64,000 nucleotides of DNA from Ramlibacter montanisoli. GTDB taxonomy: Bacteria > Pseudomonadota > Gammaproteobacteria > Burkholderiales > Burkholderiaceae_C. The stretch is taken from the NCBI RefSeq assembly GCF_013087525.1, contig NZ_JABFCS010000001.1, positions 4,395,502 to 4,459,501 on the forward strand, read 5' to 3'. Positions 1-64,000 of the stretch are shown one piece after another (the first letter of the stretch is position 1; each line of letters opens with the position of its first letter). The notes beneath the pieces are model-generated. The model saw only the letters and a list, made by a program, of their open reading frames with translations. It did not search any database and was not told the DNA's origin. A program made the translations under genes and the position numbers.

Positions 1-126
1 GCCGGCGCCCTCGTCCTCGTCGCCGCGCGCGACGTCCACGTAGGGCGCGCCGGCGGCTTCCAGCGCGAGCCGCACGAATTCGCCGCGGCCCTGGATGCCG
101 GGCCAGTAGTGCAGTTCGTAGGCCAT
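1..126 (-). CDS. Glutathione S-transferase, N-terminal fragment
   Basis: Only the first 42 codons lie in the window. The ATG is at 126 on the minus strand and the reading frame is open to base 1. The peptide begins MAYELHYWPGIQGRGEFVRL, which matches the start of the thioredoxin-like N-terminal domain of cytosolic glutathione S-transferases (beta strand, Tyr/Trp-Pro-Gly region, then a GRGE.vRl.le helix). Such enzymes conjugate glutathione to electrophiles. The rest of the protein is off the window, so class and substrate cannot be judged. It is transcribed divergently from the ThDP enzyme that starts at 207. Confidence 0.75.
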   Translation of the reverse strand, partial: MAYELHYWPGIQGRGEFVRLALEAAGAPYVDVARGDEDEGAG

Positions 127-206
127 GCGCCAGCGTAGCAGAGGCTCCGCGCACGGTGGCCGCCCCCGCCGTGCCCTTAACATGGTGGCTGCACAAGGAG
201 TAGCCC

Positions 207-1743
207 ATGAACGGTGCCAGGAGCCTGGTGGAGACCCTCATCGCCGCCGGCGTGGACACATGCTTCGCCAATCCCGGGACGAGCGAGATGCACTTCGTCG
301 CCGCGCTCGACCAGAGCGCCGGCATCCGCTGCGTGCTGGGCCTGCAGGAGAACGTGGTCACCGGCATGGCCGACGGCTACTGGCGCATCGCCGGCAAGCC
401 GGCCTGCACGCTGCTGCATTGCGGCCCCGGCCTGGCCAATGGCCTCGCCAACCTGCACAACGCGCCGCGCGCGCAGCGGCATCGTCAACATCGTGGGCGA
501 CCAGGCGACCTACCACCGGCCTTTCGACGCGCCGCTGACGGCCGACACCGACGCGCTGGCGCGCGCGGTCTCCGGCTGGCTGCGCACCAGCGCGCGCGCG
601 CAGGACGTGGGGCGCGACGCGGCCGCGGCGGTGCAGGCCGCGCGCACGCTGCCCGGGCAGGTGGCCACGCTGGTGCTGCCCTCGGACGCGTCGTGGAACG
701 AAGGCGGTGTCGTCGCGCAGGCGCTGCCGGTGCCGGCACCCGCGCCGCTCGATCCCTCCGCCGTCGACCGCGCGCGCGCGCTGCGCTTGGGCGGCAGGGT
801 GCTGCTGCTGCTGGCCGGCCGCGCGGTGCAGGCCGAGGCGCAGGGGCTCGCATGGCGCATCGCCAGCGCCACCGGTGCGCGGTTGATGGCGGACTTCGTG
901 AACCCGATGGTCGCGCGCGGGCGCGGCCGGGTGCAGCTCGAACGCGTGCCCTACAAGACCGAACTGGCGATCGAGGCGCTGGCAGGCTTCGAGCACATCA
1001 TCCTGGTCAACGCCAAGGCGCCGGTGGGCTTCTTCGCCTATCCCGGCCTGCCGTCGATCCAGTACCCGCCCGACGCGCAACTGCACGTGCTGTCACGGCC
1101 CGAGCAGGATGCGGTCGCCGCGCTGCGCGCACTGGTGGAGGTGCTGGGCGCACCGGAAGCGGCCATCCCCGACGCCGGCCCGCGACCGCAGGCGGCCAGC
1201 GGCGAGCCCACGCCGGAGAAGCTGGCGCAGACCGTCGCCGCGCTGATGCCCGAGAACGCGATCGTCTCCGATGAAAGCGTGTCGTATGGGCGCGGCTTCT
1301 ACCGGCACTCGCACGCGTCACCGCCGCACGACTGGCTGCACCTGGCCGGCGGCGCCATCGGCGACGGCCTGCCGGTGGCCACCGGCGCCGCCATCGGTGC
1401 CGGCGGCCAGCGCCGCGTGATCGGCCTGCAGGCCGACGGCTCCGCCATGTATTCGCTGCAGGCCCTGTGGACGCAGGCGCGCGAACGGCTGCCGGTCACG
1501 ACCATCCTGCTGAACAACCGCAAGTACGGCATCCTGGTGGGCGAGTACAAGGGTGTCGGCGCCACGCCCGGGCCGACGGCGCTGCGCATGCTGGACCTGG
1601 GCGACCCCGACCTGCAGTGGGTGCGCCTGGCCGAGGGCATGGGCGTGCCCGCCGCGCGGGCCACCACCATGGAACAGTGCGCGGACCTCATGGCGCAGAG
1701 CTTCCGGCAGCCGGGGCCCTTCCTGATCGAGCTGATGGTTTGA
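207..1743 (+). CDS. Thiamine-diphosphate-dependent acetolactate synthase/benzoylformate decarboxylase-like enzyme (frameshift near 470)
   Basis: The ATG at 207 follows an AAGGAG ribosome binding site. The N-terminal part reads [14 protein letters not shown] and [17 protein letters not shown], the pyrimidine-binding domain with the conserved Glu. The frame then shifts by one near 460-475, inside a run of alternating GC. It continues through the central domain to the diphosphate-binding motif (ADGS, about 22 residues, then LNN) near the C-terminus. Both halves are well conserved, giving about 511 residues, the usual family length. Members are large-subunit-like ThDP enzymes that decarboxylate or carboligate 2-oxo acids; the substrate cannot be told from sequence. 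The GDG of the cofactor motif is ADG here. The frame break is probably a sequencing indel, but a real pseudogene is not excluded. Confidence 0.8.
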
Positions 1744-1797
1744 GGTCCGCGGCGCTGCCGGCCCTGCAGCGTGCCCGTGCGGAGCCTCCGGCCCGAA

Positions 1798-2609
1798 TCA
1801 GCGCGCCTTGGCCTGCAGCGCCTGCAGCGAGAACGTGTAGCTCACCTTGTCCAGCGGCTTATGACACGCCAGGCACTCCGCCTGATTCACCCCCGCCCGC
1901 GCCTTCTTGTCCGGCGTGAAGACCGCGTAGTTCCACTCGTCGTTGCGCAGCAACTCCGGGATGTCCTTGCCCCATCCTGCGGCCCGGCCCATGACCGCGT
2001 AGGCCAGCAAGCGGTCCCGCTCGTAGAAGCCATCGCCGCCGACCACCGGCTTGCGGTCGGGGCCGAGCTTCGCGGCGTGCTGCTCGAGAACCAGCACCGA
2101 GCCGTCGGGCAGCGGCTTGCCTTCACGCGCGGCCTGCAGCGCCACCGCGTTGGCGTAGAGGTAGCGCACCTGGTTGATGTCCGCCCGGTTCACGGTCTGG
2201 TACATCGTGAAGCCGTTCGGGTAGCCCTCGGGCAGGGTGGCACTGGTCTTGGCCAGGGTCGGCAGGAAGTCGGACTTCGCGCTGGACACGCCGGCCCCAG
2301 GCAGCGACGAGAAGTAGGCCGCGACGTTGGCCATGTCCTCCGCACTGAGCTGCGCCGCGATGGCCCCCATCACCGCGTTCTTGCGCGAGCCGTCCTTCAG
2401 CGCCCGCAGCTGCGACTGCAGGTAGGCCGCCTTCTGGCCGGCCAGGTTGGGGATGGTGTCGCTGACGCTGACGCCGTTGACGCCATGGCAGGCGGCGCAC
2501 ACTGATTCAGCGCGCGCCTTGCCCGCGGCGAGGTCTTGCGCTCCGGCCAGCGGGGCCATCGCAGCAGCCAGCACCAGCATGCCGGTGCGACCGAGGGGGA
2601 CGACTTCAT
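1798..2609 (-). CDS. Exported cytochrome c with C-terminal cytochrome P460 domain (frameshift near 2597)
   Basis: The N-terminal c-type domain has a CAACH haem site. A P460-like domain follows (VNRADINQVRYLYAN, then GWGKDIPELLRNDEWNYAVF) with a second haem site, CLACHK, near the C-terminus. Cytochrome P460 proteins are periplasmic and oxidise hydroxylamine/NO in some bacteria; many homologues have unknown electron-transfer roles. The best start is the ATG at 2609 with an AAGGAGG site just upstream. Its frame joins the main frame only if one base is added in the G-run at 2595-2599, which gives a normal signal peptide (MKSSP... then LVLAAAMAPLAGAQ). Without that correction the start would be an internal ATG around 2583. 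Length is about 270 residues. Confidence 0.8.
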
Positions 2610-2673
2610 GGGCGCCTCCTTGTGGGTGGACGGACTGTACGCGCTCAGTCACGGATCAGGTGCGCCAGCAACG

Positions 2674-3633
2674 CTATGCCACGAGCCCGGAGAGGATTCT
2701 CTGCGCGACGGCACGATCATCCAGGTACGCCACGATGCCGTGGCGGTTGTCGGTGTAGTTGTCGACGTCGTTCTTGTTCTCGATGGCAGGCGTCACCGGA
2801 AAATTCGCGGCGTCGAGCGGGTAGAGGGCGACGACGTCGCGGGGATCGAACGCGTTGTACCAGGACGCGACCGCGGGCCGGGGATAGCGGATCGGGCGGA
2901 ACCGGTCCCGGATCGCACGCACGCCCAAGGGGCTTCCGACCGTCACGTAGAGCGGCACCTGGAGCGCACGCCGGTCGTTGACGAGGACGCTGTAAGTGAC
3001 GACCGAACCCAGCGAGTGGCCCACGACCACGGTCGGTTCCTCCGTGAGCTGCGCCGCGACCAGCCTGTCGATGGCGTCGCGCACGGCGGGCCGCGTCACA
3101 TAGAGGAAGACGTCGCGGGTGAAGAGTTCCAGCGAAGCCTGGTTCATGCCCCGGCCGTTCTTGTCGATCGCCCGCAGCACCGCCTGCACCCATTTCCAGT
3201 TCAGCGGCCCGCGCTCCTGGACGGGCCCGTCGAATTCGGAGTTCACCTTTTCTTCGGGAATGCCGGCGCCCTGGCGGATCGATTCGGCCATCTCGTACTG
3301 GAACTTCAGGAACTCGTCGTTCTGCTCGCCCCGTGCCTGCACGTCCGACGTGAGCGGGATGTCCATCTGGCGGGCATAGGCGTCGAGCAGGTCGCCGTAG
3401 AAGGGAAAGGCGACCTCGACGCGCGGCGCGAGGGCCGAGCCGGATTTCGCGGCGCCGCGATGGAGGGCCGCCACCCACTCCTGCTGCAGCTTGACGGGAT
3501 CCTTGCCTTCCTGCGCGCGGCCATGGACCAGCAGCAGGCGCGACGCTCGCACCGGTTGTGCGCGAGGCGCCCCGACAAATCCCGAGAGCGCCATCGCCGA
3601 GAGGCCGGCGATCACCTGCCGCCTGTTGTTCAT
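2674..3633 (-). CDS. Exported alpha/beta hydrolase, lipase-like
   Basis: A 319-residue protein with a signal peptide resembling a twin-arginine type (MNNRRQVIAGLSAMALSG). It then shows the alpha/beta-hydrolase core: an oxyanion-region LLLVHGRA near 33-40, the nucleophile elbow GHSLGS at 205-210 (Ser207), and a candidate acid and His toward the end (YNAFDPRDVV, NRHGIVAYL). It is expected to act outside the cytoplasm on an ester or lipid. It starts 11 bases after the end of the caspase-like gene on the same strand, so the two are almost certainly co-transcribed. The substrate is unknown. Confidence 0.75.
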   Translation of the reverse strand: MNNRRQVIAGLSAMALSGFVGAPRAQPVRASRLLLVHGRAQEGKDPVKLQQEWVAALHRGAAKSGSALAPRVEVAFPFYGDLLDAYARQMDIPLTSDVQARGEQNDEFLKFQYEMAESIRQGAGIPEEKVNSEFDGPVQERGPLNWKWVQAVLRAIDKNGRGMNQASLELFTRDVFLYVTRPAVRDAIDRLVAAQLTEEPTVVVGHSLGSVVTYSVLVNDRRALQVPLYVTVGSPLGVRAIRDRFRPIRYPRPAVASWYNAFDPRDVVALYPLDAANFPVTPAIENKNDVDNYTDNRHGIVAYLDDRAVAQRILSGLVA

Positions 3634-3644
3634 GGCGCCTCCTC

Positions 3645-5474
3645 CTAGACCCGCAGCCGTCCCGACCGGAGGGCGTCCAGCAGCAGTCGGGTTCCCTGCG
3701 GCTCCAGGGTCGTCCAGAGGGCGGGCCGCAGGTGGTCGCGCAAGGCCTCGATTTCCTTGGGCAACTCGACATTGTTGACACGCAGCAGGGCCCAGCCCTG
3801 CGCCAGCATCGGGCAGAACGGCGCGCAGGTCCGCAGCGTCGCCTCCTTCTTCGCCAGGGCGCCGGAGAGCATCGCCGTGTCGAACAGATCGAAGCCGAGG
3901 TCGCCGCGCATGATGCCGCGCACGGAAGCCACGCCGCGCTGCTGGCCCGCTTCGGAGTAAGCGTATGCCGCGTAGAGCCCGAGCGTGGGATCGACATCCT
4001 TCATCATCCGCACCGTATCGGCCAGGCGTGCCCCGGCATTCCTCCCGCCGCCTTCCTCGCGTTCGATCCGGAAGACGCCGAAGCGCGCCGCCGTCGCGAC
4101 CGAGGCGTGCAATTCGACCAGGCGCCTCGCGTCATAACCCCCGTGCCGCGGGACGTAGCTCACGTTGATGACGCCATTGCGAGCGACTGCGATGTTGCCC
4201 GCGAAGCCGTGCAAGGCGGCCACCAGCGTGGACGATCCGTCGGCGAACTGGATCAGCGCGCTCGCGGCGCGGCCGCGCGGCACGTTGACGGCAACGGCCT
4301 GGTCGCCGATGCGCTCGAAGGGCCGCGGCGGTCCATCCAGGATCAGGAAGGCCGAGTCGATGGGCTGGCCCGAGACCAGGAAGCCGGTCGTGAATGCGCT
4401 GGGCAGCCTGCGGGCAAACGCCTCCAGCTCGTTCATCTGGCCCGCGACCTCGGACTGGGCCTTGGAAAATCCGGTCTTCGTGTCGAGGTCTCGGGTCGCC
4501 TGCCGATACGCTGCGAGCTCGGTGTCCTTGCGCGGGCCCACCTGCACGATGCCCCGCAGGCCGACATCGCCGAGGTTGGCCGCCGCGATATGCCGCAAGC
4601 CCGTGGCCGTGCCGGTCGAAGCGGCCATCGTGGTCTTCGCGGCCTTCGCGATGTAGATGTCGTCGTCCGACGTGACCTGGGCGTCGGGCCGCTGGTTCAG
4701 CTGGATGTTGATCCGCTGCGCCCGCAGCGGGACCTCGCGCTCGAGGAAGCGCTTGAGCCGCTTGTTCGGAACGACGTCCACGCCCCCGACCTTGCTCACG
4801 ATGTCCGTGGGCGCCTCGGCGAACGCGGACAGCAGCGTCGTCGTGTAGATGCCGGCGTAGTTCCTGGTGCTGTCGGTGATCGCGGCTTCGAAGGAGGGGT
4901 CGCCCACGAGCGTCGCCAGGAACTGGTCCACGTCGGACGGCTGCACTGAGCCCGAGGTCGGGAAGATGATGCCGCCCCGGATGGCCGACAGGCCGAGGCT
5001 GCGCGGGGTGGACCGGCAGGCATCGGAGATGAAGACCACATTCGGGATCCCCGAATAGAGGCGGGCCAGCTGCACGCTCTCGCGCAGGCTCACCGACTGG
5101 TTGGGATTGCGCGTCGCGTCCGACAGCAGCCAGTACTCGACGTACTCGGCGGCCAGGCCGTGCCCGGCGAAGTACACGACGAGCTGCTCGATCGTGCCCT
5201 TGCGGATGAAGCCGTCGATCGCGGCAAAGATGCGGTCGACCGTGACCGGCGTGTCGTCGTCGACCAGCGCTGCCACGTCGTAGCCCTCGGCCTTGAGCAG
5301 CGTCTCGACCTCGCGGGCCCCCGACGCGGCGGCCCGCAGCTTCGGCAGGTCGCCGGCCTTGTCCACGCCGATCACCACTGCGGCCCGCTGCCTGGGCCGC
5401 GGTTGACTCCACGCCGGTCGAAGCGGCGCAAGGCCTGCGAGCGCACCGGTCAGCACGAGCGGACGTCGTTTCAT
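3645..5474 (-). CDS. Exported caspase-family (C14, metacaspase-like) protein
   Basis: 609 residues. The ATG at 5474 is preceded by GGAGGAGGG at normal spacing. A signal peptide (MKRRPLVLTGALAGLAPL) is followed directly by a C14 domain: the first strand AAVVIGVDKAGDLPKL, the catalytic His in VVYFAGHG (His105) and the catalytic Cys in VFISDACRS (Cys153). Caspase-like cysteine peptidases cleave after basic (metacaspase) or acidic residues; specificity is not readable here. About 400 residues after the peptidase domain have no family I recognise; they look like a mixed alpha/beta and helical substrate- or partner-binding part. It heads a two-gene unit with the lipase-like hydrolase. No regulatory site was recognised. 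Confidence 0.85.
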   Translation of the reverse strand: MKRRPLVLTGALAGLAPLRPAWSQPRPRQRAAVVIGVDKAGDLPKLRAAASGAREVETLLKAEGYDVAALVDDDTPVTVDRIFAAIDGFIRKGTIEQLVVYFAGHGLAAEYVEYWLLSDATRNPNQSVSLRESVQLARLYSGIPNVVFISDACRSTPRSLGLSAIRGGIIFPTSGSVQPSDVDQFLATLVGDPSFEAAITDSTRNYAGIYTTTLLSAFAEAPTDIVSKVGGVDVVPNKRLKRFLEREVPLRAQRINIQLNQRPDAQVTSDDDIYIAKAAKTTMAASTGTATGLRHIAAANLGDVGLRGIVQVGPRKDTELAAYRQATRDLDTKTGFSKAQSEVAGQMNELEAFARRLPSAFTTGFLVSGQPIDSAFLILDGPPRPFERIGDQAVAVNVPRGRAASALIQFADGSSTLVAALHGFAGNIAVARNGVINVSYVPRHGGYDARRLVELHASVATAARFGVFRIEREEGGGRNAGARLADTVRMMKDVDPTLGLYAAYAYSEAGQQRGVASVRGIMRGDLGFDLFDTAMLSGALAKKEATLRTCAPFCPMLAQGWALLRVNNVELPKEIEALRDHLRPALWTTLEPQGTRLLLDALRSGRLRV

Positions 5475-5661
5475 GGCGGGACCCTCCTCCTGCGCCTGCG
5501 ACGCTCCCCAGGGCACGGGGCCCGGGGTCACCATCACGGGCGGGGTTCGTTTCGCAAACTACTGACCGTGCGGACGCTTGTCAAGCCGTGGCGAGGAGTC
5601 GCCCTTGTGCGCCGTAGCAAGTGCGTGCGATGCCTGCCGTCGTTGGCGCCTTCGCCGGCGC

Positions 5662-5985
5662 TCAGGACAGGATCCAGCGCGCCAGTTGCCGGGCTTCCCG
5701 TTGGTTGATCTGCGGCCGCTCGCTGCCATCGGGCATCCTCGCAGTGCCCCAGTGGGGACCCAGGTTGGCACTGCTGCCCATGCGGATGACATCGACGAGC
5801 TTGCGTTCGGGCGACTTCATGCGCTTGTACACGGCCTTGATGTCGCGGAAGGACGGGCCGATCACATGCTTGTCCACCGCGTGGCACTGCATGCACTGCT
5901 TCGCCTCTGCCAGCTTCGCGTTCGCAAGCGCGGGGCCGGATGCGCCCGCCGCGAGGAAGAGGGCGGGGAGCAGCATGAGCTTCAT
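5662..5985 (-). CDS. Small periplasmic cytochrome c
   Basis: 107 residues with a clear signal peptide (MKLMLLPALFLAAGASGPALA). A single haem-binding motif CMQCHA follows, and then the distal Met region (RMGSSANLGPHWGTARMPDG), as in class I cytochrome c-551/552-type proteins. It is expected to shuttle electrons in the periplasm. It is monocistronic as far as can be seen; its partner oxidoreductase is not in the neighbourhood. It resembles the c-type domain of the P460 protein at 1798-2609 only in general fold. Confidence 0.85.
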   Translation of the reverse strand: MKLMLLPALFLAAGASGPALANAKLAEAKQCMQCHAVDKHVIGPSFRDIKAVYKRMKSPERKLVDVIRMGSSANLGPHWGTARMPDGSERPQINQREARQLARWILS

Positions 5986-6085
5986 TGGTGACTCCAGCAG
6001 TGGGGGCTTGAAGGTACTCCGCGCCCGCAGGTGAGTTTGACGGTCCTCAAGGAAGCGCTGTGTGGGGAAGTCCTTTGCCTGGTTG

Positions 6086-6526
6086 TCAAACAGTCCTGGG
6101 ACCGTTTCCCGCTGCCGATGCAGGGAGCCCGAAGACGCGATCGAAGGCCCACGTGAACACGATGGCGTAGACGAAGAAGAACACGAGAAGGCCGAGATTG
6201 GCCACGAACGCGGCTGCCGGGGAGATTTCCAGCCAGAGCGACATGACTGGAACGAGCATGAAGACCAGGCCGCCCTCGAAGCCGGCCCCGTGGGCAAGCC
6301 GCCTTGCGAACGAGCGCCCCCGCACGCTTTGCCGCGACTCCCAGCGCTCGAAGACCCAGTTGAAGGCGTAGTTCCACGTCAGCGCAATGGTGGACAGCAC
6401 GACGGCCAGTCCGAATGTGGATGTCTGTGACTTGTCGAATGCAAGACTCAGGGCAGGCCCGACGAAAGCGATGGCGATGACCTCGTACAGGACGGCTTGA
6501 AGGATGCGGCGGGTTGTGGGTGACAT
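6086..6526 (-). CDS. PACE-family (AceI-like) efflux transporter
   Basis: 146 residues with four predicted membrane helices in two tandem halves. The first helix is RRILQAVLYEVIAIAFVGPA, and the second half has FEGGLVFMLVPVMSLW and VYAIVFTWAFDRVFGLP. The repeated W.Y.FNW/FDRVFG signature is typical of the proteobacterial antimicrobial compound efflux family, which exports chlorhexidine and other cationic biocides or polyamines by proton antiport. The ATG at 6526 is chosen because homologues begin just before the first helix; the frame runs 29 codons further upstream but that part is unlike the family. Confidence 0.85.
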   Translation of the reverse strand: MSPTTRRILQAVLYEVIAIAFVGPALSLAFDKSQTSTFGLAVVLSTIALTWNYAFNWVFERWESRQSVRGRSFARRLAHGAGFEGGLVFMLVPVMSLWLEISPAAAFVANLGLLVFFFVYAIVFTWAFDRVFGLPASAAGNGPRTV

Positions 6527-6754
6527 CTTGGGCGAATCGGGAGGGCGAGCGCGTTGCGCGACGCAGCGCAGGCTGGTTCCTGCTGCAGCAAGGTTACAGG
6601 GGTTGCGGTGCAAGTGCAGTCGAAGGGGCGAGAAGCCCCGGAGTGCATGGGTGGTCGTGCGGCAACACCCGTGTCAGGGCTGCTCCTGGCCGGAAGCTGC
6701 ATCCACTGCGGCCGCGAGCAGCCACGCGCTTGCCAGCTTCCGATCAATCCTTGA

Positions 6755-7405
6755 TCAAGCCGCCCGCGAGAACCACCAGATCCCAAGGATCGCCGCACAG
6801 TGCGTCATCACCGTCGACCAATAGATTGTGCGGAAGCTCGCCTTGGCCGACTTGTGCCGTAGGACCTGCTGTGCGAACCAAGCGCCGCCCCATCCGCCGG
6901 CGAGGCTCCACAGGTGCAGGGTGACCTCCTTGATACGCCAGTGGCCGTTCTGCGCCGCGTATTTGTCGTGCCAGTAGGCAAAAAAGGCCCCGAGGTTCAG
7001 CAGGACGGACGCAGGGAGCACCCACCAAGGGACCTGCCGCTGCCAAGCGAGCCAGGTCAGGCCCGAGCCATACGTCACCATGAGCAGCAAGGCCCACCAT
7101 GCACCGGAGTGCGGCGCATGTGCCGGCCGGCGGGTTGCCTGCTTTCGTGCTGCCGGTCGCGTGGCCTCGTCGCGAGCCTTGCTCGCGCGGGGTGGTGCCG
7201 CCGCTTCCACTGCTACTGCGCGCGGCCCCTTGCCGCCGACGTGGACGTCTTCGAAGGTGACGCGCAGGCCTGGGCGCGGTGTTTCACCAGCGCTGGAGCG
7301 GTAGTCGCGCACATGCACGAACACGTCCTGTGCTACCGCGCCGCTGCGGATGAACCCAAATCCCTTGGCGTCGTCCCAGCGGACGATCGTTCCTTCTTTA
7401 CGCAT
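6755..7405 (-). CDS. Cold-shock domain protein fused to DUF1294 membrane domain
   Basis: 216 residues. The N-terminal cold-shock/OB fold (residues 1-65) has the RNP1-like motif KGFGFIR and RNP2-like DVFVHV. A basic Ala/Arg-rich linker follows. A DUF1294 domain then carries three to four hydrophobic helices and the signature AYWHDKYAA, with LWSLAGGWGGAWFAQQVLRHKS. This two-domain architecture is common in proteobacteria. A role in stress or RNA binding at the membrane is assumed from the cold-shock domain; no biochemical function is established for DUF1294. No Shine-Dalgarno is obvious before the ATG. Confidence 0.85.
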   Translation of the reverse strand: MRKEGTIVRWDDAKGFGFIRSGAVAQDVFVHVRDYRSSAGETPRPGLRVTFEDVHVGGKGPRAVAVEAAAPPRASKARDEATRPAARKQATRRPAHAPHSGAWWALLLMVTYGSGLTWLAWQRQVPWWVLPASVLLNLGAFFAYWHDKYAAQNGHWRIKEVTLHLWSLAGGWGGAWFAQQVLRHKSAKASFRTIYWSTVMTHCAAILGIWWFSRAA

Positions 7406-7487
7406 GTGTGCAGTGGAGGAGAGTTTCCGCTGGCAATCTTATCGTTGCATCGACCGGCTGAATCCGCAGCCGGGTGCAGCCCTCGCG

Positions 7488-7718
7488 TCAGCGGCCGACG
7501 ACTGCCGCCAGCTCCCAGGTTCCGGCCTGTTCGTCGCACCGCAGCACATAGCTGCCCTCGTCGGTATCCACCTTCCACCAGCGCTGGGTGGCGCCGTACC
7601 ACCTGTCGCTGACCGTGCGCACCTCGACGCGCCGGGATCCGAACCAGATCACGCTTGGTTCGGGGTCGCTTGTCGCTGTCGTGGTTTCAACCCGGATCAT
7701 GTGCTGAAGGTAGCGCAT
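7488..7718 (-). CDS. Small hypothetical protein
   Basis: 76 residues, or 70 if the second ATG at 7700 is used. The sequence has a compact beta pattern with WFGSRRVEVRTVSDRWYG, RWWKVDTDEGSYVLRCD and GTWELAAVV. The repeated aromatic/Arg spacing resembles the small DUF6504-type proteins often found near error-prone polymerase genes, but no such gene is nearby and the match is by memory only. Base composition is that of the host rather than the adjacent island. Confidence 0.5.
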   Translation of the reverse strand: MRYLQHMIRVETTTATSDPEPSVIWFGSRRVEVRTVSDRWYGATQRWWKVDTDEGSYVLRCDEQAGTWELAAVVGR

Positions 7719-8145
7719 GTCCGCTTCCGACCCTCTGCTGTTCCGTCGCTGCGCCTACCTGAGCGGCAGCAATGCAGCGGTTGCTGCCCATCGTCGCCCA
7801 CGCCTGAACTCACGCTTTCGGTCATATTGCATTCATTCGCGGCGCTGCGGTGCATCCCCCACAGCGAGCGGTATCGAGACTGCTGACTTAGCCCTGCGCA
7901 TCGGTGGAACGAGGGATCTCGAGATGCCGCTGGCGCACGGCTCAAACGGGCACTCTCGACTCACAGCTGCCGTCGTCCACGAAGAACTGGAGTGGCCAAC
8001 CGCCGGAGTATCAATCCGTCGTTCGTAGCAGTGCCAGCTTTCCGTGATCAGCGGTTTTGAGTGGAACAGCGCATTGCAGCAGCAACTTTGGATGCCATAG
8101 GCACCAGCCTTCGGAACCCCGGATCATGCCGGGCACTCCGCCTCC
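7719..8145. other. Intergenic stretch, island left flank
   Basis: About 430 bases in which I see no convincing gene on either strand. Short open frames here have no family signature and no ribosome binding sites. Composition changes from the GC-rich host style to the less GC-rich style of the following genes somewhere in this stretch. I could not identify an integrase, a tRNA end or flanking repeats. Confidence 0.4.
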
Positions 8146-8149
8146 GTGT

Positions 8150-8178
8150 TTGATCGCTCCACCGTTCAGCACAATAAT
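8150..8178 (+). promoter_or_regulatory. Possible sigma70-like promoter of the SIR2 operon
   Basis: TTGATC (8150-8155) and AATAAT (8173-8178) are separated by 17 bases. A start site 7 bases downstream would coincide with the ATG at 8185, so the first gene may be translated from a leaderless or nearly leaderless message; no Shine-Dalgarno precedes it. A very similar hexamer pair precedes the second island operon. This is inference from sequence only. Confidence 0.35.
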
Positions 8179-8184
8179 TCGCGC

Positions 8185-8991
8185 ATGGCGAAGCCCCCAC
8201 GTCTCTACAAGTACCAGCCCTTTTCCCCGCGGTCCATCGAAAACCTGAAGAACCAGGTTGTCTACTTCGGTTCACCGCGAGCCTTCAATGATCCTTTCGA
8301 TTGCGCACTGTCGCCTCAATTAAAGGTGCCAACTGACGACGATCTGCGAAAGCTTCGTGACCATTGGCTAGCCACCAAGCCGTTCGACGAATCACAGCGA
8401 AACGCGCTCAAAGCAATCCCATTCGACGAACTCCGAAGCAATGTCACACAGACAGTACGAAAGACGCTGAGGGAGAGTGTCGACAAGTTTTCAACGACGC
8501 AGGGGGTCACCTGCTTCGCCGAACGACCGAACAACTTGCTCATGTGGTCGCACTATGCAGACCACCATCGCGGCTTCTGTCTTGAATTTCGCACGGACGT
8601 TCCCGACTTCGGCAAGCTGCGTCAGGTCACCTATTCGGACCAAATGCCAGAGATTGATCCCGTTCGAATGCTCATTGATGACGAGTACGAAGAGTTCCTG
8701 AGCCTCTTTTGCACGAAGGCACAGGACTGGCAGTACGAACGGGAATGGCGGGGATGGCACAAGGAAGCTGGAACCGCGTATACCTATCCCGCAGAAGCGC
8801 TCACAGGCGTTTACTTCGGCGCAAGGGCATCGTTCACCTCTTTCGAAATCGTGGCACTGATCTTGGCCGGCCAGAACGAGGAGGTAGGCCTATGGGAGGG
8901 CTCCCGCAGCGAGGACTCTTTCTCGATTGTTTTCGAGCAAAAGACGTACACGTCGTACTTAAACGCAAAGCGCCGTGGACTCATTCCGTGA
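8185..8991 (+). CDS. DUF2971 protein, candidate defence component
   Basis: 268 residues. The start at ATG 8185 gives MAKPPRLYKYQPF, the usual beginning of DUF2971 proteins (xLYKYr.f....ienL). A GTG at 8146 in the same frame is less likely. Conserved features are VVYFGSPRAFNDPFDC, GVTCFAERPNNLLMWSHYAD, GFCLEF and the late EREWRGWHKE. DUF2971 proteins are often found in defence islands but no activity is established. It lies 75 bases before the next gene, on the same strand and with the same lower-GC codon use, so it probably belongs to the SIR2 operon. Confidence 0.75.
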   Translation: MAKPPRLYKYQPFSPRSIENLKNQVVYFGSPRAFNDPFDCALSPQLKVPTDDDLRKLRDHWLATKPFDESQRNALKAIPFDELRSNVTQTVRKTLRESVDKFSTTQGVTCFAERPNNLLMWSHYADHHRGFCLEFRTDVPDFGKLRQVTYSDQMPEIDPVRMLIDDEYEEFLSLFCTKAQDWQYEREWRGWHKEAGTAYTYPAEALTGVYFGARASFTSFEIVALILAGQNEEVGLWEGSRSEDSFSIVFEQKTYTSYLNAKRRGLIP

Positions 8992-9066
8992 TGAGACTGC
9001 GCACGCGGCACCTCGCTTCCGAAGAAGCCGTGCCAGTAAGTCAGCCAGAGGTGAAGAAGCGCCCAT

Positions 9067-9558
9067 ATGCGACTGAAATTGGATGATCTGCGGCAGATCA
9101 CCGCAAGAGGCGAATGGAAGGCATTGGCCGCGTCCGTCGCCGCGACGGACACAGCCGTGTTGCGACGCGAGGACTTCGAAACGTACTGGATCGAAGCCGG
9201 GCACCAGATCCGCGAGCAAGTGGACGATGATCGGGCGCTGATCCGCCTACTTCGGAAGATGTTGCCTCCGTACTCCGGCCCTGGTTTAGACCTTTATAGG
9301 GGCGAAAACGTCAACAGATGGCGTGCGGGGCGCCTAGGCTTGGCATGGACGCTCGACGTGGAAACGGCGCGCATGTTTGGGCGCGGGCTCAATGCATTTT
9401 ACGGCGGTGGAGTCTTACTACGAGCGCGGTTTGAGGCTCCCGCGATCCTTAGCGCGCCATCCGAGCACAGTCGATACCTCGACGAAGGTCAATTCACCGT
9501 GGACCCATTCGCTGGAACGGGTATGGTGGTGATAGAAGTCTACCCAGAAGTCACATAG
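9067..9558 (+). CDS. Unknown protein, possibly ADP-ribosyltransferase-like
   Basis: 163 residues. The N-terminal 60 residues are helical and charged. The second half has LYRGENVNRW (Arg78), GLAWTLDVETARMFG (94-105), a short hydrophobic strand and DEGQFTVDP near 139-147. That order (Arg strand, S/T-rich strand followed by an E..A..F helix, then an acidic motif) recalls the fold of ADP-ribosyltransferase-like toxins and phage proteins. The canonical STS and E/Q-x-E motifs are not exact, so this is only a suggestion. A GAGGTGA sequence lies about 12 bases before the ATG. The gap to the SIR2 gene is only 8 bases, so they are co-transcribed. Confidence 0.6.
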   Translation: MRLKLDDLRQITARGEWKALAASVAATDTAVLRREDFETYWIEAGHQIREQVDDDRALIRLLRKMLPPYSGPGLDLYRGENVNRWRAGRLGLAWTLDVETARMFGRGLNAFYGGGVLLRARFEAPAILSAPSEHSRYLDEGQFTVDPFAGTGMVVIEVYPEVT

Positions 9559-9566
9559 GACAAGAC

Positions 9567-10763
9567 ATGCCGCATCCTGGCTTTCGCATCTTCGTTTTGG
9601 GTGCAGGCTTTTCAAGGCCAGCAGGCCTGCCGCTGGCCAGCGAACTTTTCCCGCTCGTCAAGAACTCCATCGAGGAACGCCATGGGCGGGACACCAAGTT
9701 CCATAAGGACCTGGCGGACTACATTCGATACAAGAAATTGGCGGACGGCGAGGAAGTACATGAGAGCGCAGTGGACCTAGAGGCGCTGCACTCGCATTTG
9801 GACATTGAGCACTTTCTTGGTCTCCGCGGCAGCGACACTTGGAGTAAGGAGGGCAACGAATCACAACTCATGATCCGCCGTGCGATCGGGGAAGTCATTC
9901 ATCGGCACACGCCAGCGCTAGACAAACTGCCGTCCGCCTACTATCGGTTCGCGGAGAATCTTTCTTTGCACGATTGGGTGCTGACGCTCAACTACGACCT
10001 CGTTCTCGAACGTGCCCTGGAACATGTCGGAAAACCCTATCGACTGTTCCCACACCGGTTCGTGGACGTTGGAGAGCACTTGAACGTGGTTGATTCGAGC
10101 AAGGAAGAGGTCATCTTGCTCAAGCTGCATGGCTCCGTAGATTGGTTTCATAACGCGAGCTTCCTCGAACAGCGTGCCTCGTTAGGGCCTCGAACTGCTG
10201 CGGGCCCAGTAGTACACGAAGTCTTTGATTTCCCGGAGCGCTTCGGAGTGTCTCCGCTCGTCGAGGGCCCCCGCCAACCGGATGATCCGCTTCGGCATGT
10301 GCAGCGAATCAAGAACTGCGATGCGTTCTACCGATCCTCTCGCGGCTTCGACGCCCCTTTCATTCTTTCTCCGTCACACGTCAAATTCGTGTATGCGCAG
10401 CCCTTGCTCAGCTTTTGGCATGGGATGGGACAGTCAGGAGGTTGGAACCTAGGCCTGAATGTGATCGGCTTTTCCTTGCCACAGCATGACGAGTACATCC
10501 GCGTTGGTCTGTACCAGATGATCCGAAACTTCCAGTTTTACTCATGGGACACGAACTTCTTCGGGCACCACAAAGATTACGTGAAGTTCGTGGACTTCCA
10601 AGCTTCGAGGGATGGGATGAACAGGTACCTCAAACGGTACGCCTTCTCCGAACCAAGTAGGTCCGCCTTTCTGTTTGCCGGGTTCGGTGACGATGCCGTT
10701 GAATTTCTGTTCACCCAACAGCGGCCCGCACCAACGAACATCGTAACCGGTGCAATCGGTTGA
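9567..10763 (+). CDS. SIR2-like NAD-hydrolase domain protein, predicted anti-phage effector
   Basis: 398 residues. SIR2-family motifs appear in order: GAGFSRPAG at 12-20 (NAD-binding glycine loop), TLNYD at 140-144 and LKLHGSVDW at 186-193, with His188 as the expected catalytic base. A late NVIGFSLPQHDEYIR resembles the GxSL..D..i strand of SIR2_2 domains. In known systems (ThsA, DSR, SIR2-HerA, AVAST and others) such domains destroy NAD+ on infection. The protein is stand-alone, with no STALD, TPR or HerA fusion. An AGGACA sequence sits 8 bases before the ATG. Its trigger is presumably the 9067 or 8185 product, which is inference. Confidence 0.85.
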   Translation: MPHPGFRIFVLGAGFSRPAGLPLASELFPLVKNSIEERHGRDTKFHKDLADYIRYKKLADGEEVHESAVDLEALHSHLDIEHFLGLRGSDTWSKEGNESQLMIRRAIGEVIHRHTPALDKLPSAYYRFAENLSLHDWVLTLNYDLVLERALEHVGKPYRLFPHRFVDVGEHLNVVDSSKEEVILLKLHGSVDWFHNASFLEQRASLGPRTAAGPVVHEVFDFPERFGVSPLVEGPRQPDDPLRHVQRIKNCDAFYRSSRGFDAPFILSPSHVKFVYAQPLLSFWHGMGQSGGWNLGLNVIGFSLPQHDEYIRVGLYQMIRNFQFYSWDTNFFGHHKDYVKFVDFQASRDGMNRYLKRYAFSEPSRSAFLFAGFGDDAVEFLFTQQRPAPTNIVTGAIG

Positions 10764-10925
10764 CGCCGCATTGCGAGGCCCCCGGATGTCTCAGCCGCTC
10801 TGCATGCACGCCTGCAGGGCGGCTGCGCGTGCCTTCGGTCCAATTGACGGCCAATTGGCTTGCGGAAGCCGGCTGCCAGGGTGCGCTTGCCGCGCGCCGT
10901 TCGATGCCCGGTATCGATTGCACGT

Positions 10926-10939
10926 CAACAACATTGTTG
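10926..10939. promoter_or_regulatory. Short palindrome upstream of second island operon
   Basis: CAACAA and TTGTTG form a perfect inverted repeat separated by two bases, 20 bases upstream of the candidate -35 at 10959. It could be an operator for a small dimeric regulator, but no regulator gene is encoded in the island, so the site may also be chance. Confidence 0.25.
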
Positions 10940-10958
10940 CCGCGCACCACTTAGGTGA

Positions 10959-10987
10959 TTGTCGGGCGGCTTATTCCAGCCAATAAT
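10959..10987 (+). promoter_or_regulatory. Possible sigma70-like promoter of the PIN/HEPN operon
   Basis: TTGTCG (10959-10964) and AATAAT (10982-10987) are 17 bases apart, the same spacing and same -10 hexamer as the candidate promoter at 8150-8178. A start near 10994 would place the GGAGGGG ribosome binding site at the very 5' end of a short leader before the ATG at 11011. Confidence 0.4.
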
Positions 10988-11010
10988 CCGCGACAACGGA
11001 GGGGACTGCC

Positions 11011-11064
11011 ATGGTGCGAGGTTGGACCGCAAAGGCCCATGTTGCGTTGGTACGCGCAGCGTGA
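11011..11064 (+). CDS. 17-residue leader peptide, coupled to next gene
   Basis: A strong GGAGGGG site lies 7 bases before an ATG that opens a 17-codon frame, MVRGWTAKAHVALVRAA. Its TGA overlaps the GTG start of the membrane protein (GTGA at 11061-11064). The good ribosome binding site serves this frame, and the next gene has none of its own, which points to translational coupling. There is no run of a single amino acid as in attenuator peptides. It could be a regulatory leader or a very small functional peptide. Confidence 0.5.
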   Translation: MVRGWTAKAHVALVRAA

Positions 11065-11594
11065 GCGACTTTACTTGGCACTACTTGTTGCCGCTGACGC
11101 CACTCGTAAGCCGCTTCTTGGTGGCTGCATCGTGGCACAGGCTCATGGCGAAAGCTCTCCCCGAAGCCGCGCAGGAACGCGATTTCCAGCGCGCGACGAT
11201 TCTCAGCCTCGCGGGATTTAGTTTCACGGCCGCCGCTGGACTAGCAGTGCTGGATGCGCGAACCCGGTTGGGGCTCCAGCTTCCCATTTGGTTCGTCGCG
11301 GTGAGCTTTGTGGCTTACCTCAGCGCTCACAACATGCAGGCATACAAGGCGACTTGGCTTCAAGACCAAGTGGCGACAGCGCTGTCAGAGGCAGGGAGCC
11401 TCTCCTTGAACTTGGCGCTTATAAGTCTGCTGCTCAGTGCGAACAAGCCCGATGAAGGGCTCGCCTCCTGGTTCAAATGTCTGGTGACGGTTGTCGCTCT
11501 AAGCGCATGGGCCGTGGATCACATTGCGAGGCTATACATCGAATGCACGTACTTCGGCGCGGCAGCTGAGGAGGGCTCCAATGAGCACGCGTAA
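11061..11594 (+). CDS. Integral membrane protein of unknown function
   Basis: 177 residues from a GTG at 11061. The frame is open further upstream to a TTG at 10959, but that codon overlaps the predicted promoter and the extra residues look non-coding. Four to five hydrophobic segments are visible: FTWHYLLPLTPLVSRFLVA, ILSLAGFSFTAAAGLAVL, LPIWFVAVSFVAYL, LSLNLALISLLL and LVTVVALSAWAVDHI. No family was recognised. The 3' end overlaps the histone-like gene by 14 bases. A membrane protein in a nuclease-bearing defence operon could be an effector or a sensor; that is inference. Confidence 0.65.
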   Translation: MSDFTWHYLLPLTPLVSRFLVAASWHRLMAKALPEAAQERDFQRATILSLAGFSFTAAAGLAVLDARTRLGLQLPIWFVAVSFVAYLSAHNMQAYKATWLQDQVATALSEAGSLSLNLALISLLLSANKPDEGLASWFKCLVTVVALSAWAVDHIARLYIECTYFGAAAEEGSNEHA

Positions 11595-11958
11595 GCCACC
11601 GTCAGAAGGAACGGGTGCGAAGAAAGCGCCAGCGAAGAAGGCAGGAGCGAAGCGCCCTGCGGCGAGGAAGACGACAGCGAAGCGTCCGGCGGCCAAGAAG
11701 ACGACAGCGAAGCGTCCGGCGGCCAAGAAGACGACAGCGAAGCGCCCGGCGGCCAAGAAGGCAGCAGCGAAGCGCCCGGCAGCCAAGAAGGCAGCCGCAA
11801 AAGGTTCCTCATGGGGAATGGCTTCGGGCCGAACACCGGCGAAGCGCTCCAATGGGGGCATTTCGTTGGGCCGTTCGGAGTCAATCGCAACTTTCGTGAG
11901 GTGTGACGTGTGCGGGCTTCGTTTTCCGCGAGGTTTGTCATGTCCGCGGTGTGCTTAG
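11581..11958 (+). CDS. Histone H1-like Lys/Ala-rich protein with C-terminal zinc ribbon
   Basis: 125 residues. Residues about 12-75 are a highly basic run of decapeptides of the type TTAKRPAAKK, like the tails of eukaryotic H1 and of bacterial H1-like proteins (AlgP/BphH1 type). The C-terminus has two CxxC knuckles (CDVCGLRF then CPRC), which would bind one zinc ion. The basic tail should bind DNA or RNA without sequence specificity. The gene overlaps the preceding gene by 14 bases and is followed after one base by a small ORF and then by the PIN gene, so it is inside a nuclease operon. Confidence 0.75.
   Translation: MSTRKPPSEGTGAKKAPAKKAGAKRPAARKTTAKRPAAKKTTAKRPAAKKTTAKRPAAKKAAAKRPAAKKAAAKGSSWGMASGRTPAKRSNGGISLGRSESIATFVRCDVCGLRFPRGLSCPRCA
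11647..11796 (+). repeat. Five tandem 30-bp coding repeats
   Basis: Five head-to-tail copies of a 30-base unit (each beginning GCGAAGCG and containing GCCAAGAAG or a variant) start at 11647, 11677, 11707, 11737 and 11767. Copies 2 and 3 are identical; the others differ by a few substitutions. Each encodes one decapeptide of the basic tail, so the tail can lengthen or shorten in ten-residue steps. Confidence 0.9.
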
Positions 11959-11959
11959 C

Positions 11960-12079
11960 GTGTTCGTCGCGGTGTTGGCCCAAGAGCCCATCTTCGGCGC
12001 CTACGCCATGGACTGCCAATTCAAAGAAGACCTGACGCGCGCGCGTGCTAGCAACGTGGTGAGGGACGCTCGGACATGA
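11960..12079 (+). CDS. Possible 39-residue protein coupled to the PIN gene
   Basis: An open frame from GTG 11960, one base after the histone-like stop, runs to a TGA that overlaps the ATG of the PIN gene (ATGA at 12076-12079). An internal ATG at 12008 would give 23 residues with the C-terminus FKEDLTRARASNVVRDART. No ribosome binding site is convincing for either start. The tight packing on both sides argues that it is translated, at least to couple the PIN gene. No family was recognised. Confidence 0.35.
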   Translation: MFVAVLAQEPIFGAYAMDCQFKEDLTRARASNVVRDART

Positions 12080-13095
12080 CGCCCAGCTTCGTCTTCTTGG
12101 ATACCAGCGTGCTGGATGGACAGCAGTACAACTTGAATTCCACCGCGCTGGTTTCGTTCATCCCAGTCGCGAAGAAGCACAAAATTACCCTCTTGCTCCC
12201 GCACCCGACCGAACAGGAAATTCGGCGGCACATCAAAGAACGGGCGAGGGAGGCGCTGACTCGCCTTGGCACGGCCTTCCGCGAAGCGCGGAAGAGCGCA
12301 CCGTTCCTGACAGGGTGGGAACACTTCCCGGAAGACGTGTCAGACAAGGTGGATGAGGCGGTGCGCGTCGCCCTTTATGAGTGGAGACTTTTTCTCGGCA
12401 GATTCAATGTAGAACGGCTTGACTACGAAGCCATCAACTTGCGTGATGTGATGCACTGGTACGACACGCTCACGCCCCCTTTTCGGGAGGGCAAGAAGCG
12501 GAAGGAGTTTCCCGACGCCTTTGCACTTGCCATTCTTGCGGCACATGCCGCTGCGACGGGAAAGATCATTGCCGTCGTTTCCGAAGATGCTGACTTCCAA
12601 CTGGCATGTGATCGCTATCACTCGCTGCTCTACTTCAAGTCCCTTCCTGCCCTGACTGAAGTACTGCTGGCTGACCCCTCGGAGATTGAAGCACTTCGCG
12701 CGGCAGTGCTGGGCGATCCGTCCCTCTTGGAAATCGGCATTGCAATCCACGCCACGGAGAGCTTTCTTTCCTTCCACATTGACAATCGCTATGACGTGCA
12801 TGAATGGAAGGTGGCCCAAGCCAGGATCACCGACATGCGGGTCGTGGCACTAGGCGTTGGAGAATGCAAGGTCACCTTCGAGGCGGAGATTGATTTTGAA
12901 GTCCATCTTGGATGGAGCGAGTGGGATGAGGCGACTGAGGAAACTACTTCCGAAAGCGACTGGTTCATCGAAACGCATCCCTTCAGCGGCGCAGCGAAAT
13001 TGGCACTTGAGGCGAACAAGCACATTCGAAGTGTTCCCTTGGTGTCCCTGAACGAACACCTTGTCTCTTTTGAAGAAACACCGCGCAGGCGATAG
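12076..13095 (+). CDS. PIN-domain ribonuclease (DUF4935-like)
   Basis: 339 residues. The N-terminal PIN domain (about 1-185) has the conserved acidic set: Asp9 in VFLDTSVL, Glu46/Glu48 in HPTEQEIRRHI, Asp147 in EFPDAFALAILA and the VSEDADF strand (Asp171/Asp173). This matches the DUF4935/PIN_12 group of metal-dependent RNases. The C-terminal 150 residues, with several acidic beta strands (VTFEAEIDFEVHLGWSEWD), are not a family I can name and may regulate the nuclease. The stop codon is immediately followed by the ATG of the HEPN gene. Confidence 0.8.
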   Translation: MTPSFVFLDTSVLDGQQYNLNSTALVSFIPVAKKHKITLLLPHPTEQEIRRHIKERAREALTRLGTAFREARKSAPFLTGWEHFPEDVSDKVDEAVRVALYEWRLFLGRFNVERLDYEAINLRDVMHWYDTLTPPFREGKKRKEFPDAFALAILAAHAAATGKIIAVVSEDADFQLACDRYHSLLYFKSLPALTEVLLADPSEIEALRAAVLGDPSLLEIGIAIHATESFLSFHIDNRYDVHEWKVAQARITDMRVVALGVGECKVTFEAEIDFEVHLGWSEWDEATEETTSESDWFIETHPFSGAAKLALEANKHIRSVPLVSLNEHLVSFEETPRRR

Positions 13096-13743
13096 ATGCA
13101 TCAGAGCGGCACCGATCATCGGACGAAAGTAGTGCAGGCGTTCTGCAATGAATGCGTTTGGGCCTGCAGCATCCGCACGCACTTCGCCGACTTGTTTGAG
13201 TTCAACGAGGCCAGAAGATCGTTGCTCAGGGAAGCTGCCAATACGTTCTTTGGCGACTTGAACATCCTGCTGGTTGAATACATCATTCTTCAGCAGTGCA
13301 AGTTGACGGACCCTGCAGACTCCGGGAAGGGCAAGGAAAATCTCACAACCGACTACATCCTTTCTCTCGGATGGATGCCCTCCACGCAGGCTCGCCTTCA
13401 GACCGCGAACACACGCCTCCGCGCGTATCGAGACAAGATTGCTGACGCTAGGCGAAAGCTTATTGCGCACGCGGACCTTCGCTCGCATTTGCTGGAGGTG
13501 GGGCTCGGTATGGTGACGCAGTCCGAAGAGACTGCGTTTTGGGACGATCTTCAGGAATTTGTCGACGCGGCTCACGGCGAGGCAGTGGGCGGACCGTTTC
13601 CCATTCATGCGAGCATGCCGGATGGCGATGTGGCTAGTCTTGTGCACGTTTTGCGCGATGGGGTGGACTACGATGACATCGTGAAGGAACGCCCTGACCT
13701 GAGCATCTCCCGTTATGGAAAGCGCCGCTATGGCGATGTATAG
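13096..13743 (+). CDS. HEPN/AbiU2-like protein
   Basis: 215 residues, mainly helical. It carries the sequence ADARRKLIAHADL, an R-X4-H motif (Arg120, His125), which is the catalytic signature of HEPN RNases and matches the AbiU2 subgroup (R..lIAHsD). The region before it (FFGDLNILLVEYIILQQ, then TDPADSGKGKENLTTDYIL) also fits AbiU2. HEPN proteins are toxins or RNases in abortive infection and toxin-antitoxin systems. There is no gap after the PIN gene, so the products are made in step and may form one complex or act as toxin and control. Confidence 0.75.
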   Translation: MHQSGTDHRTKVVQAFCNECVWACSIRTHFADLFEFNEARRSLLREAANTFFGDLNILLVEYIILQQCKLTDPADSGKGKENLTTDYILSLGWMPSTQARLQTANTRLRAYRDKIADARRKLIAHADLRSHLLEVGLGMVTQSEETAFWDDLQEFVDAAHGEAVGGPFPIHASMPDGDVASLVHVLRDGVDYDDIVKERPDLSISRYGKRRYGDV

Positions 13744-14297
13744 CCGGTGCTGTATAGGTGTTGAAGCCCGCCCGCAAGGGTTCCTTGTTCCTGACGACCC
13801 CCGCATGCCGACGAATCCCCCGGCGGGGTCCTTCGACAACCGACTGTCCAGTGTCCGCAGCGCCGACCGGGCACACCGCTATGTCGGTGTTGGTCCCTGC
13901 ATCAACTCAAGGGACTTCTAGTGCCAATCACACCCCAGTGGTGTCTCGCCTGCGAGCTAGCTGGTGTGTGGCCGTCTCATTGGCATTGTGTGGTCAAACC
14001 CGCAGTTCGCCTCTAGCAGGACTGCGCGGATTGACTCACAGCCCCAACTGAGAGGCGCAAATTGGCACCAAGGTCCAGCGCTGCTCAGCACAGCCAGCTT
14101 AAGGCAGTCAGCACCCTGTGGACTCGCAATCCGCCGGTTCCAGGCGTCTGCTTCTGGCAGCAGCTGACATTCGGCGCCCAAAGCCCGACTGGCAGCACTC
14201 AGTCTCAAGTGGTCCACTGGACAAGGTCCACCGCGCAGCGGGAGCAGCCCTCGGCAGGTGCAATCGCCCCGTCGACTTTCGAGCCATGGGCGTCCTT
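13744..14297. other. Gene-free stretch at the island right flank
   Basis: About 550 bases without a convincing reading frame on either strand. Short frames lack ribosome binding sites and family signatures. Composition is intermediate. No integrase, transposase or tRNA fragment was recognised. The mnmE relic follows directly. Confidence 0.4.
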
Positions 14298-14420
14298 GGA
14301 ATGCGGGCCCGGGAAGTGGATCGCGAGGCCTTGGTTGATGGCGCGGCCGTGGGCGGCGCGGAAGGGGCGGTAGGTCGCTTCGCGCGGATGGAGCGCGCGG
14401 CCGTCGAGGCGGGCGAACAT
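14298..14420 (-). pseudogene. mnmE: Relic of tRNA-modification GTPase gene mnmE
   Basis: The minus-strand translation contains GRALHPREATYRPFRAA followed by INQGLAIHFPGPHS. This corresponds to about residues 35-75 of the N-terminal formyl-THF-binding domain of MnmE, where family members read grxLxpReAtyxpFrxaxG followed by IDqGLAixFPaPHSyTGED. The match stops after PHS, where YTGED would follow, and no start or remaining domains are present. It is therefore a truncated fragment of about 41 codons. The functional gene is presumably elsewhere. Such a fragment suggests a past duplication or recombination at this border. Confidence 0.55.
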
Positions 14421-14431
14421 GCCCGCCTTTC

Positions 14432-14731
14432 TCAGTGTAGCCGGACCGTCGCGTCGACCAAGGCATGCACCAGCATGCGTGACTGCCGGTCGCTCGTGTA
14501 GCGCTCGCCGGCGGCGAGCACCGTGTCCTTGCAGTCCCCGTCGTGGGTTATCCAGACGTCGCCGCGCACGACTTCCAGCCGCAGGCCCTGCGGCTCCGGC
14601 AGCACCATTGTCGCCCCCTTCTGCAGGTGCTGCACCGCCGCGGGTGCCGGCGTGATGCTGGCGCGGCCCGGCGGCAGGAAGGCCTCAAAGGCATGGAGGA
14701 CATGGAACAGGGAGGTCTGGGCGGCTCGCAT
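14432..14731 (-). CDS. DUF2917 family protein
   Basis: 99 residues. The C-terminal 60 residues carry the DUF2917 pattern: LRLEVVRGDVWITHDGDCKD, then a Val-Leu-Ala-Ala-Gly turn (TVLAAGERYT) and a final strand. The cupin-like short beta fold is common in Burkholderiales, and its function is unknown. The gene ends 12 bases from the mnmE relic, so it sits right at the edge of the disturbed region. Confidence 0.75.
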   Translation of the reverse strand: MRAAQTSLFHVLHAFEAFLPPGRASITPAPAAVQHLQKGATMVLPEPQGLRLEVVRGDVWITHDGDCKDTVLAAGERYTSDRQSRMLVHALVDATVRLH

Positions 14732-14844
14732 GGCTTTCTCCGGCGGGTTGGCGATGGAGAAAGTCTGGTCGGCCGGGCAGCTCTCCGATAGTGTCAGGAT
14801 TACGGTAGGTCGCCTCGGCGGCTACGGTGGCCGTACCGTAGTTG

Positions 14845-15921
14845 CTAGCGGGCGAGCAGCCCGGCGCCTGTGGCCCGGTGCACCGCTTCCGCCCGGGTCC
14901 CGCAGGCCAGCGCCTTGAGGGCCCCGGCCACGTGCATCTCCACTGTGCGCGGGCTGAGCTGGAGCACGCGGGCGATCTCCTTGTCGGTGCGGCCCGCCGC
15001 CACCAGCTGCAGCACTTCGCGCTGGCGCTCGGTCAGGCGGGCCGTTTCGACGGCCGCGCTGCCCAGGAACTCGTGCAGCGCGGCCTTGACCGTGGGCCAG
15101 CCCGGGTCCCCAAACAGCGGCAGGTGATTGTCTCCCTCGACGGGCAGGAAACGCGCTCCCGGGACGAGGGCGGCCAGACTGCGGCCCTGTTCGAAGTAGA
15201 TCAGGCGATCCCCGCGCATGTGGAACACCAGGGCGGGACAGCGCACGCGGGTCGCGTCGCCCTTGACGTTGATGGAGAACATCGCCCGCAGGCAGCGCAC
15301 CGCGGTCTGCGCATCAGCAGTGAGGTGCTGGTAGTCGTCGAAGGCATTCTTTGCCTCGGACGAGGCGTGGGGCATGAACTTGTTGACAAACACCTGCCGG
15401 AACTCGGGCGAGGCCCCACCCCAGCCCAGTTCCGCCACCTTGAGCAAGGTCTCCGCTTCCTCGCGGATGCGCGGGTCAGGCTTGCCGGTGGTGAAGTAGG
15501 AGGTCGCGAAGCCGCCGAACAGCACCAGCCGGCTGACCCGCTCCGGATGGCGCGCCGCATAGGCGACCGCGATGGCGGCCCCCTGCGAAATGCCCAGCAA
15601 CGGGAAGGTCGGCAGGCCCAGCGCATCCACCACCGTCTCCAGGTCGCGCACCCAGGCGTCGAAGGAGATGTCGTCCACGCGCCGGGCGGACAGGCCGCAG
15701 CCCCGCGCGTCGTAGGTGACATAGGTGTGCGAGCGCGCAAGCTCCTCGATCCAGTGCCGGTTGAAGGGACTGGTGGCATCGGCCTCGATGTGGGTGAGCC
15801 ACGTTGCCGCCTTCACCAGCGGCGGCCCGGTGCCGTAGAGCCCCATGGCCAGCTGTACGCCGTCGGGCGTGGTGCAAAAGCGGATGTCCTGGGGGGTGTC
15901 ACGGCCGCAGTGTCGCGCCAA
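14845..15921 (-). CDS. Alpha/beta hydrolase fused to a LuxR-type HTH regulator domain
   Basis: 358 residues. Residues about 10-285 are an alpha/beta-hydrolase fold with TYVTYDARGCGLS, a nucleophile elbow GISQGAA, an acid-region FHMRGDRLI and a final His in VEGDNHLPLFGDP. Residues about 295-350 are a LuxR/GerE helix-turn-helix (LTERQREVLQLVAAGRTDKE, then LSPRTVEMHV). The arrangement resembles hydrolase-LuxR regulators related to adenylate-cyclase-type regulators in Burkholderiales. The hydrolase part may sense a ligand rather than catalyse; the Ser-His set looks intact, so activity is possible. Target genes are unknown. Confidence 0.8.
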   Translation of the reverse strand: MARHCGRDTPQDIRFCTTPDGVQLAMGLYGTGPPLVKAATWLTHIEADATSPFNRHWIEELARSHTYVTYDARGCGLSARRVDDISFDAWVRDLETVVDALGLPTFPLLGISQGAAIAVAYAARHPERVSRLVLFGGFATSYFTTGKPDPRIREEAETLLKVAELGWGGASPEFRQVFVNKFMPHASSEAKNAFDDYQHLTADAQTAVRCLRAMFSINVKGDATRVRCPALVFHMRGDRLIYFEQGRSLAALVPGARFLPVEGDNHLPLFGDPGWPTVKAALHEFLGSAAVETARLTERQREVLQLVAAGRTDKEIARVLQLSPRTVEMHVAGALKALACGTRAEAVHRATGAGLLAR

Positions 15922-16367
15922 TCAAAAAGGGCCGCAACTGCGGCTAGCCGCGCTCAAAAATAGTTGGTAGGGCGCCGACGGCCTTCGGCACCCAGATGCG
16001 TCTTGTGGCCCCTACGGCCTCTTGACATGGCTGACCCTGTGCCCTGGATGGCGCCGCTGGCCATGGCCGCATGCAGATTGCCGTCCGGGCCGAAGGCCAG
16101 GTGTTCGGGGCCGACCTGCTTGCCGATGTCCATGGCATGGCGGGGATCCCTCCAGCGAGACCGCGCATTGTTCAGCAAACCGCGGTTGCCGGCAAAGGGC
16201 GATGCGCCCCCGAACCTTCCGGCCCGCATCTTCTGTCAGGACTCTCCTACCGCAGCCTCAGCCATTGGCGCGCGACCGGGCCGTGGCCCCTCCCCATACG
16301 ATTTCCGTCTCGCAGCATGCCAGTCCGGGTGCGGCATTCCAGTTCCCCGCGTTTCGAGAGATGGAGC
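15922..16367. other. 446-base gap with a possible gene relic
   Basis: No intact gene is seen between the hydrolase-LuxR gene and the KaiC-like gene. The minus strand holds a short stretch that resembles a beta-propeller gene fragment (listed separately). The last 100 bases before 16368 should contain the promoter of the KaiC-kinase operon, but no clear hexamers were recognised. Confidence 0.4.
16047..16130 (-). pseudogene. Possible relic of an SMP-30/strictosidine-synthase-like gene
   Basis: The minus-strand translation reads DIGKQVGPEHLAFGPDGN and then AAMASGAI. This is the pattern of a single beta-propeller blade (GPE.lafgpdG.lyaamasG.I) seen in SMP-30/gluconolactonase and strictosidine-synthase-like proteins. 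Only about 28 codons match and the flanks do not extend it. A chance resemblance is possible. Confidence 0.35.
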
Positions 16368-17864
16368 ATGAGCAAGCAATCGCCCACCGAACTTTTGTCC
16401 ACCGGAATTCCCGGCCTCGACGTGGTCCTGGGCGGCGGCCTGGCGCCCAACCGCATCTATCTCATCGAAGGTGAACCCGGCACCGGCAAGACGACGACCG
16501 GGCTGCAGTTCCTGCGCGAGGGCGTGGCCCGCGGCGAGACGGTGGTCTACATCACGCTGGCCGAAACCGGCGAAGAGCTCAGTGCGGTCGCCGCCTCGCA
16601 CGGCTGGACGCTGGACGGCATCCTGCTGCACGAGGTCCTGCCCACCGAGGACCTGCTGCGGGACGACCAGCAGTACACGATGTTCCACCCGTCCGAAGTG
16701 GAGATGGCCAACACCACCCAGCTGATCCTTTCCGCCATCGACAACAACAAGCCCACGCGGGTGGTGCTCGACTCGTTGTCCGAGCTTCAGCTGCTGGCCG
16801 ACACCCCGCTGCGCTACCGCCGCCAGGTGCTGGCCCTCAAGCAGTTCTTCGCCAAGCGCAATTGCACCGTCATGCTGCTGGACGACCGCACGGCCGCTTC
16901 GGCCGACCTCCAGGTGCGAAGCATCGCCCACGCCGTGATCCAGTTCGACCTGGCCGTCAAGGACTACGGGGCCGAACGCCGCCGCGTGCGCGTCATCAAG
17001 TACCGCGGCCGCAACGCCATCGGCGGCATGCACGACTACAACATCACCCAGGGCGGCATCGTGGTGCACCCGCGCCTGGTCGCCGCCGAGTCGCGCGTGC
17101 TGCGGGCGGCCGGCCAGGTCACCAGCGGCCTCGAGCCCCTGGACAACCTGCTCGGGGGCGGCCTGGAGCAAGGCACCAGCACGCTGATCGTCGGCCCGCC
17201 CGGCACCGGCAAGTCCTCGCTGGCCGCGCAGTTCGTCTCGGCCGTCAACAAGGAGGGTGGCAAGGCCGCGATGTTCCTGTTCGAGGAGTCCAAGAGCAAC
17301 CTGCTCAATCGCGCCGACGGCCTGAACATGGACCTGCGCGGAGCCATCGCCGCCGGCCAGCTGACCATCCAGCAGGTCGACCCGGCGGAGCTGTCACCCG
17401 GCCAGTTCAGCGCCGCCGTGATCAAGGCGGAGCGCGACGGCGCCAGGATCGTGGTGATCGACAGCCTGAACGGCTACATGAATGCGGTGCCGGACGAGAG
17501 GTTCCTCACCACCCACATGCACGAGCTGCTGACCTACCTGGGCCAGCGCGGGGTGGTCACCATCCTGGTGGGCATCCAGCAGGGCATGCTGGGCGGCCCC
17601 ATGTCCAGCGCCATGGACGCCAGCTACCTGGCCGACAACGTGCTGATGCTGCGCTATTTCGAGGACGACGGCGAAGTCAGGCAGGCGGTGTCGGTCTTCA
17701 AGAAGCGCGGCAGCATGCACGAACGCACCATCCGCCGCTTCAGCATGTCCAGCAAGGGCATCGAGGTCGGCGAGGTGCTGCGCGGCTACCGCGGCATCCT
17801 GACCGGCGTGCCGGTGCCGCGGGCCATGGCGGCGAACACCGACGAAGCGCTGAAAGCCAGGTAG
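16368..17864 (+). CDS. KaiC-like double-domain RecA ATPase
   Basis: 498 residues with two tandem KaiC/RecA domains. The first has Walker A GEPGTGKT at 35-42 and Walker B-like [10 protein letters not shown]. The second has GPPGTGKS near 276 and [11 protein letters not shown]. Each is preceded by the typical TGIPGLD..LGGGL or [15 protein letters not shown] lead-in. Stand-alone KaiC-like ATPases in bacteria without kaiAB are thought to act in signal transduction with histidine kinases. The stop codon overlaps the GTG of the kinase gene by one base, a direct sign of partnership. Confidence 0.85.
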
Positions 17865-19350
17865 TGGAGCGGCGCATCCTGATCTATCCCGCGGTGGCGC
17901 AGGACGGCCTGCTCGCCAGCAAGGTCCTCACGTCCGTCGGGCTCGAGACGCTGGTCTGCAACGGCAGCGAGGCGGTGTTGGCGGCGCTCGCCGAAGGGGC
18001 GGGCGCCTTGCTGGTGGTGGAAGAGGTCATCGCCGGCGCCGCCATCCAGCCGCTCAAGCGCTTCGTCGAGGCGCAGGCCGCCTGGTCGGACCTGCCGATC
18101 ATGGTGCTGACCAAGCGTGGCGCCGATTCGCTGGAGGCGCAGCGGGCCGTGGAGCACCTGGGCAACGTGACGCTGCTGGAGCGGCCGGTGCGCACCATCG
18201 CCCTGATCAGCGCCGCGCATTCCGCCCTGCGGGCCCGCGAGCGGCAATACCAGGTGCGGCTGGCGGACCAGCGCAAGGACGAATTCCTGGCCACGCTGGC
18301 CCACGAGCTGCGCAACCCGCTGGCGCCGATCCGCACCTCGATCTCGATCATCCGCCGCCTCGAGCCCGTGGCCGAAGTGCAGAAGCTGACCGAGATCGTG
18401 GACCGGCAGGTCGTCCACCTCACGCGACTGGTCGACGACCTGCTCGACGTGGCGCGCATCACGACCGGCAAGGTGGCCCTGAATTCCACGCACACGACGC
18501 TCTCGGCGTCGTCATCACCCATGCGCTGGAGATCGCCACGTCCTCGGTGCAGGAGAAGCAGCACCAGCTCGAGGTGGCCAAGCCGTCCGAAGACTACGCC
18601 CTGGACGCCGACCACGCGCGGATCGTGCAGAGCGTGGCGAACCTGCTGGTGAACGCGGCCAAGTACACGCCGCCGCACGGCCACATCAGGCTGGCCGCCT
18701 CGGTCGAGGGCAAGGTGGTGACCTTCCGCGTGCGCGATGACGGCCGCGGGCTGGAGCCCGCCTCGCTGACGCGCATCTTCGAACTGTTCGCCCAGGCCAA
18801 GTCCCCCGACGAACCCCTGAGCGGGCTGGGCATCGGGCTGAACCTGGCGCGCAAGTTCGCCGAGATGCATGGCGGCAGCATCTCGGCGACCAGCGAGGGG
18901 CTGGGCCGGGGCAGCGAGTTCATCCTGACGCTGCCCGTGGTGGTGGGCGTGGAGCAGCAGGAGCCGGTGGGCGCGCCGCAGCCGGTCGACGATGGCGGCG
19001 CCGGCCGCCGGGTGCTGGTGGTCGACGACAACAAGGACGCCGCCGACACCCTGGAGGCCTTCCTCACGATGGAAGGCTTCAGCGTTGCCGTGGCCTACGA
19101 CGGCGAGGCGGCGCTGGAGAAGATGCAGTCGCACGTGCCGGACGTGGTGCTGATGGACATCGGCATGCCGCGCATGGACGGCTACGAAGCGGCGCGCAAG
19201 GTCCGCGCCGCGGGCCGGCCGGTGCGCCTGATCGCCCTGACCGGCTGGGGCCAGGCGCTGGACAAGGTCAAGGCGCAGGAGGCCGGCTTCGACCACCACT
19301 TCGTCAAGCCCGTGGATCTGGCGACGATCATCGACGTGCTGAGGGCTTGA
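17864..19350 (+). CDS. Hybrid histidine kinase/response regulator (frameshift near 18483)
   Basis: The GTG at 17864 overlaps the KaiC-like stop (TAGTG). An N-terminal receiver-like domain ([19 protein letters not shown]) comes first. Then come HisKA with the phospho-accepting His in [11 protein letters not shown] (about residue 148), an ATPase domain ([29 protein letters not shown]) and a C-terminal receiver ([24 protein letters not shown]). A frame change near 18482-18484 splits HisKA from the ATPase part; with one base restored the protein is about 495 residues. No membrane segment is visible, so it is a cytoplasmic kinase, presumably regulated by the KaiC-like partner. Confidence 0.8.
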
Positions 19351-19479
19351 AGCGCTACCCAGCCGGAACCGTTCGGGGCGCTCCGCGATGAACATGCTGA
19401 TACCGAATGGATTCGGCGTCCGGCAAGGAGAAGGGCGGTTTCGGCGAAAATTTCGGCCTTTGGGAACGAACACGGGCAC

Positions 19480-20026
19480 ATGAACACTTCAATGATCAAG
19501 GGAATGGCCGTCGGTGGCATATGGTGGTGCTCGGCGCCGGTGCCGTCAGCGGCTACAAGGCGATGACGAAGCCGCAGTTTGCCGAAGTCGTCGCCGTGAA
19601 GGATCTCGTCGAGACAGTGGTCACGCCACGGCAGAAATGCGAAGACGTCCAGGTGCAGCATCAGGCCCCCGTGAAGGATCAGCACCGCGTTGCTGGAACG
19701 GTGGTCGGCGGACTGGCGGGTGGACTGCTGGGAAGCACCATCGGAGGCGGAAGTGGCAAGACGATCGCTACCGTTGCGGGAGCCGCCGCGGGCGGCTATG
19801 CCGGCAACCAGGTCCAGAAGACCATGCAGGAGAGGGATGTCGTCACGAAGACCGAGCGCCGCTGCAAGACCGTGAACGAAAAGTCGCAGAAGGTGGTCGG
19901 CTACAACGTCACGTATCGCCTCGACGGCAAGGAGGGTGTTGCGCGGATGTCCTTCAAGCCCGGCCCGAAGCTGCCGGTGAAGGACGGGCACGTGGTCACG
20001 ATCCGCCCTCCGGCGGCAAGTCCTAG
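19480..20026 (+). CDS. Glycine-zipper 2TM envelope protein (frameshifts near 19519 and 20005)
   Basis: The start MNTSMIKGMAVGG (ATG 19480) joins, after a one-base frame change near 19519, to MVVLGAGAVSGYKAM. A Cys-containing region follows, and then a double glycine zipper (GTVVGGLAGGLLGSTIGGG and ATVAGAAAGGYAGNQV). A conserved tail (TYRLDGKEGVARM) comes next, and a second shift near 20005 would give a natural end, RPPGGKS. Without that shift the frame runs on into the next gene. Such proteins sit in the inner or outer membrane and are often stress-induced; the role here is unknown. Length is about 180 residues. Confidence 0.65.
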
Positions 20027-20420
20027 TCAGGCAGAACGGCTCGACTTCTCGAGCCGGCTCGCCACGTCGCTTCCGCGGCGCGCGAGGCTGACCCAGATAT
20101 CTCGGCCACCGCGTTGTCACGGCAGTTGCCGCGCCGGGTGCTCGGGGCTCCTCCACGCTCCTTCAGGAAGTCGACCGGCAGCCCTCACCGTCGCGTTGCC
20201 GGTGGCCGTACAGCCGAGCTTCACTCTGATCCTGGGGCGCTCACCGCCCCACCTTGATCCCTTTGCATCTTGTAGAAGCCAGCGCGATGTGCTTAAGTAC
20301 TGCAAGACTTTTCCCCGATGTACGCGGTATAAGAATTCGCGTCGGGGACGACCAGATGTAAAGAGCATGGAAGCCAAGGTGGGCGGCGTCGGGGGTTCGC
20401 AGACCACGAGGAGGCAACCC
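20027..20420. other. 394-base intergenic region
   Basis: No gene was recognised. It contains a possible hairpin at 20233-20251 (TGGGGCG, five-base loop, CGCCCCA) that could end the preceding transcript, though no T-run follows. A TATAAG at 20328-20333 could be the -10 of the next gene. The last 20 bases carry a GAGGAGG site for the ATG at 20421. Confidence 0.35.
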
Positions 20421-21731
20421 ATGCGCGCGCAAGTAAGAACTCTTGAGAATGGCGAGCATTTCTCACCGCGGCGATCGTTTCTCCAGATGCTCGCCGCCCA
20501 GGGGGTGGCGATCCCCGCGGCCTATTTCGCCGTGCAGCGCGATGCGCGCGCGCACCAGCCGGGCGAGATCTACAGCACCGAGCGTGCGAGCGCAGGCCAA
20601 CGCCACATCGTCCGCGAGTTCGCCGAGCCCTACATCGAGCTGATCCGCCTGCTGCGGCAGGCCGCCGAGATCGAGCACGCCCTGATGGTGCAGTATCTCT
20701 ACGGAGCGTTCTCGGTGAAGCCTCAGTACGCCGGGATCGTCGGGTCCGGCCTTCCGAACTCGAGCGACCTGCTCGGCGTGGCAGCCATGGAGATGCAGCA
20801 CCTGCGGGATGTCAATTACCTGTTGATCGCGCTTGGCGCCGGTCCGGTCCTGGAGCGCCAGGGTTTCCCGTTCGAGCCGGAGGTGTATCCCTTCGAATTC
20901 AATCTCGAGCCGCTCACCGAGGCAAGCCTCGCGAAGTATGTGTACTGCGAAGCTGCGTCGGGCAGCCTCGATCCCGAGCGGGCGAACGATGCCGACCGCC
21001 GCTTCCTGGCGAGCCTCGATCGCGCGCTCGGCGGGAATGCCCGGCCCAATCACGTGGGCAGTCTCTACGACGCCGTCATCCATACCATGGGCGAATACAT
21101 CGCTTCCGCGCCAGGCACGGAAGCCAAACTCACGCCTTGGCTCGGGAAGCTCGAGAAGATCAAGGTCGAGGGAGAGGAGGGCCACTTCCAGTTCTTCCGC
21201 AGCGTCTTCATGGCGACGCACGAGGGCTTCAAGGGGCGCCGCGATGCCTGGAGCCACGCCAGGAACGACGCCGCGTATCCGTCCTATCCCTTGCCGGTCA
21301 ACCCCACGGCATTTATCGGGGAACAGAACCTGATCCGCAACCCGGAGGCTCTCGGCCTCGCGTGGCTCGCAGATCTGCACTACTGGCTGATCCTGCTGCT
21401 GGCCGAGGCGTCGTACGCAGAAGACACCTCGGACTACGCGGCGCTCGCCAGGATCCAGATGCTGGGCCCGTTCCTGTCGTTGGCGCGGCACCTGCCCAAG
21501 CTCGGCGCCGGGATTCCCTTCGATCCCCTGGTCACCGGCTACGGCCCCTGCCCTTCCGGCCCGGGGCGCATCGACTTCCTCTCCTGCATGGTGCGCGAGA
21601 CCGATCGCCTGGCAGCCCGGCTGAAGGAGCGGCTCCCCGACGACTACCCGGTCGGACTGGGTCAGATGATGCTCGGCGCCTTGAACGACAAGCGCGCTGC
21701 CTACGCCAGGCCCCCGGGCCGTGGCTCCTGA
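20421..21731 (+). CDS. VioB/StaD-like ferritin-domain protein
   Basis: 436 residues. ATG 20421 follows GAGGAGG at 8 bases; in-frame codons upstream have no such site. The N-terminus looks like an export signal (RRSFLQMLAAQGVAIPAAYF). The ferritin-like domain has metal-ligand patterns such as RQAAEIEHALMVQYLYGAF and AAMEMQHLRDVNYLL, and a later EEGHFQFFRSVF. These match the ferritin-like domain of iminophenylpyruvate-dimer synthases (VioB, RebD, StaD), which handle amino-acid-derived imines, but this protein lacks their large N-terminal domain. The true reaction is unknown. It is followed 9 bases later by the phosphatase-like gene. Confidence 0.75.
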   Translation: MRAQVRTLENGEHFSPRRSFLQMLAAQGVAIPAAYFAVQRDARAHQPGEIYSTERASAGQRHIVREFAEPYIELIRLLRQAAEIEHALMVQYLYGAFSVKPQYAGIVGSGLPNSSDLLGVAAMEMQHLRDVNYLLIALGAGPVLERQGFPFEPEVYPFEFNLEPLTEASLAKYVYCEAASGSLDPERANDADRRFLASLDRALGGNARPNHVGSLYDAVIHTMGEYIASAPGTEAKLTPWLGKLEKIKVEGEEGHFQFFRSVFMATHEGFKGRRDAWSHARNDAAYPSYPLPVNPTAFIGEQNLIRNPEALGLAWLADLHYWLILLLAEASYAEDTSDYAALARIQMLGPFLSLARHLPKLGAGIPFDPLVTGYGPCPSGPGRIDFLSCMVRETDRLAARLKERLPDDYPVGLGQMMLGALNDKRAAYARPPGRGS

Positions 21732-21740
21732 GGGGCCGCG

Positions 21741-22229
21741 ATGCCTGCAGAGAGCAGCCGCTTCATGCGCAGATGGTGGATCGACGAAGCGACGGTCCTG
21801 GCCGGGAGCAATCCGAACGACGGTGACCTCTCGGCACTGCGCGCCGAGGGATTCGGCATGGCCGTGTCATTGCTCGACGCAAGCCAGCAGCGTCCGAATT
21901 TCGATCCGGGGTCGGCCGCCGGCAGGGGCTGGATGCTGTACACGATCCCGATCGACCAACGGGCTGCCGCGCCGACGCTGGTCCAGGCCTGTGAATTCGC
22001 TGCGTTGCTCGGCGCCGTGTCGAACGTGACGAAGAGCCTCGTGTTCTGCAGCGACGACGTGGGGCGTCCGGCCTTCATGGGGGCGGTCTACTGGATCGCG
22101 AAAGGCATCCCGGTGAGTGCGGCCATGGCCCGCGTCACCCTGAGCGCACGCGTGGACATCACGTGGCACGAGAGCTCGGAGGAAGTTCTTCGCAGCTTCG
22201 GAAAGCTTGGCTGGCGCATCCGTTCCTGA
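21741..22229 (+). CDS. Dual-specificity-phosphatase-like protein
   Basis: 162 residues. The order of elements fits the protein-tyrosine/dual-specificity phosphatase fold: an N-terminal WWIDEATVLAG, a DLSALRAEGFGMAVSL element, IPIDQRAA, and a CX5R loop (VFCSDDVGRPAFMGAVYW) followed by a helix with GIPVSAAMARV. The usual His before the Cys is Phe, and the invariant Gly pattern is only partly kept, so activity is uncertain. It sits 9 bases after the ferritin-domain gene and is probably co-transcribed with it. Confidence 0.6.
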   Translation: MPAESSRFMRRWWIDEATVLAGSNPNDGDLSALRAEGFGMAVSLLDASQQRPNFDPGSAAGRGWMLYTIPIDQRAAAPTLVQACEFAALLGAVSNVTKSLVFCSDDVGRPAFMGAVYWIAKGIPVSAAMARVTLSARVDITWHESSEEVLRSFGKLGWRIRS

Positions 22230-22261
22230 GAGGGGCGTGTCTCAAAGAAGACCTTCGTGCT

Positions 22262-22330
22262 GATTCGGGGTGCCTCGGTGCAGGAGAAGGAGCACCAGCT
22301 CGAGGCGGTCAAGCCCTCCGAGCGCGATCG
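22262..22330 (+). pseudogene. Relic of a second KaiC-associated histidine kinase gene
   Basis: A stretch here translates as GASVQEKEHQLEAVKPSERD, closely matching [18 protein letters not shown] of the hybrid kinase at about 18545-18597, at both DNA and protein level. Only about 22 codons are present, with no other kinase parts on either side. It looks like the remnant of a duplicated or formerly present paralogue. Confidence 0.55.
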
Positions 22331-22338
22331 CGTCGCTG

Positions 22339-22749
22339 TCAGGTGCGTGCCGCCAGCCTGATCACGGGCTTGTCGTCCTCGGACGATGCGGCCGCAGCAG
22401 TCCCCAAGGGTCGCAACTGGCCCAGGATGGTCGCGCCATTCTGCATCTCCAGTGCTGCGTACTGCACTTCGCCTTCGATCCTGGCCTTCGGCTGCAGCTC
22501 CAGCAGTTCGCGGGCTTCCACGGGCCCCTTGACCGTCCCGTTGATGATCACATGATCGGCCTTGAGGCCGCCTTCCACCACGGCGCCTTCGGAAATGACC
22601 AGGAGGGTGCCGCCCTCGGAGTTCGCGTGGATGGCACCGTAAACCTCGCCGTCGACCCTCAGGCCCTCGCCGAACTTCATGTTGCCGTGAATCTGGGTGC
22701 CCTGGGCGATCAGGCTCTTGATGACGGCAAGGTCTTTCTTTCCAAACAT
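22339..22749 (-). CDS. Bactofilin
   Basis: 136 residues. The bactofilin (DUF583) beta-helix begins at about residue 13 with SLIAQGTQIHGNMKFGEGLR and continues as regular short repeats (VDGEVYG, ISEGAVVEGGLKADHVIINGTVKGPV, ARIEGEV). Short unstructured ends flank it. Bactofilins polymerise without nucleotide and scaffold cell-shape or polar structures. The ATG at 22749 gives the usual MFGKK start. No peptidase partner gene is adjacent. Confidence 0.9.
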   Translation of the reverse strand: MFGKKDLAVIKSLIAQGTQIHGNMKFGEGLRVDGEVYGAIHANSEGGTLLVISEGAVVEGGLKADHVIINGTVKGPVEARELLELQPKARIEGEVQYAALEMQNGATILGQLRPLGTAAAASSEDDKPVIRLAART

Positions 22750-22986
22750 GGGAGCGCTCCTCGGGGATGTGGGCTACACAAGCAATGGGAAGAATGCTGC
22801 CGAGGCGGCATGGTGCGTGGGGGTGGTCGGCTGCGAGAGTTTGCGTCGGACGGCTGCCTGCGTGAGAGCAGGCGGACACGCCCAGGCCCACCCAAGGGTC
22901 TCCCCGCTGCCGTCAACACCGATTGACGCCGCGCCGCGCCTGTCGGTAGTCTCGCCCGGTCCCAACGCACCCACTCAGGAGACACG

Positions 22987-23955
22987 ATGCGTCTGTTGTC
23001 CAAACTCGTCCCCGGGCTCGTCCTGCTCTGCAGCGTGATGGCCTTCCCGGCGGCCGCGCAGTCCGACTTTCCGAACAAGCCCATCCGCTGGATCGTTCCC
23101 TATCCGCCCGGCGGCACCACCGACCTGCTGGCCCGCCTGATGGGGCAGCACCTGTCGCAGAAGCTCGGGCAGACCATCGTCATCGACAACAAGGCCGGCG
23201 GCGGCAACAACATCGGCACCGAGCTGTCGGTGAAGGCACCGGCCGACGGCTACACATGGCACCTGGTCAATCCGGCCAACGCGATCAACGCCACGCTCTA
23301 CCCGAAGCTGAACTTCAACTTCCTGGACGACATGCAGCCGGTGGCCGGCATCATCCGCGTGCCCAACGTGATGACGGTGACCAAGAACTTCCCCGCCAAG
23401 ACGGTGGCCGAGTTCATCGACTACGCCAAGAAGAATCCCGGCAAGGTCAACATGGCGTCCTCAGGCGCGGGCACCTCGGTGCACCTGTCGGGCGAGCTGT
23501 TCAAGTTCATGACCGGCATCGACATGAAGCACGTGCCCTACAAGGGCGCAGGCCCGGCGATCAACGACCTGATCGGCGGCCAGGTCGACGTGCTGTTCGA
23601 CAACATGCCTTCCATCATCGGCCACATCCGCGGCGGCTCGCTGCGCGCGCTGGCCGTGACGAGCGCGCAGCGTTCGCCGGCGCTCGACGTGCCCACCGTC
23701 GCCGAGACCGTGCCGGGCTACGAGGCGAGCGCCTGGTTCGGCGTGGCGGTGCCCAAGGGCACGCCGCGCGCCATCGTCGACCGCATCAACCGCGAGGTGA
23801 ATGCCGCGCTGGCCGACCCCGCCATGCGCGCGCGCCTGGCCGACCTGGGCGGCGTGCCGATCGCCGGCACGCCCGAGCAGTTCTGGGCCATCCACCGCAT
23901 GGAAACGGAGAAGTGGGCGAAGATCGTCCAGTTCTCCGGCGCCAAGGCGGACTAG
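22987..23955 (+). CDS. Tripartite tricarboxylate (Bug) family extracytoplasmic receptor
   Basis: 322 residues with a signal peptide (MRLLSKLVPGLVLLCSVMAF, cut after AAAQS). The Bug signature follows: FPNKPIRWIVPYPPGGTTDLLAR, then VIDNKAGGGNNIGTE and the late APYKGAGPA-type loop (HVPYKGAGPAINDLIGGQ). Bug proteins bind carboxylates in the periplasm; most, like this one, have no transporter genes beside them. Its stop overlaps that of hutF on the other strand. Substrate is unknown. Confidence 0.9.
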   Translation: MRLLSKLVPGLVLLCSVMAFPAAAQSDFPNKPIRWIVPYPPGGTTDLLARLMGQHLSQKLGQTIVIDNKAGGGNNIGTELSVKAPADGYTWHLVNPANAINATLYPKLNFNFLDDMQPVAGIIRVPNVMTVTKNFPAKTVAEFIDYAKKNPGKVNMASSGAGTSVHLSGELFKFMTGIDMKHVPYKGAGPAINDLIGGQVDVLFDNMPSIIGHIRGGSLRALAVTSAQRSPALDVPTVAETVPGYEASAWFGVAVPKGTPRAIVDRINREVNAALADPAMRARLADLGGVPIAGTPEQFWAIHRMETEKWAKIVQFSGAKAD

Positions 23956-25318
23956 GCCGCCTGCCAGAGCTGCCGCATCGCCTGCACGAAGCGGGCGGTA
24001 GGCAGCGCCGACTGTACGTCGCGCCCGGCGACCACCACGCGCTGCATGCGCGCGCCGGGTGAGGAGAACACCAGGGCGTCCAGCAAGTGCTCGTTCCCGA
24101 CGCCCGCGAGAGCGGGCGTTTCCATGTCAGGCACGATGAAGTCCGCGCGCTGGCCCACGGCCAGCCCGCCCAGCGCCAGTCCCGCCGCGGCACTCGCGCC
24201 ACCCAGTGCGCCCTGCAGCAGCGTCGCCGCCGTGCTCTCCTGCGCACCGCGCGCGCCGCCACGTTGCGCTGGCGCAGAACGAGCCGCTGCGAGTATTCCA
24301 GCAGGCGCAGCTCCTCGCTCCAGCTGCGCGTGACGTGGCTGTCCGATCCGATCGTCCAGGTGCCGCCCGCGGCCAGCCAGGCCGGCAGGTCGAACACGCC
24401 GTCGCCCAGGTTCGCCTCGGTGGTGGGGCACAGCACGATCGATGCTCCGCTGCGCTGCACGGCCTGCAGTTCCGCGGCGCTCGCCTGGGTTGCATGCACC
24501 AGGTTCCACTGCGCATCGAGCGAGGCATTGCGCAGCAGCCATTCGATGGGCCGCAGGCCGTGGTGCTGCAGGCAGTCGTGCACTTCCTGCTGCTGCTCAG
24601 CGACGTGGATGTGCACCGGCATGCCCGCGGCTCTCGCTTCGGCCGCGCATTCGCCCAATGCCGCCTCGTCCACCGCGCGCAGGGAATGCAGCGCGATGCC
24701 GGCGGTGAGCCGCGGCGTGGCGGACCGGCGCACGGCCTGCGCGATGCGCAGCACCGACTCGGGTGTCGAGGCGAAGCGGCGCTGGTCCGGGCGCAGCCCA
24801 GGGGCACCGAAGCCGGACCGCATGTACAGCGTCGGCAGCAGGGTCAGGCCGATGCCGGCCTGCTGCGCCGCGCGCACCAGGGCCTGCGACATTTCCATGG
24901 GGTCGGCATAGGGCTTGCCGCCCGGCTCGTTGTGCAGGTAGTGGAACTCGCAGACCTGCGTGTACCCCGCGGCCAGCAGCTCCGCGTAGAGGAAGGTCGC
25001 GATCGCCTCCAGCTGCGGCGGCGTGATGCGCAGCGCCACCGCGTACATGCGGTCGCGCCAGCTCCAGAAGTCGTCGTGTCCGGGGACGCTGCGTTCCGCG
25101 AGGCCGGCCATCGCGCGCTGGAAGGCGTGGCTGTGCGCATCGACGATGCCGGGCAGCGCGGGCCCGGCCAGCGTTTCCGCGCCGGCGCGCCCGGCGGCGG
25201 GACAGTCTTCGCGCACTTCCTGCCAGCAGCCGTCGGCGCCGGCGACCAGCAGCACGTCGCGCGCCCAGCGTCCGCCGACGAAGGCGAGCGGCGCATGGAA
25301 GCGGCGGGCTTCAGCCAT
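23952..25318 (-). CDS. hutF: Formimidoylglutamate deiminase HutF (frameshift near 24250)
   Basis: Cytosolic amidohydrolase that removes ammonia from N-formimino-L-glutamate to give N-formyl-L-glutamate in the HutF/HutG branch of histidine degradation. Visible residues: the metal-binding GIVDAHSHAFQRAMAGLAER, the later PVHIHVAEQQQEV and IGSDSHVTRSW, and the C-terminal ADFIV strand. One base appears to be missing near 24247-24256, after NVAARA; with it restored the protein is about 455 residues, the normal length. The ATG at 25318 overlaps the end of hutG by 8 bases. It is the last gene of the minus-strand hut operon. Confidence 0.88.
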
Positions 25319-26110
25319 GGAGCTTGCGGCAGGCTGCCAGCGCGGCTTCGACCATCGCGCGCACCACCGGCTGCACCTTCGCCGCCTGCGCCTCTTCGTA
25401 GTTCCACGGCGGGGCTTCGCGCATGTACAGGTACTGGCACATCTCCAGCTGCACCGCGTGCACGTGGTCGGCGGGGCGTCCGTACTGGCGCGTGATGTAG
25501 CCGCCCTGGAAGCGGCCGTTGACCACGTGCGTGAACTGCGGATGGTGCGCGCCGCCGCCGCGGCCACGGCCTGCGTGATGGAGGGATCGGCGCTGCGGCC
25601 GTCGGCGGTGCCGATGTTGAGGTCGGGCAGGCGGCCTTCGAACAGCCAGGGGATCTCGGCGCGGATGCTGTGCGCGTCCCACAGCAGCACGAAGCCGTGC
25701 GCCGCCTTCAGGCGCGCGATCTCCTCCTGCAACGCCTGGTGGTAAGGCGCCCACCAGGTCGCGCGCCGCTGCGCCTTCTGTTCCGGCGAGAGCGTGAAGC
25801 CCTCGCGGTAGAGAGGATCGCCGGTGAAGAAGCGGCTCGGGCACAGCTCGGTGTTGGAGGCGCCCGGGTACATCGGCGTGTCGTCGGGCGGCCGGTTCAG
25901 GTCCACGACGTAGCGCGAGACCGTGGGTTGCAGCACGCTGCCACCGAGATCGCGGGTGAAGGCGTACAGGCGGTCGAGGTGCCAGTCTGTGTCCTCCACC
26001 TCCAGCGCGCGCTCGACGAAGTCGGAGCGCAAATCCGCGGGGATCTCGGTACCCATGTGGGGGATGCTCACGAGCAGCGGCACGCTGCCGCGGTGCAGGT
26101 GGAAAGTCAT
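25311..26110 (-). CDS. hutG: N-formylglutamate deformylase HutG (frameshift near 25555)
   Basis: Hydrolyses N-formyl-L-glutamate to glutamate and formate, the last step of the pathway. The zinc-site motifs [22 protein letters not shown] and LLWDAHSI are in the first part. After a frame change near 25548-25565, in a run of GCG, the remainder continues as [20 protein letters not shown] to the end (CRKLHG). Total about 266 residues, as usual. The ATG at 26110 overlaps the hutI stop (ATGA), indicating coupled translation. Confidence 0.88.
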
Positions 26111-27318
26111 CGCAGGCGTCCTTGAACGTAGGTCGAGCGCACGGGATTGGCGCCCAGCGCGTAGGCGAGCTGCGCGGGGCTTTGCACGTCCCACAGCACG
26201 AGGTCGGCCCGCAGGCCGGGCGCCAGCGCGCCGCGATCGGCGAGGCCCAGCGCGCGGGCCGCGTTGCGGGTGACGCCGGCGAGCGCCTCTTCGGGGGTGA
26301 GGCGGAACAAGGTGCAGGCCATGTTCAGCATCAGCAGCAGGGAAGTGCAGGGCGAAGTGCCGGGATTGCAGTCGGTCGATACCGCGATGGGAACGCCGTG
26401 GCGGCGCAGCAGGTCCACCGGCGGCACGCGCGTCTCGCGCAGGAAGTAGAAGGCGCCGGGCAGCAGCACCGCCACGCTGCCGGCCGCGGCCATCGCGCGC
26501 GCGCCGTCCTCGGACAGCCATTCGAGGTGGTCGCTGCTCAGGGCCTGGAAGGATGCGGCGAGGGCGGCCCCGCCGCTGTCGCTCAGTTGCTCGGCGTGCA
26601 GCTTCACCGGCAGCCCGAGCTGGCGTGCCGTGTCGAACACGCGGCGGGTCTGCGCGGCGCTGAAGCCGATGGTTTCGCAGAAGGCATCGACGGCGTCCAC
26701 CAGCCCTTGCGCATGCAGGCTCGGCAGCATCGCGCACACCGCGTCGACGTAGTCGTCGGAGCGGTCCTTGAATTCGGGCGGAAGCGCGTGCGCCCCGAGG
26801 AAGGTGGTGCGCACCGTGAGCTGCTCCAGCTCGCCCAGGCGGCGCGCCACCCGCAGGCACTTGGCCTCCGCTTCCTCGGACAGGCCGTAGCCCGACTTGA
26901 TCTCGAGGGTGGTCACGCCCTCCGCCAGCAGATCGCGCAGGCGGCGGCGCGACTGCGCGAGCAGGTCCTCCTCGCTGGCGGCGCGCGTGGCCTTCACCGT
27001 AGAGACGATGCCGCCTCCGGCGCGCGCGATCTCCTCGTAACTCGCGCCCTTCAGGCGGGCCTCGAACTCGCCCGCGCGGTCGCCGGCCCAGACCAGGTGG
27101 GTGTGGCAGTCGATCAACCCCGGGGTGATCAGCGCGTCCTGCGCGTCGTGTTCGACCGCGCCGGCGCGCAAGGCCGCCGGGAGATCGCCGCGCGGGCCGA
27201 CCCATGCGATGCGGCCGTCCTCTTCCACCAGGGCGCCGTCCTCCACCAGGCCGTACGGTGCCTCGGCACCGGCCTGCAGCGTCGCGATCCTGGCGTTCAC
27301 CCACAGCTGCCGGCTCAT
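26107..27318 (-). CDS. hutI: Imidazolonepropionase HutI
   Basis: 403 residues. It opens the imidazolone ring to N-formimino-L-glutamate. Amidohydrolase motifs are in place: [20 protein letters not shown] (metal His pair and substrate loop), [22 protein letters not shown] and [10 protein letters not shown]. The ATG at 27318 overlaps the hutD stop (ATGA), and its own stop overlaps hutG, so it sits in the middle of a tightly coupled operon. Confidence 0.95.
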
Positions 27319-27869
27319 GGCGAGACCTCCATCCACAGGGCATGATCGGAGACCAGCGTGCCGGCCACAGCCTGGTCCAGCTGCACCCATGCCAGGTGGC
27401 GCGGCGGAACCTCGAAGCGCTGGCCCGCCGTTTCGAGCTGCGCGAGCTCGCGGTGGCAGTACACGGCCAGCAGCTGCCCCTCGCTGGCGCTGAAGCTGCG
27501 CCGGCCGCGCACCCGCCACATCTGCGCGCGGCCCGGCGGCGCCATCAGGTTGAAGTCGCGCGTGCTGTCGACGAACAGGGTGCAATGCACCGGGCTGGCG
27601 CCGTCGAAATTCAGCGGCGGGTCGGCGCGCGTGAGCAGCCGCTCCTTGCCCTGCGTGTGCAGGACCACGCCACCGCCATCGACCACCGCGAACCAGCGCT
27701 CCACGCCGTCGAAGCGCGAGAAGTTGCAGGCAGCGGTGATGTCGGCCACCGACATGCGGATCCTCCAGCTTTCCGCGTCGGGCAGCGCCAGCAGCTCGCG
27801 CGTCATGCCGCGGCCGTTGCGCCAGGGCTGCGGCACGATCGCATCGAGGTCGACCAGCTGCCAGTTCAT
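27315..27869 (-). CDS. hutD: HutD family protein
   Basis: 184 residues beginning [19 protein letters not shown], the hallmark of HutD (then [10 protein letters not shown] and [10 protein letters not shown]). HutD is a small bicupin found in many hut operons, proposed to modulate flux or inducer levels rather than catalyse a pathway step. Both ends overlap neighbours by four bases (hutC and hutI), so expression is tied to the regulator. Confidence 0.92.
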
Positions 27870-28576
27870 GCCTGGAACTGCCCGCTGAAGCTGTAGCGCG
27901 AGCCCGGATAGAGCTGGCGCGCCACGCTGGCCACGTGCGCCCCGCTGACGGTGCGGCGCATCATCACGAGGCAGGGATCGCCGTTGCCGATGTCGAGTGC
28001 GCGCGCTTCCTCCGGCGTGGGCAGGGTCGCCTCGATGGTGTAGCTGGCCTCGGTCAGCGGCGCATGCTGCAGCAGGTGCGAGGTGGGCGACACCTGGGTG
28101 AAATCCGTCTGCAGGTAGCCGGGCGCCGCCTGCGGATTGACGTAGCGGTCCTCGTACTGGATGGGCACGCCGTTTTCCAGGTGCACCAGCACGGTGTGGA
28201 ACACCGGCGCGCCCTTGCGCACCCCGAGCGAATCGGCCAGGGCGGCCCCGGCCTTTTCCTGCGCGGCCTTGACGACGCGCGTGCTGTGCACGTGGCCGCG
28301 CGCCGCCACCTCTTCGTGGATATCGCGGATGACGAGCTGCGAGGAGATGCGGTGCAGCTCGGCCACGCGGGTGCCGGAGCCTTGCACGCGCGTCACCAGC
28401 CCTTCCGTGGCCAGCTCGCGCAGGGCGCGGTTGGCCGTCATGCGGCTGATGGCGAAGCGCTCGCTCAGCGCGGCCTCGCTGGGCACGGCGTCGCCCGGCT
28501 TCCACTCGCCGCGCGCGATGTGCTGCCGGATCCAGCCCTTGACCTGCTCGTAGGCAGGCCGTTCGTCCTTTGCCAT
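27866..28576 (-). CDS. hutC: Histidine-utilisation repressor HutC
   Basis: GntR/HutC-family regulator, 236 residues from ATG 28576 (an ATG four codons upstream at 28588 is possible). The winged helix-turn-helix is at the N-terminus ([36 protein letters not shown]). A UTRA effector domain follows, with [20 protein letters not shown]. In characterised systems urocanate releases HutC from DNA. The two identical palindromic operators in the intergenic region on the way to hutU fit control of both directions, including its own operon. Confidence 0.93.
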
Positions 28577-28595
28577 GGCTGCGAGCATACCCCCG

Positions 28596-28624
28596 TTGAC
28601 ACGGCTTGTATAGACAACTATGCT
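28596..28624 (+). promoter_or_regulatory. Sigma70-like promoter of hutU
   Basis: TTGACA at 28596-28601 and TATGCT at 28619-28624 are 17 bases apart, close to consensus. The first HutC-type operator (28606-28617) fills the spacer, so bound repressor would block RNA polymerase directly. The second operator is just downstream of the expected start site. Confidence 0.65.
28606..28617. promoter_or_regulatory. HutC-type operator 1
   Basis: TTGTATAGACAA, a near-perfect palindrome with TTGT/ACAA ends like known HutC and other GntR sites. It is identical to operator 2, 35 bases away, and lies inside the spacer of the hutU promoter. Confidence 0.7.
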
Positions 28625-28640
28625 GCGCCGGCATCGTGGG

Positions 28641-28652
28641 TTGTATAGACAA
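28641..28652. promoter_or_regulatory. HutC-type operator 2
   Basis: A second exact copy of TTGTATAGACAA, in the same orientation. It lies downstream of the hutU -10 and 33 bases before the hutU start codon. Two sites 35 bases apart would allow paired binding of HutC dimers. Confidence 0.7.
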
Positions 28653-28684
28653 CTCGACCGCGCCGCATTCCAGGGGAAACCGCC

Positions 28685-30390
28685 ATGTCCGACCTCTCGC
28701 AAACCTCCTTCCTCGGCGCCGGCCCGCGTCCGGTGCGCGCGCCGCAGGGCACGGCCCTGAGCTGCGCCAACTGGCAGATCGAGGCGGCCTTCCGCATGAT
28801 CCAGAACAACCTGGATCCGGCGGTCGCCGAGAACCCCGACGAGCTGGTGGTGTACGGCGGCATCGGCAAGGCCGCGCGCAACTGGCCGGCCTTCGAGGCG
28901 ATCCTGGCCACGCTGCGCACCATGCAGCCCGACGAGACGCTGCTGGTGCAATCGGGCAAGCCGGTCGGCGTGTTCCGCACCCACCCGGGCGCGCCGCGCG
29001 TGCTGATCGCCAATTCCAACCCCTGGTGCCCAAGTGGGCCACCTGGGAGCACTTCAACGAGCTCGACCGCAAGGGCCTGATGATGTACGGGCAGATGACC
29101 GCGGGCAGCTGGATCTACATCGGCACCCAGGGCATCGTGCAGGGCACCTACGAGACCTTCGCGGAAGCGGGCCGCCAGCATTACGGCGGCGACCTCGCGG
29201 GGCGCTGGGTGCTGACGGCGGGACTGGGCGGCATGGGCGGCGCGCAGCCGCTGGCCGCGTCCTTCGCCGGCGCCTGCTCGCTCAACATCGAATGCCAGCA
29301 GTCGCGCATCGATTTCCGCCTGCGCACCAAATACCTGGACAAGCAGGCGAAGGACCTGGACGAGGCACTGGCGCTGCTGCAGCAGCACACGGCGCGCAAG
29401 GAGGCCGTGTCCATCGGCCTGTGCGGCAACGCGGCGGAGATCGTGCCGGAGCTGGCGCGGCGCGCCCAGGCCGGCGGCCCGCGGCCCCACATCGTGACCG
29501 ACCAGACTTCCGCGCACGACATCATCAACGGCTACCTGCCGATCGGCTGGAGCGTGGCGCAGTGGCAGGCCGCGCAGAAGGACCCGGCGCAGCACGCCCG
29601 CCTGAAGCAGGCGGCCGGTGAATCCTGCGCCGTGCACGTGCGCGCGATGCTCGCCTTCCACGCGATGGGCGTGCCCACCGTGGACTACGGCAACAACCTG
29701 CGGCAGGTGGCGCAGGACTTCGGCGTGGCCGAGGCCTTCGCCTATCCGGGCTTCGTGCCCGCGTACATCCGGCCGCTGTTCTGCCGCGGCGTCGGCCCCT
29801 TCCGCTGGGTGGCGCTCTCGGGCGACCCGGAAGACATCCGCAAGACCGACGCCAAGATGAAGGAGCTGTTCCCGCAGAACCGCCACCTGCACCGCTGGCT
29901 GGACATGGCCGGCGCGCGCATCAGCTTCCAGGGGCTGCCGGCGCGCATCTGCTGGATCGGGCTGGGCGAGCGCCACCTCGCGGGGCTGGCCTTCAACGAG
30001 ATGGTGAAGAGCGGCGAGCTCAAGGCGCCCATCGTCATCGGCCGCGACCACCTGGACAGCGGCTCGGTGGCTTCGCCCAACCGCGAGACCGAGGCCATGC
30101 AGGACGGCAGCGACGCCGTGAGCGACTGGCCGCTGCTCAATGCGCTGCTGAACACCGCCAGCGGCGCGACCTGGGTCAGCTTCCACCACGGCGGCGGCGT
30201 CGGCATGGGCTATTCGCAGCATGCCGGCGTGGTGATCGTGTGCGACGGCACGGACGAAGCAGCCGACAAGATCCGGCGCGTGCTGTGGAACGACCCGGCC
30301 ACCGGCGTGATGCGCCATGCGGACGCCGGCTACGACATCGCCCGCGAATGCGCGCACGAACACGGCCTGAAACTGCCGATGGTGGGCTGA
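28685..30390 (+). CDS. hutU: Urocanate hydratase HutU (frameshift near 29021)
   Basis: Urocanase adds water to urocanate to give imidazolonepropionate, using tightly bound NAD+. The N-terminal part reads [17 protein letters not shown] and [12 protein letters not shown]. After one frame change in the C-run at 29020-29023 the protein continues [20 protein letters not shown]. Later motifs are [12 protein letters not shown] (NAD loop), [18 protein letters not shown] and [17 protein letters not shown]. Total is about 568 residues, the usual size. It is the first gene of the plus-strand hut unit, under the operator-covered promoter. Confidence 0.92.
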
Positions 30391-30392
30391 GC

Positions 30393-31966
30393 GTGACTGT
30401 GGAGGTGCTCGTCCCCGGGGAACTGGACATCGCGCAGCTGCGCCGGCTGGTGGACACGCCGGAGCTGGCCGTCAAGCTCGATCCGCGCTGCCGCGGCGCG
30501 ATCCGCGCCAGCGCGGAGATGGTGCGACGCGCCACCGAAGGCGACGCCCCGGTGTACGGCGTCAACACCGGCTTCGGCAAGCTGGCCACGCAGCGCATCG
30601 CGCGCGAGGACCTCGCGCTGCTGCAGCTGAAGCTGCTGCGCTCGCACGCCGTCGGCGTGGGCGAGCCGCTGCCGCAGCGCGTGGTGCGCCTGATCCTGCT
30701 GCTGAAGGCGGCCAGCCTGGCGCGCGGCTATTCCGGCGTACGCGAGGAGGTGGTGGACGGCCTGATCGCGATGCACAACCGCGGCGTGCTGCCCGTGATC
30801 CCGGCGCAGGGCTCGGTGGGCGCCTCGGGCGACCTCGCGCCGCTGGCGCACCTGGCGCTGCCCCTGATCGGCGAGGGCGAGGCCTGCTTCGAAGGCGTGC
30901 ACATGCCGGGCGGCCAGGCGCTGGAGAAGGCGGGCCTCAAGCCGGTGCAGCTCGGCGCCAAGGAGGGGCTGGCCCTGATCAACGGCACGCAGGTCTCCAC
31001 CGCGCTGGCGCTGGACGCGCTGCTCTCGGCCGACAAGCTGTTCGAAGCCGCGGTGATCACCGGCGCCCTGACGCTCGACGCCGCGCGCGGCAGCGACGCG
31101 CCCTTCGATCCGCGCATCCACGCGGTGCGCGGGCAGCCGGGCCAGATCGACTGCGCTTCCGCCTACCGTGCACTGCTGGTGGGCAGCGAGATCCGCCGCT
31201 CGCACCTGGAAGGGGACGACCGCGTGCAGGACCCCTACTGCCTGCGCTGCCAGCCGCAGGTGATGGGCGCCTGCCTGGACCAGATGCGCTACGCCACGCA
31301 GGTGCTGGTGCGCGAGGCGAATGCCGTCACCGACAACCCGCTGGTGTTCGCCGACCCCGGATCCAGTCCGGGGCAGGCTTCGGGCCACATGGTCTCGGGC
31401 GGCAATTTCCATGCGGAGCCGGTGGCGCTGGTGGCCGACGCACTGGCGGTGGCGATCGCGGAGATCGGGGCGATCTCCGAGCGCCGGGTGGCGATGCTGG
31501 TGGACACCGTGGTGTCGCGCCGCCGCCCTTCCTCACGCCCGAGCCGGGGCTCAATTCCGGCTTCATGATCGTGCACGTCACCGCGGCGGCGCTCGCCTCG
31601 GAAAACAAGTCGCTGGCGCACCCGGCCAGCGTCGACAGCCTGCCCACCTCCGCCAACCAGGAGGACCACGTGAGCATGGCGACCTTCGCCGCGCGCCGGC
31701 TGCGCCCCATGCTGGCGAACAGCGCCCACATCGTGGCGATCGAGCTGCTCGCCGCCGCGCAAGGCATCGAATTCCTGCGGCCGCTGGCCAGCGCGCCGGC
31801 GCTGGAGGCCGTGCTGCGCCTGGTGCGCAGCGTGTCGCCCGCCATGATGTCCGACCGCAGCCTGGCGCGCGACATGGAAGCCATGCACCACCTGGTGGCG
31901 GCGGGCGACATCGGCCACGCCACCGAGCGGCAGATCCCGGAGCTGCAGGCCTTGCGCCTGGCATGA
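30393..31966 (+). CDS. hutH: Histidine ammonia-lyase HutH (frameshift near 31519)
   Basis: Removes ammonia from L-histidine to give urocanate. The MIO-forming Ala-Ser-Gly lies in [14 protein letters not shown]. Other conserved parts are [21 protein letters not shown], and DNPLVF with [12 protein letters not shown] frame change at about 31516-31522 joins this to the rest ([17 protein letters not shown], then [10 protein letters not shown]). The GTG at 30393, three bases after hutU, is the likely start; a second GTG lies two codons on. Total is about 524 residues, as expected for this enzyme. Confidence 0.92.
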
Positions 31967-32010
31967 GCCCTGCATAGAGTCACACCCATCCCATCCCCGA
32001 GGAGCATCCC

Positions 32011-32955
32011 ATGAAGAAGCTGTTCACCGTCACCTTGCTGGCCTTCGCCGCCGCAGCGTCGCAGGCGCAGGAAACCAAGGTGGCCATCGGCCTGTCCGGA
32101 TGGACCGGCTTCGCGCCGCTGACGCTGGCCAAGGAAGCCGGCATCTTCAAGAAGAACGGCCTGGACGTGACGCTGCGCAAGATCCCGCAGAAGGACCGCC
32201 ACCTGGCCATCGCCTCGGGCGACGTGCAGTGCGCCGCGACCACGGTGGAGACCTGGATCGTGTGGAACGCCAACGGCGTGGCCACCACGCAGATCTTCCA
32301 GCTGGACAAGTCCTACGGCGCCGATGGCATGGTGGTGCGGGGCAACATCGCCAAGATCAGCGACCTCAAGGGCAAGACGGTCGCCGCCAGTGCACCCGGC
32401 ACGGCGCCCTACTTCACGCTGGCCTGGATGCTGAAGAAGAACGGCCTGTCGCCCAAGGACGTGAAGGTGGTGAACCTGGAACCGCAGGCAGCGGCCAACG
32501 CCATGATCGCGGGCACCGCGGACCTCGACGCCGCGATGACCTACGAGCCCTATCTCTCCGCCGTGCGCGCCAAGCCGGAGGCCGGCAAGATCATCGCCAC
32601 CACGCTGGACTACCCGATGGTGATGGACACCTTCGGCTGCACGCCCAAGTTCCTCACCGAGAACCCGCGCGCGGCCAAGGCGCTGGCCGACAGCTACTTC
32701 GAGGCCCTGGAGATGATCAAGCGCGAGCCGAAGAGGAGCTTCGAGATCATGGGCGCCGACGTGAAGCAGAGCGCGGACCAGTTCGAGGCCAGCCAGAAGT
32801 TCCTGCGCTGGCAGGACCGCGAGGCCAACCAGAAGTTCTTCGCCGGCGAGCACGCGGCCTTCAGCAAGGAAGCCGCCGACCTGCTGCTGGAAGCGGGGAT
32901 CATCCGGCAGATCCCGGACCTGACGAAGCTGGCCGACACGCGTTTCCTGAAGTGA
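32011..32955 (+). CDS. NitT/TauT-type ABC transporter substrate-binding protein
   Basis: 314 residues with a signal peptide (MKKLFTVTLLAFAAAASQAQ). The SsuA/NMT1-like fold is seen in IGLSGWTGFAPLTLAKEAGI, AIASGDVQCAATT, GKTVAASAPGTAPYF and DLDAAMTYEP. It follows hutH on the same strand and precedes its permease and ATPase. Uptake of histidine, urocanate or a related compound is therefore likely, although the class is better known for sulfonates, nitrate and pyrimidines. Confidence 0.85.
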   Translation: MKKLFTVTLLAFAAAASQAQETKVAIGLSGWTGFAPLTLAKEAGIFKKNGLDVTLRKIPQKDRHLAIASGDVQCAATTVETWIVWNANGVATTQIFQLDKSYGADGMVVRGNIAKISDLKGKTVAASAPGTAPYFTLAWMLKKNGLSPKDVKVVNLEPQAAANAMIAGTADLDAAMTYEPYLSAVRAKPEAGKIIATTLDYPMVMDTFGCTPKFLTENPRAAKALADSYFEALEMIKREPKRSFEIMGADVKQSADQFEASQKFLRWQDREANQKFFAGEHAAFSKEAADLLLEAGIIRQIPDLTKLADTRFLK

Positions 32956-32956
32956 C

Positions 32957-33735
32957 ATGAAGCCGCTCGCGCCCGTCGAACCCGGTACGCGCGTCGCGCT
33001 CGGAGTCGCCTTCTTCGTGCTCTTCTTCCTCGCCTGGGCGGCGGTCACCTTCGGCGGGCTGGTGCCCAAGACCTTCCTCGCCGACCCGGTGCAGATGGTC
33101 CGCTCGGGGTGGACGCTGCTCACCGAGCACGGCTTCCTGCGCGACATCGGCATGACCGTGTGGCGCGTGCTGGGGGCTTCGTCATCGCGGCGGCCCTGGC
33201 CGTGCCGCTGGGCGTGCTGATGGGCGCCTACAAGCCGGTGGAGGCCTTCTTCGAACCCTTCGTGAGCTTCGCGCGCTACCTGCCCGCCTCCGCCTTCATC
33301 CCGCTGCTGATCCTGTGGGCCGGCATCGGCGAGGCGCAGAAGCTGGCCGTGATCTTCATCGGCTCCTTCTTCCAGCTGGTGCTGATGATCGCGGTGAGCG
33401 TGGGCAACACGCGGCGCGACCTGGTGGAGGCGGCGTACACGCTGGGCGCGCTCGACGCGGGCATCGTCAAGCGGGTGCTGCTGCCTTCCAGCGCGCCCGA
33501 GATCGCCGAGACGCTGCGCATGGTCCTGGGCTGGGCCTGGACCTACGTGATCGTCGCCGAGCTGATCGGCGCCTCCAGCGGCATCGGCCACATGATCACC
33601 GACAGCCAGTCGCTGCTGGCCACCGACCAGATCATCTTCGGCATCATCGTCATCGGCCTGATCGGGCTGGTCACCGACTTCGCCTTCAAGGCCTTCAACC
33701 GGAAACTGTTCCCATGGGCCCAGATCGGACGATGA
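32957..33735 (+). CDS. ABC transporter permease, NitT/TauT type (frameshift near 33174)
   Basis: The N-terminal membrane segment (VALGVAFFVLFFLAWAAVTF) and the following region up to TVWRVLG join the rest of the permease (GFVIAAALAVPLGVLMGAY) only after a one-base shift in the G-run at 33172-33176. The EAA-type cytoplasmic loop is seen in LVEAAYTLGALDAGIVKRVL. Total is about 259 residues with six helices. Its stop overlaps the ATG of the ATPase gene (ATGA). Confidence 0.85.
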
Positions 33736-34520
33736 GCATCCTGCAGGTCTCCGGCGTCGCCAAGACCTTCCCGGGCCGCGCGGGCGGCACGGTGGCCCTG
33801 GAGGCGACCGACCTGCTGGTGCAGGAGAACGACTTCATCACCATCCTCGGGCCGTCCGGCTGCGGCAAGAGCACGCTGCTGCGCATGGTCGCGGGCCTCG
33901 ACACGCCGACCACGGGGATCATCTCGCTGGACGGCAAGCCGGTGCACGGGCCCGGTGCGGACCGCGGCATGGTGTTCCAGAGCTACACGCTGTTCCCCTG
34001 GCTGACGGTGCTGCAGAACGTGTGCTTCGGCCTGCGCGAGAAGGGCATGCCGCTGCGCGAGCAGCAGGACATCGCCCGCCGCTTCCTCGCCAAGGTGGGG
34101 CTCTCGGGTTTCGAGAACCACTTCCCCAAGCAGCTCTCGGGCGGCATGCAGCAGCGCACCGCGCTGGCGCGCGCGCTCGCCAACGATCCGCGCATCCTGC
34201 TGATGGACGAACCCTTCGGCGCGCTGGACCACCAGACGCGCGAGCTGATGCAGGAACTGCTGCTCGGGATCTGGGAGTCCGAACGCAAGACGGTGCTGTT
34301 CGTCACGCACGACATCGACGAGGCCGTGTTCATGGGCAACCGCGTCGTCGTGATGAGCGCGCGGCCCGGCCGCATCAAGTGCGACCTCCCGGTGCCGCTG
34401 CAGCATCCGCGCCATTACGCGATGAAGACCACCCCACCCTTCATGGAGCTGAAGGCGCGGCTGACCGAGGAGATCCGCGTCGAGGTGCAGCGCGCGGCCG
34501 GCCTGGTGCCAACGGCCTAG
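33732..34520 (+). CDS. ABC transporter ATP-binding protein, NitT/TauT type
   Basis: 262 residues. Walker A is GPSGCGKST, the signature is LSGGMQQRTALARAL, Walker B is ILLMDEPFGALD, and the H-loop is FVTHDIDEA. The class and gene order match SsuB/TauB-like importers. Last gene of the plus-strand hut unit; its stop overlaps the stop of the convergent DUF6151 gene on a CTAG. Confidence 0.92.
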   Translation: MSILQVSGVAKTFPGRAGGTVALEATDLLVQENDFITILGPSGCGKSTLLRMVAGLDTPTTGIISLDGKPVHGPGADRGMVFQSYTLFPWLTVLQNVCFGLREKGMPLREQQDIARRFLAKVGLSGFENHFPKQLSGGMQQRTALARALANDPRILLMDEPFGALDHQTRELMQELLLGIWESERKTVLFVTHDIDEAVFMGNRVVVMSARPGRIKCDLPVPLQHPRHYAMKTTPPFMELKARLTEEIRVEVQRAAGLVPTA

Positions 34521-35116
34521 GCGCCGACGGCGCGCTTCGCCTGCGCCACCGCCTCGCGTTCGGCCACCTTCACTTCGACCACCGGCGCGCCGGTGGCGTC
34601 GAAGAAGGGCGTCTGCCGGTAGGCGCCGCGCGCGCGGGCGGCCAGCAGGCGCAGCATCAGGCGCGCCAGCCGCGCCATGCCGGCGAGCTTGCCCACGCGC
34701 GGCACGGGCCCGTGCGCCGAGCCGGTGTTCACCTGCAGCTGCACGGCGGGGAAGGAGGTCTCGATCGGCTGCGGCCGCTCCAGGCAGCTGTGCACCATGC
34801 CCGCGTAAGGCAGCTTCCAGTCGCGCGGCGTGTTGGCGATCGGCGTGCGGCAGCAGCCCGCGTACCAGCGCAGCAGCCCGCGCGGCGACAGCGACAGGCA
34901 GGCCAGCCACTCCTGGCCGGCGGTCAGGCGCACATTGTTGGATTGCATGGCGACGATGTCGGTGCCGCCCTGGGCATCGAGCACGCGCTGCGGCTCGCCC
35001 AGCAGGTGCGCGTAGGCCTGGCAGTCCCGGCAGTAGCACACCGCGCGCAGCACGGGCGCGGGCTGCGCGATCTCGCCCTGCAGCTTGCCGCAGCGGCACT
35101 GGAAGCGGTGGGCCAT
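34517..35116 (-). CDS. DUF6151 (GFA-like) protein
   Basis: 199 residues. The N-terminal part has the zinc-binding Cys pattern of glutathione-dependent formaldehyde-activating-like proteins (FQCRCGKLQGE, CYCRDCQAYAHLL) and a later WYAGCCRTPIANT. This is the DUF6151 variant, with a helical C-terminal half. Function is unknown; a metal-dependent small-molecule role is assumed from the Cys pattern. Confidence 0.75.
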   Translation of the reverse strand: MAHRFQCRCGKLQGEIAQPAPVLRAVCYCRDCQAYAHLLGEPQRVLDAQGGTDIVAMQSNNVRLTAGQEWLACLSLSPRGLLRWYAGCCRTPIANTPRDWKLPYAGMVHSCLERPQPIETSFPAVQLQVNTGSAHGPVPRVGKLAGMARLARLMLRLLAARARGAYRQTPFFDATGAPVVEVKVAEREAVAQAKRAVGA

Positions 35117-35123
35117 GGCGCGC

Positions 35124-35561
35124 TCAGGCGCGGGCGCGCGCCTTGTCCAGGATGCGCGACACCCGCCGCGGCCCGCCCTCCACGTGCTCCACGAGGTTCA
35201 GCCGGGCGTAGCGGAAGGCATCGAGCACCGCCAGCATGTCGTCGCCGATGTTCTGGTCGAGGCCGCGCAGCGTGACCAGGGGCAGGGGCTTGTTGTTCCA
35301 GATCGCGGTGACGAAGGACACCACGTCGCGCGAATGGCGCGGGGTGCGCTCCTCGGCCAGCCGCAGCAGCCGGTCGAGCGCGGAGAGCCCGAGCTCGGTA
35401 GCGCTGTGCGCGCTGATCTCCTCGGACATCAGGCGGGCCCGTTCGAGCAGGGTGCCTTCGTGGTCGACGCGCATCCGGTCGCCGCGGCCGACGACCAGCT
35501 GCACCCGGTTGATGCGCTCCAGGCTCGCCTGGTGCTGCCGCTCCCGTTCCGCCTTGCCCAT
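35124..35561 (-). CDS. DUF7673-like hypothetical protein
   Basis: 145 residues, soluble and helical. The central part (SRDVVSFVTAIWNNKPLPL then LRGLDQNIGDDMLAVLDAFR) resembles the small DUF7673 proteins in which a SR.va.FL..w.N...f.L..L..lD...ddml.VL pattern is kept. No function is known. It ends 7 bases before the DUF6151 gene and may be co-transcribed with it. Confidence 0.6.
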   Translation of the reverse strand: MGKAERERQHQASLERINRVQLVVGRGDRMRVDHEGTLLERARLMSEEISAHSATELGLSALDRLLRLAEERTPRHSRDVVSFVTAIWNNKPLPLVTLRGLDQNIGDDMLAVLDAFRYARLNLVEHVEGGPRRVSRILDKARARA

Positions 35562-35672
35562 GGCACATCCCCTTGCTGGGCGGGCCTGCCGGCGCGGGCC
35601 CGCGGTGTTCCCCTTGTACTTCAGCCGGGCCGAAAGCGTAAGCGGAGATGCCCGCAGTGCGTTGCGCCCGGC

Positions 35673-36124
35673 TCACGGCGCCGCATCGAAACCGAGCCGG
35701 CGGTAGCGGATGCGATGGCCGCGGACGTGGTCCACGCCCGTGAATTCGTTGGCCGACTCGAACGAGATCTGGAAGGTGGCGAAGGGCAGCCGCAGCCGCG
35801 AGGGCGGCTCGCCGTTCATCGAGGTGTATTTGCGCTTGAGGTTGGTGCCGTCGTAAAGCCAGGTGCCCTCGTGCGCCTGCCGGGTCAGCCGGCCGGCGGC
35901 GTCGACGATCTCGACGTCCTCGCGGAAGGTGCCGCGCGACTGCAGCGAGAGAACGCGCCGCACGCGCACGCCCTCGTTGCCGTACTCGCGCTCCCAGGTG
36001 CCGCGCAGGAGGGCGGTGTGTCTTCGGCGGGCTGGTCGGGCACCGGGTCGTGGAAGCGCGCGAACAGCGCCCCCAGCGCCAGCAGCGCGATGGCGGCGAG
36101 GACGGGCAGGGACACACGGGGCAT
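35673..36124 (-). CDS. Exported or membrane-anchored hypothetical protein (frameshift near 36017)
   Basis: The N-terminus is a hydrophobic signal or anchor (MPRVSLPVLAAIALLALGAL). After a one-base frame change near 36015-36020 the rest reads LLRGTWEREYGNEGVRVRRV and continues with beta strands (LTRQAHEGTWLYDGTNLKRK, FQISFESANEFTGVD). This is a pattern of lipocalin-like or DUF-type periplasmic domains measuring about 110 residues. Total is about 150 residues. No family was named with confidence. Confidence 0.6.
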
Positions 36125-36207
36125 GGCGGCACGGCGAGCGAAAACCAGTATGCACGACCCCCGACGGCAGAGCATGCGCGGACGCTCGCGTCACAATGGC
36201 ACGCGCC

Positions 36208-36797
36208 ATGAACCACTTCGCTCCCGTCGCACTGCCACACGCCAGCCGCCTGGTGAACCACGGCCCCACCGTCCTCGTCACCAGCGCGCACGGCGGCCGC
36301 CGCAACGTGATGGCGGCCGCCTGGTCGATGCCGGTGGAGTTCACGCCGCCGCGCATCGCGGTGGTGATCGACAAGAAGACCTTCACCCACGAACTCGCGA
36401 TGGCCGCGGGCGGCTTCGGCCTGTGCCTGCCCTCGCAGGCGCTGGTGGACCTGACCTACGCCGTCGGCAGCACGAGCGGCCGCGACGGCGACAAGTTCGC
36501 CCGCCACGGAATCGAGGCGCGCCCCGGTCCGGTGCTCGGCATGCCGGTGATCGAGGCCGGCTGCGCCGCCTGGCTGGAATGCCGGCTGATCCGCGAGCCG
36601 CACGCCGAGGACGCCTACGACACCTGCTTCGCGGAAGTGGTGTCCGCCGCGGCCGACACGCGCGTCTTCACCGGCGGCCACTGGAACTTCCGCGTGGACA
36701 ACGCCGGCCTGCAGACCATCCACCACCTCGGGGCGGCCACTTCGTGCGCTCCGCCGGTTCGGTGCGCGCGCAGCCGCTGCAGGACGCGCGCTCTTGA
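36208..36797 (+). CDS. Flavin reductase-like (DIM6/NTAB) protein (frameshift near 36732)
   Basis: About 197 residues. FMN-binding split-barrel features: GPTVLVTSAHGGRRNVMAAAW, FTPPRIAVVIDKKTFTHEL, GFGLCLPSQALVD and GRDGDKFARHGIEA, with a late VVSAAADTRVFTGGHWNF. The end (GGHFVRSAGSVRAQPL) is reached after a one-base shift in the G-run at 36730-36733. Homologues are FMN reductases or flavin-dependent oxidoreductase partners. The ATG at 36196 is an alternative start; neither has a clear ribosome binding site. Confidence 0.8.
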
Positions 36798-37318
36798 GCC
36801 GCCACCGCATCTACCTCGCGGGCCCCGACGTGTTCCGGCCCGACGCCGCGGCCCACGGCCGCCGGCTGGTGGCGCTGTGCGCGCAGCACGGCTTCGACGC
36901 CGTGTTCCCGCTGGACGAATCCCTGCCCGCGGGCCTGCCCGGGCCCGAGGCGGCGCGGCGCATCTACCAGGCCAACCTCGCGCACATCGAGGCCTGCGAC
37001 GCGGTCGTCGCGAATCTCGACTTCTTCCGCGGGCCGGAGCCTGACAGCGGCACCTGCTTCGAGCTCGGCTACGCCGTCGCGCGCGGCAAGCCCGTGGTCG
37101 CCTACCTGCCCGAACAGGGCAGTTTTGCCGAACGCATCCGGCGCCGCCATCCGCAGGCGGTGCGCGAAGGCCTGCTGGATGCGGCCGGCTGGCAGCTGGA
37201 GGAATTCGGGCTGCCCCTGAACCTGATGCTGGCGGTGCCCGCGCGCATCGTCGTCGGCGACCTGGGCGCCGCGCTGGCGGTGTTGCGCACCACACTGGCC
37301 GCGCCGCCAGGCCCCTAG
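36794..37318 (+). CDS. Nucleoside 2-deoxyribosyltransferase-like protein
   Basis: 174 residues from a TTG start that overlaps the previous stop (TTGA). The fold is recognised by RIYLAGPDVF at the N-terminus, IEACDAVVANLDFFRGPEPD and DSGTCFELGYAVARGKPVVAY (nucleophile Glu in the FELGYA motif). Family members exchange or hydrolyse the N-glycosidic bond of deoxynucleosides. The likely role is salvage or clean-up of damaged nucleosides. Confidence 0.85.
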   Translation: MSRHRIYLAGPDVFRPDAAAHGRRLVALCAQHGFDAVFPLDESLPAGLPGPEAARRIYQANLAHIEACDAVVANLDFFRGPEPDSGTCFELGYAVARGKPVVAYLPEQGSFAERIRRRHPQAVREGLLDAAGWQLEEFGLPLNLMLAVPARIVVGDLGAALAVLRTTLAAPPGP

Positions 37319-37420
37319 AACGCGACGTTCGTCGGCGCGCGCCGGCCATGCGACGACGCGCGTTGCGTGCCCCGCGGGCCTCCTCCTATAAGGAACGTTC
37401 GTCGTGCGGGAGGGGCACAC

Positions 37421-37873
37421 ATGCTGCGTAGAGCATCCGTTCTGCTGGGGATGGCGGTCCTGCTGTCCCTGGTCATTCCGCTGGAGGCCTTGCTGAAGCA
37501 CAGCGGCGTCGACGCCGCGCTGGGCATGCGCGACCTCGAACTGGTCGCCACCTGCGTGCTGCTGGCGCTGCTTCCGGCGTTCGCGCTGTTCCACGACGCG
37601 CAACTCGCGCGGCGCATCCCGCGCTGGAACATCTGGGTCGCCGTGCTGGCCTTCTGCTCGGTGCTGTTCCTGCTGCTGCACCTGCCCTGGACGCTGGGGC
37701 TGGCCGCCGTCTATGCGAAGCAGGCGCTGCCGCCGACGATCCCGCATGGCGCGGTGATCAGCGCCATCGAACTGGCCGCGCGCCTGGGCGTGTTGGTCTC
37801 GCTGGTCGGCGTGCTGGTGAACCTGGACTCGATCCCCGACGAGGACGCGCCGGTGAAGCGGAGGAAGAAATGA
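37421..37873 (+). CDS. Small integral membrane protein
   Basis: 150 residues with four hydrophobic segments (VLLGMAVLLSLVIPLEALL, LVATCVLLALLPAFALF, IWVAVLAFCSVLFLLLHL and a C-terminal one). A GGAGGGG site precedes ATG 37421. A 10-base direct repeat (ACGTTCGTCG at 37325 and 37395) lies upstream. Family not recognised. It overlaps the next membrane protein gene by four bases, so the two are likely partners. Confidence 0.7.
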   Translation: MLRRASVLLGMAVLLSLVIPLEALLKHSGVDAALGMRDLELVATCVLLALLPAFALFHDAQLARRIPRWNIWVAVLAFCSVLFLLLHLPWTLGLAAVYAKQALPPTIPHGAVISAIELAARLGVLVSLVGVLVNLDSIPDEDAPVKRRKK

Positions 37874-38316
37874 AGCGCCTGTTCCTCGCCCTCACGCTGC
37901 TGCTGATGTCCTTCCTGGCCGCGCTCGACCACCTCGACGCCTTTCATGCGCTGGTGGCGCGCATCGGCATCCAGCGCTGGATGACCGAGCTGGTGCTGGC
38001 CGCCGCCGCCGTCGCCCTGTTCGTGAACGCCACCCACCTGCACCGCCGGCTGCTGTTCCCGCGCCGCGGGCTGCGGCTGCTGGCCGCCGGCCTGGGCGTG
38101 TACGCGATCGCGCTGGTCGCGGCCACCGGATGGCTGTCCCGGGCCGTGGACTTCTTCGTGATCGACACCAGTGGCGCATGGTCGGCCGTGGCCGACGTCG
38201 TCGCCGACCTGGGCGCGCAGCCCGTGTTCCTGACCGCGCAGGTGCTGCTGGTCGTCGGCGCGGTGCGCGCCCTGAGCAACCTGGTGCCGCCGGCGGAATT
38301 CGAAGCGGACTACTGA
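37870..38316 (+). CDS. Small integral membrane protein, partner of the preceding one
   Basis: 148 residues with four hydrophobic segments (LFLALTLLLMSFLAAL, MTELVLAAAAVALFV, LLAAGLGVYAIALVAAT and PVFLTAQVLLVVGAV). Starts on ATGA overlapping the previous stop. Overall size and topology match the previous protein although sequence similarity is weak. Function is unknown. Confidence 0.7.
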   Translation: MKRLFLALTLLLMSFLAALDHLDAFHALVARIGIQRWMTELVLAAAAVALFVNATHLHRRLLFPRRGLRLLAAGLGVYAIALVAATGWLSRAVDFFVIDTSGAWSAVADVVADLGAQPVFLTAQVLLVVGAVRALSNLVPPAEFEADY

Positions 38317-38326
38317 TCCCAGGCTG

Positions 38327-39403
38327 CTAGGGCAGGAGCACCGTGCGGCCGCGGACGCGGCCGGCCGCCAGTTCGTCCAGCACCTCGCTGGCCTGCCGCA
38401 GGTCGCGCGTGGTCACCGGCATCGGCGGGATCGCGCCCTGTTTCGCGATCGCCAGCAGCTCGCGCAACTCCTCCAGGCTGCCGACGTAGGAACCCATGAG
38501 CGTGATCGCCTTGAGCGACAGCATCGCCGGCACGATGGTGGTGGCGCCCCCGAGCAGGCCGACGCAGACCATCCGGCCGCCCTTGCGCAGCGAGCCCATC
38601 CCGAAATCGAAGCTGCTGGCGGAGCCGACGAAGTCGACGACCGCGGCCGCGCCACCTGAAGTTGCCTTGAGCAGGGCCTTCTGTGCGCCCTCGGCCCGCG
38701 GGTCGATCACCTCGCGGGCGCCCGCGGCGCGCGCCAGTTCCCACTTCGCCTGGTCCGGCTCCGCCACGATGGGCGCGACGCCGCAGACCTGCGCCGCCAG
38801 CCGCACGCCGGAGAGGCCGACGCCGCCGGCGCCCACCACCAGCAGCGGCTCGCCTTGCGCGAGCCGGCCCACCTTCTTCAGTGCGCTGTACGCGGTCAGG
38901 CCCGCGCAGGCGAGCGTGCAGGCCTGCGTGGGCGGAATGTCGCCGAAGTCCAGCAGGTAGCGCGGATGCGGCACCAGCACGTGCGTGGCGAAGCCGCCGT
39001 CGCGCGCGACGCCCAGCGCCTGCGGCGCGGTGCACAGGTGCTCCTGGCCCGCAGCGCAGAGCGCGCAGGCGCCGCAGCCGATCCAGGGATAGACCAGGCG
39101 GTGCGCGCCGATGGCAACGCCCTGCGCCTGCGGCCCGCAGGCGACCACGGTGCCGGTGATCTCGTGGCCCAGCGTGCGCGGCGGCTGCACCGTGCGCGCC
39201 AGGTCCAGCCGGTTGCCCTTGCCCAGGTCGAAGTGGCCATCGCGCATGTGCAGGTCGCTGTGGCAGGCGCCGCAGCCGCTCACGCGCAGCAGCACTTCCG
39301 GTCCCACGGGGACCGGTTGTTCGCGGATCGCCTCCACGAGGGGCTTGCCGAACTCCTGGACCTGGTAGCTGCGCACCCGCTCCACTAGAGGCCCTGGTGG
39401 CAA
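38327..39403 (-). CDS. Zinc-dependent alcohol dehydrogenase
   Basis: 358 residues. MDR-type alcohol dehydrogenase with the catalytic zinc Cys in VSGCGACHSDLHM, LGHEITGTV, a structural-zinc Cys cluster (GCGACALCAAGQEHLC) and the NAD(P)-binding VVGAGGVGLSGV. An in-frame GTG nearer VRSYQVQEFG is an alternative start, since homologues begin about there. Substrate is unknown; the position gives no operon clue. Confidence 0.88.
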   Translation of the reverse strand: MPPGPLVERVRSYQVQEFGKPLVEAIREQPVPVGPEVLLRVSGCGACHSDLHMRDGHFDLGKGNRLDLARTVQPPRTLGHEITGTVVACGPQAQGVAIGAHRLVYPWIGCGACALCAAGQEHLCTAPQALGVARDGGFATHVLVPHPRYLLDFGDIPPTQACTLACAGLTAYSALKKVGRLAQGEPLLVVGAGGVGLSGVRLAAQVCGVAPIVAEPDQAKWELARAAGAREVIDPRAEGAQKALLKATSGGAAAVVDFVGSASSFDFGMGSLRKGGRMVCVGLLGGATTIVPAMLSLKAITLMGSYVGSLEELRELLAIAKQGAIPPMPVTTRDLRQASEVLDELAAGRVRGRTVLLP

Positions 39404-39431
39404 TTCCCCATGCCCGCCTTGGACGAGCCGG

Positions 39432-39713
39432 TCACGGTGGGCACGCCGTCATCGGGTGCGAGCGAGGTGTCGCCCGCTGGCGCGCCGGGGTGGCTGTCGA
39501 TGTCGCCGCGACCGGGATCACCGCCGCGGCCTGCGCCGGTTCCGCAAGGGTGCTGGTGGGCGAGGGCTCGACGAAGGCCGCGAGCGCGAACCCGCCGACC
39601 AGCGCCGCGCCGGCGGCCGCGACCCAGCGCGATCGCACCCTGTCGATGATGGGCGGCACGGGCGCGCCACCGGGTTCCGCTGCAGCCTGCTGTTGACGAA
39701 GCATGTAGCACAT
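39432..39713 (-). CDS. Small single-pass membrane protein
   Basis: 93 residues from ATG 39713, which has an AGGAG site upstream. One hydrophobic helix (WVAAAGAALVGGFALAAFVE) is followed by a Thr/Pro/Ala-rich tail. In another frame the tail would read on as DTSLAPDDGVPTVTGSS to a stop at 39385, which looks equally natural, so a frame change near 39460 is possible. No family recognised. Confidence 0.5.
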   Translation of the reverse strand: MCYMLRQQQAAAEPGGAPVPPIIDRVRSRWVAAAGAALVGGFALAAFVEPSPTSTLAEPAQAAAVIPVAATSTATPARQRATPRSHPMTACPP

Positions 39714-39784
39714 CGCCAGCTCCTTCCGTATGCGTGGGGGCAGTATCGGACCGCCCCGCCGGCGATGCAAGGAGTTCGTCCGGT

Positions 39785-41620
39785 TCAGGTGGCTTGCGGC
39801 GCCGCGTCCTCGCCCGGCGCGCCTTCGTCCTCGAGCTGCTGCAGCTGGTAGAGGCGCTGGTACAGGCCGCCGGGAATGTCTATCAGCTGGGCATGGGTGC
39901 CCAGTTCCGCAGCCCGGCCATGGTGCAGCACGACGATGCGGTCGGCGTCACGCACGGTCGAGAGGCGGTGGGCGATCGCGACCACCGTCACCTTGCCGCG
40001 CAGGGCGGCCAGCGCGCGCTGCACCACCTGCTCGGTGTCGGAGTCGATGTGCGAGGTGGCCTCGTCGAGCAGCAGGATGCGCGGCTCGCCCGCCAGCGCC
40101 CGCGCGATCGCCAGCAGCTGCTTCTGCCCGACCGACAGCCGCGCGCCGCCTTCGCCCAGCGGCGTGTCGTAGCCGCGCTCCAGCCCGGCGATGAAGCCGT
40201 GCGCGTGCGCCGCGCGCGCGGCCGCCTCGACCTGCGCGTCGCTCAGCGCCCGGCCCATCGCGATGTTCTCGCGCACCGTCGCCGCCAGCAGGAAGGGCTC
40301 CTGCGGCACCAGCCCGACGCTGGCGCGGAAGGTGTCCTCGGCGAGCGCCTCCAGCGGCACGCCGTCGATGCGGATGCTGCCCACCGGCGCGGAATAGAAA
40401 CGCAGCAGCAGCGACAGCAGCGTGGTCTTGCCGCTGCCTGTGTGGCCGACGATGCCGTGGAAGCTGCCGGCGGGGATGCGCAGGTCGATGTCGTGCAGCA
40501 CAGTCCGCCCCGGCTGGTAGCCGAAGGACAGCTGCTCGATCGCGATCTCGCCGCGGCCCACGCGGCCCTGGTCCGTCGCCACCGGCGCCTCCGCTTCGGC
40601 CAGGAGGGCCTGCACGCGGGAGGCGCCCACCAGCGCCTGCTGCAGCTGCGAGGACTGCATGGTGATCTGGATCAGCGGCTCCACCACGCGCGAGATGTAG
40701 CTGATGAAGGCGTACAGGATGCCGACCTCCATCGCGCTCAGCGCGCCGCCATTGGCGCGCAGCCCGAACACGCCCAGCACCACCGCGAGCAGCAGCACGT
40801 TGAGGAAGTCGAGCACCGGCCGCAGCAGCCAGGCGTTGGCGCGCAGCTCTCGCTTGCGCGAGCGGTAGTGCGCCATGTTGAGCGAGCGGAAGCGCTCGAC
40901 GAAGCGCTCCGTGGCATTGGACGCCTGCAGCACCGGCATGCCGGCGATCGACTCGGCCACCTGCGCGTTCAGCTCGCTGCGCAGCTCGCGCGTGCGCGAC
41001 ACCGCCGGCGCCGACAGGCGCTGGTAGGCGAACACGATCAGCGCCACCGCGGGAACGAGCGCCATGACGATCAGCATCAGCCGCCAGTCCAGCCAGAGCA
41101 TGGCGGCCATCGCGCCGGCCAGGATGATCAGGCTGTCGAGGATGACGAACAGCACCTGCACGTACAGCGTCTTGACCGCCTCGGTGTCGTTGGTGACGCG
41201 GCTCACCAGCTGGCCGGTGATGGCGTGGTCGAAGAAGGGCATGGGCAGGCGCAGCACGTGCCGGTACACCTCCTCGCGGATGCGCTGCACCGAGCGCATC
41301 GCCACGCCGGCCAGCCGCACCAGCTGCCGGTAGCGGACCCAGCTGGCCAGCGCGCCGGCGAGCAGGGCGCCGAGCAGCAAGCCCGCAATCTGCGGCAGCG
41401 CCGCGTCGCGCGGCAGCAGGTAGTTGTCGATGAAGTACTTGCCGGCCAGCGGCCCCAGTGCCTCCAGGCCGGCGGCCAGCAGCAGCCAGGCGATCCCGTG
41501 CAGCACGTGGCGGCGCTCGGGCGCGGCGGCGCGCAGCAGCAACGCGGCGGCGGCGGACAGGAAGCGGCGCGGCGCGGTCGCGGCAGCGGTGCGCGCCTTG
41601 GCGATGGCCTCAGTCCGCAT
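39785..41620 (-). CDS. ABC exporter half-transporter, MdlB-like
   Basis: 611 residues from ATG 41620. Six-helix ABC membrane domain (HGIAWLLLAAGLEALGPL and onward), then a nucleotide-binding domain with GHTGSGKTTLLSLLL, the signature LSVGQKQLLAIARAL and Walker B ILLLDEATSHID. It forms the second half of a heterodimeric exporter with the upstream gene, like MdlA/MdlB of enterobacteria. Its start lies inside the 3' end of the partner gene (ATGCGGACTGA), so the two are translationally coupled. Confidence 0.88.
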   Translation of the reverse strand: MRTEAIAKARTAAATAPRRFLSAAAALLLRAAAPERRHVLHGIAWLLLAAGLEALGPLAGKYFIDNYLLPRDAALPQIAGLLLGALLAGALASWVRYRQLVRLAGVAMRSVQRIREEVYRHVLRLPMPFFDHAITGQLVSRVTNDTEAVKTLYVQVLFVILDSLIILAGAMAAMLWLDWRLMLIVMALVPAVALIVFAYQRLSAPAVSRTRELRSELNAQVAESIAGMPVLQASNATERFVERFRSLNMAHYRSRKRELRANAWLLRPVLDFLNVLLLAVVLGVFGLRANGGALSAMEVGILYAFISYISRVVEPLIQITMQSSQLQQALVGASRVQALLAEAEAPVATDQGRVGRGEIAIEQLSFGYQPGRTVLHDIDLRIPAGSFHGIVGHTGSGKTTLLSLLLRFYSAPVGSIRIDGVPLEALAEDTFRASVGLVPQEPFLLAATVRENIAMGRALSDAQVEAAARAAHAHGFIAGLERGYDTPLGEGGARLSVGQKQLLAIARALAGEPRILLLDEATSHIDSDTEQVVQRALAALRGKVTVVAIAHRLSTVRDADRIVVLHHGRAAELGTHAQLIDIPGGLYQRLYQLQQLEDEGAPGEDAAPQAT

Positions 41621-43351
41621 CCAGGCTCGCCTGCAGCTGCTGGTAGCGCCACTGGCGCGCGTACCAGCCGTGTCCCGCGGCCAGCGCCGCGTGCCTTCCT
41701 GTTCGGCGACGTGGCCCTCGCGCAGCACCACGGTGTGGTCGGCGTCGGCCACCGCGCTCAGGCGATGGCTGACGATCACCACGGTGCGACCCACGCGGGC
41801 CTCGCGCAGGTGCGCCAGGATGCGCGATTCGGTGTCGGTGTCGACGGCGGACAGCGCGTCGTCCAGCAGCAGGAGCGGTGCGTCGGCCAGCAGGGCGCGG
41901 GCGATCGCCACGCGCTGGCGCTGGCCGCCGGACAGGGTGACGCCGCGCTCGCCCACCGGCGTGTCGTAGCCTTGCGGCAGCCGCAGGATGTCCTCGTGCA
42001 CCGCGGCCAGGCGCGCGACCTGCTCCACTTCCGCGCGCGTGGCAGCCGGCCGCGCCAGCGCGATGTTCTCGGCCACCGAGGCGGAGAACAGGAAGGCCTC
42101 CTGCGGCACCCAGGCGATCGCGGCGCGCAGCGCATCCAGGCGGTAATCCTGCAGGTCGACGCCGTTCCAGCGCAGCGTGCCGGTGCCGGGCGCGTGGTGC
42201 CGCATCAGCAGCCGCAGCAGCGTGGACTTGCCGGCGCCCGTGGGACCCACCAGGCCCAGCGTGCGTCCCGGTGCCAGTTCCAGCGACACGCGGTCCAGCG
42301 CGGGCCGCGCCTGCGGGCCGTAGGCGAAGCGAACGTCCTCCAGCGCGATCGGACCCGGGACCACGCGCTCCACGGTGCCGTGGTCCTCCACGCTCAGCGG
42401 CGTTTCCAGCACCGGTTCAAGCCGGGCCCAGGCGGCGCGTCCGCGCTCCACCAGCGACAGCACCCAGCCGGCCGCGAACATCGGCCACACCAGCTGCCCC
42501 AGGTACAGGCTGAAGCTGGTGAGCTGGCCCACGGTCAGCTCGCCGCGCCACACCAGCCAGCCGCCGCCGGCCAGCACCAGCGCCGTCGCCGCGGAGAAGG
42601 TGATGCCCACCGCCGGTTCGTACGCCGCTTCCCAGCGCTGCGCCGACAGGCTCGCCTGCGCCGCGCCGGACGCCAGCTGGCCGAACTGCGCTTCGCTGCG
42701 CGCCTGCAGGCCGAGCGCGCGCACGGTGCGCACGCCGGCCAGCGTTTCCTGCACGTGGTCGTTGAGCGCGCCGAAGCGCTCCAGCGACTGCCGCGAGGCC
42801 TCGTGCACGTGGCGCGAGATGCGCCAGAAGGCCAGCCCCATCAGCGGGAAGGGCAGGATCGCGACCAGCGCCAGGCGCCAGTCCACGCCGAGCGACATCA
42901 TCGCCAGCACGAGCACCAGCGTGAGCGTGCCGTCGAAGCCGGCCAGCACGCCTTCGCTGGCGGCCATCTCCACCGCGTCGATGTCGTTGGTGGCCAGCGC
43001 CATCAGGTTGCCGGTGCGCCGCTCCTGGTAGAAGGACGCGCCTTGCAGCGCCAGCCGCGCATACAGGTGGTCGCGCAGCTCCACCCCCATGCGGTAGGCG
43101 GCGGAGTAGAGCTTCAGCCGCCAGCCCACGCGCAGGAAATACACCGCCGCGCCGGCCGCCAGCAGCCAAGCCAGTTCGCGCAGCAGCGCATCTCGCGGCA
43201 GGCGGTTGGCCACCAGGCCGTCCACCACGGCGCCGATCTGGCGCGGGATCCAGACGATCATCAGCGCGATTCCGAGCAGCATCACCGCCGAGACCGCATA
43301 GGCCCCGCGGTGGCGCAGGATGAAGCGGCCGATCAGTCGGTAGAGGGACAT
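41610..43351 (-). CDS. ABC exporter half-transporter, MdlA-like (frameshift near 41690)
   Basis: About 580 residues. Membrane domain from MSLYRLIGRFILRHRGAYAV, then a nucleotide-binding domain with GPTGAGKSTLLRLLM, VTLSGGQRQRVAIARALL and LLLLDDALSAVD. A missing base near 41685-41695 lets the raw frame run through into the next gene, giving the appearance of a single 1,188-residue fused protein. Restoring the base gives a normal end (YARQWRYQQLQASLDAD) and a TGA that overlaps the partner start by 11 bases. It overlaps the PEP-mutase-like gene upstream by 19 bases. Confidence 0.85.
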
Positions 43352-44172
43352 CGGAAGAAGGCGTTCAGCTCCGCGCCCGACGCCGCGCCGGCAAAGCCGT
43401 CGAAGCTGCCTTCCTGCGCGATCATCTGCGCCGCGCGCATGAAGCCGGCCCAGGCGCTGCGGGCCAGCGCGCCGCCGACGCTCACGCGCCGCACGCCCAG
43501 CTGCTCCACGTCGTGCAGGGTGAGGTCGGTGGTGAAGCCGATCAGCAGGTTCACGGGCTTGGGGGCGACCGCGGCCACCACGGCGGCGATCTGTTCGCGC
43601 GTCCGGATGCCCGGCGCATAGAGGCAGTCGGCGCCGGCTTCGGCATAGGCTTTCAGGCGCCCGATCGCGTCGTCCAGGTCGGGCCGGCCGACGATGAAGT
43701 TCTCCGCGCGCCCGACCAGCAGGGTCTCGCCGCCGGTCTCGTCGATCGCGGCGCGGGCGGCGCGGATGCGTTCGACGGCGGTCGGGATGTCGCGCAGCGG
43801 CTCGTGCGGGTCGCCGGTGGAGTCCTCGATGGACAGGCCGGCCACCCCGGTGTCCACGGCCAGCCGCACGTAGCGCGCCACGCCGGCGGCGTCCGTCCCG
43901 AAGCCGTCCTCGAAGTCGGCGTTCACCGGCAGTTCGGTCGCATCCACCATCTCGCGCAGGTGCACCAGCACTTCCTCCGGGCTCATGTCACCGTCGGCCT
44001 TGGCGTGGCGCCAGGCGGCCCCCGAACTGGTGGTGGCGAGCGCCTTGAATCCCAGCTTCTCCAGGTAGCGCGCGCTGCCGAGGTCCCAGGGATTGGGGAT
44101 CGCGAAGCAGCCGGAGGCATGCAGCTGGCGGAAGGCGCGCCGGCGGGCGGAGATGTCGTGGGGCGAGGGCAT
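43333..44172 (-). CDS. PEP mutase/isocitrate lyase superfamily protein
   Basis: 279 residues, ATG 44172 after GGAGG. The superfamily core is clear: CFAIPNPWDLGSARYLEKLG, LPVNADFEDGFG (metal-binding Asp/Glu loop), GLSIEDSTGDP and ADCLYAPGIR. It lacks the KKCGHF-type isocitrate lyase loop, so it is the short oxaloacetase/carboxyvinyl-carboxyphosphonate type whose members cleave or rearrange C-C or C-P bonds. Substrate is unknown. It may share a transcript with the ABC pair. Confidence 0.85.
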   Translation of the reverse strand: MPSPHDISARRRAFRQLHASGCFAIPNPWDLGSARYLEKLGFKALATTSSGAAWRHAKADGDMSPEEVLVHLREMVDATELPVNADFEDGFGTDAAGVARYVRLAVDTGVAGLSIEDSTGDPHEPLRDIPTAVERIRAARAAIDETGGETLLVGRAENFIVGRPDLDDAIGRLKAYAEAGADCLYAPGIRTREQIAAVVAAVAPKPVNLLIGFTTDLTLHDVEQLGVRRVSVGGALARSAWAGFMRAAQMIAQEGSFDGFAGAASGAELNAFFRCPSTD

Positions 44173-44312
44173 GGATCCTCCGGGGCGGGTGCGGACGAGG
44201 ACCGCATTCTGCTCTGTCCGCGATGTCCCTGCGCCGTGCGTGCGGCCCCGGCCGACGGACACCGGCGCGCAGCGCCGACGCGGACCGCACAGCTTCCCGC
44301 TTACCGTGGAGC

Positions 44313-44921
44313 ATGGATCCCAGGCGCGGCCTCCTGCTCGTGGCATTGTTCGTGCTGCTGCATTCGTCCACCGACGAACTGCTTCGGCCGCCGCCTGCCG
44401 CGCCCGCTTCGCCGCCCGCCGCGGTGACCGATCCGCAGCCGCCGACGCCCGGCGAGTTGCTCGCGCGCAGGCGCCTCGTCGTGCCGGTGGCGGGCACGCC
44501 GCCTGCGAAGCTGCAGGACAGCTTCGGCGCGCGCCGCGGCATGGGCCGCAAGCACGAGGCCATCGACATCATGGCGCCCTGGGGCACGCCGGTGCTGGCC
44601 GCGGACGACGGGCGCGTCGAGAAGATCACCAGCAACCGCGGCGGCGGGCTGACGATCTACCAGGTCGATGCCTCCGGACGTTTCGTCTATTACTACGCGC
44701 ACCTCGCGGGCTATGCGGAGGGCCTGAAGGAGGGGCAGCCGGTGCGGCGCGGCGACGTGATCGGCTACGTGGGCGCGACCGGCAATGCGAGCCGCAATGC
44801 GCCGCACCTGCACTTCGCGGTGCTGCTGCTCACCACGCAGAAGCGCTGGTGGGGCGGCGAGGCGATCAATCCCTATCCCGCCCTCGCGCAATCCGCGGCC
44901 GTCACCACCGCCAGGCGCTGA
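44313..44921 (+). CDS. M23 (LytM) peptidase, membrane-anchored
   Basis: 202 residues from ATG 44313, preceded by GTGGAG; an upstream ATG at 44223 lacks a site. An N-terminal anchor (GLLLVALFVLLHSSTDELL) and a Pro-rich linker are followed by the M23 zinc domain: HEAIDIMAPWGTPVLAADDG, then YYYAHLAGY, GDVIGYVGATGNA and HLHFAV. Zinc ligands His, Asp and His are present. It likely cleaves peptidoglycan cross-links or activates an amidase. Confidence 0.88.
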   Translation: MDPRRGLLLVALFVLLHSSTDELLRPPPAAPASPPAAVTDPQPPTPGELLARRRLVVPVAGTPPAKLQDSFGARRGMGRKHEAIDIMAPWGTPVLAADDGRVEKITSNRGGGLTIYQVDASGRFVYYYAHLAGYAEGLKEGQPVRRGDVIGYVGATGNASRNAPHLHFAVLLLTTQKRWWGGEAINPYPALAQSAAVTTARR

Positions 44922-45013
44922 GCTTCTTCGCGACTCAGCAGCGCGACACGCGGCGCAAACGGGTATTTTTCGACCTGCGCGCGAACGATCGTGTAAGACA
45001 CTGAACTCTTTCG

Positions 45014-45032
45014 GGTAGGAGGGCCTCCTACC
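45014..45032. promoter_or_regulatory. Perfect 9-bp inverted repeat
   Basis: GGTAGGAGG and CCTCCTACC face each other across a single base. It lies 93 bases after the M23 stop and 30 bases before the chosen start of the DUF2927 gene. A one-base loop makes a tight hairpin unlikely without opening the central pairs, so an operator is as plausible as a terminator; no T-run follows. The left arm also contains an AGGAGG, which pairing would hide. Confidence 0.4.
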
Positions 45033-45061
45033 ACTTCATGTTTGATGGAGGCCCTGCTCAG

Positions 45062-45997
45062 ATGTGGAAGTCCGGTGTCATCGCCCTCATGGCGGCTGCT
45101 GCGTTCAGTCCTTCCTTCGCCCAGAACGATGAGTTCGAGAAGGGCATGAACACGATGTGGGAAGTGCTGTGGCACCAGAGCGGCACGCCCACCCGGCTGG
45201 TCCGCTGGGAGCAGGACCTCAAGGTCCGCGTCTTCGGCGTGGACGTCGCCAGGCACCGGAAGTCCACCCTGCAGGCGCTGCGCAACGCCGCCGACGTGGC
45301 CGGCGTGAAGGTCATCGACGTGAGCGACCAGCCCGATGCAGCCCAGCAGGCGAACGTGAGCATCGAGATCACGCCCGACACCGCGCTGGCCGACAACCAG
45401 CCCTGCGAGACGCGGCTGAACTTCCGCACGGAGACCCGCCTGGACTCCGTCACCATGCAGATGCGCACCAGCGAAGCCTGGCGCTGCGCCTACCACGAGT
45501 CCATGCACGTCATGGGCGTGCGCGGCCACCCGGAAGGCGACACGGTGCTGAGCTATTTCGCCAAGTCGGTGGACTCGCTGCAGCCGCTGGACAAGGCCAT
45601 GCTGCGCGCCTGGTACTCGCCGCGCGCCCGCGGCGGCATGACGCCCTTCGAGGTGCTGCCCATCCTGGCCGACGAGCTGGTGAAGATCATGCCGGACAAG
45701 GCCAGCGCCATGAAGTCGCGTGATGCCTTCCTGAGCCGCACCGTCGCCGAGATGCGCGAGTTCGCCGACGGCCGGGGCGACGTGCCCACGATCGTCAAGC
45801 AATCGGGCAAGTCCTCCGCCGAGGCCATCCGCTACGGCCGCATGGAGATGAGCTACTTCCTGGGCATCGCCTACCAGGAAGGCGTGACCGTCAAGCAGGA
45901 CCCGAACCAGGCCGTGCAGTGGCTGCAGCGTGCGGCGAGCATGGGCAGCCGCACGGCGCAGGCACGCCTCGGCGCCGGGGCCTTCGCGCAGCGCTGA
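45062..45997 (+). CDS. Exported DUF2927 metalloprotease-like protein with Sel1 repeat
   Basis: 311 residues. Start chosen at ATG 45062, 10 bases after GGAGG; the ATG at 45038 has a poorer site. Signal peptide MWKSGVIALMAAAAFSPSFA. The DUF2927 domain carries HESMHVMGVRGH, a zinc-protease HExxHxxG with the third His one position later than in metzincins. The C-terminal 70 residues form one Sel1/TPR-like repeat (MSYFLGIAYQEGVTVKQDPN, AVQWLQRAASMGSRTAQ). Predicted periplasmic. Function is not established. Confidence 0.75.
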   Translation: MWKSGVIALMAAAAFSPSFAQNDEFEKGMNTMWEVLWHQSGTPTRLVRWEQDLKVRVFGVDVARHRKSTLQALRNAADVAGVKVIDVSDQPDAAQQANVSIEITPDTALADNQPCETRLNFRTETRLDSVTMQMRTSEAWRCAYHESMHVMGVRGHPEGDTVLSYFAKSVDSLQPLDKAMLRAWYSPRARGGMTPFEVLPILADELVKIMPDKASAMKSRDAFLSRTVAEMREFADGRGDVPTIVKQSGKSSAEAIRYGRMEMSYFLGIAYQEGVTVKQDPNQAVQWLQRAASMGSRTAQARLGAGAFAQR

Positions 45998-46902
45998 TCA
46001 GCGCCGCGCGCCGGCGCCCTTGCGGCGCGCCGTCTTCGCCGCACTCTGCAGGAAGCTCGCCAGCGCCGGGTTCTGCAGGGCCGGGTTCCACACCAGCAAG
46101 GCCGGCGCCGCCACCGGCGCGCCGGCGAAGGGCACGAACTTCACGCCGGCCACGCGCGAGCTGCCCAGCGTGCGCGGCACCAGCGACACCCCAGACCCTG
46201 CGCCACCATCGCCACGATGGTCAGCCACTGGCGTGCCGCATGCACGGTGCGCGGGTGGATGCCGGCGCGGCTGAAGATCGCGATCACGTTGTCGTAGTTG
46301 GCCGGCGAGACCTCGCGCGAGAACATCACGAAGCTCTCTTCCGCCAGGTCCTTCAGCTGCACCCGTGCCTGCTTCGCCCGCGGATGGTCCTGGGGCAGGC
46401 ACAGCACGAACTCGTCGTCGGCCAGCGCCAGCGATGCGAGCTGCGGCGGCACCGTCGCGGCGTTCAGGAAGCCGGCGTGCAGCTGGCCGTGCAGCAGCGC
46501 CTCCAGCTGCTCGGTGGTCGAGAGCTCGCGCAGCACGACCTCGATGCCCGGCGCGGCCACGGCGAAATCCCGCACCACCCGCGGCAGCTCGCGGTACAGC
46601 TGCGAGCCCGTCATGCCGATGTCCAGGCGGCCGCGCATGCCCTTGGCCACCGCCTTGGCGACGCTGCCGGCCCGTTCCACCCGCTCCAGGATCTGGCGCG
46701 CCTCCTCCAGGAAGGCGGCGCCGGCCGGCGTGAGTTCCACGTGCTTGCTGCTGCGCAGGAGCAGTTGCACGCCGAGCTCCTCCTCCAGCGCCTTGATCGC
46801 GGAACTCAGGGGTGGCTGGGTGATGGCCAGGCGGCCGGCGGCGCGGCCGAAGTGCAGTTCCTCGGCGAGCACCGTGAAGTAGCGCAGGAAGTGCAGTTTC
46901 AA
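45998..46902 (-). CDS. LysR-family transcriptional regulator (frameshift near 46191)
   Basis: About 301 residues. The LysR helix-turn-helix is at the N-terminus (LHFLRYFTVLAEELHFGRAA, LAITQPPLSSAIKALEEELG), and the effector domain follows. A one-base loss in the G-run at 46190-46193 separates MVAQGLG from VSLVPRTLGSSRVAGV. The start is taken as TTG at 46902 because homologues begin there; an ATG at 47031 is in frame but would add 43 unusual residues. It is divergent from the Bug/CoA-transferase module and likely controls it. Confidence 0.82.
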
Positions 46903-47048
46903 GGGCTTGGGGCGATGGGCGTGGGACGGCAACGATTCTAGGAAAGGATCGTCCGAGCCGGAAAATGAATTGGACGCGAATGGTCGGCCGGCGCACGATG
47001 CCTCCTGCCGGCCCCCGTCCCGGCAAGGCATTCCGAGGAGACAAACCC

Positions 47049-48008
47049 ATGAGATTCATCGCCCGCACGCTGGCCGTGCTCGCCCTGGCCGCTTCCACCG
47101 CCGCCGTGGCGCAAGGCTATCCCGCCAACCCGATCACCCTGGTGGTTCCCTTCGCCGCCGGCAGCGGCACCGACGCGGTCGCCCGCATCGTCGCCAAGCG
47201 CCTGAGCGAGCGCGTCAAGCAGCCTGTGCTGGTGGACAACAAGGCCGGCGCCAGCGCGCAGATCGGCGCGCAGTACGTCGCCAAGGCGAAGCCGGACGGC
47301 TACACGCTGTTCATGACCACGAACACTTCGCATTCGGCCAACCCGGCGCTCTTCACCAACCTGAAGTACGACCCGATCAAGGACTTCACGCCGGTCACGC
47401 GCGTGGGCGAGCTGCCCTTCGCGCTGCTGGTGAACGCCGGCTTCCCCGCCAGGAACCTGAAGGAACTGATCGAGCACGCGAAGGCGAATCCCGGCAAGCT
47501 CTCGTACGCCACGCCCAACAGCACCTCGCTGGTGGCCTCCGAAACCATCAAGCGCATCGCCGGCCTCAACGTGGTCGCCATCCCCTACAAGTCCAGCCCG
47601 CAGGCGCTGACCGACCTGGTGGGCGGCCAGGTGCAGATGTACGTGGCCGACCTCGGCTCCACCATGGGCATGATCAAGGGCGGCAACGTGCGCGCGATCG
47701 CGGTGACCACGCGCGCGCCGCTCAAGAGCATGCCGGGCGTGCCGCCGGTGGCCAGCGAAGTCCCGGGCTTCGACCTGACCTCCTGGAACGGCATCTTCGG
47801 TCCCGCCGGCATGCCGCGGCCCATCGTCGACCGCCTCAATACCGAGCTGCTGCAGGTGCTGGCGGAGAAGGACGTGCAGGACCAGCTGGCGCAACTCGGC
47901 TTCGAGGTGTGGCCGAGCCGGGACGCCGACGAATTCGCCAAGTACGTGGCCGACCAGCTCACGCACTGGACCACGCTGATCAAGCAGGCCGGCATCCGGC
48001 CGGAGTGA
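47049..48008 (+). CDS. Tripartite tricarboxylate (Bug) family extracytoplasmic receptor
   Basis: 319 residues, ATG 47049 after GAGGAGA. Signal peptide MRFIARTLAVLALAASTAAV. Bug motifs YPANPITLVVPFAAGSGTDA, VDNKAGASAQIGAQYVA and VVAIPYKSSPQALTDLVGGQ. First gene of a run with a CoA-transferase, cupin and acyl-CoA dehydrogenase, so it probably binds the carboxylate that these enzymes degrade. Confidence 0.9.
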   Translation: MRFIARTLAVLALAASTAAVAQGYPANPITLVVPFAAGSGTDAVARIVAKRLSERVKQPVLVDNKAGASAQIGAQYVAKAKPDGYTLFMTTNTSHSANPALFTNLKYDPIKDFTPVTRVGELPFALLVNAGFPARNLKELIEHAKANPGKLSYATPNSTSLVASETIKRIAGLNVVAIPYKSSPQALTDLVGGQVQMYVADLGSTMGMIKGGNVRAIAVTTRAPLKSMPGVPPVASEVPGFDLTSWNGIFGPAGMPRPIVDRLNTELLQVLAEKDVQDQLAQLGFEVWPSRDADEFAKYVADQLTHWTTLIKQAGIRPE

Positions 48009-48010
48009 GC

Positions 48011-49240
48011 ATGGCGCAGCAAAGCAGCCCGCCGCGGCCGGGGCCGCTGGCCGGCGTCCGTGTCCTGGACCTCACCTCGGTGATCATGGGGCCCTTCGCC
48101 ACGCAGATCCTGGCGCAGCTCGGCGCCGACGTCATCAAGGTCGAGAGCCCGGAGGGCGACAACATGCGGCACGTCGGCCCCATGAACGGGCCGGGCATGG
48201 GGCACATCTTCCTGCATGCCAACGGCGGCAAGCGCAGCATCGTGCTGGACCTCAAGCGCGAGGCAGGACGCGAGGCGGTGCTGAAGCTGGCGGAGAACTG
48301 CGACGTCTTCATCAGCAACGTGCGGCCGAACGCGCTGGCGCGGCTGGGCCTGGACTACGAGGCGCTGCGCGCGCGCAACCCGCGCATCATCCACGTGAGC
48401 TGCTGCGGCTTCGACCAGGAAGGGCCGGACGCCGCGCGCCCGGCCTACGACGACCTGGTGCAGGGTGCCACCGGCGTGCCCTGGCTGATGCAGCAGTACG
48501 GATCGCCCGAGCCGGCCTACGCGCCGACCACGCTGTCGGACCGCGTGACCGGCCTGCATGCGGTCTACGCGGTGACGGCGGCGCTGTACGCGCGCAGCCA
48601 GAGCGGCGAGGGGCAGGCGGTGGTGGTGCCGATGTTCGAGGCGATGGCGCAGTTCATCCTGGGCGACCACATGGCGGGCCTGACCTTCGAGCCGCCGCGC
48701 GGCAACGCGGGCTACGCGCGGCTGCTGACGCCGCACCGCAAGCCCTACGCCACCGCCGACGGCATGCTGTGCGTCCTGATCTACAACGACAAGCACTGGC
48801 GCAGCTTCTTCGCGGCCATCGGCGAATCCGAGGGCCTGGGGCGCGACCCGCGCTTTTCCACCCACAGCGCGCGCGCGGCGAACATCGACGCCGTCTATGC
48901 CGAGGTGTCCCGCATCATGCGCACGCGCGGCACGGAGCAATGGCGCGAGCTGCTGGACGCCGCCGACGTGCCCAACATGCCGATGAACAGCCCGGCCGAC
49001 CTGCTGGTGAACCCGCAGCTGCGCGCCACCGGCTTCGTGCAGGACGCTGTGCATCCTTCCGAAGGCGCGATCCACGTGCTGGCGCATCCCACGCGCTGGT
49101 CCGCCACGCCGCCGGGGCGCAGCTTCGAGCCGGCGCCGCGCCTCGGGCAACACACGGTGGAACTGCTGCGCGAGGCCGGCTACCCGCAACGGCGGATCGA
49201 CGACATGCTGGCCAGCGGCGCCTGTGCCGCGGGAGACTGA
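48011..49240 (+). CDS. CaiB/BaiF family CoA-transferase
   Basis: 409 residues, starting two bases after the Bug stop. Type III CoA-transferase motifs: LAGVRVLDLTSVIMGPFATQ, LGADVIKVESPEGDNMR, LDLKREAGREAVLKL and YDDLVQGATGV (the catalytic Asp is expected in this loop). Members move CoA between carboxylic acids. With the Bug receptor before it and an acyl-CoA dehydrogenase after it, it most likely activates the imported acid. The acid is unknown. Confidence 0.9.
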   Translation: MAQQSSPPRPGPLAGVRVLDLTSVIMGPFATQILAQLGADVIKVESPEGDNMRHVGPMNGPGMGHIFLHANGGKRSIVLDLKREAGREAVLKLAENCDVFISNVRPNALARLGLDYEALRARNPRIIHVSCCGFDQEGPDAARPAYDDLVQGATGVPWLMQQYGSPEPAYAPTTLSDRVTGLHAVYAVTAALYARSQSGEGQAVVVPMFEAMAQFILGDHMAGLTFEPPRGNAGYARLLTPHRKPYATADGMLCVLIYNDKHWRSFFAAIGESEGLGRDPRFSTHSARAANIDAVYAEVSRIMRTRGTEQWRELLDAADVPNMPMNSPADLLVNPQLRATGFVQDAVHPSEGAIHVLAHPTRWSATPPGRSFEPAPRLGQHTVELLREAGYPQRRIDDMLASGACAAGD

Positions 49241-49242
49241 AG

Positions 49243-49632
49243 ATGAAACCGAAATACCTGGTGCGCACGGCCGACGTGCCGAGCTACACCCCCGCCAACC
49301 ACCACCACACCTTCAACCAGCGGCTGGTCGGCCCCGAAACGGTGGGCGCGAAACAGATGGAAGTGCTGCTCGGCACGCTGCACAAGGGCGGCGGCGCGCT
49401 GCCGCATGCGCACCCGGGCATCGAGCAGGCCTGCCACCTGCTGGAAGGCACGGCGCACGTGCAGGTGGCCGGCGAGTCCTTCGACATGGTGCCGGGCGAC
49501 ACCTGCTTCTTCCCGGCCGACCAGATGCACGTGTTCACCGTCACCAGCGACACCCCCGTCAAGCTGCTGGTGATCTACAGCCCGCCCTACGGCGAGTCGC
49601 CCGACAAGGTGATCCGCCCGAAGCAGGCCTGA
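49243..49632 (+). CDS. Cupin-domain protein
   Basis: 129 residues. Single cupin barrel with the first metal motif around GGGALPHAHPGIEQACHLLEG-like spacing (His-x-His, then Glu) and the second in GDTCFFPADQMHVFTV. Starts two bases after the CoA-transferase stop. It may be an isomerase, dioxygenase or binding protein in the same pathway; the family is too broad to say. Confidence 0.82.
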   Translation: MKPKYLVRTADVPSYTPANHHHTFNQRLVGPETVGAKQMEVLLGTLHKGGGALPHAHPGIEQACHLLEGTAHVQVAGESFDMVPGDTCFFPADQMHVFTVTSDTPVKLLVIYSPPYGESPDKVIRPKQA

Positions 49633-49642
49633 AGGAGGCGCC

Positions 49643-50806
49643 ATGGACTTCAGCCTCGGCGCCGAGCAGGAACAGATCCGCGATGCCATCACCAAGGTCT
49701 GCGCCCCCTTCGATGCGGACTACTGGCTGCGCAAGGACCGCGAAGGCGGCTTCCCCGACGACTTCCACCAGGCGCTGGCGAAAGCAGGCTGGCTGGGCAT
49801 CGCGATGCCGGAGGAGCACGGCGGCGCGGGCCTGGGCATCAGCGAAGCCGCGCTGATGATGCACACGATCTCCGCGACCGGCGCCGGCCTGTCGGGGGCA
49901 TCGGCGGTGCACATGAACATCTTCGGCCTGCACCCGGTCGTGGTGTTCGGCACGCCCGAGCAGCGCAAGCGCTGGCTGCCGCCACTGATCCAGGGCAAGG
50001 ACCGCGCCTGCTTCGCAGTCACCGAACCCAACACCGGCCTCAACACCCTGAAGCTCAGGACCCGCGCCGTGCGCGAGGGCGACCACTACGTGGTGCACGG
50101 CCAGAAGGTGTGGATCAGCACGGCGCAGGTGGCCAACAAGATGCTGCTGCTGGCGCGCACCACGCCGGTGGAGGAGGCGCGCGGCACCGAGGGACTGAGC
50201 CTGTTCTACACCGACCTCGATCGCAGCAAGATCGAGGTGCGCGAGATCGAGAAGCTCGGTCGCAAGTGCGTGGACTCCAACCAGGTCTTCATCGACGGCC
50301 TGCGCATCCCGGTGGCGGACCGCGTCGGCGAGGAAGGCAAGGGCTTCAGCTACATCCTGCACGGCATGAACCCGGAGCGCATCCTGATCGCCGCCGAGGC
50401 CGTGGGGCTGGGCCGCGCCGCGCTGCAACGGGCCGCCAACTATGCCGGCGAGCGCGAGGTGTTCGGCCGCCCGATCGGCAAGAACCAGGCGATCCAGCAC
50501 CCGCTGGCCAGGTCCTGGATGGAACTGGAGGCGGCCCACCTCATGGTGCAGAAGGCCGCCTGGCTGTACGACCAGGGCCTGCCCTGCGCCGCCGAGGCGA
50601 ACAGCGCCAAGTACCTGGCCGCCGAGGCCTGCTATGGCGCCTGCGAGAACGCGATCTTCACGCACGGCGGCATGGGCTACGCGAAGGAATACCACGTGGA
50701 GCGCTACCTGCGCGAGGCCTGGATCCCGCGGCTGGCGCCCGTCAGCCCCCAGCTGATCCTGTGCTTCATCGCCGAAAAGGTGCTCGGACTGCCCAAGTCC
50801 TACTGA
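49643..50806 (+). CDS. Acyl-CoA dehydrogenase
   Basis: 387 residues with the full family fold: MDFSLGAEQEQIRDAI, the FAD-contacting CFAVTEPNTG and VWISTAQVANKMLLL, and GRPIGKNQAIQHPLARSWM with the C-terminal helical bundle (GGMGYAKEYHVERYLREAW). A GGAGG precedes the ATG. It oxidises an acyl-CoA to the enoyl-CoA with electron-transfer flavoprotein as acceptor. It is the last gene of the module begun at 47049. Confidence 0.92.
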   Translation: MDFSLGAEQEQIRDAITKVCAPFDADYWLRKDREGGFPDDFHQALAKAGWLGIAMPEEHGGAGLGISEAALMMHTISATGAGLSGASAVHMNIFGLHPVVVFGTPEQRKRWLPPLIQGKDRACFAVTEPNTGLNTLKLRTRAVREGDHYVVHGQKVWISTAQVANKMLLLARTTPVEEARGTEGLSLFYTDLDRSKIEVREIEKLGRKCVDSNQVFIDGLRIPVADRVGEEGKGFSYILHGMNPERILIAAEAVGLGRAALQRAANYAGEREVFGRPIGKNQAIQHPLARSWMELEAAHLMVQKAAWLYDQGLPCAAEANSAKYLAAEACYGACENAIFTHGGMGYAKEYHVERYLREAWIPRLAPVSPQLILCFIAEKVLGLPKSY

Positions 50807-50876
50807 GCGGCTGGCGGAAACGTAGAATCCAGCTCCCTCCCGAAGTCCCCGCCGCGCCGCGCGGCGCGCCACCGCC

Positions 50877-51176
50877 ATGACGATCATCCTGTCCCACCAA
50901 GTGCTCGACGAGCTGCTGCAGAAACACCGCGTGAAGCCGAACGACCTGGCCGGGATCGATCGCCTGTTCGGCGGCGCCGACGGCTACTACTGGTACCACA
51001 CCATGCGGCACATGTGCCCCAAGACCGAGGTGATGGCCTGGGCGAACGAGGAGGACATGCGCAAGGCGGTGCAGGCCTACGAGAACCGCAGCGCCGAGGA
51101 GGACGAGGTCAAGCCGCAGGAGCTGAAGGAGGCGCACGTCGCCGCCATCTCCAGCCTGATGTCGGTGCCGCGCTAG
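50877..51176 (+). CDS. Small hypothetical protein
   Basis: 99 residues, soluble, acidic C-terminal half. Begins MTIILSHQVLDELLQKHRVK, then YYWYHTMRHMCPKTEVMAW and a charged helix (AYENRSAEEDEVKPQELKEA). No family recognised. It lies between the acyl-CoA dehydrogenase and arfB on the same strand. Confidence 0.55.
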   Translation: MTIILSHQVLDELLQKHRVKPNDLAGIDRLFGGADGYYWYHTMRHMCPKTEVMAWANEEDMRKAVQAYENRSAEEDEVKPQELKEAHVAAISSLMSVPR

Positions 51177-51202
51177 CCGCGCGGCCGGCCGCATTGCCCG
51201 CG

Positions 51203-51601
51203 ATGCGGCACGTCGTCCCCGGGCACGAGGTCGAGTTCAGCGCCATCCGCGCCCAGGGCCCGGGTGGCCAGAACGTGCACAAGGTGTCCAGCGCGGTGCA
51301 CCTGCGCTTCGACATCCGCGCCTCTTCGCTGCCCGCGCACGTGAAGCACAGGCTGCTGTCGCTGGGGGACCAGCGCATCACCAAGGACGGCGTGGTCGTG
51401 ATCAAGGCGCAGACCGCGCGCAGCCAGGAGCAGAACCGGGCCGAGGCGATGGCGCGCTTGCAGGAGCTGGTGGACCAGGCCTCGCACGTGCCCCTCGTGC
51501 GCAAGGCCACCAAGCCCACCTACGGGTCGAAGCAGCGGCGGCTGAAGGAAAAGAGCGTCCGTTCCCAGGTGAAGGCCGGGCGCAGGAACGAGCCGCCGTG
51601 A
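51203..51601 (+). CDS. arfB: Alternative ribosome-rescue factor B (YaeJ)
   Basis: 132 residues. The release-factor-like domain has the GGQ motif in SAIRAQGPGGQNVHKVSSA and the basic tail (KATKPTYGSKQRRLKEKSVR) that enters the mRNA channel of a stalled ribosome. ArfB hydrolyses peptidyl-tRNA on ribosomes lacking a stop codon, backing up tmRNA. Length and both elements are normal for the family. Confidence 0.92.
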   Translation: MRHVVPGHEVEFSAIRAQGPGGQNVHKVSSAVHLRFDIRASSLPAHVKHRLLSLGDQRITKDGVVVIKAQTARSQEQNRAEAMARLQELVDQASHVPLVRKATKPTYGSKQRRLKEKSVRSQVKAGRRNEPP

Positions 51602-51605
51602 GCGA

Positions 51606-52067
51606 TCAGGGCGCGGCCAGGCCGTGCCCCTTGAGCACCGCCTGCGTCTCCTCGCTGGCCAGCAGGATCAGCAGCGACAGCGCCGGCTGCGAATTCGACG
51701 CCGTGGTGGACACCGCCGCCGCATACATCCCCGCGCTGCGCGGCACCGCCGGATCGCGCGCCACCGCGATGATCGAGCCGTCGGACACCGCGCCGTCGCT
51801 GCCCAGCGCCTCCAGCAGCGCCGGCGGCAGCACCGCCAGGTCGAAGGTCTCGCCCGCGCGGATGCGCTGGGCGACCGCGTCGACCGGCGCGCTGATCACC
51901 ACCATCTTGTTGCCGGTGCGCTTCTCGAAGACGGGCGCCATGGCGGCCAGCACCGGCTTGAGCGCGGGCGCGGCGAACACGGTGACGTCGGCCGCGGCGG
52001 CGGCGAAGCCCAGGCCCCAGCCGATGGCGAGCAGGGCCGCGGAACGCAGGAAAGCGGTGGTGTGCAT
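51606..52067 (-). CDS. Short ModA-like periplasmic binding protein
   Basis: 153 residues with a signal peptide (AALLAIGWGLGFAAAAADV). The ModA-like fold is seen in TVFAAPALKPVLAAMAPVFE and AQRIRAGETFDLAVLPPALL, with a late LLASEETQAVLKGHGL. It is about 100 residues shorter than true molybdate-binding ModA and lacks part of the second lobe; no ABC genes are adjacent. Such orphan short forms are common in Burkholderiales, with unknown ligand. Confidence 0.7.
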   Translation of the reverse strand: MHTTAFLRSAALLAIGWGLGFAAAAADVTVFAAPALKPVLAAMAPVFEKRTGNKMVVISAPVDAVAQRIRAGETFDLAVLPPALLEALGSDGAVSDGSIIAVARDPAVPRSAGMYAAAVSTTASNSQPALSLLILLASEETQAVLKGHGLAAP

Positions 52068-52106
52068 GGGGACATTCTAGAGAGGCCGCAAGCGGCCATC
52101 CGCGCC

Positions 52107-54119
52107 TCAGGCCTCGATCAGGCGGGCCGCCTGGTGCACCAGCAGGTCGGCCTCCGGCCCCAGCTTGAAGGCCCGCATGAAATCGGCGACGCCGTAGTGC
52201 GGCTGCTCGCGCCGGATCGCCGCGAAGAACTCCCTGGCTTCCCGCGTGCGCCCGGCCAGCGCCAGGCAGAACATCGCGATCGCGCGGATGTGCACGTGCG
52301 CGTTCGGGCGCGCGGCGGACTCCACGCCCCACTCGGCGGCCTCCTCGCAGCGGCCCAGGCGCACCAGCGCGATCGCGCGCGAGGCCAGCATGCCGAACAG
52401 CAGGGGATCCATGGGACTGAGCGCGCGCGCCTGGTCCACTTCGGCGATGCCGATCTGCGGATCGCCCGACTGCGCGTGCACGAAACCGAGCGTGTAGTGC
52501 GCCAGCGCGAAATTGGGGCTCAGGTCGATGGCGGTCTGCAGCTGGCGCAGCGCCTGGTCGGGCCGGTCCTTCAGCCACATCGCGCGGCCCATCGCCCAGT
52601 GCACGCCGGGGTCGAGCTCGTCGGCCATCAGGCCTTCGGCCGCCGCGCGGTAGGCCTGTTCGATCGCCGCCTGCGGATCGCGCCAGCCCAGGAAGGCGTC
52701 CTGGAAGTGGGTGAAGGACAGGCCCGCGTGCGGGCGCGCGAAGGTGGGGTCCAGCCGCACCGCGGTCTGGAAGAACTGCCGCGCCTGCTCGTTGTCCTCG
52801 CGGTCGAAGCGGAACATGTGCCACAGGCCGCGGTGGTGCGCCTCCCAGGCATTGAGCGAGTTGGGCGGCTTGAGGATCGCGCGGTTGCGCTCGGCCACCT
52901 CGACCTGGTTGGCGATCGAGGTGACGATGCGGTTGCCGATCACGTCCAGCACGGCGAAGGTGTCGTCCAGCCTTCCGGAGAAGTCCTCGGCCCAGATCAC
53001 CTGCGCGCTGCGCGTCTCGGCCAGCTGCACGCTCACGCCCAGGCGGCCGTCGCCCTCGCGCCGCAGGCTGCCGCTGGCGACGTAGTCCACGTCCAGGCGC
53101 CGGCCCGCGTCCTGCGAGTCCACGCGGCGCTCGGCCAGCGCGAACATCGTGCCTTCGGCGATCACGAACATGCTGCGCAGCTTGGACAGGCGCGTGATGA
53201 TGTCGTGCGCTATGCCGTCGCCCAGGCCGCCACGCAGCGGCACGCCGGCCGAGCGGTCCGTGAAGGGCATGACGGCGAGCGAGGCGCGGCGCCCGGCGCC
53301 GGGCTCCGGCGCGGGCGCTGGCGCCGCTTCGGTGACGATGCGCGCGACCCCGCCGCCGGCATGGCGCGACTTCGCGGCCTGCCAGGCCCGGCCGATCGGC
53401 GCCCAGTCCTGCCCCTCGGCCTGGTAGCGGCGGGCGGTGGCCGCCAGGTGCTCGTCGCCTTCGCGCAGGCGGCCGTGCGCGGCCAGTGCCTGCAGCAGGC
53501 GCTCGTGCGCCTGGCGGTCGAAGGGCGCGATGGCCAGCCAGCGCTCCACGGCCGCCAGCGTCGCGTCGCTGTCCTCGGGCAGGGTCCGCACCCAGTGCTC
53601 CAGCACCGCGGCATGCGCTGCGCGCAGGCGCCGGCGCTCGGCCACCAGCCAGCCGGTGAACGCGGGGCTGCGCGGCAGGTCCAGGCCCTCGAGGAACTCG
53701 CCGTCGCCGAACAGCGCCGCCAGCGCTTCCAGCCGCGCCGCAGGAAGCGTGCCGACGCCTTGCGGCAGGGCCTGCAGCACCTCCAGCGCGTCGACGCTGC
53801 AATCGGAGAGATCGAGCGACACGCTCTCGGCGTCCGCGCGCAGGCGCGGGCGGCCCGGCTCGTCGAGCACGGGCCGCAGCTTGCTCAGGCACCAGCGCAG
53901 TTCGCCGCGCGGGTCGCTCGGCAGGTCCCACAGCAGCTCGCACAGGTGGCTGCGGGTGGCAGCGCGTCCCGCCATCGCCAGCCAGGCGAGCAGGGCGCGG
54001 GCCTTGCGCGAACGCGGCAGCGCCAGCGGCGCGCCGGCGCGGCTCACCGACAGCGGGCCGAGCAGGCGGAGTGCCAGCCCGGGGGACTGCTGCGGGACCG
54101 TTTGCATCTGCGTTCGCAT
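52107..54119 (-). CDS. SARP/BTAD-type regulator with TolB-like and TPR domains
   Basis: About 670 residues. N-terminal OmpR-type DNA-binding domain (LRLLGPLSVSRAGAPLALPR, then RSHLCELLWDLPSDPRGELR) followed by a bacterial transcriptional activator domain. The middle has RASLAVMPFTDRSAG and DYVASGSLRREGDGRLGVSV, the adenylate-cyclase/TolB-N-like part. The C-terminal 300 residues are TPR helices (FFQTAVRLDPTFARPHAGLS, ALAHYTLGFVHAQSGDPQIG). The start is chosen at ATG 54119; 54107 and a GTG at 54125 are alternatives. Divergent from the methyltransferase gene and likely its activator. Confidence 0.82.
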   Translation of the reverse strand: MRTQMQTVPQQSPGLALRLLGPLSVSRAGAPLALPRSRKARALLAWLAMAGRAATRSHLCELLWDLPSDPRGELRWCLSKLRPVLDEPGRPRLRADAESVSLDLSDCSVDALEVLQALPQGVGTLPAARLEALAALFGDGEFLEGLDLPRSPAFTGWLVAERRRLRAAHAAVLEHWVRTLPEDSDATLAAVERWLAIAPFDRQAHERLLQALAAHGRLREGDEHLAATARRYQAEGQDWAPIGRAWQAAKSRHAGGGVARIVTEAAPAPAPEPGAGRRASLAVMPFTDRSAGVPLRGGLGDGIAHDIITRLSKLRSMFVIAEGTMFALAERRVDSQDAGRRLDVDYVASGSLRREGDGRLGVSVQLAETRSAQVIWAEDFSGRLDDTFAVLDVIGNRIVTSIANQVEVAERNRAILKPPNSLNAWEAHHRGLWHMFRFDREDNEQARQFFQTAVRLDPTFARPHAGLSFTHFQDAFLGWRDPQAAIEQAYRAAAEGLMADELDPGVHWAMGRAMWLKDRPDQALRQLQTAIDLSPNFALAHYTLGFVHAQSGDPQIGIAEVDQARALSPMDPLLFGMLASRAIALVRLGRCEEAAEWGVESAARPNAHVHIRAIAMFCLALAGRTREAREFFAAIRREQPHYGVADFMRAFKLGPEADLLVHQAARLIEA

Positions 54120-54203
54120 TTCCACGTGAATTCCCACGCCGGCCACCACGCCGGCTTCCACGTCCCCGCCTGACAGTGGAACTCCCCAACCTGAGGAGCA
54201 CCC

Positions 54204-55058
54204 ATGACCGACTTGTCTTCCGCTTCCGCCGTCGCCGCCGCACCCGTGGCCGCGCCCGACTTCGCCGCGATCAAGACCCGCCAGAAGGCCGCCTGGGCCT
54301 CGGGCGACTATGCCGTGATCGGTACGACCTTGCAAATCGTCGGCGAGGCGCTGTGCGAGGCGGCCGACCTGCGCGCCGGCCAGCGCGTGCTGGACGTGGC
54401 CGCCGGCAACGGCAATGCGACGCTCGCCGCCGCCCGCCGCTGGTGCGAAGTGACCTCCACCGACTACGTCCCCGCCCTGCTGGAGCGGGGCCGCGAGCGG
54501 GCCGCGGCGGAACGCCTGCACGGCATCGACTTCCAGGAGGCCGACGTGGAGGCGCTGCCCTTCGACGACGCCAGCTTCGATGCGGTGCTGTCCACGTTTG
54601 GTTGCATGTTCGCGCCCAACCCGCCGCGCGTGGCCGCCGAGATGCTGCGCGTGTGCCGCCCGGGCGGCCGCATCGCCATGGCCAACTGGACGCCGGAAGG
54701 CTTCATCGGCCAGGTCTTCAAGATGATCGGCAAGCACGTGCCGCCGCCCGCCGGCGTGACGTCGCCCGCGCTGTGGGGACTGGACAGCCGCATCGACGAG
54801 CTGTTCGGCGGCGCCGCGGCGCAGGTGTCGGCGCAAAAGCGCCACTTCCATTTCCGCTACCGCTCGCCCGAGCACATGCTGGAGATCTTCCGCGGCTACT
54901 ACGGCCCCATCCTGAAGGCCTTCGCCGCGCTGGACGCGCAGGGCCAGCACGCGCTGGCCGAGGACTTCGTCGCGCTGATGAAGCGCTTCGACATCGGCCG
55001 CGACCAGGGACTCGTGATCCCCAGCGAGTACCTCGAGATCGTCATCACCCGCCGCTGA
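54204..55058 (+). CDS. SAM-dependent methyltransferase
   Basis: 284 residues. Class I fold with motif I VLDVAAGNGNATLAAA, the following acidic strand (STDYVPALLERG), FDAVLSTFGCMF and the post-motif RPGGRIAMANW. Resembles UbiE/Coq5-like small-molecule C- or O-methyltransferases rather than rRNA enzymes. It is first in a run with a haloperoxidase-like gene, divergent from the SARP-like regulator. Substrate unknown. Confidence 0.88.
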   Translation: MTDLSSASAVAAAPVAAPDFAAIKTRQKAAWASGDYAVIGTTLQIVGEALCEAADLRAGQRVLDVAAGNGNATLAAARRWCEVTSTDYVPALLERGRERAAAERLHGIDFQEADVEALPFDDASFDAVLSTFGCMFAPNPPRVAAEMLRVCRPGGRIAMANWTPEGFIGQVFKMIGKHVPPPAGVTSPALWGLDSRIDELFGGAAAQVSAQKRHFHFRYRSPEHMLEIFRGYYGPILKAFAALDAQGQHALAEDFVALMKRFDIGRDQGLVIPSEYLEIVITRR

Positions 55059-55080
55059 CACCCTTTCGCAGGAGAGACCC

Positions 55081-56766
55081 ATGAGCAACGCAAGACCCTG
55101 GGCCGCCGCGTCGATCGCGCTGGCCTGCCTCGCCGCCACGCAAGCGCGTGCCGATGCGGTGACCGACTGGAACACGACCGCCGGCGAGCTGCTGGTGCAG
55201 TCCCGCATGGGAACGCCGCCCGCCGTGCGCGTGATGGCGATCGTGCAGACGGCGGTGCACGAAGCCGTGGCGGCCGCGCAGCTGCTGCAGCCCGGCCAGG
55301 GCGCGGCGGCGGACGCGGCGGTGGCCGCGGCCAGCCGCGCGAGCCTGGCCCGCCTGCTGCCGCAGCAGGAGGCCGCCCTCGCCACCGCCTACCGCGCCGC
55401 GCTGGCGAAGCTGGGCGAGGGCCCGGCCACGGCCGCCGGCATCGCGGCCGGCGAACAGGCCGCCGCGCGCGTGCTGGCCTGGCGCGCCGACGATGGCGCC
55501 ACTGGCGCCGACCGCTACCGGCCGCACGCGCAGCCGGGCGCCTACGTGCCGACCGCCGCCGTGGCTGCGCCGCAGTGGCCACAGCGCAAGCCCTGGCTGA
55601 TGGCCAGCGGGGCACAGTTCCGCCCCGCGCCGCCCCCGGAGCTGGGGAGCGCGCAATGGGCGCGCGACTACAACGAGGTCAAGGCGCTGGGCGCCAAGGC
55701 CAGCACGCAGCGCACGGCGCAGCAGACCGAGGTGGCGCGCTTCTGGGAGTACTCGCTGCCGCCGATCTACCACGCCGTCGTGCGCTCCGTGGCGCTCGCC
55801 CCCGGTCGCAGCGTCGCGCAGAACGCGCGCCTGTTCGCCGCCGCGAGCCAGGCGATGGACGACGCGCTGATCGCGGTGATGGACGCGAAGTACCACTACG
55901 GCTTCTGGCGGCCGGTCACGGCCATCCGCAACGGCGACCGCGACGGCAACCCGGCGACCGAGCTGGACGCGGGCTGGCTGCCCCTGATCGACAACCCGGG
56001 GCACCCCGAATACCCCAGCGCGCACAGCATCCTGGCGGCCGCCGTGGGTGAACTGCTCAAGGCGGAAGTCGGTGGCGGGCGCATGCCCGAACTCGCCACC
56101 AGCAGCCCCACCGCCAACGGCGCGACGCGCCGCTGGGCCTCGGTGGAGGCCTTCATGCAGGAAGTGGCCGATGCGCGCGTGTGGGAGGGCATCCACTACC
56201 GGACCTCCACCGAAGTGGGCCTGGTGATGGGCCGGCAGATCGGCGCGCTGGCCGCCGCGCGGGTGGCGCAGTCGCCGGTGAACGCAGCGGTGCCGCAGGC
56301 GCTGGCGCCGCAGGGCGAGCAGGCGCTGGTGGAGCGCATCGTGGCGCGCGGCGTGCAGGTTTACGAGTGCCGCGCCGACGCGGCGTCGCCGGGCGTGGTG
56401 CGCTGGGTGTTCGTCGCACCCCAGGCGCAGCTGTTCGACGCAGCCGGCGCGCCCGTCGGCAGCCACTACGGTGGCCCGCACTGGGAAGCCGCCGACGGCA
56501 GCCGCATCGTCGGCGCGCTGAAGGCGCGCGCCGATGCGCCGCAGGCCGACGCGATCCCGTGGCTGCTGCTGTCGGCGCGCTCGGTCGGCGCCGAGGGACG
56601 CTTCGCCCGCGTGAGCAGCGTGCAGCGGGTGAACACCAGCGGCGGCGCGGCGCCCGCGCGGCCCTGCCAGGCCGCGGGCGAAACCGAGAAGGTGCCGTAC
56701 ACCGCGGATTACCTGCTGTACGGGCCGGCGAAAAACACGATGATGCAGGTCCGCGCGCCCGGCTGA
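55081..56766 (+). CDS. Vanadium haloperoxidase/PAP2-type protein fused to DUF3455
   Basis: 561 residues. Signal peptide (WAAASIALACLAATQARA). Residues about 30-400 are the vanadate-dependent haloperoxidase/acid-phosphatase fold: KYHYGFWRPVTAIRNGDRDG, HPEYPSAHSILAAAVGELL and EGIHYRTSTEVGLVMGR supply the anion-binding Lys/Arg/His set. Residues about 410-560 form a DUF3455 domain (QVYECRADAA, WVFVAPQAQLFDAAG, SHYGGPHWEAADGS and a Cys-rich end). The two domains usually occur in separate proteins. The reaction could be halogenation or phosphate hydrolysis. Twenty-two bases separate it from the methyltransferase. Confidence 0.82.
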   Translation: MSNARPWAAASIALACLAATQARADAVTDWNTTAGELLVQSRMGTPPAVRVMAIVQTAVHEAVAAAQLLQPGQGAAADAAVAAASRASLARLLPQQEAALATAYRAALAKLGEGPATAAGIAAGEQAAARVLAWRADDGATGADRYRPHAQPGAYVPTAAVAAPQWPQRKPWLMASGAQFRPAPPPELGSAQWARDYNEVKALGAKASTQRTAQQTEVARFWEYSLPPIYHAVVRSVALAPGRSVAQNARLFAAASQAMDDALIAVMDAKYHYGFWRPVTAIRNGDRDGNPATELDAGWLPLIDNPGHPEYPSAHSILAAAVGELLKAEVGGGRMPELATSSPTANGATRRWASVEAFMQEVADARVWEGIHYRTSTEVGLVMGRQIGALAAARVAQSPVNAAVPQALAPQGEQALVERIVARGVQVYECRADAASPGVVRWVFVAPQAQLFDAAGAPVGSHYGGPHWEAADGSRIVGALKARADAPQADAIPWLLLSARSVGAEGRFARVSSVQRVNTSGGAAPARPCQAAGETEKVPYTADYLLYGPAKNTMMQVRAPG

Positions 56767-56800
56767 TCCCCACGCCGGCGCCAACTCCTGGAGTGCATGC

Positions 56801-57888
56801 ATGACCGCCACCACATTGCAGGTCCGCAAGGACCGCCTCACCGAGGCCCGCCTGGTCGAAGAAGAGGCGACGCCCCTGCAGCAAGGGCAGGTGCGGGTGC
56901 GCGTCGAGACGCTGGCGCTGACGGCGAACAACGTCACCTATGGCGCCTTCGGCGAGCACATGCACTACTGGGACTTCTTCCCGGTGCGGGAGGAGGGCTG
57001 GGGCATCGTGCCGGCCTGGGGCTTCGGCAGCGTGGTGCAGTCGCTGCATCCGGGGGTGGCGGTGGGCGAGCGGCTGTACGGCTACTGGCCCATGGCCGGC
57101 AGCGCCATCCTGCAGCCGCAGCGCCTGGCCGAGCGCGGCTTCGTGGACGGCGCGCCGCACCGGGCGCAGTTGCACGGCATCTACAACCAGTACCTGCGTT
57201 GCAACCGCGACGCCACCTACACGGCGCAGAGCGAGGAACTGCAGGCCCTGCTGCGGCCCCTGTTCAACACGGCCTGGCTGATCGACGACTTCCTGGCCGA
57301 CCAGGACTTCTTCGGCGCGCGGGTGGTGCTGGTGTCCAGCGCTTCCAGCAAGACGGCCTGGTCCACGGCCTTCCTGCTGCAGCAGCGCGAGGGCATCGAA
57401 ACGGTGGGCTTCACCTCCGCCGCCAACGTCGCCTTCTGCGAGGGCCTGGGCTGCTACGGCCGCGTGCTGGCCTACGAGGAGCTCGAGCGCGTGGAGGGCG
57501 GCGTGCCGGCGGTGTACATCGACTTTTCCGGCAACGCGCGCTTTCGCCGGCAGGTGCACGAGCGCTTCACCGAGCTGCGCTACAGCTGCGCGGTCGGCGG
57601 CACGCACGTGGGAGCGCTGGGGGCGCCGAAGGCCTGCGCGGGCCGCGGCCGACGCTGTTCTTCGCGCCGGCGCAGGCCGCCAAGCGCCAGTCCGAGTGGG
57701 GCGGCCGCGTCCTGGGCGAGCGCATGCTGGCCAGCTGGCAGCAACTGGTGGCGCACCTGCAGCAGCAGCCGCGGCCCTGGCTGCGCGTGCAGCGCGAGGA
57801 GGGCGCGGACGCGGCGCTGCGCGCCTGGCAACGCATGGCGGCCGGCCAGGTGGATCCTTCGGCCGGCGTCGTCGTGTCGCTGCGCTAG
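56801..57888 (+). CDS. DUF2855 family protein (frameshift near 57631)
   Basis: About 362 residues. A quinone-oxidoreductase-like relative with TANNVTYGAFGEHMHYWDFF at the front and RVVLVSSASSKTAWSTAFLL in the middle, as in DUF2855. A one-base loss at about 57631 separates HVGALGAPKG from LRGPRPTLFFAPAQAAKRQS and the end (VDPSAGVVVSLR). Related to medium-chain dehydrogenases but lacking the normal zinc and cofactor signatures; function is not known. Follows the haloperoxidase gene by 34 bases. Confidence 0.78.
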
Positions 57889-57904
57889 ACACTGGAGATT
57901 CCAG

Positions 57905-58702
57905 GTGGACATCCAACAGCCCTTCTTCCGGGAAGCGGGCGCAGGACCCGGCGTGGTCTGCGTGCATGCGAACGCCAGCACCTCCGGCCAGTGGCGCGAG
58001 CTGCTCGAGATCCTGGCGCCGCGCTTCAGGGTGCTGGCGCCGGACAGCTACGGGGCGGGCAAGGGTCCGGCCTGGCCGGCAGCAGGCCACTCGCTGCGCA
58101 GCGAGGTCGAACTGCTGGCGCCGCTGTTCGCGCGCGCGGGCGCGCCGCACGTGCTGGTGGGCCACTCCTATGGCGGCGCGGTCGCCCTGCTGGCGGCGGC
58201 GCTGCGGCCGGAGCGCGTGCGCGCGCTCGTGCTGTACGAACCCACGCTGTTTTCGCTGGTCGATGCGCAAGGCCCGCCGCCCAACGGCGTGGACGGCATC
58301 CGCGATGCGGCGCTGCGGGCGGGTGCGGCGGCAGCGGCAGGAGATGCCGAGGCTGCCGCCCGCATCTTCATCGACTTCTGGATGGAGGACGGCGCCTTCG
58401 ACGCGATGCCAGCCGGCCGCAGGCCGGCGATCGCGCAATCCGTGCTGAACGTCGCCGGCTGGTGGAAGGCGCTCTCCACCGATCCCACGCCGCTGTCCGC
58501 CTTCGCGGCGCTGGAGATGCCTGTGCTGTACCTCACGGGCGGACGCTCCCCGGAATCGGCACACGCGGTCGCGCGGGTGCTCACGCCGGTGCTGAAGGAC
58601 GTGCGCGTCGTGCATCTGGAGGAACTGGGGCACATGGGGCCGATCACGCATCCGCAGGTGGTCAACCCGCAGATCGAGCGCTTCCTGGACGGCGTGGCAT
58701 AA
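57905..58702 (+). CDS. Alpha/beta hydrolase
   Basis: 265 residues from GTG 57905, with GGAG about 8 bases upstream. Complete triad pattern: oxyanion VCVHANASTSGQW, nucleophile GHSYGGAVAL, acid region VLYLTGGRSPESA and the final His in LEELGHMGPITHP. Resembles C-C hydrolases and esterases acting on small molecules. It belongs to the run starting at 54204. Confidence 0.88.
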   Translation: MDIQQPFFREAGAGPGVVCVHANASTSGQWRELLEILAPRFRVLAPDSYGAGKGPAWPAAGHSLRSEVELLAPLFARAGAPHVLVGHSYGGAVALLAAALRPERVRALVLYEPTLFSLVDAQGPPPNGVDGIRDAALRAGAAAAAGDAEAAARIFIDFWMEDGAFDAMPAGRRPAIAQSVLNVAGWWKALSTDPTPLSAFAALEMPVLYLTGGRSPESAHAVARVLTPVLKDVRVVHLEELGHMGPITHPQVVNPQIERFLDGVA

Positions 58703-58739
58703 GATCCCCCAGCGCCTTTCGCGCTGCTGGAGAGAAGCC

Positions 58740-58952
58740 ATGACCCTGGAACAGTACAACGAAGCGATCAAGCAGATCGTCGCCGAGCAGCAGAAGATCG
58801 CCCAGTCGACGGCGCAGCTCGCGATGACCGGGCAGGCCAATCCCACGAACCCGCAGTTCGCGCAGCTGGTCACCAGCCAGTGGAGCCTGATGCAGCAGAT
58901 CGCCAAGCTCAATACCGAGCTGATGATGGGGATCATGGCGCCGAAGAAGTAA
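58740..58952 (+). CDS. Small helical hypothetical protein
   Basis: 70 residues, ATG after GGAGAG. All-helical, Gln/Ala-rich (YNEAIKQIVAEQQKIAQSTA, then WSLMQQIAKLNTELMMGIM) with heptad-like spacing, so possibly a short coiled coil. No family recognised; may end the preceding transcript. Confidence 0.6.
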   Translation: MTLEQYNEAIKQIVAEQQKIAQSTAQLAMTGQANPTNPQFAQLVTSQWSLMQQIAKLNTELMMGIMAPKK

Positions 58953-59064
58953 CAAGGCGTCGCCGCTGTTGTTTTCGCGGCAGCAGCTTCGACAGGGTGC
59001 AACCGTTCAGCTTCGGTTCATGGACGGCGGCGCACCATGGCTTCATCCCAACCGAGGAGCCATG

Positions 59065-59394
59065 ATGAAACGCCTCTTTTCCGCCAAGCCGCTTCTGGCC
59101 GCCGCCGTCGTGTTCGCCGGCCTGGCCGCAGCCTCCGCGGCGCATGCCCGGTCCGACGTGCATCTGTCCATCGGCGTGCAGGTCCCCTTCGGCTACGGCT
59201 ACGTCCAGCCGGCGCCCGTGTACGTGCAGCCGCAGCCGGTGTACGTGCAGCCGCATCCCGTCTACGTGCAGCCGCAGCCCGTGTATTACGAGGCGCCCCG
59301 CCACCACTACCGCCGCGGCCACTGGCGCGACCACGACCGCGACGGCGTGCCGAACCGCTACGACCGCGCGCCGCACAACCCCTACCGCTACTGA
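59065..59394 (+). CDS. Exported Pro/Tyr/Gln-repeat protein
   Basis: 109 residues from ATG 59065, five bases after GAGGAG; the ATG at 59062 is nearly as good. Signal peptide (FSAKPLLAAAVVFAGLAA). Then YVQPxPV heptads repeated about four times and a His/Arg/Asp tail (HRRGHW-type, DRDGVPNRYDRAPHNPYRY). Such short repeat proteins are common in Burkholderiales envelopes; role unknown. Confidence 0.7.
   Translation: MKRLFSAKPLLAAAVVFAGLAAASAAHARSDVHLSIGVQVPFGYGYVQPAPVYVQPQPVYVQPHPVYVQPQPVYYEAPRHHYRRGHWRDHDRDGVPNRYDRAPHNPYRY
59218..59280 (+). repeat. Three tandem 21-bp coding repeats
   Basis: Head-to-tail units starting at 59218, 59239 and 59260, each of the form GTnTACGTGCAGCCGCAnCCn and encoding one YVQPxP/V heptad. 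A partial copy precedes and another follows. Confidence 0.85.
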
Positions 59395-59426
59395 GCGAAG
59401 GAAGGCGGTTATCCTCGGCGCAGCCG

Positions 59427-59741
59427 ATGGACGACTCCAACCAGCTCGACGTGCCGCCTTCCTTCGTGGCGCTCTACACCAACCCTGCGGGCCACCGGCT
59501 CACCGAGCCGATCCGCATCGTGCGCGAGCGCTACGAGCTGTGCGAGGACATGGCGCAGATGCTGATGGAGCAGGCCTCCGCCGCCCAGTTCAAGTCGGGC
59601 GGCAGCGAGCGCGAGGTGCTTCGGAAGATGCAGGCCGGCCTGTCCGAAGCGGAATCGCCGGTGTCGCCCGCCGAAGCGCAGTGGGTGGTCGTGCGCATCG
59701 CCGAGCTCCTGGGATGGGAGTCCCCGGCACCGCAAGCCTGA
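59427..59741 (+). CDS. Small hypothetical protein
   Basis: 104 residues, soluble. Begins MDDSNQLDVPPSFVALYTNP; the middle (IRERYELCEDMAQML-type helix) and end (AQWVVVRIAELLGWE) are helical. It resembles uncharacterised Burkholderiales proteins that I cannot assign to a family. No operon partner is evident; it converges on the beta-lactamase-like gene. Confidence 0.6.
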   Translation: MDDSNQLDVPPSFVALYTNPAGHRLTEPIRIVRERYELCEDMAQMLMEQASAAQFKSGGSEREVLRKMQAGLSEAESPVSPAEAQWVVVRIAELLGWESPAPQA

Positions 59742-59745
59742 GCGA

Positions 59746-60972
59746 CTAGCGCACGGCGCCGCTGCCGCGCGTGCCGGCCGCCTCGTCGTCCACCGCCTTC
59801 TGCACCGCGCGGTAGAAGGCCTCGCGTGCCGCACTCGCCGTGCGGTCGCTCGCTCCCCCGCCCCAGTTCGCATTGGAGGCGACCACGATGCGGCGCTTCG
59901 GATCGATGAACAGGCCCTGGCCGAAGATGCCGCGCGCCGCGTAGCTGCCGTCCTCGTAGGTCCACCACTGGTAGCCGTAGCCGCGCCCGGGCTGGCCGAT
60001 GCCGGTGCGCGTGCTGGTGGCTTCGGCCAGCCAGCCATCCGGCACGATGCTGCGGCCGCCGACGCGCGCGCCGTCCAGGATGAACAGGCCGAAGCGCGCG
60101 AAGTCGCGCGTGGCCGCCTGGATGCAGCAGCCGCTGATCTCCTGCCCGCTGCGGTTGAGGATCCAGGTCGCGTCGTGTTCCATGCCGGCGGGCCGCCAGA
60201 TCGTCTCCGACAGGTAGGTCGCCAGCGGCTTCTTCGTCGCCTGCGCGAGCAGCACGCCCACCAGGTTGGTCTCGCCGGTGCTGTAGTGCCAGCGCGTGCC
60301 GGCCGGCACCTCGCGCGGCAGCTTGCGCAGGTAGCTCACCAGCGCATCGACGCCTTCTTCCGGCACGTGCTTGTTGAAGCGCGCCACATCCGAGTCCGGG
60401 TCCGAGTAGTTCTCGTTCCAGCGCACCCCCGAGGTCATCGTCAGCAGCTGGCGGATGCTCACGTCGTCGTACGCGGAGCCTTTCATCTGCGGGATGTAGG
60501 CACTGACCTTGTCGTCCATGCTGCGGATGTGGCCGTCGCGGATGGCCGCGCCGACCAGCGTGGAGGTGATCGACTTGGCCACCGAGAAGCTGGTCCAGCG
60601 GCCCTGGGCATCGAAGTCCAGGCCATAGCGTTCCAGTCGCACCTTGCCGTCGTGCACGACCAGCAGCGCCGCGCTGCGCTGGCCCGCCATGTAGGCCGCC
60701 ACGTCCAGCGGCAGTTCCAGCGGCGCGCCGGCGGGCAGCGCCATCGGCGTGCCGCCCGCGGCGATGGGGCGGGCTTTCGCCAGCACGGGCAGGCGGTCGA
60801 GCGCGCGGAAGGCCGCGTCGCGCTGCGGCTGGCTCCAGAACAGCAGGTCGCGGTTGGTGGGCAGCGTCGCCAGCAGGCCGCGCGTCTCCTTGTCCAGGCT
60901 GAACCAGGCGGCCCCCGCGGCCAGCACCAGGGCCCCGGACACGCCCAGGGCGATCTTCTTCCACTTCAACAT
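59746..60972 (-). CDS. Class-C beta-lactamase-like serine hydrolase
   Basis: 408 residues. Start chosen at ATG 60972, nine bases after GGGAG; the ATG at 60978 is too close. N-terminal signal or anchor (ALGVSGALVLAAGAAWF). The SxxK is in FSVAKSITSTLV, the YxN-like triad residue in WHYSTGETNLVG, and a late GIFGQGLFIDP strand aligns with the KTG region although no KTG is present. Members include esterases, D-aminopeptidases and penicillin-binding-type enzymes; antibiotic hydrolysis is not implied. Confidence 0.85.
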   Translation of the reverse strand: MLKWKKIALGVSGALVLAAGAAWFSLDKETRGLLATLPTNRDLLFWSQPQRDAAFRALDRLPVLAKARPIAAGGTPMALPAGAPLELPLDVAAYMAGQRSAALLVVHDGKVRLERYGLDFDAQGRWTSFSVAKSITSTLVGAAIRDGHIRSMDDKVSAYIPQMKGSAYDDVSIRQLLTMTSGVRWNENYSDPDSDVARFNKHVPEEGVDALVSYLRKLPREVPAGTRWHYSTGETNLVGVLLAQATKKPLATYLSETIWRPAGMEHDATWILNRSGQEISGCCIQAATRDFARFGLFILDGARVGGRSIVPDGWLAEATSTRTGIGQPGRGYGYQWWTYEDGSYAARGIFGQGLFIDPKRRIVVASNANWGGGASDRTASAAREAFYRAVQKAVDDEAAGTRGSGAVR

Positions 60973-61106
60973 CAACATGCACTCCCGGCAAGGCACATGG
61001 GCGCACCATGCCAGCGGGGATGCCGGCAGCGCCATGGGGTATGCCCCGACGCGGGCCGGGCGATGCCGGCCGCCATACTCGCCCGCAACGACGAAAGGAT
61101 CCTGCG

Positions 61107-61788
61107 ATGGCACTCCTGGGCCAGGCCGCGCTTGCCATGTGGTGGGACATCGCCCCTGCGATGCGCGCCGAGTTCGAGCACTGGCACTCGCACGAGCACT
61201 TCCCGGAGCGGCTGGGGATTCCGGGCTTCCGCCGCGCCTCGCGCTGGAGCAGCGCCGACGGCGGCGAAGGCTTCTTCGTGCTGTACGAGCTGGCCGGGCA
61301 CGAGGTGCTTTCCTCGCCCGCCTACCTGGAGCGCCTGAACGCGCCGACCCCTGGTCGCAGCGCATGATGCCGCAGCACCGCAACATGGTGCGCAGCCAGT
61401 GCCGCGTGCTGGAAAGCCGCGGTGCCGCCATCTCGCGCACGCTGCTGACGATCCGCCTGTCACCGGTGGCCGCGCGCGAGCACGAACTGCGCTCGGCGCT
61501 GCACGCGCTGGCGCAGGCGCTCCCCAGCGCCCCGGCATCTCGGGCATGCACCTGCTGCGCCACGAGAATCCCGCCATCGCGGTCACGGAGGAACAGAAGA
61601 TCCGCGGCCTGCGCGATGGCGCGGCGGACTGGATCGTGCTCCTGAGTGCCTATGACGGGGAGCGGCTGCGCGAGCTCGCCGCCGCGGAGTTGAGCCCGCC
61701 GGCGCTGGAGGCGATCGGCGCCGCGCCGGGCAGCCGTTGCGCGACGCACCTGCTGTCGGCGGCGCTGCAGCAGGCTGACGCGCTGTAG
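61107..61788 (+). CDS. EthD/DUF4286-like protein (frameshifts near 61349 and 61531)
   Basis: About 227 residues read across two one-base shifts, both in four-base C runs (61348-61351 and 61530-61533). First part: AMWWDIAPAMRAEFEHWHSH and EHFPERLGIPGFRRASRW, the ferredoxin-like dimeric alpha/beta-barrel pattern. Middle: NMVRSQCRVLESRGAAISRT. Last: GISGMHLLRHENPAIAVTEE and a second ferredoxin-like half. Function unknown; such proteins may bind small lipophilic compounds. Confidence 0.72.
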
Positions 61789-61894
61789 CAAGCGCGCCAA
61801 TCGGATGGGCACACGCCCGCGTGACTTGATGGAGGTCAATCCGCGCGCCGGGCGCGGGCGCAGACTCGCGGCACATCCCCCACCAGGAGAGAAC

Positions 61895-62365
61895 TTGCAG
61901 CCGTCCACCTTCCTTCCCCGTCCCGCCACCGTGCTCCTTGCGGGCCTGGCCGGCGGCCTCGCCGAGATCACCTGGGTGGCTGCCTATGCGGGGATGTCGC
62001 CCGCCAGCGGCATCGCCGTGGCGCGCGGCGTGACCGAGACCGTGCTTCCGGGCGCCGGCGACTTCGGCTTCGCGGCGCTCGCCGGCGTCGCCATCCACAT
62101 GCTGCTGTCGGTGGCCCTGGCCTGGGCCTTCGCCGTGCCCTTGCTGCGGCGCGTGGCCGCGCGATTCGGCGATGCGGCGCTCATGCCCGCGGCGCTGGCG
62201 GCGCTGGCCGGCGTGTGGGCCTTCAACTTCCTGGTGCTGCTGCCCGCGCTGAACCCCGCCTTCGTGGCGCTGTTGCCGGCCGCGGTCAGCCTGGCGTCGA
62301 AGCTGCTGTTCGGCGCCGCGATGGTCGCGGTGCTGAAGCGCGGCTCGCGCGCTCCGGCACCCTAG
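61895..62365 (+). CDS. Integral membrane protein of unknown function
   Basis: 156 residues from a TTG at 61895 preceded by CAGGAGAG; an ATG at 61805 in frame has no site and would add polar residues. Four hydrophobic segments: TVLLAGLAGGLAEITWVAA, MLLSVALAWAFAVPLL, LAALAGVWAFNFLVLLP and LASKLLFGAAMVAVL. Family not recognised. Confidence 0.7.
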   Translation: MQPSTFLPRPATVLLAGLAGGLAEITWVAAYAGMSPASGIAVARGVTETVLPGAGDFGFAALAGVAIHMLLSVALAWAFAVPLLRRVAARFGDAALMPAALAALAGVWAFNFLVLLPALNPAFVALLPAAVSLASKLLFGAAMVAVLKRGSRAPAP

Positions 62366-62375
62366 CGAACCCGGT

Positions 62376-62786
62376 TCAGTCCAGCAGTTCGGCCGGCACC
62401 TTGCCGCCGTTGGCCGCGAGCTTCTGCATCACGGCCTTGTGCAGCCAGGTGTTCATCTGGGCCGAGTCGGCCATCAGGTTGGGCGGGCAGCCCAGCTCGG
62501 TGGCGAGTTCCTTGCGCGCCTGCAGGCTGCTGTCGATGTCCAGCAGCTTGAGCAGGTCGACGATGGAGGTGCGCCAGTTCAGTTTCTGGCCGCTGGCGGC
62601 TGCTTTCTGTTCCAGTTGCGCGGTGACGTCCACGGTGGAGACCGGCGCAGCACCCGCAGCCGGGCCCGCGCCGACCGTGGCGGTGTTCGGCTGGGCCGGC
62701 GGTACTGGCGTGCGCAGCATCTCTTCGACCTTGCCGGCGCCGGCATCGAAGCCGAGTTTGTCCAGGATCTTGCTGAAAAAGCCCAT
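62376..62786 (-). CDS. DUF3597 family protein
   Basis: 136 residues. N-terminus MGFFSKILDKLGFDAG, a Pro/Ala linker, then the DUF3597 helical domain (DVTAQLEQKAAASGQKLNWR, SIVDLLKLLDIDSSLQARKE, ELATELGCP, MNTWLHKAVMQKLAANGG). Similar domains occur alone or next to LysM-type proteins; function unknown. A GGAGG precedes the ATG. Confidence 0.85.
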   Translation of the reverse strand: MGFFSKILDKLGFDAGAGKVEEMLRTPVPPAQPNTATVGAGPAAGAAPVSTVDVTAQLEQKAAASGQKLNWRTSIVDLLKLLDIDSSLQARKELATELGCPPNLMADSAQMNTWLHKAVMQKLAANGGKVPAELLD

Positions 62787-62884
62787 GTGAGTCCTCCCGT
62801 TGAATGCCGCGCGCGTCCCGCCCGCGGCTGGCTGCGCGCCGCGCGGGTATCAGGCCACAAGCAGACCGCCGCGGGTGTGTCGGA

Positions 62885-62953
62885 ATGTTCCACTCGACAG
62901 TGGCGGCATTCCTTGCACGAGATCAACACCTGCGCGGCAGTCCCGGCCTATAA
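62885..62953 (+). CDS. Possible 22-residue ORF before the radical SAM gene
   Basis: ATG 62885 opens MFHSTVAAFLARDQHLRGSP plus two residues and stops at TAA 62951-62953, 27 bases before the radical SAM start. It has no convincing ribosome binding site and no Cys, so evidence that it is translated is weak. It is listed because SPASM radical SAM enzymes often act on a small peptide encoded nearby. Confidence 0.2.
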   Translation: MFHSTVAAFLARDQHLRGSPGL

Positions 62954-62980
62954 GCCTGTCCCGCTTGCATTTCCCGTGAC

Positions 62981-64000
62981 ATGGCTTCCTCCGTTTCCGA
63001 ATCCCCGATCTTCTTCGCGCAACCCCTGGCGCGCTCCGCAGCCCCGGCCATCGCCGGACACCGCGTGGAGCTGCAGCTGCTCACCACGCTCAAGTGCAAC
63101 CTGAAGTGCAGCTACTGCTCCCTCGGCGTGGGTGACGTGCTGGGCTCCCAGACCCAGGTCGCCTACAGCATCGACCAACTCGCCGCCTTCGCCGCCACCC
63201 ACCTGGCGGGCAAGGAGGTGTACGTCACCTTCTACGGCGGCGAGCCGACGCTCAACCGGCCGATGATGGCCGAGGTGATGCAGCGCTTCCCGCACTGGCG
63301 CTTCCAGCTGCAGACCAACGGCACGCTGATCGACGACGTGCCCGAGTGGATGCTGCAGCGGCTGTCCAACGTGCTGGTGTCGATCGACGGCGGCGAGGCC
63401 ACCACCGACGGCTACCGCGGGCGCGGCATCTACCGGCAGGTGCTCAAGAACCTGCGGGTGGTGCACGAACACTTCGGCGGCACGGTGACCGCGCGGGTCA
63501 CCTGGGGCAATGCCGACACCCGCTTCGAGGAACTCGATGCGCTGCTGGCCGACGACTCGCCCTTCGACTACCTGTACTGGCAGTTCGTCGCCGACGAGAT
63601 GTACGGCGACGGCGGCGTGGACAAGCGCAAGGCGGTGCTGCGCCAGCTGGTGGAGCGCTTCTTCGCCAGCACGGAGACGCTGTATCCCGTCATTCCGCTG
63701 ATGGGCATCGTGCGCAACAAGCTCTTCCCGGGGCGCGCGCAGGAACTCTATGGCGGCCGCACGCAGTGCCGCGTGTCATCGCACCTGCTCAACGTGATGC
63801 CCGACGGCCAGGTCTTCCCCTGCCCGGACATGCTGTACGAGCCGGCCATGCGCATGGGAAGCGTGCAGGACAACTGGCTCAAGGCCAGCCCGCTGCAGCA
63901 CGCGCAGACCATGCCCTGCGAGGATTGCGAAGCCTTCGCCTGGTGCCGCGGCAACTGCATGAAGAACCTGCACCGGGCCTACGTCCAGAACGACGCGCGC
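62981..64000 (+). CDS. SPASM-type radical SAM enzyme, 3' end outside the window
   Basis: 340 codons, open to the last base. The CX3CX2C cluster for the radical SAM iron-sulfur centre is CNLKCSYC (Cys39, Cys43, Cys46), followed by TFYGGEPTLN, FQLQTNGTL and LVSIDGG. The C-terminal part has the Cys pattern of a SPASM or twitch auxiliary cluster (CRVSSH, FPCPDM, CEDCEAF, CRGNC). These enzymes modify peptides or proteins, as in RiPP maturation, sulfatase-type maturation or quinohaemoprotein cross-linking. No ribosome binding site is obvious before ATG 62981. The target may be encoded downstream, off the window. Confidence 0.85.
   Translation, partial: MASSVSESPIFFAQPLARSAAPAIAGHRVELQLLTTLKCNLKCSYCSLGVGDVLGSQTQVAYSIDQLAAFAATHLAGKEVYVTFYGGEPTLNRPMMAEVMQRFPHWRFQLQTNGTLIDDVPEWMLQRLSNVLVSIDGGEATTDGYRGRGIYRQVLKNLRVVHEHFGGTVTARVTWGNADTRFEELDALLADDSPFDYLYWQFVADEMYGDGGVDKRKAVLRQLVERFFASTETLYPVIPLMGIVRNKLFPGRAQELYGGRTQCRVSSHLLNVMPDGQVFPCPDMLYEPAMRMGSVQDNWLKASPLQHAQTMPCEDCEAFAWCRGNCMKNLHRAYVQNDAR

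What the first reader, a model, noticed from the sequence alone, without database searches (positions are those of the whole stretch)
2674..5474. Exported caspase-like peptidase paired with an exported lipase-like hydrolase
Both carry signal peptides and intact catalytic residues (His105/Cys153; Ser207), are 11 bases apart, and are followed by no immunity-like or regulatory gene. Most bacterial caspase homologues are cytoplasmic or fused. A secreted pair could attack other cells or process envelope proteins.
Basis: partly seen in the sequence, partly recalled or inferred. Interest (0 to 1): 0.5.

Follow-up and report, generated by a model that had tools for sequence, protein, structure and literature searches.

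The report
Exported caspase with matching cuttable lipase
Two neighbouring bacterial genes, a protein-cutting enzyme related to our own cell-death caspases and a fat-splitting-type enzyme, occur together in very different bacteria, and the first seems built to cut the second at two matched spots; in one branch, which includes this one, both carry tags for export out of the cell interior.

Summary
Window 2674-5474 (-) encodes a caspase-like peptidase (His105/Cys153) and, 11 bases on, an alpha/beta-hydrolase (Ser207/Asp266/His298), both with twin-arginine (Tat) type leaders.

The pair recurs: of 43 high-scoring loci (>=240 bits) from a hydrolase-only scan of GTDB genomes, 42 have a caspase or CHAT gene adjacent. 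No third Pfam family recurs. Of 52 distinct pairs, 14 have Tat leaders on both partners, 37 on neither, 1 on the caspase only. The Tat pairs fit one clade, so co-export arose about once. Most pairs lack Tat leaders, which argues against a secreted weapon.

New: the hydrolase has two R/K-G sites (101/102, 141/142) in flexible loops. The residue before Gly matches between sites in 43 of 57 pairs (shuffles 24). Caspase residue 196, aligned with MALT1 Glu500 (binds P1 Arg), is acidic in 46 of 46 pairs with basic 101 but 2 of 11 others; each column is the other's best partner. I infer that the caspase clips the hydrolase cap and switches it on. Cleavage, trigger and lipid target are untested, and independent switches are too few for a tree-aware test.

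Caspase-hydrolase pairing was known inside larger conflict systems (Kaur 2020).

The parts
3645..5474 (-). Caspase-like (paracaspase-like) peptidase, 609 aa: Tat-type leader 1-24, caspase domain ~25-278, linker ~285-315, C-terminal region ~316-609 of unassigned function
5403..5474 (-). Tat-type signal peptide of the caspase (MKRRPLVLTG..., end approximate)
   Evidence: sequence; rule
5160..5162 (-). codon of catalytic His105
   Evidence: 40 of 40
5016..5018 (-). codon of catalytic Cys153
   Evidence: 39 of 40
4887..4889 (-). codon of Glu196, aligned with MALT1 Glu500 of the S1 pocket
3556..3633 (-). Tat-type signal peptide of the hydrolase (MNNRRQVIAG..., end approximate)
   Evidence: sequence; rule; TIGR01409 below cut-off
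3328..3333 (-). predicted cut site 1, Arg101-Gly102 (V-Q-A-R|G)
3208..3213 (-). predicted cut site 2, Arg141-Gly142 (V-Q-E-R|G)
3013..3015 (-). codon of nucleophile Ser207
   Evidence: 40 of 40
2836..2838 (-). codon of Asp266, triad acid
   Evidence: 40 of 40
2740..2742 (-). codon of His298, triad base
   Evidence: 40 of 40

Best explanation
A self-contained two-gene cascade: a paracaspase-like peptidase cuts its partner, a lipase-like alpha/beta-hydrolase, after the basic residue of two R/K-G sites in the hydrolase's cap (R101|G102 and R141|G142), opening or removing a ~40-residue stretch and so switching on an enzyme aimed at membrane or envelope esters. In most bacteria the pair acts in the cytoplasm. 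In the proteobacterial clade that includes the window, both partners carry Tat leaders, so the cascade sits in the periplasm. Shown from sequence: linkage, conserved catalytic residues, co-export pattern, covariation of sites and pocket. Inferred: cleavage, that cleavage activates rather than inactivates, the lipid target, and a conflict or stress (self-damage) role. Unknown: the trigger, perhaps sensed by the caspase's C-terminal region.
For: Linkage: of 79 hydrolase-scan loci, 46 have a caspase just 5' (median gap -1 base, 43 of 46 within 30), 3 a caspase 3', 2 a CHAT 3'; of the 43 with profile score >=240 (a limit I chose after seeing the scores) 42 have a caspase or CHAT adjacent. The two gene trees mirror each other (r 0.92, 0 of 2000 permutations as high). 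dN/dS 0.04-0.38 in the 10 of 14 comparisons not saturated. Sites: column 101 is R/K in 46 of 57 pairs and 102 is Gly in 54 of 57; 101 and 141 bear the same residue in 43 of 57 (shuffled mean 24, 0 of 5000 as high), the highest of 289 columns, and R/K switches agree best with 141. Pocket: caspase 196 is D/E in 46 of 46 pairs with basic 101 and 2 of 11 others; in blind scans 196 ranks first of 583 caspase columns and 101 first of 290 hydrolase columns. HMMER aligns 196 with the Glu of MALT1 that by count is Glu500, one of the residues assigned to P1-Arg specificity (PMC4357240, passages). MALT1 takes Arg at P1 and has a fairly strict need for Gly at P1' (PMC6207715, passages), and MALT1 is the nearest solved fold (Z 23.3, 214 residues, 2.7 A). 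Both sites lie in coil, in interior regions of lower model confidence (91-110: pLDDT 75-77; 131-150: 85-88; one further block, 161-170, is also 88). Two lone hydrolases (one genus) whose genomes hold no family caspase have lost site 1. Four R/K pairs found after the prediction was written down all have Glu196.
Against: No experiment. Independent changes are few: sign tests on the trees do not reach 0.05, and most non-basic pairs are one old clade in which other columns (39, 141) also differ. L075 (M/M) and L100 (G/K) keep Glu196. The other pocket acid, Asp151, is unchanged in non-basic pairs. Two of the four new pairs (L155, L170) share a genus with L080 of the first set, so they are weak confirmation. 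The lone hydrolases keep R141, so it may have a structural role. Against the idea that R101-G102 goes with a caspase: L094 (5' neighbour an oxidoreductase) has R101 but Asp102, 1 of 19 Acinetobacter paralogues (L108) aligns R-G there, and L174, a distant hydrolase with no family caspase found in 10 kb, does too. Hydrolases beside the large WD40/NACHT/TPR-type caspases lack the loop, so pairing does not need it. L097 has Trp for the catalytic Cys. The R-G loops might dock without being cut. Defence-island enrichment was not shown.
Confidence: 0.55

Rival explanations
1. Pseudosubstrate complex: the two R/K-G loops sit in the active sites of a caspase dimer without being cut; the hydrolase is the inhibitor or scaffold, and release frees one or both enzymes.
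For: The same covariation of 101, 141 and 196 would follow. Overlapping genes and mirrored trees fit a stable complex.
Against: Gly right after the residue in 54 of 57 pairs is the cut-site signature of MALT1 substrates, and the loops are predicted less rigid.
Confidence: 0.2
2. The R-G loops are a structural feature of the hydrolase; the two enzymes act in the same pathway on separate targets (for example envelope proteins and lipids) without one cutting the other.
For: R141 persists in two lone hydrolases, and hydrolases beside the large WD40/NACHT-type caspases lack the loop.
Against: Does not explain why the caspase pocket residue 196 is the best partner of column 101, nor why M or Q replaces R/K at both sites while Gly mostly stays.
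Confidence: 0.2
3. Secreted antagonistic pair that attacks other cells.
For: Both window proteins carry export leaders.
Against: 37 of 52 pairs have no Tat leader; Tat stops at the periplasm (recalled); no Pfam family recurs more than twice among 112 neighbours.
Confidence: 0.05

Closest known systems
Caspase plus alpha/beta-hydrolase pairing of MoxR-vWA-VMAP and GAP1-N1 conflict systems (Kaur et al. 2020, PMC7159879, passages read)
   Same: A caspase-superfamily domain with a neighbouring alpha/beta-hydrolase gene (always, in VMAP systems); the authors suggest the two operate together.
   Different: There the caspase belongs to a larger NTPase-centred system. Here it is a two-gene unit without MoxR or vWA genes nearby. 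The term 'signal peptide' does not occur in that paper's main text; the passages I saw name no cut site.
MALT1 paracaspase and its R|G substrates (PMC4357240, PMC6207715, passages read)
   Same: Caspase fold (Z 23.3), Asp462 and Glu500 of the S1 pocket aligned, R/K-G sites like its Arg-Gly cut sites.
   Different: Bacterial, one dedicated partner gene, exported in one clade; no acid found at the place of Asp365 by eye; no activity measured.
Bacterial gasdermin systems (PMC9079055, seen only as abstract opening in the listing; the rest recalled)
   Same: A caspase-like protease next to the gene of a membrane-damaging partner that is released by cutting.
   Different: The partner here is an alpha/beta-hydrolase, not a pore former, with two predicted internal sites.
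EACC1-caspase two-gene systems (NF047832; Kaur et al. 2020)
   Same: All 40 aligned caspases match the NF047832 profile at E <= 1e-3, best 7.8e-13.
   Different: The window protein scores 37.4 bits against a cut-off of 140 (bit scores of the other 39 not shown), and the gene 5' of it is a cytochrome c gene.

Membership tests
Peptidase family C14 (caspase fold) | His/Cys dyad and caspase fold | tested here: met
   Pfam 33.6 against cut-off 21.4; dyad in 39 of 40 members; MALT1 Z 23.3
Peptidase family C14 (caspase fold) | Proteolytic activity with basic P1 preference (C14B) | not testable with these tools
   Only inferred from Asp151 and Glu196 aligned with MALT1 Asp462 and Glu500
Alpha/beta-hydrolase superfamily | Fold and Ser-Asp-His triad | tested here: met
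   Triad 40 of 40; VIA-align Z 11.7-14.1 in the 50 rows shown (lipases, TesA, LPLA2, LCAT); Foldseek itself gave only 4 matches at E <= 0.001; Pfam gathering scores not reached
Tat substrates | RR-x-[hydrophobic] leader with hydrophobic core on both proteins, Tat machinery in host | tested here: met
   Rule met by both window proteins (it also fires on 23 of 504 other ORFs); TatC present
Tat substrates | Curated Tat-signal model score | tested here: not met
   TIGR01409 14.1 against 16.7 on the hydrolase; no hit on the caspase
Tat substrates | Tat-dependent export in cells | not testable with these tools
   needs reporter fusions
EACC1-caspase system | NF047832 score above cut-off and EACC1 gene 5' | tested here: not met
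   37.4 against 140 bits; the gene 5' is a cytochrome c gene
VMAP (MoxR-vWA) ternary system | MoxR and vWA genes beside the pair | tested here: not met
   No PF07726 or PF13519 match of the own genome lies in the window; flanks are cytochrome c, P460 and TPP-enzyme genes; no Pfam family in more than 2 of 112 neighbours of 40 pairs
Bacterial gasdermin system | Gasdermin partner | tested here: not met
   The partner has an alpha/beta-hydrolase model and triad
Known anti-phage system (PADLOC) | Match to a named system | tested here: inconclusive
   Only a generic 'caspase' model, E 4e-8, on the caspase; none on the hydrolase

The most novel reading that the evidence does not exclude
A bacterial paracaspase-zymogen cascade that was moved as a unit from cytoplasm to periplasm: protease and lipase gained Tat leaders together, and the protease cuts two matched R/K-G sites to excise the lipase's lid, with pocket and sites co-evolving. 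It would be a periplasmic, lipid-hydrolysing counterpart of protease-gasdermin cell-death modules.
Probability: 0.35. Interest if true: 0.85.

Novelty: new variant of a known kind. Interest (0 to 1): 0.66.

Why it matters
What bacterial caspases cut is a long-standing open question (recalled). Here sequence alone names a partner, two exact bonds and the pocket residue that should read them, so the question can be settled with two purified proteins. If right, it also shows a caspase-type cascade working in the periplasm and relocated with its substrate as one unit.

Tried and rejected
A phylum-wide draw for more pairs matched 5 of 398 genomes, 2 of them new; a family draw matched 7 of 233; a class draw matched 7 of 369, and its 6 new places (L175-L180, partial matches) were not examined further. 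Viral contigs gave 2 distant hydrolases without the loop or a family caspase; the phage collection gave none for the caspase and 2 Acinetobacter records of the distant hydrolase.

Check of the predictions on loci fetched after it (14 loci, one of them, L169, the contig of L080). A family caspase was found beside the hydrolase in 8 (L155, L156, L159, L160, L162, L169, L170, L172), not in 6 (L157, L158, L161, L171, L173, L174); L171 starts at a contig end and the other 5 score 78-145 bits. No new pair has a Tat leader by eye, so co-export got no fresh positive. Pocket and site agree in all new pairs, but the non-basic ones belong to the old clade. 'Lone hydrolases lose R/K101' fails for L174.

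Defence-island test: PADLOC tallies of 112 neighbours of pairs against 59 neighbours (of 112 drawn up) of Acinetobacter loci; inconclusive, since the control also gave hits, many from near-identical loci. Insertion site: the one congener with a close copy of the downstream cytochrome gene shares only that gene (89%), so no empty site could be shown. Caspase linker (residues 276-325): no conserved self-cut site seen by eye. Caspase Asp151 as the covarying residue: it does not vary.

Rows dropped before counts: in the 52-pair set L041 and L064 (copies of L063 and L049), L123 (cut by contig end), L125, L134, L135 (very long caspases), L054 (broken reading frames); L052 has a caspase by tblastn but was missed by the script. 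The 57-pair set adds L155, L156, L159, L170, L172 and leaves out L160 (near copy) and L162 (broken hydrolase). The Tat set was first named by me and then re-tested by rule.

Print searches for an exported pair or the R-G sites; none of the listed titles and abstract openings described them (open-licence PMC only; I opened six papers, passages only).
Full report
OBSERVATION. His105, Cys153 and Ser207 are correct; Asp266 and His298 complete the hydrolase triad. In 40 aligned members (window included) His105, Ser207, Asp266 and His298 are in all 40, and Cys153 in 39. Pfam C14 is above cut-off for the caspase, while the hydrolase has only sub-threshold matches. AlphaFold models are good (pLDDT 88.6 and 90.5). 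The caspase domain (about 25-278) is closest to MALT1 (Z 23.3, 2.7 A over 214 residues). The hydrolase is weakly matched by Foldseek (4 chains at E <= 0.001) and at Z 11.7-14.1 by VIA-align to lipases, thioesterases and phospholipase-type enzymes, which shows a fold, not a substrate.

SIGNALS. Both leaders have the twin-arginine pattern (MKRRPLVLTG..., MNNRRQVIAG...). The curated Tat model is just missed on the hydrolase (14.1 against 16.7) and does not hit the caspase. The host has TatC.

DOES THE PAIR RECUR? Yes. Plasmids of Sinorhizobium, Ensifer, Bradyrhizobium and Hymenobacter carry both genes side by side. Of 79 loci, 46 have a caspase gene just upstream (median gap -1 base, range -19 to 193, 43 of 46 within 30), 3 have one downstream, 2 have a CHAT gene downstream, 19 are Acinetobacter loci of a distant paralogue (the one tested lies beside an amino-acid permease gene), and 9 are others, one of which (L129) has a gene with caspase, NACHT/AAA and TPR matches divergently next to it. 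Of 43 loci with profile score >=240, a limit chosen after seeing the scores, 42 have a caspase or CHAT gene adjacent. They come from Pseudomonadota, Actinomycetota, Bacteroidota, Planctomycetota, Gemmatimonadota, Acidobacteriota and Thermodesulfobacteriota (titles; labels). In three actinomycete loci and one Chitinophaga locus the adjacent caspase protein also holds WD40 repeats; NACHT or AAA matches were shown for two of the four (L112, L135), the lists for the other two being cut at 25 families. Trees of the two proteins mirror each other (r 0.92; 0 of 2000 permutations as high), and close pairs show purifying selection (dN/dS 0.04-0.38 in 10 of 14 comparisons, the rest saturated). Near home the caspase is sporadic: of 98 other genomes, 58 of them congeners, 11 had a match and each covered only part of it, within residues 8-219.

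NO THIRD GENE. Among 112 neighbouring ORFs (up to three per pair, picked mechanically) of 40 pairs, no Pfam family occurs in more than 2. No MoxR or vWA match of the host lies in the window. So the unit looks like two genes, without an immunity or regulator gene that Pfam knows. PADLOC tallies did not show defence-island enrichment.

CO-EXPORT. By a fixed rule, 14 of 52 distinct pairs have Tat leaders on both proteins, 37 on neither, 1 on the caspase only (L050, whose hydrolase has the RR motif but a weak hydrophobic core); the rule fires on 23 of 504 other ORFs. Sec leaders were not tested apart; the proteins without Tat leaders each have a start codon within 14 residues of the domain. The 15 Tat pairs (L050 counted) form one clade in the caspase tree (97/76), also with all leaders cut off (97/67, 95% of bootstrap trees). 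In the hydrolase tree the free search needs two changes and one clade appears in only 2% of bootstrap trees, but a tree with them held together has a higher likelihood and is not rejected (AU p 0.55). So the concordance is about one evolutionary event, then kept in 15 lineages of alpha-, beta- and gammaproteobacteria; it is not 15 independent events. That most pairs lack such leaders suggests that the family acts inside its own cell, and that the window's clade moved the same reaction to the periplasm.

A MECHANISM WRITTEN IN THE SEQUENCE. In the hydrolase a loop carries [V/I]-x-x-R/K-G at 98-102. Column 101 is R/K in 46 of 57 pairs, M in 8, Q in 2, G in 1; column 102 is Gly in 54 of 57. A second R/K-G lies at 141-142. 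The two positions bear the same residue in 43 of 57 pairs (shuffled mean 24.1, none of 5000 as high), the highest of 289 columns, and when one is K rather than R the other tends to be K too (Fisher p 0.001, the lowest of the columns tested). Where R/K is replaced by M or Q, the Gly mostly stays. Both sites lie in coil between helices, in interior regions of lower model confidence (91-110: pLDDT 75-77; 131-150: 85-88; block 161-170 is also 88).

The partner side. I asked which caspase column is acidic when column 101 is basic. Residue 196 came first of 583 columns: 46 of 46 against 2 of 11 (p 6e-9, not corrected for kinship). In the reverse scan, column 101 came first of 290 hydrolase columns. 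A profile alignment puts 196 on a MALT1 glutamate that by my count, with one offset fitting Asp462, Gln494 and Ala498 as well, is Glu500; with Asp365 and Asp462 it is held responsible for P1 Arg specificity (PMC4357240, passages; also PMC4626109, passages). That alignment is weak as a whole (E 0.005). Natural MALT1 substrates listed in PMC6207715 are cut between Arg and Gly (passages). Two separate losses of Glu196 (L085 and L091, both to Gln) and one old clade all coincide with loss of the basic residue. Two lone hydrolases of one genus, in genomes with no family caspase, have lost site 1, though both keep R141. Predictions were written down before further pairs were drawn: four new R/K pairs all have Glu196 (two of them from the genus of L080), and new M-type plasmid copies have Met196, but the latter belong to the old clade and add no independent switch.

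LIMITS. Tree-aware sign tests cannot reach 0.05 with so few switches. L075 and L100 break the pocket rule. Asp151 never changes in the pairs compared. Hydrolases beside the very large caspases lack the loop, and three hydrolases without a known caspase partner (L094, L108, L174) have an Arg in the aligned place, two of them followed by Gly. Whether cutting activates or inactivates is inferred from the sites' place in the helical stretch that precedes the nucleophile strand.

KNOWN OR NEW. Kaur et al. 2020 (PMC7159879, passages) reported that caspase domains in VMAP systems always have a neighbouring alpha/beta-hydrolase gene and suggested the two operate together; a related hydrolase also occurs in their GAP1-N1 systems. 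The pairing idea is therefore known. The two-gene form across phyla, the Tat-exported clade, and the matched cut sites with a co-varying pocket were not described in the listings of my searches of a library that holds only open-licence papers. I file it as a new variant of a known kind.

Noticed in passing
L056 (own genome C1:1910000-1928000), about 1918151-1919607 on the minus strand: A second, distant hydrolase-plus-caspase unit in the host, in reverse order (hydrolase first); the C14 match is split between two reading frames, so it may be a fused gene with a frameshift or a sequence error.
   Followed up: partly
window 1798-2652 (-): A cytochrome c/P460 gene directly downstream; one congener (G022) has it at 89% DNA identity but shares no other DNA in the 18 kb compared, so the neighbourhood looks like a mosaic.
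   Followed up: partly
L054 (G322, same family): Both genes of the pair carry an internal stop in the aligned stretch (TAA in the caspase; TGA in the hydrolase), as if decaying together; an ORF upstream looks trypsin-like by eye.
   Followed up: no
L159, L160: Agrobacterium pTi plasmids carry the M-type pair (Met at hydrolase 101 and caspase 196) next to a ParB-like gene and, in L159, a helicase gene.
   Followed up: partly
L088: A three-gene row: caspase, hydrolase, CHAT-TPR protein, with a 4-base overlap between the last two.
   Followed up: no
L048, L051/L078, L079: The hydrolase is followed by a CHAT-domain gene instead of a caspase (S. fredii plasmid, two Massilia species) and still has Arg at 101 and 141.
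   Followed up: partly
window about 7501-12000: G+C falls to 0.55-0.61 from 0.67-0.75 in 1-6000, which may mark acquired DNA.
   Followed up: no
L107 and 18 other Acinetobacter loci; phage records H41, H42: A distant paralogue of the hydrolase, beside an amino-acid permease gene in the one tested, with no family caspase adjacent; also in two records named Acinetobacter phage.
   Followed up: no
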